In this document: piece by piece, positions 1-43,220 of the stretch
Layout of the letters: every line of letters starts with the position of its first letter
Position numbering within the stretch: position 1 is the stretch's first letter
IMG/VR virus record: IMGVR_UViG_3300027739_000017
Location: 1-43,220 of that record
Length of the DNA: 43,220 nucleotides
Strand: one strand, 5' to 3'
Source of the DNA: a virus
The notes under the pieces: model-generated
Seen by the model: the letters and a program-made list of their open reading frames with translations, nothing else
What the model was told of the DNA's origin: nothing
Databases searched by the model: none
Position numbers and translations under genes: made by a program

Positions 1-1538
1 GAAAGCCTCGGATTTGACGCCCCGGTTATTGCGGAAGGAAGCAAAAGGGCCCGCGACCCGCTTCCTGGGGTGCTAGATTCTGTATCGTTAGGTAAGTACC
101 ACGGTACTCTTATCGTTATACCTTCTGTCCCATCCTCTAGCGCTACTAACCCGCATATTCTATCCTTGCTTAACGCCCTAGTGTCTGGAACCCATGTTGG
201 GTTATTCCCTGTTTTTATGCGGGCATGAACACTAAAATGGCTAAATGTGTTTGGAGCATCCCATGTTGAAGAACAGCATTGCAAATTAATCAAGTTGTTA
301 AATGGGGAGTCGCTGATAGAATCCCAAGAAACTGGCCCAACGACAGGGCAATCCTCTATATCGTCTGCCGCAACAAAAACAACCTGCAGGCCGTTCGGAT
401 ATGTCCCGATAGGAGGAAACCAGTCCCCAGGAATAAGGTTTTCTCTCGCCCGAATCCGAACATAAAGGTTTGTGTATTCACCAGGAACATAACCGTTTGC
501 CGGCGTAACATTCTTCGGAGGGAAGGCAAGATTAATATTGTGTTCACCGGATTTGTCGTCAGGATCAAGGTCAACAAAATGGCGCGTCCACAGTCCGGTT
601 GTTCCCCTGCGGTACTGTATCTCAAAAGAACCGTTCATGTCAGGATCGCCGCCAGTCGGAACACTCCATTCCCATTCCACGTTTAGGCGCCACTGCACCC
701 GCTTGAAAAAGCCAACATGCAGGGGAAGGGCTCCAACCGTCAGGCTTTCAATGTCTGCCGGAACTTCCTCAAGAACAGAATACTCTGCCGACCATGCCGT
801 TTTGTTGTTGTCTGAATCAAAAGCCCGAACTCGGACGTATGCTTGAGAGGTCAAGCTTGCAAGCCTGAAAACAGCGTGGTTTGAAAATGTTATCTTGCGC
901 CCGATTGTAGAATCTCCGGTCTCTGTCTCTTTTTCAAACGGGGTAAAGCCGGTCGTCGTAGACCATTGCCATTCAAAGCCCCTGTGCTGCCGGTATAAGC
1001 GCCGATTGATTTTCGGGACAGAGGCATGTACCCACCTGAAAAGCTTTTTTGCCGTAATGACAAGAGGGCCGACCGAAGTATAACTGCCGTTTATAACCTG
1101 CTTCTCAAGAACTTCTGACCATTCACTTTTGTATGCGCTGTTGCATGACCGCACCCGAAGCTTTACCGTAATGCCGAGCGTCATGTTCTGCCAAAAGCAG
1201 GCATTTGTGCGAGCCTCTTTATTGTATGCGCCCTGCCCTTCACTTTCATTCGTGTCAAGCTCAACGTCATAATACGAGGCACCGGCGACCGGCGCCCATG
1301 AAGCCTTGACCGTGGCATTAGGGGCAAGCGTTACTCCTGCCGATTCCCTGTAACTGGTCAGTTCAATGTTCTGCGGAGGCACAAGGCCACCGTACTTTCC
1401 GGCATCAGAGTCTTGAGTGTTCGACGTTTCACGCTGAAGCTTTGCCTGATCGGAAATCCGAAGTAGGGTATCAATGGCCTTTTCCAGTATCGGAAGGTCA
1501 AGAGAACCGTCATTCTTTTTTATTCTAAAAAGCGTCAC
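1..1538 (-). CDS. Tail protein with FnIII-like modules, N-terminal part (gene wraps through position 1)
   Basis: The frame is open from a GTG at 1538 to the left edge without a stop. GTG is chosen because GTGA overlaps the TGA of the upstream gene by four bases, a junction used repeatedly here. Crossing from base 1 to base 43220 keeps the frame, giving 939 codons with the 41942-43220 segment. The beta-rich, Trp/Tyr-rich sequence looks like fibronectin type III-like modules of phage tail or host-contact proteins. One module copy runs from about residue 270 to 490, with landmarks FFKRVQWRLN (about 280), VVFVAADD (about 390) and TFSHFSVHARIK (about 436). A diverged second copy lies in the other segment. 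The first 70 residues look like an attachment region. It lies between the nozzle-like protein and the fibre, so a tail-tip or fibre-adaptor role is inferred. The exact family was not recognised. Confidence 0.8.
   Translation of the reverse strand, partial: MTLFRIKKNDGSLDLPILEKAIDTLLRISDQAKLQRETSNTQDSDAGKYGGLVPPQNIELTSYRESAGVTLAPNATVKASWAPVAGASYYDVELDTNESEGQGAYNKEARTNACFWQNMTLGITVKLRVRSCNSAYKSEWSEVLEKQVINGSYTSVGPLVITAKKLFRWVHASVPKINRRLYRQHRGFEWQWSTTTGFTPFEKETETGDSTIGRKITFSNHAVFRLASLTSQAYVRVRAFDSDNNKTAWSAEYSVLEEVPADIESLTVGALPLHVGFFKRVQWRLNVEWEWSVPTGGDPDMNGSFEIQYRRGTTGLWTRHFVDLDPDDKSGEHNINLAFPPKNVTPANGYVPGEYTNLYVRIRARENLIPGDWFPPIGTYPNGLQVVFVAADDIEDCPVVGPVSWDSISDSPFNNLINLQCCSSTWDAPNTFSHFSVHARIKTGNNPTWVPDTRALSKDRICGLVALEDGTEGITIRVPWYLPNDTESSTPGSGSRALLLPSAITGASNPRL
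1449..1466. repeat. Dispersed palindrome copy
   Basis: GATCGGAAATCCGAAGTA at the start of the wrapping tail gene, read on the coding strand as L-R-I-S-D. Core TCGGAAATCCGA. Confidence 0.7.
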
Positions 1539-4500
1539 TGGTCAGTCTCAATAATATATTCAAAAACGCTCATAAGATATTTCCATGCCCCTGCCGCCGC
1601 AGAACAGGAAATCTTTACGCCAAGAAAGTTCGCAACATCTTCTCCCCGCACCTTGATAGACTTTATCTGCGGAGAAACAGAGTCTCCAAGCTCAAAAGTA
1701 TCTGTCAGGGTGTTTGTGGTCAGGTAATCAATAATCGGCTGAATAGAAAGGCAGGCTGCGCTTTCTGCGCCGGTCTTGGTACTGGTCACGAAAATCTCAA
1801 AGCCTTCCACCCGCTTCTCATACCCTGGAATATGCTTCGGTGTAATCATGGCAACAATGGCTGCGTCAGTAATTCCGGTTCCATGATTATCTGCTGTGCC
1901 TGTTAGAAGCTCAAAAATAGTGCCATAAGAAACAGGCCTTAATACTGAAACCGCTCCAGTAGCAGTGGCAGAATATCGCAATGGGTCCATCAAACTTGAT
2001 ACATACAATAAAAAACTATTATCGTTCAAAACAGCGACATGATAACTTCCGACATAACCAGCGACAGAAGAAGTAACTGTAGCAGCCTCTTCTTCTACAT
2101 ATCCATGTCCAACTATATTAAATTGAGCGGCTGTGAAATAGTCGCTTACGGTCAAATAATTTTTTGCCGTTGGTGTCAAAACTGAAGAAAGAGCGCTTTT
2201 TGCACCGTACAGTTTCCCGTCAATCACCGACGAAAACATTGCAGAAACGTCATACCCTGAACCGACAAAAACAGACTCCCATTTCCCGAACACGGTATTA
2301 TAACTGATAATCACATCGTTCACCGTAGATCCAGCAGCCCTCTTAACAGCAAACAAAACCCTCTCTCCGTGAACAACCGCCGCTGCCGTAGAGTCTGCAT
2401 AAGCAAACATGGGCTTCACCTTATGGCCGAACACTTCATCAACCCTGTCGCCGTCCATGCGGTATGCTTTTTTATTGTGAATCCAGTATATCGAATCAGT
2501 GGCCTTGCAAATAGTGTTCGGGCAGTCGCAGCCTATTTTGCCTGGAATCTGAATATCCCAATACCTGTCGCCGCTTTCAACAATCTTTGAAATAGAACCG
2601 GTCTTGAACACAAGTTGGTCATCACCACGGGAAATACCGCCTGTAACAACCCCGTTTATGTTCGGGTCAACGTCCATGTAGTTCTCAATAGGAAAAGAGG
2701 TCGGATTGAATGACCGGGACCACAAGACGCGGCTGGTGTGCAACTTCGTATTTCCGAACCACAACCTGTTCCGATGCTCCCACATGCAGGCCGCAACCGG
2801 AGGCTCATAATTGTTGTCGTCCAGTACCGGGCCTAGCATGTTATCCATTTTCTTGTCAACATAGGTCGTAACGGCATTGCCTATCGTGTCAACAAGCTTG
2901 AACTGAGCAGCATCGCCGCCCATGCGGTAAATGTCTTTGTACAGCACCCTTGTGTCAGAGGAAACGGGTATGCTGTCAAGATATGCGTCCACTTGGCTTG
3001 CTGGAAGCACCAGAGATGCCTCAGAAGGCCGCGAAACGCTTTCCTCGCCCCTGTACAGCACTTTATAATAATATTGTCCCTTGAGGGCGCCTGAACTCTT
3101 TAAATTCATATTGTCGATACGAACCGTGACCGTATCGCTGCCCTTCGTGCCGATAATAAGGGAAAGAGTTGCTATGTCGCCCCAGGTTATTCCTGCAGTC
3201 GTTCCGTACCGGATAAAATCAGATTTATGAACCCTGAAGCTCATCCACTTATTGTTCCGAGCCTTGGAAAGCCCGAAGAACACGGAAAGGTCGGAGGATG
3301 CCATGTCAAAAGCAAAGTAGTCGCCGTTCTCTGCCGAGGTCGGGGTGAACACGATATAGGCGAAATCAAGGGAAGAAATGTTGCTCACCATTGCGTCGAA
3401 GGTGATAACGTCGCTTATGTCAGAGTCAAAACCGTCTGCATAAATGTAGGTGTCTGCCGCTATGAGCTTTTTGAACCGAGCCCATTTATACCCTGGTGTG
3501 CCAGAAGCAATGTCCAGCCCGAAACTATTGAGGTTCAAGGTGGGGCTGAAAGCCAGCGTAGCTGTTGCCGTATCGCCTCCCTTTATTTCCATTTTCAGGC
3601 AGGACAGCAAAGAAGTCTTTATCTGATAATCGAAAAGATCATCTTCGTTCTGAACACCGTCAACATTCCATGTTTCACCAAGCATGAGTTGCTCTGCTAG
3701 AAAGTCGCCGCCGACACGGTCAACCAGTGAAATAGCCTCGGAAATAAGCGGATACTTGCTTGACATTCTTTCGGCAATGCCCGGTACGTCAAGCGCCCGG
3801 TACACATCAACAGAATTGAAAGAAGCTATGCCCTTTTCAAGATGCTGCCGGCACAGTCGAAGGTTATCGAATTTCAGTTTAGCAGAGCTTAAATTTACGG
3901 TCTTTGCTCCGATCTGAACCGTGCGAACTGCGCTCATAATGGCAACAAGCTTTGCCCAGGCTGTTTCCTCTGCTGCCGCCACTTCGGCATCCGTACCGCC
4001 ACCTATGCTTGCCGTTGCATCAGTGTCGGGATTGCCAAGCTCGGCAGAAAGATGATTGTCCTCTTCATACTCGCCAACTACCTCTTTGCGAGTCAGCCAG
4101 AACGTCTGCATCATAAACTTTAACGGAACATAAATTGTCGTCCAGGTCTGTGCCTTCAATATCCCGACCATTGGGAGTCGTGCTCCTTCGGGGAAAAGAG
4201 CATTAATTATCCCCTTGGTAACTCCGACCTTTTCACCGGAACCGTTCAAGAAACGAAGAGTAAGCCAGATGCCGATAGCATTTGCAGTGTCGTTGTAAAT
4301 GTCGATTGCTACAAAATCGCTCTGCTTTATTTCTTCATCCCCTGCCCAATGGCCCCAATCCTTTGCCGTTGCCTCGGCGCTTTGAATAATGCCCCATCCA
4401 ACATTTGTTGCTACCGCAGGGATGGTTGCCTTGTATGAAGCAAACCCCTGAGTCTTTGTCGTGTAGTCATAACCAACCGTCATTCCTGAAGGAGCAAGCG

Positions 4501-5713
4501 GAGACCATGCTTCTTGAGGGTCAAAAGAGCGCAGCACTTTTTCTGATGGCGATACGATGGGGGGAGACTCTTCCATGCCAACAAGGTCAACGTATGCGCA
4601 GGTCGGTTCTGTTGGAGCAGTGGCTATTGTCTCAATTCCGAATCGTATTCTTTTTACGGTAGCCCATGAAAAAGCGTCAGTAACCGCCGTCCAGTCAAGG
4701 TCCTCTGCGTCGGTTGAATCAAGAAAAGCCTGCTTCGTGAGCTTTACAAAATAGCGGCCATTGTTATTGCCTGGTGCGCCGCCCCAATCGTTCGCATTAA
4801 GGATAGCCTGCGTGAGTTCAAGCCGGCGCCAATAACCATGCCCTGAAGCCCAGGCACTTGCACTGTACGTGTCAATATCAACAAAGAAATGCTTCATTGA
4901 AAGCATGTTTTCAAAATAGACTGTGAACACTATGTAGTCGTTATCGTCAGACGCAGAACCGTCAAGGAACTGTGTCAAATTAACATTGTTCGTGAAAGCG
5001 ATTGCCTGGCTAATCTGTGCATCGGCAGTCGTAGAGCCGGTCAGTTTCAAGCATGCTGAATTTGTATGAGTGGCAAGCTGTGTTATGTCGATAGTGTATG
5101 CGTTAAGGGCCGTAAGGGATGCCCCTGAAGCAAGAGAAATAGCATAAGGAGCGTTCGTATAAAACGGATCGTCAAGAGTTGCCGTTCCACCGGCAGGGTA
5201 GAAGTCGCACAGATATTTTTTCCGGTTCGGGCCGTCAATGCCGAGAAGGCTTATAGCAGCAGTATTATCGTTCCGATTATATTCTTTCGGACGGTCAACA
5301 CCGTCACAAATAATCATGCGGTTCTTGAAGTTCAGAAGCTTTGGAACTGCGGTACTTGTCACCGTACCGCCAGAAGAAATCGTTACTTCTGACCATACAG
5401 ATGGGCTTGCCGTTGTTCTTGTGAACACGTGGTAATTCACGGTAGTAGAATCAAGTGCAGCAGCCACAACACACAGAGTAAGAACACCCTGTCGGTCATA
5501 AAAAGTATACTCGGCAATGGCTTTATATACGTCGCCCGTAGCGTTTGCGGCTGAAACAAGAAGCGAACCGCCTCTTGAAACAAGGCCGTCACCTTCAAGT
5601 ATCATATTCTCTGCGGCAGGATATTCATTATCGGCAACCTTCCAAGGCTCGGCATTGGCGTTCATGCCCCCTGTCGCGTCAATAAAACGTGTGCGGGTTC
5701 TATCTTCCCCCAT
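1535..5713 (-). CDS. Large tail nozzle / tail tubular-like protein (1392 aa)
   Basis: The start is placed at the ATG at 5713, whose A is the last base of the adaptor gene's TAA (TAATG junction), rather than ten codons upstream. The N-terminus has RFIDATGGMN and then an SRGGSLL motif about 45 residues in, resembling podoviral nozzle or stabilisation proteins (T7 gp12 or P22 gp10 type), which begin with a similar RxG motif. The centre is rich in beta-sandwich-like, carbohydrate-binding-like stretches. Around residue 1040 a conserved-looking block (LVFKTGSISKIVESGDRYW, then IPGKIGCDCPNT) matches the propeller-like part of such proteins in style. It follows the head-tail adaptor and precedes the wrapping tail protein, the usual tail-hub position. 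The family assignment is inference. No signal peptide is seen. Confidence 0.65.
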   Translation of the reverse strand: MGEDRTRTRFIDATGGMNANAEPWKVADNEYPAAENMILEGDGLVSRGGSLLVSAANATGDVYKAIAEYTFYDRQGVLTLCVVAAALDSTTVNYHVFTRTTASPSVWSEVTISSGGTVTSTAVPKLLNFKNRMIICDGVDRPKEYNRNDNTAAISLLGIDGPNRKKYLCDFYPAGGTATLDDPFYTNAPYAISLASGASLTALNAYTIDITQLATHTNSACLKLTGSTTADAQISQAIAFTNNVNLTQFLDGSASDDNDYIVFTVYFENMLSMKHFFVDIDTYSASAWASGHGYWRRLELTQAILNANDWGGAPGNNNGRYFVKLTKQAFLDSTDAEDLDWTAVTDAFSWATVKRIRFGIETIATAPTEPTCAYVDLVGMEESPPIVSPSEKVLRSFDPQEAWSPLAPSGMTVGYDYTTKTQGFASYKATIPAVATNVGWGIIQSAEATAKDWGHWAGDEEIKQSDFVAIDIYNDTANAIGIWLTLRFLNGSGEKVGVTKGIINALFPEGARLPMVGILKAQTWTTIYVPLKFMMQTFWLTRKEVVGEYEEDNHLSAELGNPDTDATASIGGGTDAEVAAAEETAWAKLVAIMSAVRTVQIGAKTVNLSSAKLKFDNLRLCRQHLEKGIASFNSVDVYRALDVPGIAERMSSKYPLISEAISLVDRVGGDFLAEQLMLGETWNVDGVQNEDDLFDYQIKTSLLSCLKMEIKGGDTATATLAFSPTLNLNSFGLDIASGTPGYKWARFKKLIAADTYIYADGFDSDISDVITFDAMVSNISSLDFAYIVFTPTSAENGDYFAFDMASSDLSVFFGLSKARNNKWMSFRVHKSDFIRYGTTAGITWGDIATLSLIIGTKGSDTVTVRIDNMNLKSSGALKGQYYYKVLYRGEESVSRPSEASLVLPASQVDAYLDSIPVSSDTRVLYKDIYRMGGDAAQFKLVDTIGNAVTTYVDKKMDNMLGPVLDDNNYEPPVAACMWEHRNRLWFGNTKLHTSRVLWSRSFNPTSFPIENYMDVDPNINGVVTGGISRGDDQLVFKTGSISKIVESGDRYWDIQIPGKIGCDCPNTICKATDSIYWIHNKKAYRMDGDRVDEVFGHKVKPMFAYADSTAAAVVHGERVLFAVKRAAGSTVNDVIISYNTVFGKWESVFVGSGYDVSAMFSSVIDGKLYGAKSALSSVLTPTAKNYLTVSDYFTAAQFNIVGHGYVEEEAATVTSSVAGYVGSYHVAVLNDNSFLLYVSSLMDPLRYSATATGAVSVLRPVSYGTIFELLTGTADNHGTGITDAAIVAMITPKHIPGYEKRVEGFEIFVTSTKTGAESAACLSIQPIIDYLTTNTLTDTFELGDSVSPQIKSIKVRGEDVANFLGVKISCSAAAGAWKYLMSVFEYIIETDQ

Positions 5714-6486
5714 TATCTCGTCCACCCTGTTGCGGGATACCATTCAGGCAGTGTGCCTTTCAGCTTTGTCGCGCCGCCGATTTCATTTGAGCCCATGCAC
5801 TTCACACCGTCAGGAACAGAATACAGAAAGTCTTTTATCCGCTTCATGTTCGGGCCGTAAAACTTCTGCTCCCGAAGAACGGACTCATTGTGCTTTTTCT
5901 GCTTTTCGTAACACCGAGCAAGAACATAATCCAATGACAAAGCCAGTATCATATCCTCTATCGGAGGCGTACTTGCCACGGTCAGGGTATTGCCGGCAGC
6001 AGGAAGGACAGGCAGGCGCCAGCCGTACACGGTGATATTTTCATCAGCGGCAGGCTTAGGGAAAAACCCTATGTCGGCAAGAATGTCAGGGTCTTCACCG
6101 GCAACAGCTTTCAGATCGGTCGGATAATAAGCCCTCACACTCCCGGCTGCCCGGTCACGCCAGGCCGGGTCAGTCGCGTCAAGGTCGGTAATTGTCGTCG
6201 GGAAAATCCGCTTGTTCTGCGAGTCGTACACTGCGGAAATCCGAAGTAAGTTGTCGGGGTACGGGTACTCTGCCTCATCAGCAACAAGCGACATTTGCCC
6301 CATAAAGGTAGAGAATTTGCACTCGCGCACAATCTCGCCGCAGGCAACCGAAAGCCACACAAGAAGCTCGGTGTCGGTGAAAAATTTGTTGTTGATCGTA
6401 ACCGTTGCGCCACCGCTGTTTATTCTTGTGGCGGGATCACGTACAATATCGCGCACTTGTGTAATGAGGTCTTGGTAGGTATACAT
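5713..6486 (-). CDS. Head-tail adaptor / head completion protein (257 aa)
   Basis: The protein starts MYTYQDLITQVRDIVRD, followed by FFTDTELLVWLSVACGEIVRECKF. This helical layout is typical of phage adaptor proteins (P22 gp4 or DUF6682-like) that dock under the portal. The middle holds an acidic beta region and the C-terminal part contains LSLDYVLARCYEKQKKHNESVLREQKFY, a helix pair common in this group. It sits downstream of capsid and decoration genes and upstream of the nozzle-like gene, with which it shares a one-base TAATG junction. A strong terminator lies just before its start, so its level should be lower than that of the capsid proteins. Assignment by layout and sequence style. Confidence 0.65.
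   Translation of the reverse strand: MYTYQDLITQVRDIVRDPATRINSGGATVTINNKFFTDTELLVWLSVACGEIVRECKFSTFMGQMSLVADEAEYPYPDNLLRISAVYDSQNKRIFPTTITDLDATDPAWRDRAAGSVRAYYPTDLKAVAGEDPDILADIGFFPKPAADENITVYGWRLPVLPAAGNTLTVASTPPIEDMILALSLDYVLARCYEKQKKHNESVLREQKFYGPNMKRIKDFLYSVPDGVKCMGSNEIGGATKLKGTLPEWYPATGWTR
6234..6250. repeat. Dispersed palindrome copy (variant)
   Basis: CGGAAATCCGAAGTAAG inside the adaptor gene, read as L-R-I-S-A. Confidence 0.65.
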
Positions 6487-6497
6487 TTTTAACCTTT

Positions 6498-6532
6498 AAA
6501 AAAAGGGGAGCAAGGAGAAAACCTCACTCCCC
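6498..6532 (-). terminator. Intrinsic terminator between decoration and adaptor genes
   Basis: On the minus strand GGGGAGTGAGG pairs with CCTTGCTCCCC (11 pairs including two G-U), with a 6-base loop, followed directly by seven T. It stands inside the structural operon and is likely a partial terminator that sets capsid proteins above tail proteins. Confidence 0.85.
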
Positions 6533-6556
6533 TTTTGGGGTTACAGGTCAAACAGC

Positions 6557-7078
6557 TTATGACGCTGCGTGTGCAGGCCGAACCATCGGGAACTGCAGGA
6601 ACCCGTAGGCATTTGTCACAGCCCCGGTGTTCGCCGTCGAAACGCCCATGCCGTCAATCTGGCAGGTCGCCACGTAGGCATCATCAAGCTTGCCTGCTGT
6701 TGCGGTTGTGAACAGGCCCGCGTAGGCAGCGATATCACCTGCGGCAAGAAAAGAAATATTCTGGCCGACGCCGGTTTTGCGCTGAACCCACAGGTACTGA
6801 TAGGTGCTGGTGATAGCAGTAACTGCCACCATTGCGATACCTACCGGAGTGCCTTTTGCCGCAGCAAGGGTCGTGGTAATGGCCTGACAGCCAGCCACAA
6901 GCAGGATAACCATTCCATACTGCGGGATAGTTACCGCCGATGCGGTCTTGGCATACTCAAACACATTGCCGTTTTCATCGGTGAAGGTAGCGCCGATGGG
7001 GTATTTCTGAACAGTATGGGCGGCATCAGTTATGCCAAACCCACGTTTCAGCATGGTGAAATTTGCAGGATAACTCAT
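6557..7078 (-). CDS. Putative capsid decoration / head protein (173 aa)
   Basis: A small Ala/Thr/Val-rich beta protein encoded immediately downstream of the major capsid gene, preceded by a strong AAAGGAG ribosome-binding site. It has no membrane segment; the hydrophobic stretches (MVILLVAGCQAITTTLAAAKG, MVAVTAITSTYQYLWVQ) look like buried beta strands. The order capsid, then small beta protein, then adaptor fits capsid decoration or cement proteins of the DUF2190 kind, which have similar length and the same ENGNVFEYAKTAS type of N-terminal strand. It ends just before a terminator, consistent with high stoichiometry. Function inferred from position and composition. Confidence 0.55.
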   Translation of the reverse strand: MSYPANFTMLKRGFGITDAAHTVQKYPIGATFTDENGNVFEYAKTASAVTIPQYGMVILLVAGCQAITTTLAAAKGTPVGIAMVAVTAITSTYQYLWVQRKTGVGQNISFLAAGDIAAYAGLFTTATAGKLDDAYVATCQIDGMGVSTANTGAVTNAYGFLQFPMVRPAHAAS

Positions 7079-7100
7079 AGCATTATCTCCTTTCTAGCGC

Positions 7101-8189
7101 TTATGCGCGCTCCGTAAGGTTTGCATCACAGAACAGCCCGAGCTTGCGCCGAGAGCTGCAACCGAGAGCGCCGTACCACAGAATCTGCGAAATACGGGCA
7201 TCCTGGTTCGCCGGCCGCACAAAAGGCGTTACCAGCATGTCAGTTTCGGGATCAACGCACAGGTGCAGGTAATACTTGTTCAGCATGTACAGAAGGGCAA
7301 CCGTTCCGTTCACAACTGCGCTGGTCGAAGCGACCATCTCGTCCCAGGTGATCGGCATCCCGTTGAACAGGATATTACGGAACCCTGCATCGGCATACTC
7401 TGCCGACTGATACCGGCGCTGCGTAGCGATACCGGACAGGTACTTCTGGAAAAAGGCCTGATTTGCAAGGCCGATGTTCGGTTCTTTTTTCTGCTTGGAG
7501 CCACCGCCTTTGGAGCAGTTCTCAAACAGACGCTCAAGAGCCGTCCATGCGGTCGGAGCAGCCGGCGTATCGCCGTTGTCGGGCACCCAGGTGAAAGCAG
7601 TGTTACCGTTGCCGATAACTTTGTTTCTCCACCAGGTGTTCGATGCCTGCGAAATGCCTCCGACATAACCGTCAGCATTGCGGCCACCGGACGCGCTGGT
7701 CGGATCTTCCTGAATGAAGTCCTGAATACCGCAAATGCGCCGGTAATCGGCAGAACCGGAACCGCACACGGCAGTATTCATATCCTCGGTCAGAGAGTCC
7801 TCGGCATCATCGGAAAGAGCCTGCAGCATGTTGATTGCTCGGGCCTCACCACGGTTTTTCTGTTCCTCAAGGCGAGACAGAACGACCGAATAGTGAATCT
7901 GATGAATGGGGAAGAACGCCTTCGAGAGAGGATTGCTCGGATTGGTATTCAGCGGTTCGCTGTCGTCATACCAGCCGCCGCTTGTGCTTTTGACAACACG
8001 CAGGGGGATTTCAATGCGGTCGCCGCCAGTCCAGGGTTTCTTAAACTCGGGCTTGTTGAGGGTGTAGATCACGATATTTGCCTTGTTGACCTGATCGGCA
8101 ACATCGTTGGTCAGGAACTTGTTCATGGTACTGGTCAGCATAGTGTCGTACACTTGTGCTGTTGGTTCGCTTGTGTAGGGAGCTGCCAT
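7101..8189 (-). CDS. Major capsid protein (362 aa)
   Basis: Located directly after the scaffold gene, with a strong AAAGGAG ribosome-binding site. The N-terminal region (QVYDTMLTSTMNKFLTNDVADQVNK) is the long helix expected of HK97-fold coat proteins. It is followed by an extended-loop-like segment (GGDRIEIPLRVVKSTSGGWYDDSEPL), the spine-helix region with RLEEQKNRGEARAINMLQAL, and a C-terminal beta region with MPITWDEMVASTSAVVNGTVALLYMLN. Length and gene order (portal, scaffold, coat) are as in P22-like and other podoviruses. There is no sign of a protease gene nearby, in line with a separate scaffold protein. The long ORF on the opposite strand is a shadow. Confidence 0.85.
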   Translation of the reverse strand: MAAPYTSEPTAQVYDTMLTSTMNKFLTNDVADQVNKANIVIYTLNKPEFKKPWTGGDRIEIPLRVVKSTSGGWYDDSEPLNTNPSNPLSKAFFPIHQIHYSVVLSRLEEQKNRGEARAINMLQALSDDAEDSLTEDMNTAVCGSGSADYRRICGIQDFIQEDPTSASGGRNADGYVGGISQASNTWWRNKVIGNGNTAFTWVPDNGDTPAAPTAWTALERLFENCSKGGGSKQKKEPNIGLANQAFFQKYLSGIATQRRYQSAEYADAGFRNILFNGMPITWDEMVASTSAVVNGTVALLYMLNKYYLHLCVDPETDMLVTPFVRPANQDARISQILWYGALGCSSRRKLGLFCDANLTERA

Positions 8190-8214
8190 TATTCGCTCCT
8201 TTCTTTATAAAAGG

Positions 8215-9072
8215 TTAAAGTCCTAATTCCTGTTTCGATTCAGCCCATGCAGCCTGCACGCTTTTGTATGGCCGTCCGGTTCTTTGCTGGCCGGATGCCG
8301 GCTTTCCACGAGGCGCAACATGCGTTTCACGAGCCTGTTTTTCTTCCTTCTTCGTTCGGCCTTCCTCAAACTTTGTCTGAGCAGCGGTTTTGCCACATGC
8401 CGCCCAATACGCAGCTTCAAAGTCAAGGCCCTTATCCAGAAAGCTCTCAATCTGTTTGCGATTTTCAGAAGCCAGGGGAAATTCCTTCACCCTGTCGGCT
8501 GCAAAGAGGGTGTCCCTCTCGCTCTGCCCGAACTTCTGCTGAACCGACTGCATAAACTGCTTGATCGGTTCAAGTTCCTTTCGCAAACTCGACATGACCC
8601 TTGCGGTCGTGTGCTCTGCCAAGGCTGAACCGATAGCTTTATCGTCCATCTCGGCAAAATTGAGTCCTTCCAGCGACGGGATTTCTTCCTGCTGCCCATC
8701 GTCCTCTGAATACGTACCGGCCACCATCTTTGAAATCAGTTCGCGGCCTGCCTTTGTCGTCATAAGATCGTCAAAGGCTTTTGACTTAATCTCATGCTGA
8801 GAAGCAGCCTTGAGCTTTTCATTTACTTCCTGAAAACGCTCATAGGGCACGTGCGTTTCATGCTTCTTGTCGCCGGCCTTCCCTTCAGGTTCGCCATCAG
8901 CTTTCGCCTTTGGAGTTCCGTCAGGTTTGCCATCGCCATCACCTGCTTTTTCGGAGGTCTCTCCGTCAAGCTCAGTGTCCTCGTCTCGTGAATCAAGAGA
9001 CGGCGCGCGGCTTCCGTCAGCGACTACGCTTGAGCCTTCGCCAAATGGTACTGCATCAGAATTTCCTGCCAT
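8215..9072 (-). CDS. Capsid scaffolding protein (285 aa)
   Basis: Highly charged and low in hydrophobic residues. The first 90 residues are Asp/Glu/Gly/Lys-rich and probably disordered. The middle is helical and coiled-coil-like (VPYERFQEVNEKLKAASQHE; SSLRKELEPIKQFMQSVQQK). The tail is basic (RTKKEEKQARETHVAPRGKP), as in scaffolds whose C-terminus binds coat protein. It sits between the portal block and the major capsid gene, the normal place for an internal scaffold that guides procapsid assembly and then leaves. The ribosome-binding site AAAGGAAG precedes the ATG. Confidence 0.8.
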   Translation of the reverse strand: MAGNSDAVPFGEGSSVVADGSRAPSLDSRDEDTELDGETSEKAGDGDGKPDGTPKAKADGEPEGKAGDKKHETHVPYERFQEVNEKLKAASQHEIKSKAFDDLMTTKAGRELISKMVAGTYSEDDGQQEEIPSLEGLNFAEMDDKAIGSALAEHTTARVMSSLRKELEPIKQFMQSVQQKFGQSERDTLFAADRVKEFPLASENRKQIESFLDKGLDFEAAYWAACGKTAAQTKFEEGRTKKEEKQARETHVAPRGKPASGQQRTGRPYKSVQAAWAESKQELGL

Positions 9073-9121
9073 AAAACACTTCCTTTCTGATTTAACGCCT
9101 CTCGGCGGCTTGGTTGTTTAA

Positions 9122-9136
9122 CGGCCACCATGGCCG
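9122..9136 (-). other. Short hairpin between scaffold and 93-aa gene
   Basis: CGGCCA and TGGCCG form a 6-bp stem with a 3-base loop in the 70-bp gap. No T-run follows on the minus strand, so it is not an obvious terminator. The rest of the gap holds only the scaffold ribosome-binding site. Confidence 0.45.
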
Positions 9137-9142
9137 AAAAAT

Positions 9143-9424
9143 TTATAGCGACACACTTTTTTTAGAAGTGAGGTCGAAAACCTTTTTCTTTTTCTCAAAC
9201 TTGTAATCAGCCAAGGTGTCGCCGGCTTCCATAATGCCGAGCGATTTCATAATGGCCTTCTTTTCACCCTTGCTGTTTATCTCATAAGGAACCTTGCCGT
9301 TGAACGATTCGGTGTACGGCTGTCTGAAATATGCCCCGTCAATGCGAGATGCGATATTCGGTGTTTCACGTGAAACACATTGCACCTTGCCGTCTATCAC
9401 CATGTACGTTCCGGTTTTGCTCAT
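9143..9424 (-). CDS. Small protein between portal and scaffold genes (93 aa)
   Basis: Not recognised. The ATG overlaps the portal stop as ATGA, so translation is coupled to portal. The protein has a short beta-like N-terminus (TGTYMVIDGKVQCVS) and a basic C-terminus (YKFEKKKKVFDLTSKKSVSL), with no membrane segment. Position suggests a minor head or assembly factor. The notable point is in the DNA: codons for CVSRETP contain a perfect parS palindrome. Confidence 0.7.
   Translation of the reverse strand: MSKTGTYMVIDGKVQCVSRETPNIASRIDGAYFRQPYTESFNGKVPYEINSKGEKKAIMKSLGIMEAGDTLADYKFEKKKKVFDLTSKKSVSL
9362..9377. promoter_or_regulatory. parS: Perfect canonical parS site (ParB/Spo0J binding palindrome)
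   Basis: The 16 bases TGTTTCACGTGAAACA match the textbook bacterial chromosomal parS consensus without mismatch, and the palindrome extends one base further on each side (18 bp). It is the only such site I found. The site is bound by ParB/Spo0J, which loads as a CTP-dependent sliding clamp. It is inside a small head gene, so it is maintained while also coding for protein. Chance occurrence of a given 16-mer in 43 kb is of order 1 in 100,000. Confidence 0.9.
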
Positions 9425-11172
9425 AAAACACCGCCTTGCTGAATAGGAATAACCGGAGCTCCCGTTGCGGTCGGGTCTCCACCGTTTAAAGGGGAACCGG
9501 CGCCAGCCATGTTTTCACCGGGCAGAGCCGTACCCGGAGGCAGCGAGGGAGGAGGTACTGCAGCCGGCGCCGGCAGAACACCGCCATTCTCGTAATTCCG
9601 AAGTAACTCACCAATATTCTTTATCCCGCCGTCCTGCATAGCCTTCTTGATAATCGCAAGGGCAGAGTCAGGGGAAAGCCATTCCTCGGGGTCTTTTATG
9701 GTTCTTGCCGTCCTGAGAAGGTGCATAATCGGCTTTATGGGATTGATAAGCGGGTTTTGGGACATGAGGTTATAAAGCTCCGTGGCCTCTTTCTGCTCAA
9801 ATGCCCGTATCGGAGGCGCGGCAGCTTCCACGTCAACTTCAATCTCAAAAATGGCATCTTTTAAATCCTTATTTGAAAAAGAGGCTTCGTATCGCTCGTC
9901 ATACCTGAAGGCAACTTCTGTATCGTAGTTCTCGGCCATGATAGCCAAAAGCGATTCCCCGTCACCCTTGCAGAAATCGCCTATGCAGTCGCGCAGGGCC
10001 TGGGTGCCAAGTGAAGTCCCGCCCTCTATGTATGCCGCCTCGGTCGCTGTCGTGTCACCAGAAGGCTTTGTTCCCATCCTGTACTCACCTACGCGGCTTA
10101 TCATCTGCATGTGCCTGAACGTGTCGTCCATGCTGCGGTACACGGCAGCAGTGAGGTCTGCATCCATGATCGGAGTTACTGCAATGCCATCGTCGGCGTA
10201 CACAATCGCTCCGTCGATACCTGAAAGCAGGGCTTTTTCCTGGTCTGGGTCGAGCTTTCCGCCAGTGACAAGGTACTTCCGGTTGAACCGTTTTGCATGG
10301 TTCAACTGCATCGACACCATTTTATTCATTTCCTGGTTGATCGGAATAAGAGCCTTGATAAACGAGGTCGGGTACAGGGCATCGTCACCGAAGGAAAGCC
10401 GATTTATCGGGAACATCTGACTTGCGCCAAGGGGCCATTTGTCGGTCTGGAAAATCCACTGGTCTAAATCCATATTGAAAATCTTGTGGGTGCCTTCCCC
10501 GCGGTCGAACACATGCGTGAACTTTATAGTGGCAAGGTCTTTCACCTGTGAAGGAGTCCGGTCTTTCTGGTCGGACGGGTCAACAATGCCTTCATAGCTG
10601 TCGGGGATATTGTATGCCTTGTTTTTACGGGCTTCCTTCAGGTTTACTGTCGTCTCATAAAAGCAGAAGTTTGAATCCCACATGCCCATTGCATCGGGGT
10701 CGAGCCACACCTTGTCGGACGGAACCCATATCGAATAGGCTTCATTCGGGTGCATACACTCGTTTGAATCGTCGCCCTGAACCGTAAAACCGTTATATTT
10801 GTATGCAAAGCCATAAAGCAGAGCATTAAAAACGGCAAGTTTTGTCTGTTGTTTGTAGCGGATTTTGCGGAGTAGGCGCGGATAGTACCGTGACAAAATT
10901 TTCGCCATGTCGTCGGTTGCCTTGCCGCCGATTGCCGAGAAATGAACCTGCGGATTTGCAAAGTAGATAGAATCGCGGGTTGTCTCTATGAGCGTCTTGA
11001 TGTAGTTGATTGTGACTTGATCATAGGAAGTGGCTATGCCCTGCCAGTGGTCTCCATTGTGCATACGGGTGTAAAGGTCGAAGTCGGCGTCAACCTTCTT
11101 TTTGCGGAAGTCTTTTGCCAGACGGCAGCGGGATTTCCATGAGGACAGCTTGACAGTCTTTTTATCAGCCAT
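9421..11172 (-). CDS. Portal protein (583 aa)
   Basis: The start is placed at the ATG at 11172 (MADKKTVKLSSWKS), because a promoter -10 element lies at 11212-11217 and an upstream GTG at 11205 would fall at the transcript start. The protein has the portal pattern: a helical clip/wing N-terminus with YTRMHNGDHWQGIATSYDQ and VTINYIKTLIETTRDSIYF, a central stretch VPSDKVWLDPDAMGMWDSNF, a stem region INQEMNKMVSMQLNHAKRFN, and a proline-rich flexible C-terminus of about 60 residues (PAPAAVPPPSLPPG). Portal forms the 12-subunit DNA gate at one capsid vertex and works with TerL. Length fits podoviral portals. First gene of the head-tail transcription unit, followed by an ATGA overlap. Confidence 0.8.
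   Translation of the reverse strand: MADKKTVKLSSWKSRCRLAKDFRKKKVDADFDLYTRMHNGDHWQGIATSYDQVTINYIKTLIETTRDSIYFANPQVHFSAIGGKATDDMAKILSRYYPRLLRKIRYKQQTKLAVFNALLYGFAYKYNGFTVQGDDSNECMHPNEAYSIWVPSDKVWLDPDAMGMWDSNFCFYETTVNLKEARKNKAYNIPDSYEGIVDPSDQKDRTPSQVKDLATIKFTHVFDRGEGTHKIFNMDLDQWIFQTDKWPLGASQMFPINRLSFGDDALYPTSFIKALIPINQEMNKMVSMQLNHAKRFNRKYLVTGGKLDPDQEKALLSGIDGAIVYADDGIAVTPIMDADLTAAVYRSMDDTFRHMQMISRVGEYRMGTKPSGDTTATEAAYIEGGTSLGTQALRDCIGDFCKGDGESLLAIMAENYDTEVAFRYDERYEASFSNKDLKDAIFEIEVDVEAAAPPIRAFEQKEATELYNLMSQNPLINPIKPIMHLLRTARTIKDPEEWLSPDSALAIIKKAMQDGGIKNIGELLRNYENGGVLPAPAAVPPPSLPPGTALPGENMAGAGSPLNGGDPTATGAPVIPIQQGGVL
9588..9605. repeat. Dispersed palindrome copy (variant)
   Basis: TCTCGTAATTCCGAAGTA inside the portal gene, read as L-L-R-N-Y-E. 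Confidence 0.6.
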
Positions 11173-11211
11173 AAGTGTCTCATAGGACACATATGAATGA
11201 TACACAACTGG

Positions 11212-11240
11212 ATTATACGTTATCTGCTATCTAGTATTAA
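11212..11240 (-). promoter_or_regulatory. Sigma70-like promoter for the portal/head operon
   Basis: On the minus strand a perfect TATAAT (-10, 11212-11217) lies 17 bp from TTAATA (-35, 4 of 6 matches, 11235-11240). Predicted start is near 11205, leaving a leader of about 33 nt before the portal ATG at 11172. The -35 lies in the end of the upstream small gene. Confidence 0.55.
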
Positions 11241-11381
11241 TGGTACACAAGTGTATGATTTCCATCTTTTTCTCGGCAAGAATGGAACAAAATCCTCACA
11301 CGTTGGCTCTTTGTGGACAATAAAAAAATCCTTATATTTACAAACATTTCTGTGTATGCAGTATTCGCAATTATATTCCAT
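11220..11381 (-). CDS. Cys-rich mini-protein downstream of dpdA (53 aa)
   Basis: Starts at the last A of the dpdA stop (TAATG) and ends at TAA 11220. The sequence begins MEYNCEYCIHRNVCKYKDF, with Cys at residues 5, 8 and 14 and further Cys at 28 and 45, a spacing that suggests a metal-binding knuckle. The tail is basic and aromatic (PFLPRKRWKSYTC). The gene is AT-rich like dpdA and unlike the portal gene. Tight coupling to dpdA suggests an accessory to DNA modification or simply joint acquisition; function unknown. Confidence 0.7.
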   Translation of the reverse strand: MEYNCEYCIHRNVCKYKDFFIVHKEPTCEDFVPFLPRKRWKSYTCVPLILDSR

Positions 11382-11983
11382 TATAAAGTCTCTAATAATT
11401 TTGGTGTTGTTGATGCCTTATAAATTTTTTCACGCATATGGGAGTATCTTGAAAGCCCTGTGCCATCTATTGAGTCAGCACCAAGCTTTTCAAAATATTC
11501 AAACCTTCCAGGTGTGTTTACCCTGCCAACATGAACCCACTTATCCATAATTTTAGCGGCTTTAATGATGTGCGCTGCGTAGTCTGACATTTTCCATTCC
11601 GTTGAACCACCAATAAATATTGAACTTATTTCTGTCCAAGGTATTTCTAAGTTTTCCTGTCCGTCCTGTGCAACCAAAGCCAAGGGCCATCCGGTTAATT
11701 TTTCCTTCCAAAAATTGAAGCACTCAATGGTTCTTATTGCACTCCCAACAACATCAGGAACCGCTATGAACTTGCAAAGTATCATTCTTTGGTGTTCACG
11801 TTGAAGAAGTGAAATAAAATCCCTTGAATTAAAACTGGCAAAGCAGCCTGAGTCTATCCCAAATATCCCGTTATTATTCTTTGGCAATCTTCTAGTGAGT
11901 GGCGTAAAAAGCTCCCCGACCTCTGATCCAAGCTCTTTTGAGCAAACTTCAAGGTTTTCAGATGTGTCAAGTAATACAATCAT
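11381..11983 (-). CDS. dpdA: DpdA-like 7-deazaguanine DNA transglycosylase (TGT superfamily, 200 aa)
   Basis: TGT-superfamily landmarks appear in order. IDSGCF (Asp44) corresponds to the tRNA-guanine transglycosylase DSGGFQ catalytic motif. VPDVVGSAIRT and LVAQDGQ follow. FIGGSTEWK stands where TGT has GGLAVGE. VHVGRVNTPGRF comes next, then GADSIDGTGLSR (Asp170, Asp173) in the place of the nucleophile block. The CxCxxC zinc site of tRNA-modifying TGT is absent. This combination is typical of phage DpdA-like proteins, which exchange guanine in DNA for a preQ0-type base and so protect DNA from restriction. At 200 aa it is shorter than most DpdA proteins. No FolE, QueD, QueE or QueC homologue is seen in the genome, so the base would have to come from the host. 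ATG overlaps the TerL nuclease stop (ATGA). The gene looks AT-richer than its neighbours. A tRNA substrate cannot be excluded. Confidence 0.75.
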   Translation of the reverse strand: MIVLLDTSENLEVCSKELGSEVGELFTPLTRRLPKNNNGIFGIDSGCFASFNSRDFISLLQREHQRMILCKFIAVPDVVGSAIRTIECFNFWKEKLTGWPLALVAQDGQENLEIPWTEISSIFIGGSTEWKMSDYAAHIIKAAKIMDKWVHVGRVNTPGRFEYFEKLGADSIDGTGLSRYSHMREKIYKASTTPKLLETL

Positions 11984-12711
11984 ATCAGGAATGAGAAGTC
12001 GTTGGGCAGGTTTTGGTCGCCACCTATGATGAAATCAGGCTGTTTCTCGGTTGTTTTACGGACACCTTTGACAAATTCTGTAATCGTGATGCCGGTCGTT
12101 TTCTTTTCTTCCTTCTTTGCCTCGTCCAGAACCTTCACATCAATGAATCCGCAGGTAGCAAGGGCAGAACTAAAAATCTTATCGTCTTTGGCATCGTCGG
12201 CGTGGTCCATGCGCCCGTTCTTGCGGATGAAGGAAAGCAGTTGCTCATACAGGCCTTTGCTTCTGATCGTGACGTACCGCTTCAACACTGCGCTTTTGAA
12301 GTGCATAATCAGCGGCACCCTGGTTGTGCGGGAAGTCAGTCGGCCATACTCTTCTTTCCGCACGAACTCGCGCCGGTTCTCAACTCGCTCACGGTAAATG
12401 CGGTTTCTTGGGTAGTGGTTCCGCAGGACGATAACCACATTGCTGCCTGGGCCGTTTCGCTCAGGCACGACAAAGGAATTGTTGAAATGCTTCAAGAGGG
12501 TGATGCTGTTGTAGGCAAACTCTTCAGGGTCTTGAATATTGCTGGTGTATTCAAGGCACTGACAGCCGGTATCGCGCCGGTAGATGGTCAAAACAGAGTC
12601 CTCCTGCCCTATCCCCTCTCCTGCGTCTATGCCTGCACAGTATTGGATATGGGCAAGAGGGTTCTCATAAATCTCAAGAGGCCCTTTTTTGGCTGCGTTG
12701 AAGGTAATCAA
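11980..12711 (-). CDS. terL: Terminase large subunit, nuclease half (243 aa)
   Basis: Carries the RNase H-fold nuclease domain of TerL. YCAGIDAGEGIGQEDSVLTIYRR (about residues 24-46) supplies the first catalytic Asp and a following Asp; VPERNGPGSN (about 82) supplies the acidic residue of the second strand; HADDAKDDKIFSSALA (about 169) matches the final Asp-Asp helix motif. The N-terminal NAAKKGPLEIYENPL is the usual bridge just before the nuclease in single-chain TerL. There is no ATPase domain, which is encoded separately upstream. The start is a TTG that overlaps the stop of the 41-aa ORF (TTGA). It should cut concatemeric DNA during headful packaging. The last 50 residues are Lys-rich. 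The gene is followed by an ATGA overlap with dpdA. Confidence 0.85.
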   Translation of the reverse strand: MITFNAAKKGPLEIYENPLAHIQYCAGIDAGEGIGQEDSVLTIYRRDTGCQCLEYTSNIQDPEEFAYNSITLLKHFNNSFVVPERNGPGSNVVIVLRNHYPRNRIYRERVENRREFVRKEEYGRLTSRTTRVPLIMHFKSAVLKRYVTIRSKGLYEQLLSFIRKNGRMDHADDAKDDKIFSSALATCGFIDVKVLDEAKKEEKKTTGITITEFVKGVRKTTEKQPDFIIGGDQNLPNDFSFLI

Positions 12712-12833
12712 TATAAATGCTCCCGTAGCTCCATTTCCATAATTTCATACATTCTTTTCATTTCAGCATTAAGCAAAAATAAATACCAGTAATATATCGC
12801 CGGTTCATGGTTTTGAATAGAAAAAGGTATCAT
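12708..12833 (-). CDS. 41-aa ORF wedged between the two halves of TerL
   Basis: The ATG overlaps the ATPase stop (ATGA) and the TGA overlaps the nuclease TTG start (TTGA), so the three ORFs are translationally coupled. The product (starting MIPFSIQNHEPAIYYWYLFL, then a Met/Glu-rich helix ending MELREHLY) is one hydrophobic-aromatic segment followed by an amphipathic helix. It has no recognised homologue. The DNA is visibly AT-richer than the flanking terL sequence, as if about 120 bp were inserted at the ATPase-nuclease hinge. It could be a bridging peptide that joins the two TerL chains, or an insertion remnant. Confidence 0.6.
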   Translation of the reverse strand: MIPFSIQNHEPAIYYWYLFLLNAEMKRMYEIMEMELREHLY

Positions 12834-13768
12834 GCAAAATCCCCTACAAAAACAGGCTCCATCATGGTTTCCTTGACGATATTATACACCCTCGGGCCGA
12901 AAATGGGAGAGCCACTTTTCAAAAAAGCCTCTTCCCAATTACTCGGGTACTCCTGCCGAAACGCTTCATCCCCTGCAAGGCCGCGCATTGTGTCATTGTC
13001 GAGCTTCTTAACCATGCGCCGGCGCCACAATATTCTGCCATCGTCAATGCCGTAAATCTCCTGCAGCTCTACCTCTTCTTCGGTCTTGTTGTCAAGAATG
13101 ACGTTGCCGGCCACGGTGTATTCGTGATGCTTCCACCATGGAATGAAATAGTTTCGGTAAATGCCCTCGCCTAGCTCACCTGCCTTGAACTGAGTGTAGA
13201 ACCAGCCCTGGGCTCCGTTAGCCGTCGATTCAAACACTTTGAAGCCAGACAGGCGCGGTATAAGAGCAGGAATGAGGTTCGGGTTTTTCCAGAAGGCGCA
13301 CTCAGAACCGATGAAAATATTTATCGGGTTCCCTCGGCAGATATCGGTGTTTGAGGCAGCAGTACCAATGTATATAAGCGAACCGTTTTCAAATTCCAGC
13401 TCTCCTTTGCTATCCCCGATGATTTCAGGGAACACAATGCCCGGGTGCTTCACGGCCATGGCATTTTTGATATAATACTTCGCTCGGCGCAAAAGAAGCT
13501 GCGAAAGGTCGTCGCTGTGCGTCAGCAGGGCCATTGTCCGGTTCTCTCTGGTCAAAGCCTCTGCCATGCCAAAAGCAAGGCATCCTGAAGTGAAGCCCAC
13601 CGAAGCGGCCTTCAAAACAAGATGCCCCTCGCACATCGGATCGTCAAGTGACCGAGAAAAGCAGTCTATCGGATAGACCTGTGAACCCCACAATTTATAG
13701 GGCTGATCGTTTCCATGCCGGTCAACAATCCGAAATGTCTTTTCAATTATTGTCTGATGCCAGTTCAT
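12830..13768 (-). CDS. terL: Terminase large subunit, ATPase half (312 aa)
   Basis: N-terminal packaging ATPase. LVLKAASVGFTSG (about residue 51) is a deviant Walker A of the terminase kind, INIFIGSECAFW (about 150) is the Walker B with Glu, and VFESTANGAQGW (about 175) is the coupling motif III. The C-terminal block NWEEAFLKSGSPIFGP is the end of the TerL ATPase region. The chain then stops instead of continuing into the nuclease, which is a separate ORF 118 bp on. Full-length TerL proteins are commonly 450-600 aa, so 312 plus 243 equals one TerL. It powers DNA translocation through the portal. ATG overlaps the preceding small ORF stop (ATGA). Confidence 0.85.
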   Translation of the reverse strand: MNWHQTIIEKTFRIVDRHGNDQPYKLWGSQVYPIDCFSRSLDDPMCEGHLVLKAASVGFTSGCLAFGMAEALTRENRTMALLTHSDDLSQLLLRRAKYYIKNAMAVKHPGIVFPEIIGDSKGELEFENGSLIYIGTAASNTDICRGNPINIFIGSECAFWKNPNLIPALIPRLSGFKVFESTANGAQGWFYTQFKAGELGEGIYRNYFIPWWKHHEYTVAGNVILDNKTEEEVELQEIYGIDDGRILWRRRMVKKLDNDTMRGLAGDEAFRQEYPSNWEEAFLKSGSPIFGPRVYNIVKETMMEPVFVGDFA

Positions 13769-13935
13769 TCATTACACAAATCTTCTAAGTTGTTAGACAT
13801 TTTCATTAATTGCCTGTATTTAAGGTCGTCAGAGTAGGAATAAACCCAGTTTGATCTTCCAACAATTCTGTTTGCAATACGGTGCAAAACAAAGGCAGCA
13901 ACAGAGAGATAAAACTTTTCTCTTTTTGAAACCAT
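13765..13935 (-). CDS. Small basic protein upstream of TerL ATPase (56 aa)
   Basis: An intact 56-codon frame from ATG 13935 with a GAGG ribosome-binding site; its TGA overlaps the TerL ATG as ATGA. The product (MVSKREKFYLSVAAFVLHRI onward) has a basic, helical N-terminal half and an acidic C-terminal end (SNNLEDLCNE). Not recognised. AT-richer than neighbours, like the other small ORFs inserted in this operon. The precise coupling to TerL supports it being a real gene. Confidence 0.65.
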   Translation of the reverse strand: MVSKREKFYLSVAAFVLHRIANRIVGRSNWVYSYSDDLKYRQLMKMSNNLEDLCNE

Positions 13936-13937
13936 GA

Positions 13938-14414
13938 TTACCTCGCTGTCTGATCGTTCAGGCTCTTAATAATGCGCCGGTACTCGTCCATTTTGATGTT
14001 GAACACTGCCCACTCGTCCAGGCCCCACACCTCACCCTCGGCAGGCCCTGCAGGCGGTTCAGGCATGACGCTCTGCACCGGTTTTTTCTTCCGGTACTGC
14101 ATTTCCTCGGCAAGCTTCATGGAAACTTTGTCCGCTGCCCTGGCGTCGCAAAGCTCCTGCGAATCTTCAGGACGCGGATCACCTTCGACAATTTCACGGA
14201 AAAAGGCGTCGCCGCGAGCGTTAATAGCAGAATCCTCAGCCTTCTCGCCGGCCAGAAACGCTTCACGCTTGCCAGGACACAGTTCTGACCATAAATAAGT
14301 CAGCCTTACGCTTTCGCCATCGTGCATAACCGACATGCTATAGTAATCACTTGTCGGCAAAATGCTGGCCGATAACTCCTGAGCTCTTGCTTTATACATG
14401 CTCTTTAAATCCAT
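13938..14414 (-). CDS. Hypothetical protein in packaging operon (158 aa)
   Basis: Not recognised. Starts on the last A of the preceding stop (TGATG). Largely helical and charged; acidic middle (GEKAEDSAINARGDAFF; EGDPRPEDSQEL), a KKKP stretch near residue 110, and a Trp-containing C-terminal helix (EVWGLDEWAVFNIKMDEYRR). No membrane segment or cysteine cluster. Position between a winged-helix-like protein and TerL suggests a packaging accessory, but nothing in the sequence proves it. Confidence 0.65.
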   Translation of the reverse strand: MDLKSMYKARAQELSASILPTSDYYSMSVMHDGESVRLTYLWSELCPGKREAFLAGEKAEDSAINARGDAFFREIVEGDPRPEDSQELCDARAADKVSMKLAEEMQYRKKKPVQSVMPEPPAGPAEGEVWGLDEWAVFNIKMDEYRRIIKSLNDQTAR

Positions 14415-14650
14415 CAGACTGCCTCCTTCTCGTTAAGGTCAATTAACCACTGAATAAGGTCCCGAACCTCATATACCATCTTGCGGCCTAAATACCGACC
14501 CGAGGCCGGACCCTTCTTCATCCGGTCATAATACGCCATCGTCGCCGGAGTCACAGCGCCTCCGGTCAAATCCCCGACCTTCTGCCGCGCTACCAGCGTA
14601 CTCTTCCACTTTCGCTCCAAGGCCTCAAAATCAATCCCCGCTATGTTCAT
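14414..14650 (-). CDS. Small winged-helix / excisionase-like DNA-binding protein (78 aa)
   Basis: The pattern VGDLTGGAVTPATMAYYDRMKKGPASGRYLGRKMVYEVRDLIQWL (written here only for its landmarks: a helix, a TPATMAYYDR recognition-like helix, a GP turn, and a YEVRDLIQWL end) is that of AlpA/excisionase or MerR-like winged helix proteins. It overlaps the upstream 48-aa ORF by 20 bases and the downstream gene by one base. It could be a regulator of the operon or a small packaging factor that marks DNA; an alternative TerS role cannot be excluded. Confidence 0.6.
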   Translation of the reverse strand: MNIAGIDFEALERKWKSTLVARQKVGDLTGGAVTPATMAYYDRMKKGPASGRYLGRKMVYEVRDLIQWLIDLNEKEAV

Positions 14651-14777
14651 CTTTTTCCTCCTTCATCATTTTGTCAATCATTCCCCTTGTAAGTCCAGTG
14701 CCTTCAGTCATCCAATCAAGGCGCTTTGTGTCGTCTGACGCTTCCTGCTCTATCAGTGATGCCCCGCACTCAATCAT
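14631..14777 (-). CDS. Acidic 48-aa protein
   Basis: The start at ATG 14777 is supported by AAGGAGAA seven bases upstream; longer forms in this frame overlap the 110-aa gene and lack a ribosome-binding site. The product (MIECGASLIEQEASDDTKRL onward, ending EEKDEHSGD) is acidic and helical, with no recognised motif. It overlaps the next gene by 20 bases, so the two are coupled. Confidence 0.6.
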   Translation of the reverse strand: MIECGASLIEQEASDDTKRLDWMTEGTGLTRGMIDKMMKEEKDEHSGD

Positions 14778-14788
14778 GGCTTTCTCCT

Positions 14789-15121
14789 TCAATGTATTGT
14801 CGCTATCTTCTTCTTCAATTCCGCCTGCTTGCGGACCTCTGCGTCGCTCGGCACTCCAATATCCACCAGACCATTCTGCACCATGAACTGTATCGCCCGG
14901 TCTACCTCTACCTCGCTCGGCTCGAACCCTATCGACACCATCCACTCAAACGCTTCCCGCCCCTCTGCAGTCACTCTCCTAACCGCGCCCTGCCCCTCTG
15001 CCCTCGCCATATCCTCAAGACAGCACATCACATAAATAAATACCTGCTCCTCCCTCGGCATCCTCTTGACCCCCGCCTCAATCGCCTTCTGCTTCGTGTT
15101 CATCATCTTTCCCTGTCCCAT
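14789..15121 (-). CDS. Hypothetical helical protein (110 aa)
   Basis: Not recognised. An AAAGGAATAG ribosome-binding site precedes the ATG. Contains VFIYVMCCLEDMARA, VTAEGREAFEWMVSIGFEPSEVEVDRAIQFMVQNGLVD and a Lys-rich end. The repeated hydrophobic helices suggest a small all-alpha protein. It is second in the packaging operon after the TerS candidate. Confidence 0.6.
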   Translation of the reverse strand: MGQGKMMNTKQKAIEAGVKRMPREEQVFIYVMCCLEDMARAEGQGAVRRVTAEGREAFEWMVSIGFEPSEVEVDRAIQFMVQNGLVDIGVPSDAEVRKQAELKKKIATIH

Positions 15122-15140
15122 TCTCTATTCCTTTCTATTA

Positions 15141-15622
15141 CGATGTATGAAGTACGAAGTAAGAAGTCGTTTTTCCATAGTACGAGGTATGAGGTCGTTT
15201 TGAACTTGTATACCGCGAGGGGAGCCTATCCCCCGCCGCCGCCATTCCAGAACCGGCCCCCTCCCCCCTCTGGTCATAGCAAGTCAAATAGATCATCCTC
15301 TGCCCTTCCTGCCGCCTGTTGGCTGCCTGGCGCTGCCCTTGTCACCTTGAACGCCTGCCCTCTGCCTTCACTTCGTACCTCGGAGCAGGGTATTACCTCG
15401 GACTTCGTACCACTTCGGACCTCGGAGTACTGTGCTTCTACCACTTCGGACCTCGTACCTGCTTCACTTCGTACCTCGTACTGGTCTGAAATGGGCAAGG
15501 GTAAGGTAAGGGGTGCTTTATTATCGTTGAACCTGGGGCATTTGGGGGCCTCTTCCACGCTGCCATCATCCTGCTTTTGAGGTATTACGGGCAGTTGAGG
15601 CACTTCGGACCTCGTAATGTAA
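15141..15622. repeat. Cluster of about eight half-site variants of the dispersed palindrome
   Basis: Units reading CACTTCGKACCTCGKA on the plus strand recur near 15149, 15179, 15369, 15395, 15411, 15442, 15465 and 15601. They are direct, roughly 9-bp-phased repeats of the half-site YYTCGKA that, inverted, forms the genome-wide palindrome. Most lie in the 3' end of the TerS candidate, where they encode repeated SEVRS peptides; two lie in the 152-bp gap 15122-15273. Being next to the terminase genes, the cluster is a candidate packaging (pac) or protein-binding array. Confidence 0.75.
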
Positions 15623-16062
15623 TTCAAATCAGGGATTTCAATCACGTTTCCGGCTTCGAAAGACTTCCTAAGTTGAGATATAGGCATGTTTAGGTTGTTC
15701 TGGGTGAACTGCTGCACAAGAGTCGGCGCTTCTTTAATACTGCCATCAATCTGGAAGCATAGCCGGGCGAACGCTGGCGAGGTCTGGGCCTTTTCTATGG
15801 CTGCTTGTGTGCGGGATAAGCGCGAAGCATCCAGCGCCGACCTCTGAGCATCTAGAAGGGCAGCTGCAAATGCCGGACTCCTGAGCGCACGCCGCCAGGT
15901 GTACGCCGGAACCCCGGCCGCATCGCACAGGTCAGCCGGTGACAGTCTCGGATCGTCAATGAGCGCATCCAGGAGTTTGCTTTGACTCTTGGTGAGAGGT
16001 TGCACAAGACGGCCTGCAACTGGAACCGGGAGCGCTGATCCTGTTTTTTTTCTTCGAGCCAT
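15274..16062 (-). CDS. Terminase small subunit candidate (262 aa)
   Basis: First gene of the packaging operon. A GGAGA ribosome-binding site precedes ATG 16062. Residues 20-80 hold a helix-turn-helix region (LTKSQSKLLDALIDDPRLSPADLCDAAGVPAYTWRRAL split by a turn at DAAGVPAYTW) like the homeodomain-type DNA-binding domain of small terminases. It continues into helices (LLDAQRSALDASRLSRTQAAIEKAQ) suited to oligomerisation. The last 80 residues are unusual: repeated SEVRS or SEV peptides encoded by the repeat cluster, then DDLFDLL. The position ahead of TerL and the domain order support TerS, which recognises the pac sequence; TerS usually binds near or in its own gene, where the repeat array lies. 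Alternative: a generic HTH regulator. Confidence 0.55.
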   Translation of the reverse strand: MARRKKTGSALPVPVAGRLVQPLTKSQSKLLDALIDDPRLSPADLCDAAGVPAYTWRRALRSPAFAAALLDAQRSALDASRLSRTQAAIEKAQTSPAFARLCFQIDGSIKEAPTLVQQFTQNNLNMPISQLRKSFEAGNVIEIPDLNYITRSEVPQLPVIPQKQDDGSVEEAPKCPRFNDNKAPLTLPLPISDQYEVRSEAGTRSEVVEAQYSEVRSGTKSEVIPCSEVRSEGRGQAFKVTRAAPGSQQAAGRAEDDLFDLL

Positions 16063-16076
16063 TTTATTTATTCTCC

Positions 16077-16094
16077 TACTTCGGATTTCCGAGG
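16077..16094. repeat. Dispersed palindrome copy (intergenic, TerS leader)
   Basis: ACTTCGGATTTCCGAGGT. Core TCGGA-TT-TCCGA. It lies in the untranslated leader just before the TerS candidate's ribosome-binding site, so conservation here is not due to protein coding. Confidence 0.8.
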
Positions 16095-16143
16095 TTGTGT
16101 TATGTCCTTAATACTACCACTATATGCTGTATATCAACTGGTA

Positions 16144-16162
16144 TTTACGATTTAATCGTAAA
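16144..16162. promoter_or_regulatory. Perfect 19-bp palindrome in the divergent control region
   Basis: TTTACGATTTAATCGTAAA has 9-bp perfect arms around one central base. It lies between the leftward packaging operon and the rightward promoter at 16192-16220 and is a good candidate operator for a dimeric repressor controlling one or both directions. A leftward promoter is likely just left of it (for example TTGATA near 16120) but no -10 with proper spacing stands out. Confidence 0.6.
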
Positions 16163-16191
16163 AAAAAACGACACACCCTAAAAATAAACCC

Positions 16192-16220
16192 TTGACAGAT
16201 ACCCCTTCATAGTCTATAAA
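16192..16220 (+). promoter_or_regulatory. Strong sigma70 promoter of the rightward operon
   Basis: TTGACA (16192-16197), 17-bp spacer, TATAAA (16215-16220). Drives 16265-19368. It is followed by a short leader and an AAGGAG ribosome-binding site. Confidence 0.85.
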
Positions 16221-16232
16221 CTATATATAGAC
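16212..16232. promoter_or_regulatory. Inverted repeat overlapping the rightward -10 element
   Basis: GTCTATA (16212-16218) and TATAGAC (16226-16232) form 7-bp arms covering the -10 and start site, a typical repressor operator position. The small ribbon-helix-helix-like protein at the end of the operon (19174-19368) is a possible binder. Confidence 0.5.
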
Positions 16233-16252
16233 AACAACACAAACCCCTTTAA

Positions 16253-16264
16253 GGAGCCGACAAC
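16253..16264 (+). promoter_or_regulatory. Ribosome-binding site complementary to the Rep leader RNA
   Basis: GGAGCCGACAAC directly precedes the ATG and includes the Shine-Dalgarno bases. The minus-strand RNA at 22293-22304 contains the exact reverse complement, so 12 contiguous pairs could mask the start site. See the finding. Confidence 0.6.
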
Positions 16265-18064
16265 ATGACAGAAAAAGAAACAATAGGAACCGCCACTTAT
16301 TCACCAGAGGACAACAAAATAAGGATTTACCCATTTGCGCGCCTTGACAGCGCCACTTATGCGCGAGTAAAAGCAGCCGGTTACAAATGGGCACCTAAAC
16401 AGGAGCTTTTTGTCGCTCCAATGTGGACACCTGAGCGAGAAGACTTAGCCCTTGAGCTTTGCGGCGACATAGAGGACGAGGACAAAAGCCTTGTAGAACG
16501 ACAGGAGGAACGAGCTGAACGCTTTGAAGACTACAGCGCAAAACGGGCAGACGACAGCACAAGAGCACATGCAGCGGTTCAAGAAATATGCGACGGAATC
16601 CCCTTGGGCCAGCCCATACTTGTAGGGCACCACAGCGAGCGCCACGCACGGAAACAAGCGGCTCGAATTGAAAACGGTATGCGTAAAGCTTTAAAGCTTT
16701 TCGATCAATCAAAATACTGGCAACAGAGGGCAGCGGGAGCATTACGCCACGCAAAATATAAAGAATTGCCAAGAGTACGCGCAAACCGGATTAAGACCAT
16801 TGAAGCAGACAAGCGCAAGTTTGAGCGCAACAGGGCCGCAGCGGAAAAGGGGCTTGCTATCTGGACAAAAGAAGGGCTTACGCTTGATGATGCCAGAAAA
16901 ATTGCCGGGTTTACCGAATACGGCCACTTGCCATGCTGCAAAAGTGAGTTCAGTTACTGGTCAGCCTATAATGTTTTAGCCCCCGATGACAAACGATATA
17001 AAGCATGCCCCGCATGGACGCTTGAAATGGTACAGGATCGCGCCCGAAAGAGCTACCCGCACACAATCGCGCATTGTGATAGGTGGATTGCACATTTTAA
17101 AAACCGGCTTATTTATGAAAAAGCCATGCTTGACGAACAAGGCGAAAGTGATTTAATTGCACCCAAGGCGAGGCCGAAACAACTACCAATCTGCAATTAC
17201 AAAGCGCCGGGAGGCATAACGCTTGAAAACGTCTATAAGCGGGGCACTACCGAGCATTACCCACAAGTTGAAATGACCGCAGCAGAGTATAAAGCCATTT
17301 ATGATGATTACAAAGGCACAAGAACCGTCGAAAACTCCCATCGTGTTAGAATTGCCCTTATTAAAAAAGACGGGGGGCAGTTTTATGATCGGCTGCATGT
17401 TTGCGTTTTTATCTCTGACAGCAAGGCACATTCTAAACCGGAAGCTATTGAGAAAAATCCCGTTATTTTTGACGCCCCAGCAATACCGCAATACAGAGCG
17501 CCGAAAGAAGAGACAGAACAGGAAAAAGAAATGCAAGCTATGCGCGAAACGCTCAAAACAGGCGTTCAAACCGTATCAGCACCGCAGCTTTTCCCAACTC
17601 CGCCCGAAATTGCCGAGCAAATGATTGAAGCGGCAGACATTCAGCCGGGGCATGACTTACTTGAACCATCAGCGGGAACCGGCAACCTTCTAAAAGCCCT
17701 GCCATGTATACGGCCAAACGGAGCCATCACAGCGGTTGAAATCAATTATACCCTTTCAAAAGCTCTTGAACCATGGGCCGATAATATTGTTTGCGGCGAC
17801 TTTTTGGAGCACAACGGCGATCTTGGCAAATTTGACCGGATCATAATGAATCCCCCTTTTGAAAACGGCAGCGATATAAAACATATTAAACACGCTATCA
17901 AATTTTTAAAGCCTAACGGCAGGCTTGTTGCCCTTTGCGCTAACGGGCCACGGCAGCAGGAGCAGTTAAAACCGCTTGCGGATTCATGGAAAGTGCTACC
18001 GGAGGGAAGTTTTAAAAACAGCGGCACTATGGTTAATGTCGCAATGATGGTTATCAATAATTAA
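16265..18064 (+). CDS. DUF3560 domain - adenine methyltransferase fusion (599 aa)
   Basis: The N-terminus (ATYSPEDNKIRIYPFARLDS, YKWAPKQELFVAPMWTPER) and the region around residues 75-180 with PLGQPILVGHHSERHARKQ match the DUF3560 family found on plasmids and mobile elements. The C-terminal 160 residues are a class I methyltransferase: FPTPPEIAEQM, LLEPSAGTGNLL (SAM-binding motif I, about residue 465), ITAVEIN (motif II), and IMNPPFENG (NPPF catalytic motif IV, about 530), indicating N6-adenine methylation. No specificity domain or restriction partner is present, so a solitary anti-restriction or regulatory methylase is likely. First gene of the only rightward operon. Its ribosome-binding site GGAGCCGACAAC (16253-16264) is complementary over 12 nt to the Rep leader RNA. 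Start supported by AAGGAG. Confidence 0.8.
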   Translation: MTEKETIGTATYSPEDNKIRIYPFARLDSATYARVKAAGYKWAPKQELFVAPMWTPEREDLALELCGDIEDEDKSLVERQEERAERFEDYSAKRADDSTRAHAAVQEICDGIPLGQPILVGHHSERHARKQAARIENGMRKALKLFDQSKYWQQRAAGALRHAKYKELPRVRANRIKTIEADKRKFERNRAAAEKGLAIWTKEGLTLDDARKIAGFTEYGHLPCCKSEFSYWSAYNVLAPDDKRYKACPAWTLEMVQDRARKSYPHTIAHCDRWIAHFKNRLIYEKAMLDEQGESDLIAPKARPKQLPICNYKAPGGITLENVYKRGTTEHYPQVEMTAAEYKAIYDDYKGTRTVENSHRVRIALIKKDGGQFYDRLHVCVFISDSKAHSKPEAIEKNPVIFDAPAIPQYRAPKEETEQEKEMQAMRETLKTGVQTVSAPQLFPTPPEIAEQMIEAADIQPGHDLLEPSAGTGNLLKALPCIRPNGAITAVEINYTLSKALEPWADNIVCGDFLEHNGDLGKFDRIIMNPPFENGSDIKHIKHAIKFLKPNGRLVALCANGPRQQEQLKPLADSWKVLPEGSFKNSGTMVNVAMMVINN

Positions 18065-18077
18065 TTGCTCCTCTTTC

Positions 18078-18101
18078 CTTACCTCGTAAAAACGAGGTAA
18101 G
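18078..18101. other. Perfect 10-bp stem-loop after the methyltransferase gene
   Basis: CTTACCTCGT, loop AAAA, ACGAGGTAAG. No T-run follows in the plus direction, so it is more likely an mRNA stabiliser or processing site than a terminator. The half ACCTCGTA links it to the dispersed palindrome family. Confidence 0.7.
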
Positions 18102-18145
18102 CATAAGCGGAACAACCCGCGACAACCCAAAAAGGAGCGGATAAT

Positions 18146-18325
18146 ATGAAATACGAAAAACAGCAGGAAGTGATTGACAACTACATCAATGGCAATCGTG
18201 TAGACTTCAAAAAGCAGATTAAGCGCATGACCAAACTGGAAGTCCTAGACCTTATCGAATACTACAGCGGCAATGTGGGCAGCAGGCACATTATCATAAA
18301 CGCAATGCGGCAGGCTCTCCGGTGA
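18146..18325 (+). CDS. Small helical protein (59 aa)
   Basis: Not recognised. AAAAAGGAG lies eight bases before the ATG. The product (MKYEKQQEVIDNYINGNRVD onward) is charged and helical, with an IKRMTKLEVLDLIEYY segment. Its TGA overlaps the next GTG start (GTGA), giving translational coupling. Such small proteins after a methylase are common in phage accessory operons. Confidence 0.7.
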   Translation: MKYEKQQEVIDNYINGNRVDFKKQIKRMTKLEVLDLIEYYSGNVGSRHIIINAMRQALR

Positions 18326-18597
18326 AGCGCAAAAGCCTTTTAAATGATGCCTTGCACCGCATAAAGCACTTACACTGTGAGTTATCAGACCACGGTGCAA
18401 GATGCCTTATAAACGCCCTGGAGGGCATAATCGAAAACTATCAGGAGGTTAGAAGCATGGAAACATTAAGAGAATTACTGGCGAATGGCATAATCGACGC
18501 TGAAACTTTTAAGGTCATGGCGGCGCAGTATGAGCGAACCATTGCATTTTTGGAGGTAAACAAACTCATAACCAAGTTGCAGGAGGGCAGAATTTGA
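18322..18597 (+). CDS. Hypothetical helical protein (91 aa)
   Basis: GTG start fixed by the GTGA overlap with the preceding gene. Helical throughout: LLNDALHRIKHLHCELSDHG, then a Leu-rich coiled-coil-like second half (METLRELLANGIIDAETFKVM, then YERTIAFLEVNKLITKLQEG). An internal ATG with its own AGGAGG at about residue 46 (MET) could give a shorter second product. Not recognised. Ends in a TTGA overlap with the next ORF. Confidence 0.65.
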   Translation: MKRKSLLNDALHRIKHLHCELSDHGARCLINALEGIIENYQEVRSMETLRELLANGIIDAETFKVMAAQYERTIAFLEVNKLITKLQEGRI

Positions 18598-18773
18598 AAG
18601 ACCTACAAACAAGCACTCTTGACGGGTCCGCAGGCTTTGAACGATGCAGGCATGGCAACGAGCTCTACAGAAACCCCATGCAGCCTACAGCCAGGGAACT
18701 GAAAGAAGAGGATGAATTTTACAGGCGATTAAAAGAAGAACCCATACAAGAGGAACCAGAAAATGAGTTATGA
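18594..18773 (+). CDS. Small acidic protein (59 aa)
   Basis: TTG start supported by AGGAGG and by the TTGA overlap with the previous stop. The C-terminal half is Glu-rich (ARELKEEDEFYRRLKEEPIQ). It contains FERCRHGNELYRNP in the middle. Not recognised. Overlaps the next gene by 11 bases. Confidence 0.6.
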   Translation: MKDLQTSTLDGSAGFERCRHGNELYRNPMQPTARELKEEDEFYRRLKEEPIQEEPENEL

Positions 18774-19014
18774 AATCAGAAAAACCGACCTGCCGAACTG
18801 GCCCATGCTTCTTGCCCTTTTTATCGTGTGCCTGCTGATCGCGGGATTCCTGACACAGACGGTAAAGCTGATCGACGCCAGAACCGAGGCCGAGGCGCTG
18901 AAAATAGCCGCAGCGACTGCGCTTATTGCCCCTGAACCTGACCGGCGATATGACACGCGGCTTGAAGAGTACAAATGGGACCCAAAAACCAAAACTTACA
19001 GGAGGATTAAATGA
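18763..19014 (+). CDS. Single-pass membrane protein (83 aa)
   Basis: Residues 13-33 (WPMLLALFIVCLLIAGFLTQ) form one membrane segment, preceded by a short N-terminus with KTD and followed by a helical Ala/Glu-rich and then basic C-terminal domain (YKWDPKTKTYRRIK). Could be an inner-membrane accessory such as a superinfection-exclusion or lysis-inhibition factor, as often found in phage accessory operons; that is inference. ATGA overlap with the next gene. Confidence 0.65.
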   Translation: MSYEIRKTDLPNWPMLLALFIVCLLIAGFLTQTVKLIDARTEAEALKIAAATALIAPEPDRRYDTRLEEYKWDPKTKTYRRIK

Positions 19015-19181
19015 AAAAATGCAATGCCGCGCCCACTTCGGAAATCCGAACCATAACGATATGGGGCAAGAAGCGGGAGCAGCGGATTTACCCGGCAATA
19101 TGCCAAAAAAAATTCTGCCATTGCGCTACTTTTGACGCCTGGCAGGCTGACGAACTCAAAAAGGAGATTAAAAATGCCTGA
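19011..19181 (+). CDS. Small Cys-containing basic protein (56 aa)
   Basis: ATG overlaps the previous stop (ATGA). The product (MKKCNAAPTSEIRTITIWGK onward) has Cys at 4, 31, 37 and 39 (AICQKKFCHCATF), a possible metal-binding cluster, and ends in a Lys-rich helix. The DNA for PTSEIRT is a copy of the dispersed palindrome. Overlaps the next gene by eight bases. Confidence 0.6.
   Translation: MKKCNAAPTSEIRTITIWGKKREQRIYPAICQKKFCHCATFDAWQADELKKEIKNA
19035..19052. repeat. Dispersed palindrome copy
   Basis: ACTTCGGAAATCCGAACC, inside the 56-aa gene, read in the S-E-I-R frame. Confidence 0.75.
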
Positions 19182-19368
19182 AAAACTCAATGAAAATGAA
19201 AAAAGACGGTATGTGCATTATACCCTGCACCCGGACGATATTCTATTTATTGCCGACAATGCCGCCGCCCTGGGGCTGTCACAGTCTCAATTTGTCTCGG
19301 CTATGGTAGGCTTTACGCGAAAGCTCGGGCCTCTTGTGAATCAGGGCATAACAGTTAAGCCAGCATAA
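19174..19368 (+). CDS. Ribbon-helix-helix-like small protein (64 aa)
   Basis: The start at ATG 19174 is fixed by a perfect AAAAGGAG; longer forms begin inside the preceding gene. RRYVHYTLHPDDILFIADNA, then AALGLSQSQFVSAMVGF, fits a strand-helix-helix protein of the MetJ/Arc class, where the beta strand contacts DNA. As the last gene of the operon it is a natural autoregulator for the inverted repeat over the rightward -10. The fold is inferred from pattern only. Confidence 0.55.
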   Translation: MPEKLNENEKRRYVHYTLHPDDILFIADNAAALGLSQSQFVSAMVGFTRKLGPLVNQGITVKPA

Positions 19369-19393
19369 AGCCCTGACCGGCATAAATCAAAAG

Positions 19394-19419
19394 CCCCTGG
19401 CAAATGCAGGGGTTTTTTT
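19394..19419 (+). terminator. Intrinsic terminator of the rightward operon
   Basis: CCCCTG, 7-base loop, CAGGGG, then seven T. On the minus strand the same hairpin is followed by CTTTTG, so it may also stop the convergent replication operon that ends at 19423. Confidence 0.9.
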
Positions 19420-19422
19420 GTT

Positions 19423-19596
19423 TTACACGCCTCTAGCAATGCGCCAGGCAATTTTGAGCCTTGCCAGAACCGGCAATGCTCCTGCAATCCGGTACACCCG
19501 GCGCCAGTAGTCGGCGCCAGGCTTTCTTGTCCTAACCCTTGTTGGCCGTTCACTCGTTGGCCCGTCTAAAGCTTTTAAAAGTTGTTCTCTGCGCAT
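19423..19596 (-). CDS. Small very basic protein at the end of the replication operon (57 aa)
   Basis: Not recognised. Strong AGGGAGGG ribosome-binding site before ATG 19596. The product has a basic centre (SERPTRVRTRKPG, then YWRRVYRI) and a C-terminal helix (LARLKIAWRIARGV), so nucleic-acid or membrane-surface binding is plausible. Last gene before the shared terminator. Confidence 0.6.
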   Translation of the reverse strand: MRREQLLKALDGPTSERPTRVRTRKPGADYWRRVYRIAGALPVLARLKIAWRIARGV

Positions 19597-19606
19597 TTTT
19601 CCCTCC

Positions 19607-20089
19607 CTAAAAAGTGTAATATTTTAAAGCCCACTGCAATATCAGAATTGCATCGGCCTCGTTGTGGTTGTCGCCCAGGTAGCCGTATTTGCTCCTGGCC
19701 GCTTCTACCATTTCCACCTTGTCAGCATTACCCTTCCCGGTCGCAAAACGCTTTACGTCGGCAGGCTGAACGGCAAGCAAGGCAATGTCATTCACCCCGG
19801 CAAAAGCTTTTATCACACCTCTCAATTCATTATTTACCTGCGCGGCTTTTTTGCCCTTTGCAACAAAACCCTCAAGGCTTTCAAAAACAATCAAATTCGG
19901 ATACCCGTATAGCAGACACGTTTGAGACAACCAGGACCACATATTGCGGCAGCGGTAGTGCTCGGGCTCGGCTTTCCGTTTCTTGGTTGCAGGCAGAGCC
20001 GTCATTTTATGACTGCCCGACCTCGTATTTCCGAGGTGATACAATGCCCACCCTGTTTCTGTCCCAGGGTCAAGTGCTAATATCATCAT
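19607..20089 (-). CDS. RuvC-like Holliday junction resolvase (160 aa)
   Basis: RNase H-fold resolvase pattern. MILALDPGTETGWAL at the N-terminus gives the first catalytic Asp, LIVFESLEGF (about residue 68) the Glu, and NHNEADAILILQWAL near the C-terminus the final Asp pair. The VQPADVKRFATGKGNADKVEMV segment is the usual RuvC loop before the last helix. It should cut branched DNA before packaging or in recombination with the RecT-like system. Length is normal for phage RuvC proteins. Palindrome copy 20020-20037 lies within its early codons (HLGNTRSG). Confidence 0.8.
   Translation of the reverse strand: MMILALDPGTETGWALYHLGNTRSGSHKMTALPATKKRKAEPEHYRCRNMWSWLSQTCLLYGYPNLIVFESLEGFVAKGKKAAQVNNELRGVIKAFAGVNDIALLAVQPADVKRFATGKGNADKVEMVEAARSKYGYLGDNHNEADAILILQWALKYYTF
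20020..20037. repeat. Dispersed palindrome copy
   Basis: ACCTCGTATTTCCGAGGT. Arms CCTCGTA and TCCGAGG, one mismatch. Inside the RuvC-like gene. Confidence 0.7.
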
Positions 20090-20092
20090 GTG

Positions 20093-20428
20093 TCATCCCT
20101 TCTCCTTCCCTGCCTTGACTGCGGCTTCAAGTTTCTGATAAGTGGTTTTCAATCTCGGATGAGGGTATGTCCATCCTTGACCATTCCACACCCTTGTCAC
20201 TTCAAGGTCATGCAGGGCCTCCGCAATCTCGGCCTTGAGCCGTTCCACTTCGGCCTCAAGCTCTACAATAACCGAAGTGAAATGCTCATCATCTTCAAAT
20301 TTCTGCTTTCTCAATTCCCCCTTGAGCCTGTCACGCTCACAGTAGATACACTCGCCAACTGCTGATGCAGTGCCAGCAGGGGCATTATTTGCACATACCG
20401 TTTTATCATATGGGCATCTATTCATCAT
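20093..20428 (-). CDS. Cys-containing coiled-coil protein (111 aa)
   Basis: N-terminal RCPYDKTVCANN, then GECIYCERDR, gives four Cys suited to zinc binding. A long charged coiled coil follows (SVIVELEAEVERLKAEIAEA) and a C-terminal WNGQGWTYPHPRLKTTYQ. AAGGAG precedes the ATG. Possibly a DNA-binding replication accessory; function not recognised. Confidence 0.6.
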   Translation of the reverse strand: MMNRCPYDKTVCANNAPAGTASAVGECIYCERDRLKGELRKQKFEDDEHFTSVIVELEAEVERLKAEIAEALHDLEVTRVWNGQGWTYPHPRLKTTYQKLEAAVKAGKEKG

Positions 20429-20456
20429 TCACACTCCTTCCCCGCCTTGAGTGCGG

Positions 20457-20640
20457 CTATTTCATCTTTGCGTATTGAGGCAGTCCGTTCCGCATAAAAA
20501 AATCATCTGCAAGGCTATCATCGCCGTTATAATATGTCTTAATCTGCTCTGAAAAACCTGCCGAACTTGCCCTTTCTCTCTATCAAGATACCGGGGCAAG
20601 TCGGCTTCGGGCAGGGACGATCTGTCCTTTTGCTTTTCAT
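20457..20640 (-). pseudogene. Zinc-finger-like small gene with an apparent frameshift at a T5 run
   Basis: ATG 20640 follows GAGG and opens a frame with CPKPTCPGILIERKGKFGRF, which resembles the zinc-ribbon tail of type IA topoisomerases (CPxC...ERKGKFGRF). It hits a stop at 20539-20541. Dropping one T from the run in AGGTTTTTCAG joins it to a second natural-looking frame (SEQIKTYYNGDDSLADDFFM onward, ending QYAKMK) that stops at 20457. So this is either a true frameshift, a sequencing error, or a +1 frameshift. A competing 63-codon frame (20653-20462, TTG start) is less protein-like. Confidence 0.4.
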
Positions 20641-20649
20641 TACGAGACC

Positions 20650-20991
20650 TCAAAACGGAATATCGTCACTATTCACAATTTCACCGGCCAAGATTTCAAA
20701 ACCCTGAACCAAAAAACTGTTTGACTTGGCAGGGCCGTTCTTGCCTTCATAACTTTCTGTCTCAATGCTGCCCTGCAGCACAAGGGCCGTTCCCTGGCCA
20801 ATACCACTTTCAAGTATCTGCTGGCAACAGTTCCCAAAAGCCTTGCACCTGTGCTCACTGTAGCCCTTATAACCGTTTCCTTTGTCGTACTCGGCGGCGA
20901 GTTCAAAGGCGCACATCACCTTGCCGCTTTTCAGGTCAATCCGCTTTATTTCACCCTGTACTTTTCCCGCAAGAACAAAACTGTTTATCAT
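20650..20991 (-). CDS. ssb: Single-stranded DNA-binding protein (113 aa)
   Basis: OB-fold SSB: INSFVLAGKVQGEIKRIDLK, then VMCAFELAAEYDKGNGYKGY, then HRCKAFGNCCQQI, then GTALVLQGSIETESYEGK. The acidic C-terminal tip ends SDDIPF, the partner-binding tail of bacterial SSBs. The second ATG (20991) is preferred because AAGGAG is eight bases from it but only two from the ATG at 20997. Shorter than host SSBs because the linker is nearly missing. Works with Rep, RecT-like annealase and RuvC. Confidence 0.85.
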   Translation of the reverse strand: MINSFVLAGKVQGEIKRIDLKSGKVMCAFELAAEYDKGNGYKGYSEHRCKAFGNCCQQILESGIGQGTALVLQGSIETESYEGKNGPAKSNSFLVQGFEILAGEIVNSDDIPF

Positions 20992-21120
20992 GGCCATTTC
21001 TCCTTCTACATCGGATTTCCGAGGTTCTTAATTTTGCCCTACAAGGGCTTTTCTTGTGTTTACCCTACCCACGACACCCCTTTTAGGCCGTTCGTGTCTT
21101 AAAAGTGCCTTGCCGTTCGT
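20992..21120 (-). other. Intergenic region upstream of ssb
   Basis: Non-coding stretch with a GCCCT-ACA-AGGGC hairpin (21036-21048), two direct copies of GCCGTTCGT (21087-21095 and 21112-21120), a dispersed palindrome copy, and the ssb ribosome-binding site. No clear promoter hexamers. Confidence 0.55.
21008..21025. repeat. Dispersed palindrome copy (intergenic, ssb leader)
   Basis: ACATCGGATTTCCGAGGT. Lies in the leader immediately ahead of the ssb ribosome-binding site, matching the position of the copy ahead of the TerS candidate. Confidence 0.8.
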
Positions 21121-21555
21121 TTAAATCGGTATATCTCGCTCCGGTTCTGCCGGTATTCTGGTCTCGTCTATGCCATCACCGTTATAAATCGGCAAAGTCG
21201 GGGCGTCATAGCTTCTGCATTTGCACCGATAAACAAAACTGTACGGCAAATTGTCAATCATGCGCCTTGTGTGGATCAGGCCCATGCTGCAGTCAGGGCA
21301 ACCGATGCCGTTGAAGTGGCTACCGGCCACCGTCTCTCCATTTTTCTTATCCTGCATGGCAAGGGCGCGCTTAATGGCCGGCAGCGTTAATTTGCTTTCA
21401 TCTTCAATAAGCTGCTCCATAGCAGCCCTGAATTTTTCTTCATCCGTGAATTTCAGCCGGTCGTAAAGTTCCTCTACCTGATCTTTTTTTAAAGCTCTAT
21501 CGCAGCAATGAGCAAAACGCTTTAAAATGTCATAAAAAACATCGTGGGCTATCAT
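21121..21555 (-). CDS. Zinc-finger replication accessory, helicase-loader-like position (144 aa)
   Basis: The start at ATG 21555 is fixed by the ATGA overlap with the Rep stop. The N-terminal half is helical (DVFYDILKRFAHCCDRALKK, then EELYDRLKFTDEEKFRAAM), followed by LPAIKRALAM. The C-terminal half has GCPDCSMG and YRCKCRSYD, a four-Cys zinc ribbon. The arrangement directly after a DUF1376-type Rep protein is where phages often encode a helicase loader. No Walker A is present, so it is not a DnaC-type ATPase. Confidence 0.6.
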   Translation of the reverse strand: MIAHDVFYDILKRFAHCCDRALKKDQVEELYDRLKFTDEEKFRAAMEQLIEDESKLTLPAIKRALAMQDKKNGETVAGSHFNGIGCPDCSMGLIHTRRMIDNLPYSFVYRCKCRSYDAPTLPIYNGDGIDETRIPAEPERDIPI

Positions 21556-22250
21556 GTCAACCACTCACTTTCCTTTTTTGGCGGTTCTGTCTTGATCGTG
21601 TCGTGCCATCCTTCCCGGTTCAGCCAAGTTTTCGCCATCGGGATAAACTGACCGCCATCTTTTGTCCAGCCCCAGGATAATTTCAAGGCTTCCAAGTTTT
21701 CAAGGATCATCGGGAACGGGTTTTTCTCAAAGTCAATTTTTTGCCACAAGGCAAGGCACCGCTTTTTGTCGCTCTTGTTCGGGTATGCCTGCCAGAAAAT
21801 CTCAAAAGTTTTTTCCCTACTACTTCTTTTATTCTTAAGAGTTAATACATTTTCATTTTCATTTTCATTTTCATTTTCATTTTCATTTTCATTTTCTAAA
21901 GGTACTACCGTGGTAGTACCGTGGAATACTTTTGGTTGTTCCACTTTTTTCTTTTTATCCCAATAATTTTGAATCCTAACTCTTTGTTTTTCTGCATGTT
22001 CTTTCCTTTTGCCTATCTCTTCATCCATACGATAATTGAAATATAAGCCATTTTTGTCAATATCAAACTTTGTCATAACTGGAGAATCAAGAGAACCACA
22101 CATTTTAAGCATATGAGTTATAGGAAGATGTCCGATTTGATGCTGTTGGCATAATAACCGGATATATTTACCGCACTCTTCATCTGTAAAAAGCATGGTT
22201 CCAATTAGGAAATCAGAAGTAAAAAACAGAACCGCAGGGTCTTTTCCCAT
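21552..22250 (-). CDS. Replication initiation protein, DUF1376-like N-terminus (232 aa)
   Basis: Residues 8-45 (FFTSDFLIGTMLFTDEECGK, then IRLLCQQHQIGHLP) match the DUF1376/phage replication-protein pattern of a winged-helix DNA-binding head. Then a basic helix (KRKEHAEKQRVRIQNYWDKKKK), a linker containing eight Glu-Asn repeats, and a C-terminal domain (FEIFWQAYPNKSDKKRCLAL, then WTKDGGQFIPMAKTWLNREGW) typical of phage replication proteins that recruit the host helicase. The linker DNA holds a hexanucleotide tandem repeat and a perfect palindrome, so the origin may be inside the gene, as in lambda O. The SD (GAGGG) overlaps the stop of a 33-aa leader ORF. No phage polymerase, helicase or primase is visible, so host machinery must be used. 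Confidence 0.7.
   Translation of the reverse strand: MGKDPAVLFFTSDFLIGTMLFTDEECGKYIRLLCQQHQIGHLPITHMLKMCGSLDSPVMTKFDIDKNGLYFNYRMDEEIGKRKEHAEKQRVRIQNYWDKKKKVEQPKVFHGTTTVVPLENENENENENENENENVLTLKNKRSSREKTFEIFWQAYPNKSDKKRCLALWQKIDFEKNPFPMILENLEALKLSWGWTKDGGQFIPMAKTWLNREGWHDTIKTEPPKKESEWLT
21848..21896. repeat. Tandem hexanucleotide repeat (8 x CATTTT) in the Rep gene
   Basis: Eight perfect units of CATTTT (GAAAAT on the coding strand), encoding Glu-Asn repeats in the Rep linker. Very AT-rich, suitable as a DNA-unwinding element. Copy number can vary by slippage without shifting the frame. Confidence 0.95.
21901..21920. other. Perfect palindrome beside the repeat, candidate origin of replication
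   Basis: GGTACTACC, GT, GGTAGTACC: 9-bp perfect arms. It abuts the AT-rich hexamer array inside the initiator gene, the layout of initiator-gene origins such as lambda ori. Confidence 0.5.
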
Positions 22251-22257
22251 TACGCCC

Positions 22258-22359
22258 TCAAAAGCAAAAATCGCCTAAAAAGATAGCCAAGGGGAGCCGA
22301 CAACGGGGATGCACCGTTGAACCCTTGGCTATTCTTAATAGGCGAATTGTATTTATCAT
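22258..22359 (-). CDS. Leader peptide ORF upstream of Rep (33 aa)
   Basis: ATG 22359 is preceded by AAGGA at good spacing. The frame runs right through the structured leader RNA and stops at TGA 22258-22260, inside the GAGGG ribosome-binding site of Rep, eight bases before its ATG. The peptide (MINTIRLLRIAKGSTVHPRC onward) has no recognised domain. Its translation would melt the RNA structure and deliver ribosomes to Rep, as in leader-peptide-coupled replicon control (IncB RepY-type) or P1/P7 orfX. Coding is inferred from the ribosome-binding site and the coupling, not from protein similarity. Confidence 0.5.
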   Translation of the reverse strand: MINTIRLLRIAKGSTVHPRCRLPLAIFLGDFCF

Positions 22360-22384
22360 TTTGCATCCTTAAAACTGTCGGCTA
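22266..22384 (-). ncRNA. C4/CI-like structured regulatory leader RNA
   Basis: From the predicted start near 22384, the RNA holds three nested stems: outer UCGCCUA/UAGGCGA (22339-22345 with 22271-22277), middle AUAGCCAAGGG/CCCUUGGCUAU (22322-22332 with 22283-22293), and inner CAACGG/CCGUUG (22314-22319 with 22301-22306). Both the middle and outer stems are followed by five U, so each can act as a terminator. The whole 7-nt apical loop UGCAUCC (22307-22313) is complementary to GGAUGCA (22362-22368) at the leader ORF's ribosome-binding site. The bulge UGUCGGCU (22295-22302) is complementary to AGCCGACA at the 5' end (22376-22383). Two separate complementary targets upstream match the a/b logic of P1/P7 C4 RNA and P4 CI RNA. 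Located between a strong promoter and Rep. Confidence 0.75.
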
Positions 22385-22389
22385 TTCGG

Positions 22390-22417
22390 ATATTATCATT
22401 TTCTAAAAACGTGTCAA
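22390..22417 (-). promoter_or_regulatory. Strong sigma70 promoter of the replication operon
   Basis: Minus strand TTGACA (22412-22417), 16-bp spacer, TAATAT (22390-22395). Start predicted at 22382-22384, which puts the AGCCGACA target at the extreme 5' end of the RNA. Confidence 0.85.
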
Positions 22418-22686
22418 CTTTTTTTTATCAACTCCCACTGATCCCTGATATGGGGATGAACCGCAGGGTCAAACCCCTTGCAACCGGCTATGCAAGACGG
22501 CAGGCCGCAGCACACACAACCGGATTCAGGAGCCTTGCCGAGCTTTTCAAGGGTGCGCTGAAAAATTCCGAAGTTGAACTCCATTGCAAGATAGTTGCGC
22601 TCTGCAGGGTTCGGATTTCCGAAGTCCTCAGCGCGACCGCGATAGTATAAACCGCCTGCCATTTTAAGCTTTTGACTACCTTCCAT
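22414..22686 (-). CDS. Cys-rich small protein (90 aa)
   Basis: ATG 22686 chosen for its AAGGAGGT ribosome-binding site; longer forms run into the HNH gene. Contains SGCVCCGLPSCIAGCKGFDP (five Cys) and an aromatic helix (YLAMEFNFGIFQRTLEKLGK). Not recognised; probably metal-binding. The segment EDFGNPNP is encoded by a palindrome copy. Its stop overlaps the -35 of the next promoter, so it closes the recombination operon. Confidence 0.6.
   Translation of the reverse strand: MEGSQKLKMAGGLYYRGRAEDFGNPNPAERNYLAMEFNFGIFQRTLEKLGKAPESGCVCCGLPSCIAGCKGFDPAVHPHIRDQWELIKKS
22608..22625. repeat. Dispersed palindrome copy
   Basis: GGTTCGGATTTCCGAAGT, arms TTCGGA/TCCGAA. Read in the F-G-N-P frame of the 90-aa gene. 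Confidence 0.8.
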
Positions 22687-23005
22687 CGAATGACCTCCTT
22701 CCAAGTAAAGTGACAACTTTATGACAACCAACACACAAGGGCCTGACCTCTTCAAACCTGTGCCGCCGTATGCCAAGGGGTTTCAGGTGATGAATTTCTA
22801 TGCCGTACTTTTTTTCGCCGCATTTCTGGCAGTGATCGCCCCATATCATAAGGGCCGTTCTTCGGAAATACGAATACAGTTGCGAATAATGGTGCGCGCA
22901 CAGGTGATATCGTTCATACCCGTTATACCATTTTGTAGCCTTGCGATTGCAGCCGGGATAATAACAACCTTTGTTCCATGCCTGTTTGCCGGAGCCTGCT
23001 TTCAT
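22676..23005 (-). CDS. HNH endonuclease-like protein (109 aa)
   Basis: HNH pattern with structural zinc: YYPGCNRKATKW and CAHHYSQLYSYF near the N-terminus, then DHCQKCGEKKYGIEIHHLKPLG (about residues 57-78) and VRPLCVGCHKVV (about 90). The His-His pair and the Cys pairs are the usual HNH metal and catalytic elements. It may nick DNA in recombination or degrade host DNA, or be a homing-type element; it is not next to terminase, where packaging HNH proteins normally sit. ATGA overlap with the ParB-like gene. Confidence 0.7.
   Translation of the reverse strand: MKAGSGKQAWNKGCYYPGCNRKATKWYNGYERYHLCAHHYSQLYSYFRRTALMIWGDHCQKCGEKKYGIEIHHLKPLGIRRHRFEEVRPLCVGCHKVVTLLGRRSFDGR
22861..22872. repeat. Dispersed palindrome copy (variant)
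   Basis: TTCGGAAATACGAA. One-base G-to-T variant of the core, inside the HNH-like gene. Confidence 0.6.
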
Positions 23006-23802
23006 AACAGGTCCGTCACTTCCTGGTCAATTCCTTCTCTGACCTCATGGATAATGTCCCGGTACTTGTCATTGTCAAGGTTCTTCGGATTGTCGGGGAT
23101 GCTGTGCATGGCTTCCACAAGGGCCAGCTCAAGAGCTTCCTCCCTGGTGCGGATTTCGTGCGCCTGCCGGAAGTTCTCAACCATCTTCACGCAGTGCTCC
23201 CGCATTTTGGTATTCGGAAAATTGAAGTATAACTTGAGCATTTTGCTGGCATCGTTCGCCTTGTACTCGGGCCGCTGGAAGTCTCTACCGTCTTTGCCAA
23301 TATAGCTTTTCACAATGGGGATCGTCTTTTTCAGTTCCAGTTCGCGCCGAATGTTTGAAACGGTTTTATCCGTCACGCCGCAAATGTCGGAGATCCAATT
23401 TGCGGAGCGCTCGGGGTGTGCAATCAGAATGTTCGCCGCGGCTTTCTTGCGTTCTTCAATCGTCAGCGGGTGTCCGTGCGAACAGTTTGACTGCACAGCG
23501 TATTCATAGGCATCGTCAAAAGTTCCCTTCAAGACAAACGCTTCTGCGAACTCCTGCCCAACCTGAAGCCTTGCAGTCAGACGATGTAACCCGTCGCACA
23601 GATAATTCCCCTCGGGGAAATCGGGCGGCTGGTTGATGTGAAACAGAACAATCGGGGCAGTTATTTTCGGCAGGTTCTCAATTAGGATTTCGACGTATGA
23701 CTTGTCGAGGGGCCGTACCTGCAGTTCCTTGTTGATCAGAATATCCTTCATCAAAATTCTCTGCAGGCGCGGCATTTGTCGTTCAACAGGTGTCGTTTTC
23801 AT
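23002..23802 (-). CDS. ParB-like nuclease/partition-domain protein (266 aa)
   Basis: Residues 20-110 follow the ParB/Spo0J N-terminal domain: LQVRPLDKSYVEILIENLPKI, then the GxxRxxA-type box in CDGLHRLTARLQVG (about 69-82, Gly-Leu-His-Arg-Leu-Thr-Ala), the loop that binds CTP in ParB. A helix-turn-helix follows (LTIEERKKAAANIL, then WISDICGVTDKTVSNIRREL). The C-terminal half is helical and acidic. It differs from chromosomal ParB in details and resembles ParB/StrR-type regulators of phages and plasmids. No ParA ATPase is seen. Relevant because the genome has a perfect parS site; whether this protein or host ParB binds it is unknown. ATGA overlaps at both ends. Confidence 0.65.
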   Translation of the reverse strand: MKTTPVERQMPRLQRILMKDILINKELQVRPLDKSYVEILIENLPKITAPIVLFHINQPPDFPEGNYLCDGLHRLTARLQVGQEFAEAFVLKGTFDDAYEYAVQSNCSHGHPLTIEERKKAAANILIAHPERSANWISDICGVTDKTVSNIRRELELKKTIPIVKSYIGKDGRDFQRPEYKANDASKMLKLYFNFPNTKMREHCVKMVENFRQAHEIRTREEALELALVEAMHSIPDNPKNLDNDKYRDIIHEVREGIDQEVTDLL

Positions 23803-24005
23803 CTGCGATACTCCTTTGCATTTGGGCAGTTGGCAAAGTGGCTTTCAAGATAAAAATCTACCGGTTGCCATTTCCCTCTTGTCGTTTTCAAAAAGATGAT
23901 GGGTTCGCCGCAAGATCGACAGTGGTCGTTGTCTATGCCCATCGCAGCAAACTTCTCCATGACGGTTTTTTTCAGATTTTCGCGTTCTTCGTTTCCTGTA
24001 AGCAT
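23799..24005 (-). CDS. Zinc-ribbon protein (68 aa)
   Basis: AAAGGAAAAG precedes ATG 24005. The product has HCRSCGEPIIFLKTTRGKWQP, then SHFANCPNAKEYRR. The two CxxC/HxxxC pairs form a zinc ribbon of a type frequent in phage early regions; it may bind nucleic acid. Coupled by ATGA to the ParB-like gene. Confidence 0.7.
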   Translation of the reverse strand: MLTGNEERENLKKTVMEKFAAMGIDNDHCRSCGEPIIFLKTTRGKWQPVDFYLESHFANCPNAKEYRR

Positions 24006-24025
24006 GGCTCTTTTCCTTTAAAAGT

Positions 24026-24047
24026 GCAGGGGGTATGCCGCCCCTGC
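24026..24047 (-). other. Hairpin in the leader of the zinc-ribbon gene
   Basis: Minus strand GCAGGGG, 8-base loop, CCCCTGC followed by ACTTTT: a weak terminator or attenuator just ahead of the ribosome-binding site. The stretch 24006-24151 otherwise holds only short doubtful frames. Confidence 0.5.
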
Positions 24048-24151
24048 TCGGCTCATCTTCCCAAAACAACCGTTCACGCTCACATTGGCATTTCAGCCAG
24101 GATAAGGAGATAGGAAGTTTTGTCGCCAGTTCCACGGCACTGGCAGGCCGT

Positions 24152-24235
24152 TCATGTTTTTAATTTACCAGAAATAACAAGGCTTAAAATTATCGCGGTT
24201 ATTACGCCGCACACAAAGCCCATAAAGAAACTCAT
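24152..24235 (-). CDS. Tiny membrane protein (27 aa)
   Basis: ATG overlaps the RecT-like stop (ATGA). MSFFMGFVCGVITAIILSLV and a short basic end form a single transmembrane helix. No separate ribosome-binding site, so it depends on coupling. Tiny membrane peptides are common in phage early regions; function unknown. Confidence 0.5.
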   Translation of the reverse strand: MSFFMGFVCGVITAIILSLVISGKLKT

Positions 24236-25560
24236 GCAACCGAGCCCTTCATGCTGGCAAGAGTCACCGCAAGTGCTCCGCTTTTACCCTTGTAACCTGC
24301 CAGAAAATCATTTGCCGTTTCAAGTTCTTCTGCTGTGAAGGCATGAAGGCTTGCCGCCGCCGCATCATCGGCGCTGAACATTTTTGACAGCATGGCCTTA
24401 ATGCCGTCTGCGTCGTCCTTCGCGCCGAGTTCGGCAACAATGGCCCAGAACCTCTTAATCTGTACGTCAAGAGCCTGGTTGTCGTTTGCCGGGGCCTGCG
24501 TGGCTCCTGCTGCGCCTGCGGGGGCATCTTTGTTGCCGTCTATTAGCCCGAGAATGACCTTGCCTTCCAGTTCGGTCAAGAAGCGCAGGCCGGTAACTTT
24601 CTGCGCGTCCAGAAAGCCCTGAATTTTTTTCTTGTTGTCGCCCTCTTTTTGCAGGGAGCTGATTTTAAGAACCTGCTCCTGGGTGATGCCTGCCGTCATA
24701 ATTTCCTTGCCGGCAACCGTGACCGGATGGTTCAGGGTTCGGTCGGTCGGCATAGGTTTTTCTTCAGGGGGCTTTTCCTCTGCCTGTTTCGCCGCAGCCT
24801 TTTTACCCGCTTGAGATTTTTTTGACTCAAACGGTTTTTCCGTTGTCTTGGGCTGTTCTGCCGGGGGCTGAACCTCATCGGTAGGCGCGTTCGGTTGTGG
24901 CTCTACCAGTTCAGCCTCAACAACTTTGCTGCCGGCATCAAGAGAACCTGCCGCCTTGCCGCCCTCTATTGTCGGGGACAGTTCTTCTGCTTTTGGCTGC
25001 TGCTGGCCGAGAACCGTTGTGCCGGTAGCGGAACCGCTGTTGTCGATTTCGCCTTCAACATAGGCATTGCCGACAACATCAGGGAACAGGCGCCGAGCAA
25101 GCCGAGATATGCACCGGGCAAACAGCATGTCGGAAGGGTTTTTCGCCCACCCGCTGCCTGGCTTCACAAGAAACGCTTTCTTGGCATCTTCGATGCTGTA
25201 TGTCGCTGTGTAGGTTTCCTGTGTGTCGGACCTGGTGCCTGTGATCCTGCAGATTTCGTCAGTGCTTTCTTCAATCTGCATTTTGTGCCCTGCCTTGCGA
25301 ATCTGCACGTTCATAACCCGCGCCGACAGTTCGGGCCTGCCTTCGACGATGTGGATGCCGCCTGTCAGCGCCATCATGGGCGGTATGTCAAGCTCCCGCG
25401 CCACCAGCATAACCGTCAGCACACCGCCGACACCGCCGAGCCTCTTGAAAAAGGGGCTGTCAAAGGCGTTCTTCGCCATCGTGTTGAGTACGTCCATTTC
25501 GTTCTGCTGCGGCAGCATGGCCGCATATCCCCTTAAAACTAATCCTGTTTCTTCGTTCAT
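24232..25560 (-). CDS. RecT-like single-strand annealing recombinase (442 aa)
   Basis: The N-terminal 180 residues follow the phage RecT/Red-beta pattern: MLVARELDIPPMMALTGGIH, then GRPELSARVMNVQIRKAGHK, then WAKNPSDMLFARCISRLARR, then FPDVVGNAYVEGE. A long Pro/Lys/Glu linker (about 190-290) leads to a helical C-terminal half (ITQEQVLKISSLQKEGDNKK; LSKMFSADDAAAASLHAF) that could bind SSB or partners. Longer than ordinary RecT (about 270-300 aa). Next to the PD-(D/E)XK exonuclease it forms a RecE/RecT-type recombination pair for replication by strand annealing. Confidence 0.75.
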   Translation of the reverse strand: MNEETGLVLRGYAAMLPQQNEMDVLNTMAKNAFDSPFFKRLGGVGGVLTVMLVARELDIPPMMALTGGIHIVEGRPELSARVMNVQIRKAGHKMQIEESTDEICRITGTRSDTQETYTATYSIEDAKKAFLVKPGSGWAKNPSDMLFARCISRLARRLFPDVVGNAYVEGEIDNSGSATGTTVLGQQQPKAEELSPTIEGGKAAGSLDAGSKVVEAELVEPQPNAPTDEVQPPAEQPKTTEKPFESKKSQAGKKAAAKQAEEKPPEEKPMPTDRTLNHPVTVAGKEIMTAGITQEQVLKISSLQKEGDNKKKIQGFLDAQKVTGLRFLTELEGKVILGLIDGNKDAPAGAAGATQAPANDNQALDVQIKRFWAIVAELGAKDDADGIKAMLSKMFSADDAAAASLHAFTAEELETANDFLAGYKGKSGALAVTLASMKGSVA

Positions 25561-25574
25561 GGCTCTTTTTCTCC

Positions 25575-26426
25575 TTATAAAAGATCGCTTATTTCAGTTT
25601 CAGGGGCAAGCAAGTTCGCCGGCGCCTGATCGATTATTACCTTGTTCGTGTTCGCGCCACCGTGGGGGCAGCGGAACCAGTACCCGCAAAACTTTTCGCT
25701 GCAGCGCCAGTGTGCAGGATCGCAAGGCATGAACACGCCGCTTTCGATTGCCTTGATGTATTTCGGCACTGCCCGTTCAAGCCAGTTCCACTGCCGGGTG
25801 CCGCGCACTGAGGGGATTGTTGCCACCCTGGGCTTGTCGCCTTTGATGAAGCAGTCAAAAGCTACTTTCGGCAGGCTCTTGACATAACTGTAGATTGTCA
25901 ACTGCATGTCATTGTCTGCGTCGCCCTGGGATTTTGCCTTTTTTGTGAACTTGGAATCCCGTATCGTCTGAGTCGTGTCCACAAGGTCTATATAGGATTT
26001 CATCTTGACCGGAACGCCGCTGTCTGGGTTCGGTATTTCGATGATGTGTTCAGCCTCGCACTCAACCGGCTGAATTTTCGGGTTATGGTTCGTGTGAACA
26101 AACCGCATAAGCTTTATGATTTCGTCCTTTGCGCTGCCCTTCGGAGTTTCCCACGTTTCAACATCTGCGCTGCGCTGCTCAAACGTGTCAGAAACAACAT
26201 CAAGAACAACGTCAACCGGAAGGTCGATGTGCGTTTCAACTTTCTGCACAAAGTTCTTTTCCTGCCCCTTGTGGCCGGCGCTGCCTTCGATGATTGCAAC
26301 CGATGGGGGCGTTTTTATGCCCTCGACGTAGCGGAAATAATACTGCATCCCGCAGCCGACAAAAGTTGAAAGGCTGCTGAATGATTGGTAGTCTCTGATA
26401 TTCGGTTTTGGCTCTTGTTCGGTCAT
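25575..26426 (-). CDS. PD-(D/E)XK (RecB/Cas4-like) exonuclease (283 aa)
   Basis: ATG 26426 is preceded by AGGAGC; an upstream start lacks this. SFSSLSTFVGCGMQYYFRYV is the N-terminal RecB-family motif, IIEGSAGHKGQ the His-containing motif, and KMKSYIDLVDTTQTIRDSKF (about 150) carries the catalytic Asp...Asp-x-Lys. NDMQLTIYSY is the following motif. C-terminal CDPAHWRCSEKFCGYWFRCP supplies Cys residues like the Fe-S/zinc cluster of Cas4-AddB-type nucleases. Makes single-stranded ends for the RecT-like partner encoded immediately downstream. Confidence 0.8.
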   Translation of the reverse strand: MTEQEPKPNIRDYQSFSSLSTFVGCGMQYYFRYVEGIKTPPSVAIIEGSAGHKGQEKNFVQKVETHIDLPVDVVLDVVSDTFEQRSADVETWETPKGSAKDEIIKLMRFVHTNHNPKIQPVECEAEHIIEIPNPDSGVPVKMKSYIDLVDTTQTIRDSKFTKKAKSQGDADNDMQLTIYSYVKSLPKVAFDCFIKGDKPRVATIPSVRGTRQWNWLERAVPKYIKAIESGVFMPCDPAHWRCSEKFCGYWFRCPHGGANTNKVIIDQAPANLLAPETEISDLL

Positions 26427-26439
26427 GGCTCTGCTCCTG

Positions 26440-26808
26440 TTAAAGTTGTACGTCCATTTCAAGCTTCAACTGCTTGTCGCTCGGCAGCATCGGATCACGA
26501 CGCACTACAAGGCCGGTTTCATGCTCAAGCCAGACGCGCTCATTTGTCGCCATGTCAAGATACAGGTCGCAGAAAACGTCCTGAATCTCAAACCCTGTGC
26601 GGTACGCCTTGGCCGTTTCCATTTTCTCAACTTCAAGGCCGTCGATTTTCTTCTTGAAGCTGTCGGCAACCGCCTTCTTGTCGGTTTCCAAGTCCTCAAT
26701 CTTCTTGATAAGCTCGGTCAGGCTGTCTGCCATGTCCTTTTTTTCGCCCTGAGTAAACAGGTGCTTTTTGCCGATGGTTTGCTGAATCTCGGATTTCCGA
26801 AGTGTCAT
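26440..26808 (-). CDS. Coiled-coil early protein (122 aa)
   Basis: First gene after the promoter at 26875-26903, with AAAAGGAG before ATG. The N-terminal 60 residues are a charged coiled coil (LTELIKKIEDLETDKKAVAD, then KKKIDGLEVEKMETAK). The C-terminal part (FEIQDVFCDLYLDMATNERV, then GLVVRRDPMLPSDKQ) is beta-like. Such proteins commonly accompany phage exonuclease/RecT genes; no function recognised. Its codons 2-8 lie on a palindrome copy. Confidence 0.6.
   Translation of the reverse strand: MTLRKSEIQQTIGKKHLFTQGEKKDMADSLTELIKKIEDLETDKKAVADSFKKKIDGLEVEKMETAKAYRTGFEIQDVFCDLYLDMATNERVWLEHETGLVVRRDPMLPSDKQLKLEMDVQL
26786..26803. repeat. Dispersed palindrome copy
   Basis: ATCTCGGATTTCCGAAGT at the 5' end of the 122-aa gene, read in the L-R-K-S frame, close to the start codon and the early promoter. 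Confidence 0.8.
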
Positions 26809-26874
26809 AACGTGGCTCCTTTTAAATAGGGTTTTGTTGGTTTGTGTATCTGCTATTTAGCTGCACATGACTAC

Positions 26875-26903
26875 AATATGGAGTACGAGAAAGGAATTGT
26901 CAA
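26875..26903 (-). promoter_or_regulatory. Early promoter of the recombination operon
   Basis: Minus strand TTGACA (26898-26903), 17-bp spacer, CATATT (26875-26880, 4 of 6). Start near 26868, leader about 60 nt. The rest of the gap 26809-26957 contains no ORF and no clear terminator for the late operon. Confidence 0.75.
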
Positions 26904-26957
26904 GAGGAAAAGTGAAGAAAACTCAAAATAATTTTAAGTTCGTAGTTTGGTGCGTAT

Positions 26958-29900
26958 TTATTTGTATTTTTCTTCCCTGAACGGGATTATGGCATCCCAT
27001 AGTTTGCTCGGGTCTTTGTCAACAGCGGCAGAAACAATCGCGCCGGTAGTGGCGTTTATGCCCTTGGCTAACCCTTTTATTTTATTCCCGGCGCCTTTTG
27101 CCCTCATAACGTTCTGAATCGGGCCTGAAATAATATTGCCCTGAAAGGTGCGCTCGTCGGGCAGGTAGTTGTCAAAAGGCATAATGCCGCGCTGTGTCAT
27201 GCCGCGCCGGTTCGGTCGCTTCGGGTCTGCCAGGGAACCGTTAATTTGATTGTTCTTCCATAGGTAGCCCAGGGCCGCGCCCAGGGGAATACCCTTTGCG
27301 GTCAGGGCGGCAAGGTTGTAGGTGCTGCGCCAGCCGAGCACAGCGGCCAGTTTCGCCTTTTCTGCCGGCGATCCGTCGCGCACGATATTCATAAAAATAC
27401 GGTGCGCCTCGCTTTTGAAGGAGAAAAACGGCATCAGTACCGAGCCCACCCCTGATTCCCTAACGCCTTTTGCGAACCGTGATACCTCGGCATAGTTCGG
27501 GAAAAACTTATAGACCTCTGACACGGCATCCCGCTTTGATAAGCCCCTGCTCCGAGCCTCAAGGTATTTTGCCGCCTTGAAATACTGATCCTCAAGGGAA
27601 TAAGCTTTGGTCAAGCCTCGGTCAAACGCTGCAGCGCCCTTCTTGAGCCGGTCAGTCCAGTTCTTCCCTTCGTTCATCATTCCGATCATGTCATGGCTGG
27701 TGTTGATAAGCTCCGCATGGGCAAGCTCTGTTCCGATAACGCCTTCTTGAATAAGCTCATGCCGCAGGGCTTCATTTTTGCCGAGAAGCGCAGCCCTGCC
27801 CTGCTGATAGAATTTATGGTTCTTCGGATTCAGCGGGGAAATGCCGCCGATCATGGCAAAGTCTATATTGCCGAGAAAGTTCCTGATATGCGTCGGTATG
27901 TTCTGCGACGTTTTAAGCTTTTTGAGCGCAGCAATGCCGCTTTTGAACGTGGCATCATAAACATTATCAAGCTTGGATACATCACCCAGGAATTCAGCCA
28001 TTTCGGGCGTGGTGTACTTGTCGGCAATCGCGCCCCAGGCAAGGGCATCGTCCCTGGCCGATACTTGAACATAGTCCCCAACCGTTGCGACAGCATCTTT
28101 TGTGGCTTTGTCGAAAAAGATGCTCTTGTTTTTGGCTATTTCGCCAAATATCCGCATCTTTGCCACATTGTTTGCAAGGGCTTTCGTGGTCAGGTAGTGG
28201 TTCAGGGCCGGATCCTTGATTTCACCCATGAAGTCGCGCAGCCATACCGGGCTGTTCTCCCGCGCCATGAACGGGCTTTTGTTTATCCGGGCAGACATAT
28301 TCGGTAGAGCATCCCCGATTCCGTGGAGCTCAAGTTCCCTTTTCAGGAATATACGGGCCTGTTCTTCGGTGTGGCCGGCATGATCTTTCATGTAGCCCTT
28401 CACAGCATCGGTCCACTGCTGTTCAGAAGGCTTGTACCCGTCAACATGGTTTATGCTGTACTCCCGGCGCACATAAGAGCCCTTGTTCTTTTCCATAACC
28501 TCAATCAGTTTGCCGGCAGGTATGGTGTTACCTTCCCACTTTACGGGCATGTTGCCATCAGGATAGAGCTTTTTGATTTCACCTATCAAGGCATCGGTCG
28601 TGGCGTCAATCTCTGCCCTGCTGCGGGTTATCTGCTCGGCAAGGGGCTTGTTGAACCGGGCAATCCGGTCAAGAGCCGCCTTGTCGCCGCGGTGCGCTGC
28701 ATCGGCCATTTTCACAAGGGCCGGGCTGTCCTGCGCCTTGAAGAAATTAACGTGCATCTGCTTCCCGAGGTCGGCAGAACCGGTAATGGCATCCCGCGCG
28801 CGGCCTTCCCCTGCCCTAAACGCCTGCTGCAGCGGTTTCGGTACTCCGCTTTCGCCCTTTACCATGTTCACAAAATCTCTGGCAATGGTACTGCCTGCCA
28901 CCTTCTCAGCAATCGCAGCCCGTCTAGCCTGCACCTTGCCGGCAATGCCCATGGCGCCCATGCCGAGCGCAGCCTTTGCGGGGTTGAATCCAATCTCCCC
29001 GTTTTCGTCCTGCTCAATGCCGGCTACGCCACCGGCAAAAAGCTTCATTTGGCTCTTATTACGGTCGGATTCTTTCAAGACGGGCTTTATGGCCGACATT
29101 GCATCCTCGGGGTGCTCAGACTTCAAATAGTCATAGGGAGAGATACCGCCGTCTAAAACCTTTGGCTGCGCTCCCGCCTTAACTGCTGCGCTTCTCGCTT
29201 CTTGCTCTGTGAGCCCATCAATAACCTTGTTGGCGTGTGCGGCCTGTTCTTCAAGGGTTCCGTCAACAGGGAATTCATCCCCTACCGGCTTGCGCCTTTC
29301 AGATACCGTTTTTGCAAGGGGCGCAGGTTCAGAAACAGGGGCAAGAGATTCGTTTATTTTTAAATCGTACCCTGCTTTTTTAAGCTTTTTAATTGATTCT
29401 TTTGCGCTATGGTACGGGAATCCAACGTGGGCAACACCATCTTTACCCCTTGTGGCAGATGTGCCGAGTATTTCAGCTATTTTTTTAGCTTCATCCCCAA
29501 ATATCTCATACCAGTCGCCCATCCTTGTTGCTTGCACTTCGGATTTACGAGGTGCGGGGGGTTCTGCCTTTTTCACAAGGTCAGGGTAATCCTTCAGCAC
29601 TTCAGGAGGTACGGGCTTGCCTTCAGACAGGGCTTGTTGCACAATGTTTTTGTGTTCTTTTATGGCTGCACTGTATTTGCCCCTGTTGCCCTTGGCCGTT
29701 ATTCCACCTAACCCCATGCTAATATCGCCGTACTGTGTTTGAGACAATGCCCACGGTTCGGTATTAAGCTTTTGGTTGTAGTTTTTATTGGGGGAATAGG
29801 AAATATCAAGTTCTCCCGGCACAACTTCAGCCTTGGCCGCTGCTTCTGCCCTTCTCTTGGCAATAAAGTTCTTCGCCGCCGCTGATTCAGAAGGGGCGAC

Positions 29901-31355
29901 ACCGGGCGCCGCTGCCGGTTTTGGCACATATTGTGCGCCTGCTTCTTTAACTGCCGCCCGTTTTGCTGCAATTGCGTTCTTGGGTGGCTCCACAATGGCC
30001 GGTTCCGCTGCTTGTGCGCCTTCAGGAGCCACTTTCGGGGGCAAGGGGGGTTCTGCTATGGGTACAGGGGCTTTCGGGGCTTCTGAGGGCAAAATTGGCT
30101 TTGCCGGAGCCTCGGGCCGGTCGGGCATCAAAATACGCTGTGTGCTTATCGGATTTCCGAACTGGTCATAAATGACCTCGGGCTTTTTCTCAAAGGAGCG
30201 CAGGGGTGTTTCAACCGGCTTTGCCGTCACAATGCGCGGATCGCCGGCAGGGGGTTCGATATGTTCAAGGGCCGCAGCGTCGCCGCCAATAGTGTTCTTG
30301 CCGGGGACAATGGCCGGTTCTATGCCCATTTCTTTTTTAAGGGTTGCCAGTTCTTCTTCTACCTGGGCGATACGGGCAGAGGCCTTTTCCTGGTAGGCGA
30401 GGTCTTTTGCGAGGCCCTGGGCCGCAGCCGGCGAGGGGGCCTGACCTGAATTGCCTTCCAGCATGGCAAGGCGCTGTCTTGCTATAAATGCCTGCGCCTC
30501 GGGTGTTTCTGTGATTCCTGGCACCATCGGCGCGGGTTGCCCTACCATTGGTTCACCGTACACCCTGGCAAGGGGCTTATTCAAAGCCTGAGAAGCATCG
30601 TCAACAATGCCCTGCGTGTTGGTCATGGCAGTTTTTAATCCAGCATCTTGCGCCGCGCCCTTTTTCAGCATGTTTTTAAGTGGGTCAATGGCAAGCTGCT
30701 TAAAAAATGTAAGTTCTGCTGCAAAACCAACGGGGTCTTTTACCGCATATTCTGCAATCTGCTTTGAAGCTTCTACGGCACCGTATTTGTCATATACAGG
30801 CGCGAACCGACCAAAGGGAACAACATATTCCCCTGCCTTGTAGACACCTTCCTTTAAATCTGAAACCGACAACTGTTTGAGCCATCCGGTCACTTCGTCA
30901 AGGGTTGTCGGTCGGTCAGGCTGTGTCTTGCCGCCGTCTGATTCCCCCAAAACCTGCTGGTTCATTTTTTCAACGGCCATCGTTCCAACTGCGCGAGGTA
31001 TCTGCAAAAGCCCTCGGCTAAAACTGCCCCATTGCTGCGTCCCTGCGCCCGGAGTGTTCAACCGTTCAGCAAGCGGAGTGTTTACCGCCTGTTCTGTAGT
31101 GGCAACCTGCTCTGAACCAATAGGGGGCAAGAGTTGATTCGGCTGATCCTGCCCGGTTATGTCGGAAATCATCTGTGCGCCGAAATGCTTTAAAAGCCCG
31201 GGGCCTTGCTCGGGCGCTGCAGGAGCTTCAAAAGTCACATGCTCTTTATATTCGGGGTATTTTGCGACAATGCGGGTTGCAAGGTCGGCATCGTCCATGT
31301 CTGCATATTCGGGGTACTTCGCTTTTATTTTGCCGCTGAACTCTTGAACATTCAT
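26958..31355 (-). CDS. Large internal virion / DNA-ejection protein (1465 aa)
   Basis: Begins with two copies of a short motif (IKAKYPEYADMDDADLATRI, then VAKYPEYKEH) often found at the N-terminus of podoviral internal virion proteins. Residues about 280-520 are an Ala/Pro-rich low-complexity linker. From about 820 on it is helical, with AALGMGAMGIAGKVQARRAA as a possible membrane-interacting patch. The last 300 residues (LKKLKTSQNIPTHIRNFLGN, then FFPNYAEVSRFAKGVRESGV, then GIPLGAALGYLWKNNQ) resemble the C-terminus of T7 gp16-like ejection proteins in style. No lytic transglycosylase motif is evident. It follows two smaller virion-type genes, as ejection proteins usually do. Confidence 0.65.
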   Translation of the reverse strand: MNVQEFSGKIKAKYPEYADMDDADLATRIVAKYPEYKEHVTFEAPAAPEQGPGLLKHFGAQMISDITGQDQPNQLLPPIGSEQVATTEQAVNTPLAERLNTPGAGTQQWGSFSRGLLQIPRAVGTMAVEKMNQQVLGESDGGKTQPDRPTTLDEVTGWLKQLSVSDLKEGVYKAGEYVVPFGRFAPVYDKYGAVEASKQIAEYAVKDPVGFAAELTFFKQLAIDPLKNMLKKGAAQDAGLKTAMTNTQGIVDDASQALNKPLARVYGEPMVGQPAPMVPGITETPEAQAFIARQRLAMLEGNSGQAPSPAAAQGLAKDLAYQEKASARIAQVEEELATLKKEMGIEPAIVPGKNTIGGDAAALEHIEPPAGDPRIVTAKPVETPLRSFEKKPEVIYDQFGNPISTQRILMPDRPEAPAKPILPSEAPKAPVPIAEPPLPPKVAPEGAQAAEPAIVEPPKNAIAAKRAAVKEAGAQYVPKPAAAPGVAPSESAAAKNFIAKRRAEAAAKAEVVPGELDISYSPNKNYNQKLNTEPWALSQTQYGDISMGLGGITAKGNRGKYSAAIKEHKNIVQQALSEGKPVPPEVLKDYPDLVKKAEPPAPRKSEVQATRMGDWYEIFGDEAKKIAEILGTSATRGKDGVAHVGFPYHSAKESIKKLKKAGYDLKINESLAPVSEPAPLAKTVSERRKPVGDEFPVDGTLEEQAAHANKVIDGLTEQEARSAAVKAGAQPKVLDGGISPYDYLKSEHPEDAMSAIKPVLKESDRNKSQMKLFAGGVAGIEQDENGEIGFNPAKAALGMGAMGIAGKVQARRAAIAEKVAGSTIARDFVNMVKGESGVPKPLQQAFRAGEGRARDAITGSADLGKQMHVNFFKAQDSPALVKMADAAHRGDKAALDRIARFNKPLAEQITRSRAEIDATTDALIGEIKKLYPDGNMPVKWEGNTIPAGKLIEVMEKNKGSYVRREYSINHVDGYKPSEQQWTDAVKGYMKDHAGHTEEQARIFLKRELELHGIGDALPNMSARINKSPFMARENSPVWLRDFMGEIKDPALNHYLTTKALANNVAKMRIFGEIAKNKSIFFDKATKDAVATVGDYVQVSARDDALAWGAIADKYTTPEMAEFLGDVSKLDNVYDATFKSGIAALKKLKTSQNIPTHIRNFLGNIDFAMIGGISPLNPKNHKFYQQGRAALLGKNEALRHELIQEGVIGTELAHAELINTSHDMIGMMNEGKNWTDRLKKGAAAFDRGLTKAYSLEDQYFKAAKYLEARSRGLSKRDAVSEVYKFFPNYAEVSRFAKGVRESGVGSVLMPFFSFKSEAHRIFMNIVRDGSPAEKAKLAAVLGWRSTYNLAALTAKGIPLGAALGYLWKNNQINGSLADPKRPNRRGMTQRGIMPFDNYLPDERTFQGNIISGPIQNVMRAKGAGNKIKGLAKGINATTGAIVSAAVDKDPSKLWDAIIPFREEKYK
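29536..29553. repeat. Dispersed palindrome copy (variant)
   Basis: ACTTCGGATTTACGAGGT inside the ejection protein gene, read as P-R-K-S-E-V. Confidence 0.7.
30146..30163. repeat. Dispersed palindrome copy
   Basis: TTATCGGATTTCCGAACT inside the ejection protein gene, read as F-G-N-P-I-S. Confidence 0.75.
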
Positions 31356-31366
31356 AAGAGCCTCTT

Positions 31367-32287
31367 TTACAGGATTCCGAGTGTGTCTTTTTTCTTCCCT
31401 TGTCCCCCGGCTGCAGGAACTGCAGGGGCCGCCTTGAGCTTATACCGGATAACCTTTGAGTCTCCAAAAGTGCCCGACTCAATGGTTTCTACCGCTTCAA
31501 TGTGCTCGGGATAGTCCTTATACAAGCCTGCAAGCATTTCCTGCTTTTCATAGTCCTCAAGCTTTTGATTTGATTCAATCTTACCGAAGGACGAAGCAAC
31601 CATTTTACGCACATCGTCTTTGCCCTGTGTCGGCTTAAAGCTTGAAACTTCTGCCCGTTTCGGAAGGGTTATGCCTCCGACTACCTGTGCCGCTGCATCT
31701 ACAGCCTGCCGCGACTTTGCCGGCAAGCCCCAATACTGGTCGGGGTTTTCTGCATAAAACTGAACCTGCGCCTCGGTAGGCTCAAAAGTGGTAGAGCCTG
31801 CCCGTCTTGCCCTTATCGCTTCGGCAATGAGCTTATTTTTTTTGTCAACACGCGTTAAGTTTTCTGTCTCAGTCAAAGCCCTGCTGTGGGCTGCGCTTGC
31901 CGATGATGCACCGGCAGAAGCGTTTGACTGAACGATATCAGCCTGCGTCTTTTTGGGATACCACTCTGCCTGAACATCGTGAAATCTTGTCGCTGAATTT
32001 GACTGTGCAATATCAGCCTGCGCCTTCTGCGGCGCGAACTGATTGTCAATTTCAAGTTTAGTGCGTTCTAATGCCGCACGAAGAACCCGATCCCTTGCGT
32101 CAGACTCTTCCATTTCCATGATTTTTTTATTGTACTGCTCGTTGAGCTTGTCGGTTTTGTTCTGACGGTCTATGCTCCTGCGAGTCAAAAGCCCTTCAAT
32201 AAGGCCGTGAGAAAAGCCCTTTTGCCTTCCCCCGCCATCTTCAATGTCGGTGCCGTATGTCTCGTTCCCAAAAGGATTGAAGCGCAT
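31367..32287 (-). CDS. Internal virion protein candidate (306 aa)
   Basis: AAGGAG precedes the ATG. Long helical, Gln/Ala/Asn-rich central region with two similar segments (KAQADIAQSNSATRFHDVQA and KTQADIVQSNASAGASSASA), a diverged internal duplication. The start (MRFNPFGNETYGTDIEDGGG) and Lys-rich end are flexible. Located between two other virion-type genes; T7 gp15-like role inferred from order. No catalytic motif is seen. Confidence 0.6.
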   Translation of the reverse strand: MRFNPFGNETYGTDIEDGGGRQKGFSHGLIEGLLTRRSIDRQNKTDKLNEQYNKKIMEMEESDARDRVLRAALERTKLEIDNQFAPQKAQADIAQSNSATRFHDVQAEWYPKKTQADIVQSNASAGASSASAAHSRALTETENLTRVDKKNKLIAEAIRARRAGSTTFEPTEAQVQFYAENPDQYWGLPAKSRQAVDAAAQVVGGITLPKRAEVSSFKPTQGKDDVRKMVASSFGKIESNQKLEDYEKQEMLAGLYKDYPEHIEAVETIESGTFGDSKVIRYKLKAAPAVPAAGGQGKKKDTLGIL

Positions 32288-32298
32288 AATGGTTCTCC

Positions 32299-32979
32299 TT
32301 ACTTTATGTTGCTGCCGTATTTAATTTTAAACTTCGGGTCGTTCACAATGTCTGGCGTTGTGGTGCCACCGGGTAACTGAACACCTGTTGGACCAAAGGG
32401 GGCCGACGTTGTGGGGCTGTTTGCTTGGATTTTCATTGTCCCAGTATCATTTTTGTCACCTGTAGGAATAGCCAATCCGACACTCTGGGCCACGCCACCA
32501 AGAGCATCAGCCATGCCGCCATACCCGCTGGCTGACTTCTGACCGGTAACTCCCTTCTCTTTTGCTCCGAGGGCTATCTGAAGCCCTGCCTGCCTTGCGT
32601 TTTCATAACTGGCGTTCCGAACGGCCACATTTCCAGCCACTCGCCCCTGCAAGGCTTTCCCCTGTAGCATGGCAAGCATTTCAGGTGTCATGGCACCAGA
32701 ACCGGGCATAACCTCCTGCTGCGCTACAGCATCACGTAAGGCAAGTTGCCCCTCGGTCTGTGCGGCATTGGCTGCCGCTATGTCGGCGGGTGTCTGCCCA
32801 CCGGCAAGAACCATGTCTGTCAGGCCGGTCGTGCGCCGGAGCATACGCTTTTGCTCAGGGGTCATTATGACCTGTTGTGAGCTTTTGAGCCCTTCCTTTT
32901 GACTTTTCTTGTTGAGCATGCCTTGCCCAACTGAACCGGCCAAACCTACTGCCGCCGCACCCATTGCTGCCCACGTCAT
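32299..32979 (-). CDS. Internal virion / DNA transfer protein, gp14-like (226 aa)
   Basis: N-terminal AAMGAAAVGLAGSVGQGMLN is a hydrophobic Ala/Gly helix able to insert in membranes. The centre is Ala/Gln-rich helical (PADIAAANAAQTEGQLALRD) and the end Gly/Thr/Pro-rich. This is the usual composition of the smallest podoviral ejection protein, which forms the outer-membrane channel with the two larger ones encoded after it. ATG overlaps the cupin gene stop (ATGA). Confidence 0.6.
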   Translation of the reverse strand: MTWAAMGAAAVGLAGSVGQGMLNKKSQKEGLKSSQQVIMTPEQKRMLRRTTGLTDMVLAGGQTPADIAAANAAQTEGQLALRDAVAQQEVMPGSGAMTPEMLAMLQGKALQGRVAGNVAVRNASYENARQAGLQIALGAKEKGVTGQKSASGYGGMADALGGVAQSVGLAIPTGDKNDTGTMKIQANSPTTSAPFGPTGVQLPGGTTTPDIVNDPKFKIKYGSNIK

Positions 32980-33461
32980 AATATTTCTCCTTCCAACTGT
33001 TTTTGATAATTAAAAAAATCATCAAACGATTTTGCTATTATTTCTTCTTCTATTTCAAGCAGGTCGGTTTTATCGGTTCTGTGAACCGTGACCCACGTTG
33101 TATCCTCATGTATAAGCAAGACCCGCTTTGTACCTGCGGGGGTTATCATTGAAAAAGGTGCGCGTATCCGCATTATTCCCTTTTCGGAAAATACGCTGCA
33201 GCACCCTTTCTGAATAAAAGCCACATGCTCTTTTTTGTGAATCTTTGATGTTACTACCTGACCAGCTGGCATTAATATCTCTCGGATATACAGGCCATCA
33301 GCAAATGAGTGTTTCAAAGGATAGGCAGAATCCCCGAACCGTGTCCCGGGGAGTTCTGCTATCGCTTCTTCAATGGCAACCATCCATTCTCTTGCCGCTT
33401 CCGCGTAATTTTCGGGAAAGCAAATAGCCTGTTCGGCTGCCATTATTTCAAGTTCGTTCAC
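32976..33461 (-). CDS. Cupin-fold protein in the virion operon (161 aa)
   Basis: The GTG start at 33461 is preferred because GTGA overlaps the preceding stop; an ATG at 33497 would overlap that gene by 40 bases. The cupin motif 1 is seen in PAGQVVTSKIHKKEHVAFIQ-KG (His, Glu, His spaced as metal ligands) and motif 2 in MITPAGTKRVLLIHEDTTWV, ending in TVH. Such proteins occur in phage structural regions; a sugar or metal-binding role is possible. No known enzyme can be assigned. Confidence 0.65.
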   Translation of the reverse strand: MNELEIMAAEQAICFPENYAEAAREWMVAIEEAIAELPGTRFGDSAYPLKHSFADGLYIREILMPAGQVVTSKIHKKEHVAFIQKGCCSVFSEKGIMRIRAPFSMITPAGTKRVLLIHEDTTWVTVHRTDKTDLLEIEEEIIAKSFDDFFNYQKQLEGEIL

Positions 33462-33718
33462 TTCGTAATTCCGAATATGTCGGTTATGGCGTTCCACGCC
33501 TTTTCAGCCTTTTCCATAACGCCCTCGTCGAATGTTTCAGGCAAGGGCAGCATTGCCTTGAAGCTCTGCAAATGCAGGCCGAGTGCTTCTGCGGTCGGGA
33601 CGTCGATATTGTCGCCGCCGTACTTTATGGCCCGGTCAACAATGCCAAGCCCCAGGCCGATAAGTGCTGCCGTTGTCGGGTCCATGCCGTTCTCCTGTTT
33701 TGTGTTGTCGTCGTTCAT
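33458..33718 (-). CDS. Small hypothetical protein (86 aa)
   Basis: ATG overlaps the stop of the holin/lipoprotein gene (ATGA) and its own stop overlaps the cupin start (GTGA). Contains TTAALIGLGLGIVDRAIKYG, a weakly hydrophobic helix, then an amphipathic LPLPETFDEGVMEKAEKAWN. Not recognised; position within the lysis group suggests a minor lysis or virion protein. Confidence 0.6.
   Translation of the reverse strand: MNDDNTKQENGMDPTTAALIGLGLGIVDRAIKYGGDNIDVPTAEALGLHLQSFKAMLPLPETFDEGVMEKAEKAWNAITDIFGITK
33460..33477. repeat. Dispersed palindrome copy (variant)
   Basis: ACTTCGTAATTCCGAATA across the junction of two overlapping genes, read as I-F-G-I-T-K. Confidence 0.6.
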
Positions 33719-34272
33719 CTGCCTATCTCCCCGAAAAGGGTTACAATGTTTGAAATCGCCGCTATAATTTCATCTTCGCTCGGTTTTGTGCCGCGCACTG
33801 CCGCCTCGCAGTAGGTCACAATCAAGGGCTTGAGCTTATTGAGCTTCGGATTGATCTTCGTCACAATAAACATCTTGTCCTTATTTTTAACGCTCACATC
33901 TGCGGTCAGGGAAACGCTCTGCTTATACAAGGCCTCATACTGGCTCATTGCATCTTCACAAGTCACCCGCGCCTTTTCCTGTACAGTAAGCTTCTGCCAT
34001 CCCGCACAACCGGCCATCAGCAAGAAACATAAAATCAACATGCCGAGTCTTGCGGTCGGGCCGCCGTAGGGGTTGCTTTTATCATCAGTGTTTATGCCTT
34101 GAGTCAGGTCAAGGCCGAACACTTTTGCGATAACCTTCAGCCCGGCAGACACTTCATCGAGGGCCGCATTGTCTTTAGGCGTAGGGGTCAGAACGACAAT
34201 CGCCCTTGCCAGGGCATAAAGTGCCGCCAGTAGAATCAAGATGTTTTGAAAATTAGCAGTCAACCACTCCAT
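33715..34272 (-). CDS. Holin-like membrane segment fused to a lipobox protein (185 aa)
   Basis: AAGGAGAAAAAC precedes the ATG. Residues 1-50 (NFQNILILLAALYALARAIV, then TPTPKDNAALDEV) match small phage holins that end with a TPTPKD-like turn. A second hydrophobic stretch at 77-91 (LGMLILCFLLMAGC) ends in a lipobox with Cys89, as in outer-membrane spanin lipoproteins, followed by a helical domain with two more Cys. An internal ATG at residue 78 could start a separate lipoprotein. So the gene may make holin and o-spanin-like products, or a fusion. It lies near the SleB lysozyme, completing a lysis module for a Gram-negative host. Confidence 0.6.
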   Translation of the reverse strand: MEWLTANFQNILILLAALYALARAIVVLTPTPKDNAALDEVSAGLKVIAKVFGLDLTQGINTDDKSNPYGGPTARLGMLILCFLLMAGCAGWQKLTVQEKARVTCEDAMSQYEALYKQSVSLTADVSVKNKDKMFIVTKINPKLNKLKPLIVTYCEAAVRGTKPSEDEIIAAISNIVTLFGEIGR

Positions 34273-34286
34273 GTTTTTCTCCTTCC

Positions 34287-34733
34287 TTAAAAAGTTTCTC
34301 TTTTTATGCTGAGTCTCTTGAAAACTCCGAAATCAGCAACCGTGACATTGTTCTGCTTTGAGCCCCACACGTTCAAGGGAGAAAGGCTCTCCCAATAGGT
34401 GCCGATCTGAACAAACTCGTCTCTGCGCTCAAGGCGCGAATACCCGTCCCTGAACATCTTATAAATATCAAGCTCAAAGCCCAGGTTCGGCAGTTTCGGG
34501 CTGATAGCCTTCACCGTAGCCTGAAGGTCTTTCCCTGCAATGAAGCTTGTCAGTGTCGCAAGGTTTTTCAGAAATGCGAACTGCTCTTTTATGGTGTCAA
34601 TGGTTTCTTCACTTCTGATCTCTGCCGGAGCAGCGCATCCCGCTTCTCGGATTTCCGAAGTGGCTTCCACATTTCCGTCAGTCTCTTCTGCCGGTCCGTT
34701 TATCAGGTCAAGTGCTGTTTTCTGTTTGCTCAT
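34287..34733 (-). CDS. Hypothetical protein in the lysis region (148 aa)
   Basis: Start at ATG 34733 with AAAAGGAGAG; longer forms overlap the lysozyme gene. Contains IDTIKEQFAFLKNLATLTSF and a C-terminal domain rich in aromatic residues (FRDGYSRLERRDEFVQIGTY). No membrane segment. The segment TSEIREAG is coded by a palindrome copy. Not recognised. Confidence 0.6.
   Translation of the reverse strand: MSKQKTALDLINGPAEETDGNVEATSEIREAGCAAPAEIRSEETIDTIKEQFAFLKNLATLTSFIAGKDLQATVKAISPKLPNLGFELDIYKMFRDGYSRLERRDEFVQIGTYWESLSPLNVWGSKQNNVTVADFGVFKRLSIKRETF
34644..34661. repeat. Dispersed palindrome copy
   Basis: TTCTCGGATTTCCGAAGT, read in the S-E-I-R frame of the 148-aa gene. Confidence 0.8.
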
Positions 34734-34763
34734 ACTGGCTCTCCTTTTGAGATTATTGTTGTG

Positions 34764-34796
34764 AAAAGGATTATACCTTTTCAATGTATCGGTCAA
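34764..34796 (-). promoter_or_regulatory. Possible internal promoter with palindromic -10
   Basis: Minus strand TATAAT (34770-34775) is framed by AAAAGG and CCTTTT; TTGACC (34791-34796) lies only 15 bp upstream, a short spacing. It overlaps the lysozyme stop and precedes the 148-aa gene. Could also be a small hairpin. Confidence 0.35.
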
Positions 34797-35205
34797 GGTT
34801 GTAAAAGCGAACCCTGCCGATCTGTGAAACAAAAACTTCTGCCGTTGCCCACTTCGGCGCCGGTATTGAAATATCGTAATAACTGTCTGCCCCAGGAACA
34901 GGGTTTTTCACTATCCCGTCAACAACATCACTTGCCACCTGAAGGCATTGCTGCCATGATGGGTCAGAACTGGCCGGCCATGTTGTAAGCTGCCGGTCGT
35001 TCGGGTCGGTCAGGGAAGAAAACTGCCACTTCTTGAAACAGACGCTCATTATGTCTTTGCCCCACCATGAAGGCCGAGCTACCCGGTTAAGAACCACATG
35101 CGCGATTCCTGCCTGAACTTCTTTTGTCTCGCCTCTTGCTTCTCGCCATACGGTCAAGGCAAGAAAGGTTTTATCGGAATAATTTTGCAATTCAGAAAGT
35201 CCCAT
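34771..35205 (-). CDS. SleB-family cell wall hydrolase, endolysin (144 aa)
   Basis: ATG 35205 with ACAGGAGA eight bases upstream; the longer form overlaps the zinc-ribbon gene. TFLALTVWREARGETKEVQA is the SleB/Hydrolase_2 signature with the catalytic Glu in REARGE, followed by AGIAHVVLNRVARPSWWGKD, then KKWQFSSL and the cysteine/tryptophan-containing middle. DSYYDISIPAPKWATAEVFV is the conserved C-terminal half. Acts as a peptidoglycan lytic transglycosylase releasing progeny. No signal peptide, so it needs the neighbouring holin-like protein to reach the wall. Confidence 0.85.
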   Translation of the reverse strand: MGLSELQNYSDKTFLALTVWREARGETKEVQAGIAHVVLNRVARPSWWGKDIMSVCFKKWQFSSLTDPNDRQLTTWPASSDPSWQQCLQVASDVVDGIVKNPVPGADSYYDISIPAPKWATAEVFVSQIGRVRFYNLDRYIEKV

Positions 35206-35207
35206 TA

Positions 35208-35399
35208 TCAATCTCCTGTTTCTAGCCCGCCATTGCCGCAGACAGGACATAGGTTGTCCTCGATCACCCTAACTTTTAGCTGCCTGCGACCGTGGGTTCT
35301 GATTGAGCTGATAGCGCTTACCTCCACCCACCCCTCTTTGCCGAGTTGAGATTGCGGGTGCTCTTTTGCCAGTTGTTCCAATGTTTTTTCTTCTGTCAT
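35208..35399 (-). CDS. Small zinc-knuckle protein (63 aa)
   Basis: Intact 63-codon frame starting one base after the stop of the beta-helix gene. The first half is charged (MTEEKTLEQLAKEHPQSQLG), the middle beta-like (RTHGRRQLKVRVIEDN), and the end carries CPVCGNGG, half of a zinc ribbon. Ends just before the lysozyme. Not recognised; an AGGAGA inside its last codons serves the lysozyme. Confidence 0.6.
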   Translation of the reverse strand: MTEEKTLEQLAKEHPQSQLGKEGWVEVSAISSIRTHGRRQLKVRVIEDNLCPVCGNGGLETGD

Positions 35400-35400
35400 T

Positions 35401-36939
35401 TTAAAATCCTCTCCATTCTTTTCGACCTGTTTCCCATGTCTTTCGCCACCTCTTAATCCATATCATGCCTTTTGGAGTCGGCGGGGAAGGTGCCCCGCTG
35501 TATATAGTGGTCGTCGTTGTCGGTTCTGTTGTCGGCGCCGTGGTGATGCTTGTGCTTGTGCTCGATGTTATAGCTACGCTGGTTGTCGTTGCAACCGTGG
35601 TGGTGGTAACACCAGCATCAACTTCATAAGCTCCCTTGCTCCACGGTACAGTTCTGGCAGTACCGTTTAAGTCTGTAGTAAAATAAGTGGAGAGGTTTGT
35701 TCCGTTATCTGCCGCACTGGAATCTTCATCCAGTATGAAGTTATATGTAGAACTATCAACAAACGGGTCTGCGCCGGAGTAAATGCCATGTGCTTCTGCC
35801 CCAACTGACGGTTGTGCAACATCATAATAGTTATAGTCATGTGTTGCATTATCTCCCAAATAGGTCGCCGGGGCATTGTAGAAAATATTGTTATACGCCT
35901 CAACCTGATAATCTCCTGTTGTTGAAGCGGGGATATACAAACCTGCGTTGTAATTATAGAGGGTGTTGTTAAATATTTTGCATCTTCTGTAGCTCGCACC
36001 CGTCTTATTTGAAAATTTTATAGCCGATATAGTTTCTTCCTCCCATTTCGTCTGATAGAATAAGTTGTTATATACCTGCCAACCTTCATTAATGCCTATT
36101 TCAAACAATATGCCGAGCGATGCGGTATCATACATTATATTGTTACGAACAGTCCCATTATCGGAATCATAGACAATTAAAAAATCCTCATGTATTTCTC
36201 CACCGAGGCCACCAATATCATGCACTACGCAATTCTCTATAATGGCATTGTGGCTGTTGTATAAATAAAGAGCCGCCCCACAAACATTGTAAATCGTGCA
36301 GTTTTGAATTTTTAGCCCAGTATGGTTATTATCCATAGTCGTGCTGATTGCCGTATCCTTTATGCCGTTGCAGTTGGCAACCTCGCATCCTACACCATAA
36401 CCCTTCCCCTCAATATTTTTAAGAGTTATGTAATTCGTCCTTCCCTTATTATTGTAAGAAAGAAGCACTATGTCGCCAGCAACACCTGACATATCAACCT
36501 TTATTCCATTTTCAACAACCCCATCAATAGTGACATAGCTTGGGCCAGTATAGGTTGCAGTCGGAGCGTAAAACTGTATATTAACACCACTCAAAACAAC
36601 AGTTGCATTGTCCGTATCGTTATTCCATCCGGTATTTGTGCCATGCTCTGTGTTTGTTGCACGTTTTATTGTTATTCTGTCGGCTTCAGATGTTCCGCTT
36701 TTATTGATTCTCCATATGGTTGTGTATGTTCCACCGGCAACATAGACCGTATCGCCCGGTTGAAGACTTTCCGTCCAAAACGTGCTGGAATAGACAGGCA
36801 TTCCATAAAAAGCATTCCCCCAATCGACACCAGTATTTGACCCCTCAGCATACGAGTCGGGTTTTACATACCAGCTTGCCGCTTGAACATGCCCCCACAA
36901 AAAAACAACGGATAAAAATACAATTAAAAATCTTTTCAT
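35401..36939 (-). CDS. Exported right-handed beta-helix protein (512 aa)
   Basis: MKRFLIVFLSVVFLWGHVQA is a clear Sec signal peptide (cleavage after AQA/A). The mature chain starts like pectate-lyase-fold proteins (WYVKPDSYAEGSNTGVDWGN; GDTVYVAGGTY) and shows many helix-coil repeats of the N-C-x-V/I and N-N-I/L type (CTIYNVCGAALYLYNSHNAI; CVVHDIGGLGGEI; NNIFYNAPATYLG). A Thr-rich linker of about 60 residues precedes a Pro hinge and a basic, Trp-rich end (MIWIKRW...W). Likely a polysaccharide-active or surface protein secreted by the infected cell, unusual for a phage. Its C-terminal tag matches that of the SGNH hydrolase upstream. Confidence 0.75.
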   Translation of the reverse strand: MKRFLIVFLSVVFLWGHVQAASWYVKPDSYAEGSNTGVDWGNAFYGMPVYSSTFWTESLQPGDTVYVAGGTYTTIWRINKSGTSEADRITIKRATNTEHGTNTGWNNDTDNATVVLSGVNIQFYAPTATYTGPSYVTIDGVVENGIKVDMSGVAGDIVLLSYNNKGRTNYITLKNIEGKGYGVGCEVANCNGIKDTAISTTMDNNHTGLKIQNCTIYNVCGAALYLYNSHNAIIENCVVHDIGGLGGEIHEDFLIVYDSDNGTVRNNIMYDTASLGILFEIGINEGWQVYNNLFYQTKWEEETISAIKFSNKTGASYRRCKIFNNTLYNYNAGLYIPASTTGDYQVEAYNNIFYNAPATYLGDNATHDYNYYDVAQPSVGAEAHGIYSGADPFVDSSTYNFILDEDSSAADNGTNLSTYFTTDLNGTARTVPWSKGAYEVDAGVTTTTVATTTSVAITSSTSTSITTAPTTEPTTTTTIYSGAPSPPTPKGMIWIKRWRKTWETGRKEWRGF

Positions 36940-36983
36940 GGGTAAAGCCCCTTAATTTCACTATTCTTACCTTGCCACTCAGA

Positions 36984-37027
36984 CCGGGCAAAGGAAGAAA
37001 TAAAAAGAAACTATTTCCTCCTCCCGG
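36984..37027 (-). other. Long stem-loop between the two exported-protein genes
   Basis: Minus strand CCGGG...CCCGG closes a second stem GGAGGAAATA/TATTTCTTCC (36993-37021) with a 9-base loop. No long T-run follows the outer stem. Likely an mRNA processing or partial termination signal in the 104-bp gap 36940-37043. Confidence 0.55.
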
Positions 37028-37043
37028 ACAAGATGCGCCGTTT

Positions 37044-38450
37044 TCATTGCCATCTGCCCACCCATCTCTTTACCCACATGCTTGCGCTGTTTCGGGAGAG
37101 TGCAATCTTGATCTGCCTAGCGGTGCTAGCGCCAAGCGCCGCATTGCCAGCTACATTATAATGCGTCTTGTCTGACTCGCTGGCATAATACTCTGGCCGC
37201 AGAGCATACCCGCCAGCGGTTACATCCCATGTTCCCATAGCCGCCTGATTATCAATCCATATCGCACCAGCTATTTTGTCGACTTCGGTTTTAATGGCGG
37301 CATTATAGGAAAGTATATTTGCGGGTGACCCTTCAGCCCCGTCAGGGTCTATGCTGCACACAATGGGGATAATTGGCGGGGTGGCGCCTAGTGCAGCGGT
37401 ACACATTGCCGCTATGTTTGATGGGGTATTGTCATACCCTCCGGTTTGGCTCCAATCATTGTAGCCGCCTGCTATAATTACATATGCAGGCTTATGGTTT
37501 ATAACATCGGCTGTAAATCGGGCAAGCATCCCTTCCGTTGTGTCTTGCGATTTTGCAAGGTTTGAATACGTCCAGCCAAACTGTCTTGCCACATGGTCAA
37601 TCCACGGGTATGTTTTTTTATACCCAAGTTTTACGCCGTAATAAGGGTCTAAGGTTGCGGATTCTTTAAAGCCCCATAAACTGCCATCGGTAGTAGTATT
37701 GTAGGCCGTCCCCCTAGAGTCTCCAATTAAGACAACATGTGGAGCTTGCCCGTAAAACTTCATCGGCATGGCCCCAAAAAAACCAGATGTAAAATCACCA
37801 GTCCCTACCCCGATACTGAAAGAGGCTGAGTAATTCTCATTCTCAATCAGGGCCCCCATTTTGTAGCAGGAGGCGTTACCGGCTATGGTATAGCCAAGAG
37901 CCTTAAATGACACCATATCGCCAATATCGGCATCTATCGGGGGTGTCATGGTAAGCGTGTGAACCCCATCTGGAATAGGATCATCCTGAGCATACGCGAG
38001 AGTATCCGTCGCACCAACAGACGCAGCAGTTATAGTCGTGCCTGTGGCTAGGTTTGTAGCGCCCAGCCGTGTTCCGAAAAACTGAAACGCAACAGCTCCC
38101 GCTGGTTTTGTGAATGTAACCGGCAGATATAACGCAACCTGCTGGATTGGCGTATCAGAAGTATATATGCTTGACTCTGCACTAACCGACGCAAGGGGTG
38201 TTGATTCTGGCGCCACCAGTTGCTGTATCCAATCCCAAGTCCCTGCCGTAGCCGCACCGCTGCCCAAAGCATTCGTGCCGCCGATTTCTACAATGTTCTC
38301 GGCGGTGTCTGCTGGGCGCGGCTGCAAGGCAAGCTGCGCCCCGCCAGAAAATCTTGAATGTCTCATTATGGCATCGGAGTATGACGGCAACATGAAAAGA
38401 CTAGCTAAAAAAGCGCCTATAATGATAATGCCTATTTTGTTTTTCGCCAT
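37044..38450 (-). CDS. Exported SGNH/GDSL-family hydrolase (468 aa)
   Basis: Signal peptide at residues 1-27 (MAKNKIGIIIIGAFLASLFM, then PSYSDA). The catalytic blocks of SGNH esterases are present: HVVLIGDSRGTAY (block I, Ser, about residue 245), AGGYNDW (block III, Gly-x-Asn-Asp, about 330) and SDKTHYN (block V, Asp-x-x-His, about 440). The 200 residues before block I are a beta-rich domain, probably carbohydrate binding. It likely removes acyl groups from a polysaccharide, together with the exported beta-helix protein. C-terminal MWVKRWVGRW matches the tag of that neighbour. It overlaps the upstream small membrane protein gene by 19 bases. Confidence 0.8.
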   Translation of the reverse strand: MAKNKIGIIIIGAFLASLFMLPSYSDAIMRHSRFSGGAQLALQPRPADTAENIVEIGGTNALGSGAATAGTWDWIQQLVAPESTPLASVSAESSIYTSDTPIQQVALYLPVTFTKPAGAVAFQFFGTRLGATNLATGTTITAASVGATDTLAYAQDDPIPDGVHTLTMTPPIDADIGDMVSFKALGYTIAGNASCYKMGALIENENYSASFSIGVGTGDFTSGFFGAMPMKFYGQAPHVVLIGDSRGTAYNTTTDGSLWGFKESATLDPYYGVKLGYKKTYPWIDHVARQFGWTYSNLAKSQDTTEGMLARFTADVINHKPAYVIIAGGYNDWSQTGGYDNTPSNIAAMCTAALGATPPIIPIVCSIDPDGAEGSPANILSYNAAIKTEVDKIAGAIWIDNQAAMGTWDVTAGGYALRPEYYASESDKTHYNVAGNAALGASTARQIKIALSRNSASMWVKRWVGRWQ

Positions 38451-38584
38451 TTGCTAATCTCTCCTGTCTCGAAAAGTTTATACTCTATGAGATCAATTAT
38501 TGCAGAACCGATGAACACAAGGCCGGCAAACAGGGCTGTAACCCCGAGCAAGAAAAGCCATGTGTATGTGCAAAGTTCGGCCAT
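38432..38584 (-). CDS. Small single-pass membrane protein (50 aa)
   Basis: WLFLLGVTALFAGLVFIGSA and an acidic/basic tail (YKLFETGEISKWRKTK) give one membrane helix with a positive C-terminus. Too short for assignment; pinholin-like or a membrane anchor for the neighbouring proteins is possible. Coupled by overlap to the SGNH hydrolase gene. Confidence 0.6.
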   Translation of the reverse strand: MAELCTYTWLFLLGVTALFAGLVFIGSAIIDLIEYKLFETGEISKWRKTK

Positions 38585-38591
38585 TGAAGCC

Positions 38592-38948
38592 TCATTCTAA
38601 AACATTGCCTTTTATCGCCATTAAAATCTGTTTTGTATGACTTTCAAGTTTCGCTTCCAAACCGGAAACCCATCGTTCAAAAGAGTTGAATCTTTGGTTG
38701 ATGTGTTCATGCTGCTGTATGCAAGACACCCTTAATTGATAATCGCCAGACTGTCTTACCTGAACATCTTCAATTTTTTTCTTGAGATCGTTTGTGTCGT
38801 CATGGAGCCTGTCATTCGTTCGGTTATTTTCCACCACAAGGGCACGAACCATCGTGCGGCAGGTTATGAGAACGAATAACGATGTGACCAGAGCCACTAC
38901 TCCAATAAGAGAATCAACGTACTTTAGAACAACAGGGAAAAGCTCCAT
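38592..38948 (-). CDS. Membrane-anchored coiled-coil protein (118 aa)
   Basis: GAGGGGGT precedes the ATG. Residues 8-32 (KYVDSLIGVVALVTSLFVLI) form a membrane helix; the rest is a long charged coiled coil (NRTNDRLHDDTNDLKKKIED; INQRFNSFERWVSGLEAKLE). This is the layout of i-spanin-like or holin-accessory proteins, with a coiled coil facing the periplasm or cytoplasm. Lysis role inferred only. Confidence 0.6.
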   Translation of the reverse strand: MELFPVVLKYVDSLIGVVALVTSLFVLITCRTMVRALVVENNRTNDRLHDDTNDLKKKIEDVQVRQSGDYQLRVSCIQQHEHINQRFNSFERWVSGLEAKLESHTKQILMAIKGNVLE

Positions 38949-38968
38949 GACAATACCCCCTCTGATTA

Positions 38969-39406
38969 TTATTTTGATGTGTCGTCAATTCCGACATAAA
39001 CGCTACCAGTGCAAGATGTGCAACCATCAAACTGCACTCTTGCCTTGTCCGTGTTCCTCGGTAGCGGCAAATAAAAGCCGGGAGCCTCAGAGGTCGTGTT
39101 ATCAACGTACATTATTATAGGAGTCAGTTTTTTTGTAACCGCGTCTGGTTCTGAAACCCAAGACCATTTTCCCCTTTTGTTTTTATAGGTTTCATATGTG
39201 ACAGAGATTGTTTCTGCTTGCTGGTATATAATTTCAGCTTCTACCCAAAGCCCGTCAAACCCACGGCAGTCAATTTCTACTGTGGTGTTATCCGTACTTG
39301 AGGTTATTTCAGTTCCGCCTCCTGTTTCAACGGTAAGCTTGCTCCATGATGGGCTTGCCGCAAAAGCTATGATAAGGCATATGAGTATCAGTGTCAGTTT
39401 TTTCAT
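38969..39406 (-). CDS. Exported beta-rich protein (145 aa)
   Basis: AAGGAG and a Sec signal peptide (MKKLTLILICLIIAFAASPS, then WS). The mature 120 residues are beta-rich (VEIDCRGFDGLWVEAEIIYQ; PGFYLPLPRNTDKARVQFDG) and contain three Cys (Cys-Arg-Gly near residue 47 and Cys-Thr-Ser-Cys near 130), suggesting a disulfide. Not recognised. It may be a periplasmic or virion-tip protein. Confidence 0.6.
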   Translation of the reverse strand: MKKLTLILICLIIAFAASPSWSKLTVETGGGTEITSSTDNTTVEIDCRGFDGLWVEAEIIYQQAETISVTYETYKNKRGKWSWVSEPDAVTKKLTPIIMYVDNTTSEAPGFYLPLPRNTDKARVQFDGCTSCTGSVYVGIDDTSK

Positions 39407-39555
39407 TTCGGGTCTCCTTCTTTCTTCGGTTCGGTTGTTGGAATAGAGTTTATCTTCGCCGCCAGTTCGTTAAAGCGGAATTGGAGGTATTTAACTGACT
39501 CGTTGAAGCAGGAGTTCAGTTCGATGAGTAGGGCGGTTTTGTCAGTTTGGGTCAT
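39403..39555 (-). CDS. Small coiled-coil protein following the tail fibre (50 aa)
   Basis: ATG overlaps the fibre stop (ATGA) and the stop overlaps the exported protein start (ATGA). Product (MTQTDKTALLIELNSCFNES, then VKYLQFRFNELAAK) is one amphipathic helix. A fibre chaperone or assembly factor is possible because of the tight coupling; not proven. Confidence 0.6.
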   Translation of the reverse strand: MTQTDKTALLIELNSCFNESVKYLQFRFNELAAKINSIPTTEPKKEGDPK

Positions 39556-41945
39556 TTCTTCTCCAATGCTTCTATACGGGTTGTTAGCTGTTGTGCTGCC
39601 ACTGTTAGTAAGGATATCATAGCTCCAAGATCACGCTCTATATTTGCAGAGGCTTTACCCTCTTTATTAGTAGGCACTACCTTCTGTGCAAATATCGGAA
39701 GTGTTGTGTGATCAAGGTTACCATCTTTGTCTGCCTTGATAGTTAATAATTCTTTAATAGCGTCCCCAACAAAATACTTAGTTCTGTCAGTAAATGACCC
39801 TGCGCTACAATTAGCAGTTATGTACACGTCATCACCAAGGTATACTTTATCATAAGCCTGTATATGAATATCTTTAGTAGTGCCAGTATACATATAAATA
39901 TACACATTAGCATCAGCATTAGACCAAAAGCAGTAATCACCGCTGCCACCAGGTGCGTAATACATACTATAATCAGTATTTCCACTTGAAGCATTAAAGT
40001 TTAGTGACGCCGGATTACTAGCATCATACTCCAAACTAATATCCCCACCCTTCTTGATGGCCAGCCCTGCGTCCTTTAACTCTACATAATTAGTCCCATT
40101 ACCGAATCTAGGATCAAATACGTTTTTATTAAGTTGTATATACGGATACCCAGCATCTATGCCAATCTTCACAATCGGGGTGGATGTAGTACCGGAAGAG
40201 TATGCCGACACAGCCACACCCTTGTTCCATGCGTAGGTATTATACTCATACGCTGTACCTCCTGCCGTGCTACACCATGCATTGGGTACAAAGCTTTGTG
40301 TTGAGTATGTTCCTTGATAGTCAGCGTAGAAGTCTGTAGTAGGATCTCCAGTAGTCAGCACCACTTTAGCTGCTATGATTAACCCACCAGCAAGCAAAGC
40401 TATAACATTCCCATTAGAGAAGGTGTGCCCTGACGCATCGTGAAAAACTGCATAAGTACCGTGATAGGTGAGATTTGTAGAGTCTATAGTTACTGTTTTT
40501 TTAACAACACCACTAATTCCTCTGGTCACGCTATACTTATATCCGTGAACGTAATCAGTATCATAAGCAATAGCAGCAGTCTCTCCAGCGTTCCATACTG
40601 TAAAATAATTATCATCGCCCCTTACAGCAAGGAAAGGCCCAGCACCGTAAATAGTTGCCATGTCTCCTTGAAACGTGATAAGAGAGTCGTCAAGTCCGTG
40701 AGAGGCTTTATATATGCGTAAATTACCAGACCCGCTGTAAGCGTAGGAGAAATCAACCTTTGTGCCGTCACTCTTAACATAAGCACCCATTTGTACTACT
40801 GAACCGGTACTGGATATACACACTCCTTCCGCCTTGGAGCCTGCCGTTTGCATATACACAAAGTCAGCAACTGCAAAGGAGTCGTCTAGTGTGCATATAA
40901 AAGCGTCTGTAGTTGAAATATCACCGACAAGTGCTGATGACTTAGAGACCAGGAGTGTCCCATTGACAGCGCTTGTTGTGTTGGCCTTTAACGTATAGCA
41001 CTCAAAAGTAGCTCTTGCCCTGAGGTTAGCGGACTCTATCAGGTCTGGAGAAACTATAAATCCTGATGTAGTTGCGGTGTAGTTGTTGGACTTAATAATA
41101 GGGCCGCTAGCAGTCGTCCCATCAATTAGTATGCCAGAACCAGAAGGCCCGACCTGTAGCTGCCCCGGCACGGTATGTGGTGTAGCCCCGGCAAAATCAG
41201 CAAGGCCGGTAGCTGCATCAAGAGAAAAAGTATTCTTGCTTGAAGAATTGTACCCTTTAATCCCTGCTGAATTTATCAAAACACCAGCGCCACTCGGCGA
41301 ACCGTCAACCATTGCCGTTGACGTTCCCATAACAGCAGCAACAAGCTTTACACCCTGCCCGTCAGGGTCTCCGAAGGCTCCTTTTATAGCTGCGGCATTA
41401 AACGGGTCGGTCGTAAACCCGGTCGTGTGAGAATTGCTGGCAACCGACACCATACATTTAAGCGTATCGCTTGCACTGTCCATCCACATAAAGCCATAAG
41501 AACTATTGAGCTTGCCGACCTTTAAAAGAATCGTGCCAGCGGTATAGCTTTTATGGCTTGCAATCCTGTCACCGAAATCCCTTGCCACGGTTATGCTATT
41601 CGGCAGAAGTGGGTTTGTTGGGCATGCTGTCACCCTAAGATATTCAAGGGTAGCAAGCCCGGTTAAAATCTGCCCGGTGCCTGGGCAGGCAACAAGAATA
41701 TCCCCGACCGCACAGTTCAGGATGCTTGATACAGAATCCCTTTTTAACCGAATTGCCGTTTCGGTTGTGGAAACAAATTCGTTTATTATAAAGGCAGGAC
41801 TCCAAATTTGATCTCCACCTACCGCTGAAACAGCGCCTATAGGGACAATGCCAAGTGTCGAAGGGTCAAGGGCTGTTGAATAATTCGCTCCTGTTGCTGC
41901 TGCCGCGGCTGAAGGCGTCTTTGGTTTTATGGTATATTTACTCAT
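39552..41945 (-). CDS. Tail fibre protein (797 aa)
   Basis: Start at ATG 41945 (MSKYTIKPKTPS), fixed by the ATGA overlap with the tail module gene; an in-frame TTG six codons upstream is less likely. N-terminal 200 residues (SPAFIINEFVSTTETAIRLK; GDILVACPGTGQILTGLATL) may attach to the tail. Then repetitive beta segments (PGQLQVGPSGSGILIDGTTA; YSGSGNLRIYKASHGLDDSL) typical of trimeric fibres. The end has RTKYFVGDAIKELLTIKADK and a C-terminal coiled coil (LLTVAAQQLTTRIEALEKK), the place where fibres often carry a folding domain. The distal two-thirds look AT-richer than the N-terminus, as if exchanged. Receptor recognition inferred. Confidence 0.75.
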   Translation of the reverse strand: MSKYTIKPKTPSAAAAATGANYSTALDPSTLGIVPIGAVSAVGGDQIWSPAFIINEFVSTTETAIRLKRDSVSSILNCAVGDILVACPGTGQILTGLATLEYLRVTACPTNPLLPNSITVARDFGDRIASHKSYTAGTILLKVGKLNSSYGFMWMDSASDTLKCMVSVASNSHTTGFTTDPFNAAAIKGAFGDPDGQGVKLVAAVMGTSTAMVDGSPSGAGVLINSAGIKGYNSSSKNTFSLDAATGLADFAGATPHTVPGQLQVGPSGSGILIDGTTASGPIIKSNNYTATTSGFIVSPDLIESANLRARATFECYTLKANTTSAVNGTLLVSKSSALVGDISTTDAFICTLDDSFAVADFVYMQTAGSKAEGVCISSTGSVVQMGAYVKSDGTKVDFSYAYSGSGNLRIYKASHGLDDSLITFQGDMATIYGAGPFLAVRGDDNYFTVWNAGETAAIAYDTDYVHGYKYSVTRGISGVVKKTVTIDSTNLTYHGTYAVFHDASGHTFSNGNVIALLAGGLIIAAKVVLTTGDPTTDFYADYQGTYSTQSFVPNAWCSTAGGTAYEYNTYAWNKGVAVSAYSSGTTSTPIVKIGIDAGYPYIQLNKNVFDPRFGNGTNYVELKDAGLAIKKGGDISLEYDASNPASLNFNASSGNTDYSMYYAPGGSGDYCFWSNADANVYIYMYTGTTKDIHIQAYDKVYLGDDVYITANCSAGSFTDRTKYFVGDAIKELLTIKADKDGNLDHTTLPIFAQKVVPTNKEGKASANIERDLGAMISLLTVAAQQLTTRIEALEKK

Positions 41946-43220
41946 GCCTGCTCCCAACACCAAGGTACCGCTTTTATTTCAACATGGCTCTCAATTTCTG
42001 CCGGCCATACAATCGCCTTATTTGCAAACGCAAACGACGCCTCCGAGTCCTTAAATAAAAACCACGGTACAAGTAGCGTTACCCCTGAAACTCCTTTTTC
42101 AAGATGCACAACCGGGCACACCATATCACGGTATGTCGTAGTATCTGGCTCCCATGTCCCAAGCTCGTTATCCTTCACCCTTGCATGAATAGAAAAGTGA
42201 GAAAAAGAGTTCGGGAAATCATACGTATCTTCACAGCAATACACGATTATGTCCCTTGCCAGTATGCCGCCAGGCAGGTATTCAAAAGTAGCAGTAGGAG
42301 TCGGGCAAGTGTCGGCATCGTCTGCCGCAACAAAAGCAACCTGTATCCCTTTGGCGGAAGGGTACCAACTCCCAGCCTGTCCATCTTCCCATGAACGCAT
42401 ACGAACAACTAGGTTTGTAAACTCAGAGGGGGTATATCCATTGGCTTCTAGCTCGGCATTTCTTGGAGGCAGGGCTAGGGCTATGGCATGTTCAACCGTG
42501 GTATCTGTGCTGTTGAGGTCAACAAAGTGCCGGTTCCATACGGTCGGGAGAGTTACTTTTCGGGCATACCCTGCGTCTACAGATACAAACGGTAAGCTAT
42601 CAGTTATTGACAACCCTGCATCATGGGTTAGTACAAAATAAAAAGGGTTTGTTACATTTACATAATACAACCCATTATAGACCTCACACCCTGTAGCGTC
42701 AAATGAGTAGGTTAGTAGTATATCACCATCGCTTAAGCCATGCGCACCTGATGTGCTAAGTAAGAAATAAGCAGATGGATAACCTTCAAATTCTCTTACG
42801 TTATATGCTATCTGCGCTCCTATAGTCGCAAATCGGCAATACTGAATCTCAAAACGCCCACTCAAAGCTCCGGGGTTTATTGAGGCTGCCCATACCCATG
42901 ATGTGTTAAGACGCCATTGTGTACGCTTAAACCATCCTATCTTCAAAGGCAATACACCGCAAGCAATAGAGGAAAAAGTGGGATGAGAAACGCTATCAGC
43001 CAAAGACACGACAGCGCTATATTCGCTCTCTAAGCCATTCCACGATACAACCTTGACGCTCAAGTAGATGTGTTCAGATGTTGGAGTCCACCTAAAAAGT
43101 TTATGCCCAATAGTATTGAACAAAACCGGAGTTCCTGTCCCATCAGCCGTTGTAGAAAATCTCCAAACATACTTCTTAACATAATGCCCGTCATTTGTCG
43201 TTCCGGTCGCATTTGCTTCT
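41942..43220 (-). CDS. Tail protein with FnIII-like modules, C-terminal part (continuation of the gene at 1-1538)
   Basis: The frame is open to the right edge and ends in TGA at 41942-41944, overlapping the fibre gene start as ATGA. Read on from position 1 it supplies residues 513-938. It repeats the landmarks of the first half in the same order: WFKRTQWRLN, FEIQYCRF, RHFVDLN, VAFVAADD, SFSHFSIHARVK and LLVPWFLF. The second copy carries about 65 extra residues after FEIQYCRF, so the modules have diverged by insertion as well as substitution. An internal TTG at 43123 could be taken as a start if the window were linear, but the upstream frame is clearly coding. Structural tail role inferred from position and beta-rich composition. 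Confidence 0.8.
   Translation of the reverse strand, partial: EANATGTTNDGHYVKKYVWRFSTTADGTGTPVLFNTIGHKLFRWTPTSEHIYLSVKVVSWNGLESEYSAVVSLADSVSHPTFSSIACGVLPLKIGWFKRTQWRLNTSWVWAASINPGALSGRFEIQYCRFATIGAQIAYNVREFEGYPSAYFLLSTSGAHGLSDGDILLTYSFDATGCEVYNGLYYVNVTNPFYFVLTHDAGLSITDSLPFVSVDAGYARKVTLPTVWNRHFVDLNSTDTTVEHAIALALPPRNAELEANGYTPSEFTNLVVRMRSWEDGQAGSWYPSAKGIQVAFVAADDADTCPTPTATFEYLPGGILARDIIVYCCEDTYDFPNSFSHFSIHARVKDNELGTWEPDTTTYRDMVCPVVHLEKGVSGVTLLVPWFLFKDSEASFAFANKAIVWPAEIESHVEIKAVPWCWEQA

Follow-up and report, generated by a model that had tools for sequence, protein, structure and literature searches.

The window, i.e., the whole stretch of 43,220 bases analyzed here, is a complete IMG/VR virus record in which a series of putative switch elements lies on the minus strand, 5' of a Rep-type gene. 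The elements are listed below in the order of the predicted transcript; they were read from the sequence, except that the hairpin is a predicted fold and that A' and B' combine sequence with fold.

22390-22417, minus strand: sigma-70-type promoter TTGACA-16-TAATAT with TG before the -10 (10/12 matches; the -35 region is identical in the relative L082)
22376-22383, minus strand: target A (AGCCGACA), at the predicted 5' end of the transcript
22362-22368, minus strand: target B (GGATGCA), overlapping the leader ribosome-binding site AAGGA
22258-22359, minus strand: leader ORF of 33 aa, which crosses the hairpin and has its TGA stop within the Rep ribosome-binding site
22271-22345, minus strand: predicted antisense/attenuator hairpin with an outer 7-bp stem, a middle stem, an inner 6-bp stem, a 7-nt apical loop and a 7-nt 3' bulge
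22307-22313, minus strand: B' (TGCATCC), the entire apical loop, complementary to B
22295-22302, minus strand: A' (TGTCGGCT), complement of A, made up of the 3' bulge and of 2 nt belonging to the inner stem
22277-22281, minus strand: U5 run after the middle stem, possible terminator
22266-22270, minus strand: U5 run after the outer stem, possible terminator
22254-22259, minus strand: Rep ribosome-binding site GAGGGC, overlapped by the leader stop
21552-22250, minus strand: Rep-type gene, 232 aa (PHROG matches phrog_9327, primosomal, 1e-20, and phrog_270, replication initiation, 5e-19)

The preliminary description of this DNA had called the replication gene "DUF1376-type", a label without Pfam support for the window protein: PF07120 (DUF1376) gave nothing against it even at E<=10, and DUF1376 similarity was seen only in Rep homologues (L172, 3e-5; L093, 7e-4; both below the curated cut-off). 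As Pfam gave no DUF1376 match for the 21552-22250 product, the name Rep is drawn from the PHROG families and the homologues. The strong promoter that had been claimed was borne out by its match to the consensus, and its position places target A at about +1. Furthermore, the ATG of the leader ORF is preceded by AAGGA and its TGA overlaps the GAGGGC ahead of the Rep ATG, as had been described. Comparable leader ORFs were found in L082 (35 aa), L093 (33 aa) and L091 (44-45 aa), whose stops fall between -10 and +1 relative to the start of Rep.

Folding returned all three nested stems proposed earlier, with z-scores of -4.25 and -6.33 that no shuffle equalled. The 7-nt apical loop was indeed wholly complementary to the ribosome-binding site of the leader ORF (22307-22313 with 22362-22368). 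The complementarity claimed between a bulge and the transcript 5' end stood as an 8-bp pairing (22295-22302 with 22376-22383) but not as one confined to a bulge: A' shares 2 nt with the inner stem and is therefore bulge plus stem end. U5 runs were present behind two stems, and every position that the preliminary description had assigned was correct on the minus strand. When the 5' leader was compared with the rest, the longest two complementarities were A/A' (8 bp) and B/B' (7 bp). Moreover, the score for the full architecture was 26 in the window and 29 in L082, whereas the top score among 2,000 dinucleotide shuffles per sequence was 23.

One close relative, L082 (contig IMGVR_UViG_3300014839_000066), was recovered; DNA-pattern and neighbouring-protein searches of viral and genome collections yielded no leader homologue beyond it, and genome searches across whole phyla gave one additional match, which was uninformative. 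Identity between the window and L082 was 90% in the upstream ORF, 79-86% in the downstream genes, 69% in the leader and 65% in the N-terminal part of Rep. Despite the divergence of the leader the three stems were kept in L082, and both pairings were preserved with altered letters: A (TGACGACAAG) and A' (CTTGTCGTCA) both differ from those of the window and pair perfectly over 10 bp, while B (AGGGATAT), which again lies over the leader ribosome-binding site, and B' (ATATCCCT) both differ and pair perfectly over 8 bp. Computed duplex energies of the window's cognate pairs were -12.8 (A) and -9.8 kcal/mol (B), versus -3.0 to -6.9 kcal/mol for cross pairs; over both viruses the cognate A and B duplexes ranged from -9.5 to -14.2 kcal/mol. 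The preliminary description had stated that loss of either complementarity without compensation in related phages would speak against it; since A and B were changed in L082 with full compensation, its reading survived this comparison, in one close relative. Conserved RNA-level pairing ahead of the Rep-type gene is well supported.

The layout recurred in more distant phages. In L093, a contig assigned to Candidatus Shapirobacteria (Patescibacteria) with the promoter TTGACC-17-TATATT, A (TGAGAACAAA) follows directly after the -10 and B (AATCGAGG) lies over the leader ribosome-binding site; A' is in the bulge and B' in the apical loop (B/B' includes one G-U), and the order of the window is kept, i.e., promoter, A, B, an ORF crossing the hairpin and a stop shortly before rep. 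A partial layout was seen in L091, with a bulge pairing CCAGAGA/TCTCTGG and a leader ORF that overlaps the Rep start. In phages with TAnnTTTG-type (Bacteroidota-type) promoters, the loop of a 5' hairpin matched that of a terminator directly before rep, forming 7-nt kissing loops that covary: GTAGGAT/ATCCTAC in the L172 group, GTCGCAT/ATGCGAC in the L176 group and ATGCGAC/GTCGCAT in L183; similar pairs were found in L027/L035 and L037/L039. Cultured Vibrio, Pseudoalteromonas and Shewanella phages had DnaD-type replication genes without the leader design. Separately, complementarities of 9 nt between a target and a terminator loop were observed before an HNH-like gene in L173 (~2000-2170; TGTCGGATA) and before a gene matching DnaD-like loaders in L147 (~2660-2830; ACGCATGAC).

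A generic loop-duplex test, which was noisy because the choice of hairpin merged adjacent stems, was dropped, and a terminator-based test with swap and orientation controls was used instead. A terminator-like hairpin lay within 60 nt of the Rep start in 49/127 leader clusters, and 16 of these 49 reached a complementarity score of at least 18 in the antiparallel orientation, versus 5, 4 and 4 in the orientation controls. Among leader clusters of this Rep family in which a strong terminator lay no more than 25 nt from the start, a subset picked after inspection of the data though not by complementarity, 15/24 scored at least 18 versus 1.6 in swapped leaders (maximum 7 in 20,000; p at most 5e-5); when the window and L082 were left out, 13/22 did so. 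The leader ORF was not general (7/24 versus 5.9 expected; with a ribosome-binding site, 4 versus 1.3 expected). In the 18 strong leaders scoring at least 17, the complementary bases were unpaired in 77% of cases, compared to a background of 37%. Hairpins elsewhere in the contigs showed no excess (138 versus 113 in the orientation control, of 1370), and hairpins before rep scored at least 18 more often than the others in the same contigs (11/39 versus 138/1370; Fisher p 0.0016).

To our knowledge, same-strand antisense control of the C4/CI type is known from few phages, in which it mostly guards antirepressors or satellite replication; a literature search found no paper on a leader such as this one. 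In IncB/IncI-type RepZ control, a leader peptide is coupled to the replication gene and a loop is complementary to a distant leader site; the antisense RNA there comes from the opposite strand, whereas both elements of the window lie on one strand. On the plus strand, from which such an opposite-strand RNA would come, the only promoter-like site was weak (22369-22396, 9/12 matches).

The annotated P1 record has the order promoter, a1, b1, c4 RNA, a2, b2, icd, ant. In the P1 C4 fold, b' occupies the apical loop of an inner 6-bp hairpin and a' lies in a 7-nt 3' bulge; an outer stem and a side hairpin complete the structure. Several features of P1/P7 C4 (RF01695; targets c4-a1b1, RF03163; c4-icd-ant operon) are shared by the window: i) a same-strand antisense RNA (predicted in the window) lies between the promoter and the target gene; ii) the targets a and b are short, with a 7-nt gap in both (a1-b1 in P1, A-B in the window); iii) b' lies in the apical loop, with a' after it in a 3' bulge of 7 nt; iv) an upstream ORF, which abuts or overlaps the next gene, has one of the targets at its ribosome-binding site. 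On the other hand, a 2-nt bulge takes the place of the 5' side hairpin in the window, and the upstream target pair is the only one and itself carries the ribosome-binding site: no further copies of A or B, as an a2/b2-like second pair 3' of the hairpin, were found in the leader or rep. Furthermore, unlike in P1, the leader ORF passes through the antisense hairpin, and a replication gene rather than an antirepressor follows. The window, L082, L093 and L091 agree in having the outer stem, the inner hairpin and a 3' bulge of 7 nt, and all four lack the side hairpin; the bulged inner hairpin is rare, with three further cases, L082 aside, among 933 hairpins of the same contigs. The preliminary description had suggested that the locus works like C4/CI, a reading that is well supported by the compensated pairing in L082 and by the topology of b' loop and 7-nt a' bulge as in P1 C4.

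Membership in the Rfam C4 family is a separate matter. The scan with the C4 covariance model that had been suggested gave no match: RF01695 found nothing in the window at the gathering threshold, nor in the leader at E<=5, nor in seven relatives at E<=1, with the P1 positive control at 68.8 bits. Membership, for which the window differs from C4 in going undetected by the model, is thus ruled out.

Two other phage systems offer partial parallels. P4 CI RNA arises by processing of the leader of the transcript that it targets, pairs with an upstream site and prematurely terminates transcription of the replication genes (PMC4825925). The RNA proposed for the window would likewise derive from the leader of the message on which it acts and pair upstream; in this comparison of design, CI pairs with seqA and seqC on both sides, whereas the window has upstream sites only. 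In IsrK of prophage Gifsy-1, a short leader RNA and a longer mRNA arise from one promoter and translation of a small ORF brings ribosomes to the next gene (PMC4825925), as the small leader ORF of the window may do for rep; IsrK is described as opening a ribosome-binding site, whereas the predicted effect in the window is to close one.

We favor, as the probable explanation, that the rep leader is a same-strand antisense attenuator of Rep, of the C4/CI kind, with negative feedback via free hairpin RNA. Under this model the nascent 5' end would display A and, at B, the leader ribosome-binding site; ribosomes loading on the leader ORF would translate across the hairpin, prevent it and its U-run terminators from closing, and arrive at the Rep start through translational coupling. 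Once released as a short RNA by termination or processing, the hairpin could bind a newly made transcript, A' to A and B' to B, which would block leader translation, allow the terminators to form and leave Rep uncoupled. The outcome would be negative feedback on the replication gene, with specificity residing in A and B, so that close relatives with other A/B sequences would be hetero-specific, in a putative copy control or immunity. For the leader RNA itself, we infer transcription, termination, a free form, action in trans and a biological role; Rep may thereby be controlled in trans. Since the pairing was kept through change and recurs in many viruses, the virus probably limits its own replication and excludes close relatives.

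A further site in the window bears on action in trans:

16253-16264, plus strand: candidate trans target at the ribosome-binding site of ORF 16265-18064, which it covers; perfectly complementary over 12 nt to the A' bulge region

This was the only 12-mer match to the hairpin outside the locus, and the ORF, a DUF3560/methyltransferase ORF, lies on the strand opposite to the hairpin. As 1.5% of trials with shuffled hairpins also gave 12 nt at one or another ORF start (chance 0.015 over all ORF starts), the match is only suggestive of a hairpin acting in trans. The fetched regions of L082 contained no homologue of ORF 16265, and a search for trans targets with whole-hairpin duplexes was uninformative.

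The strongest competitor, which we consider unlikely though well worth weighing, is a cis-only attenuator in which A and B pair with A' and B' within one transcript (a pseudoknot or alternative fold) and no free antisense RNA is made; it would set leader translation and termination, and may respond to ribosome loading or another signal. Compensatory changes are equally compatible with pairing in cis, phages with Bacteroidota-type promoters have kissing loops on the 5' hairpin and the terminator of one leader, as expected of a switch in cis, and, as A and B sit on the same molecule as A' and B', cis pairing may dominate, which counts against the antisense attenuator favored here. However, P1 C4, which shares the loop-and-bulge topology, is described as trans-acting (PMC8546580), the match at the ribosome-binding site of ORF 16265 would have no role in a cis-only device, and the energies of cognate and cross pairs are far apart, as specificity between relatives predicts.

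Much less probable is a DNA-level element, in which the A/A' and B/B' inverted repeats and the hairpin bind a protein or form an origin, e.g., for Rep autorepression. The repeats are inverted in the DNA as well, and A lies at the predicted transcription start; yet the complementarity prefers loops and bulges of the folded RNA and coincides with the leader ribosome-binding site in the window, L082 and L093, while the complementary sequences differ strongly between close relatives. Finally, although strong T-run hairpins are frequent in these contigs, it is hardly credible that this one is an ordinary terminator or intergenic structure whose complementarity arose by chance, given an architecture score above all 2,000 shuffles, two pairings preserved through sequence change, and enrichment over swapped leaders, orientation controls and other hairpins.

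Beyond the antisense attenuator proposed for the window, a wider proposition seems to us evenly poised between right and wrong: that self-antisense attenuators form a widespread class and govern replication genes in phages from several host groups, with a target at the transcript 5' end, a match of 7-10 nt to the loop or bulge of a terminator or hairpin immediately before the gene, and a specificity that changes fast. If true, this class is undescribed, comprises a leader-ORF form and a kissing-loop form with Bacteroidota-type promoters, and has P1 C4 as one relative specialized in design. Such control directly ahead of a common phage replication gene, with a specificity that differs between near relatives, would be a simple RNA basis both for copy control and for exclusion between related viruses, and would predict which phages are mutually tolerant.

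As for lifestyle, the scanned ORFs included neither an integrase nor a lysogeny repressor, which leaves an immunity role unproven, and the window contained no tRNA genes. A weakly ParB-like protein (phrog_1033, 2e-4) is encoded at 23002-23802 (minus strand); ParA was not noticed.

Several minor observations were made around the locus. The C-terminal part of Rep differs between L082 (326-1680) and the window (21552-22250), and L082 has an extra ORF between rep and the next shared gene, which by eye resembles a DnaC-type ATPase; a replication module seems to have been exchanged. The upstream ORF of L082 (L082 1-163; window 22414-22776, minus strand) contains CGGTGCATCCCC, 12 nt identical to the loop region of the window hairpin. 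AGCCGACA occurs seven times in the window versus 1.1 expected, two of the copies being A and A' themselves, and GACCCTGCGGTTC is present at both the end of the upstream ORF (22440-22476) and the start of rep (22225-22245).
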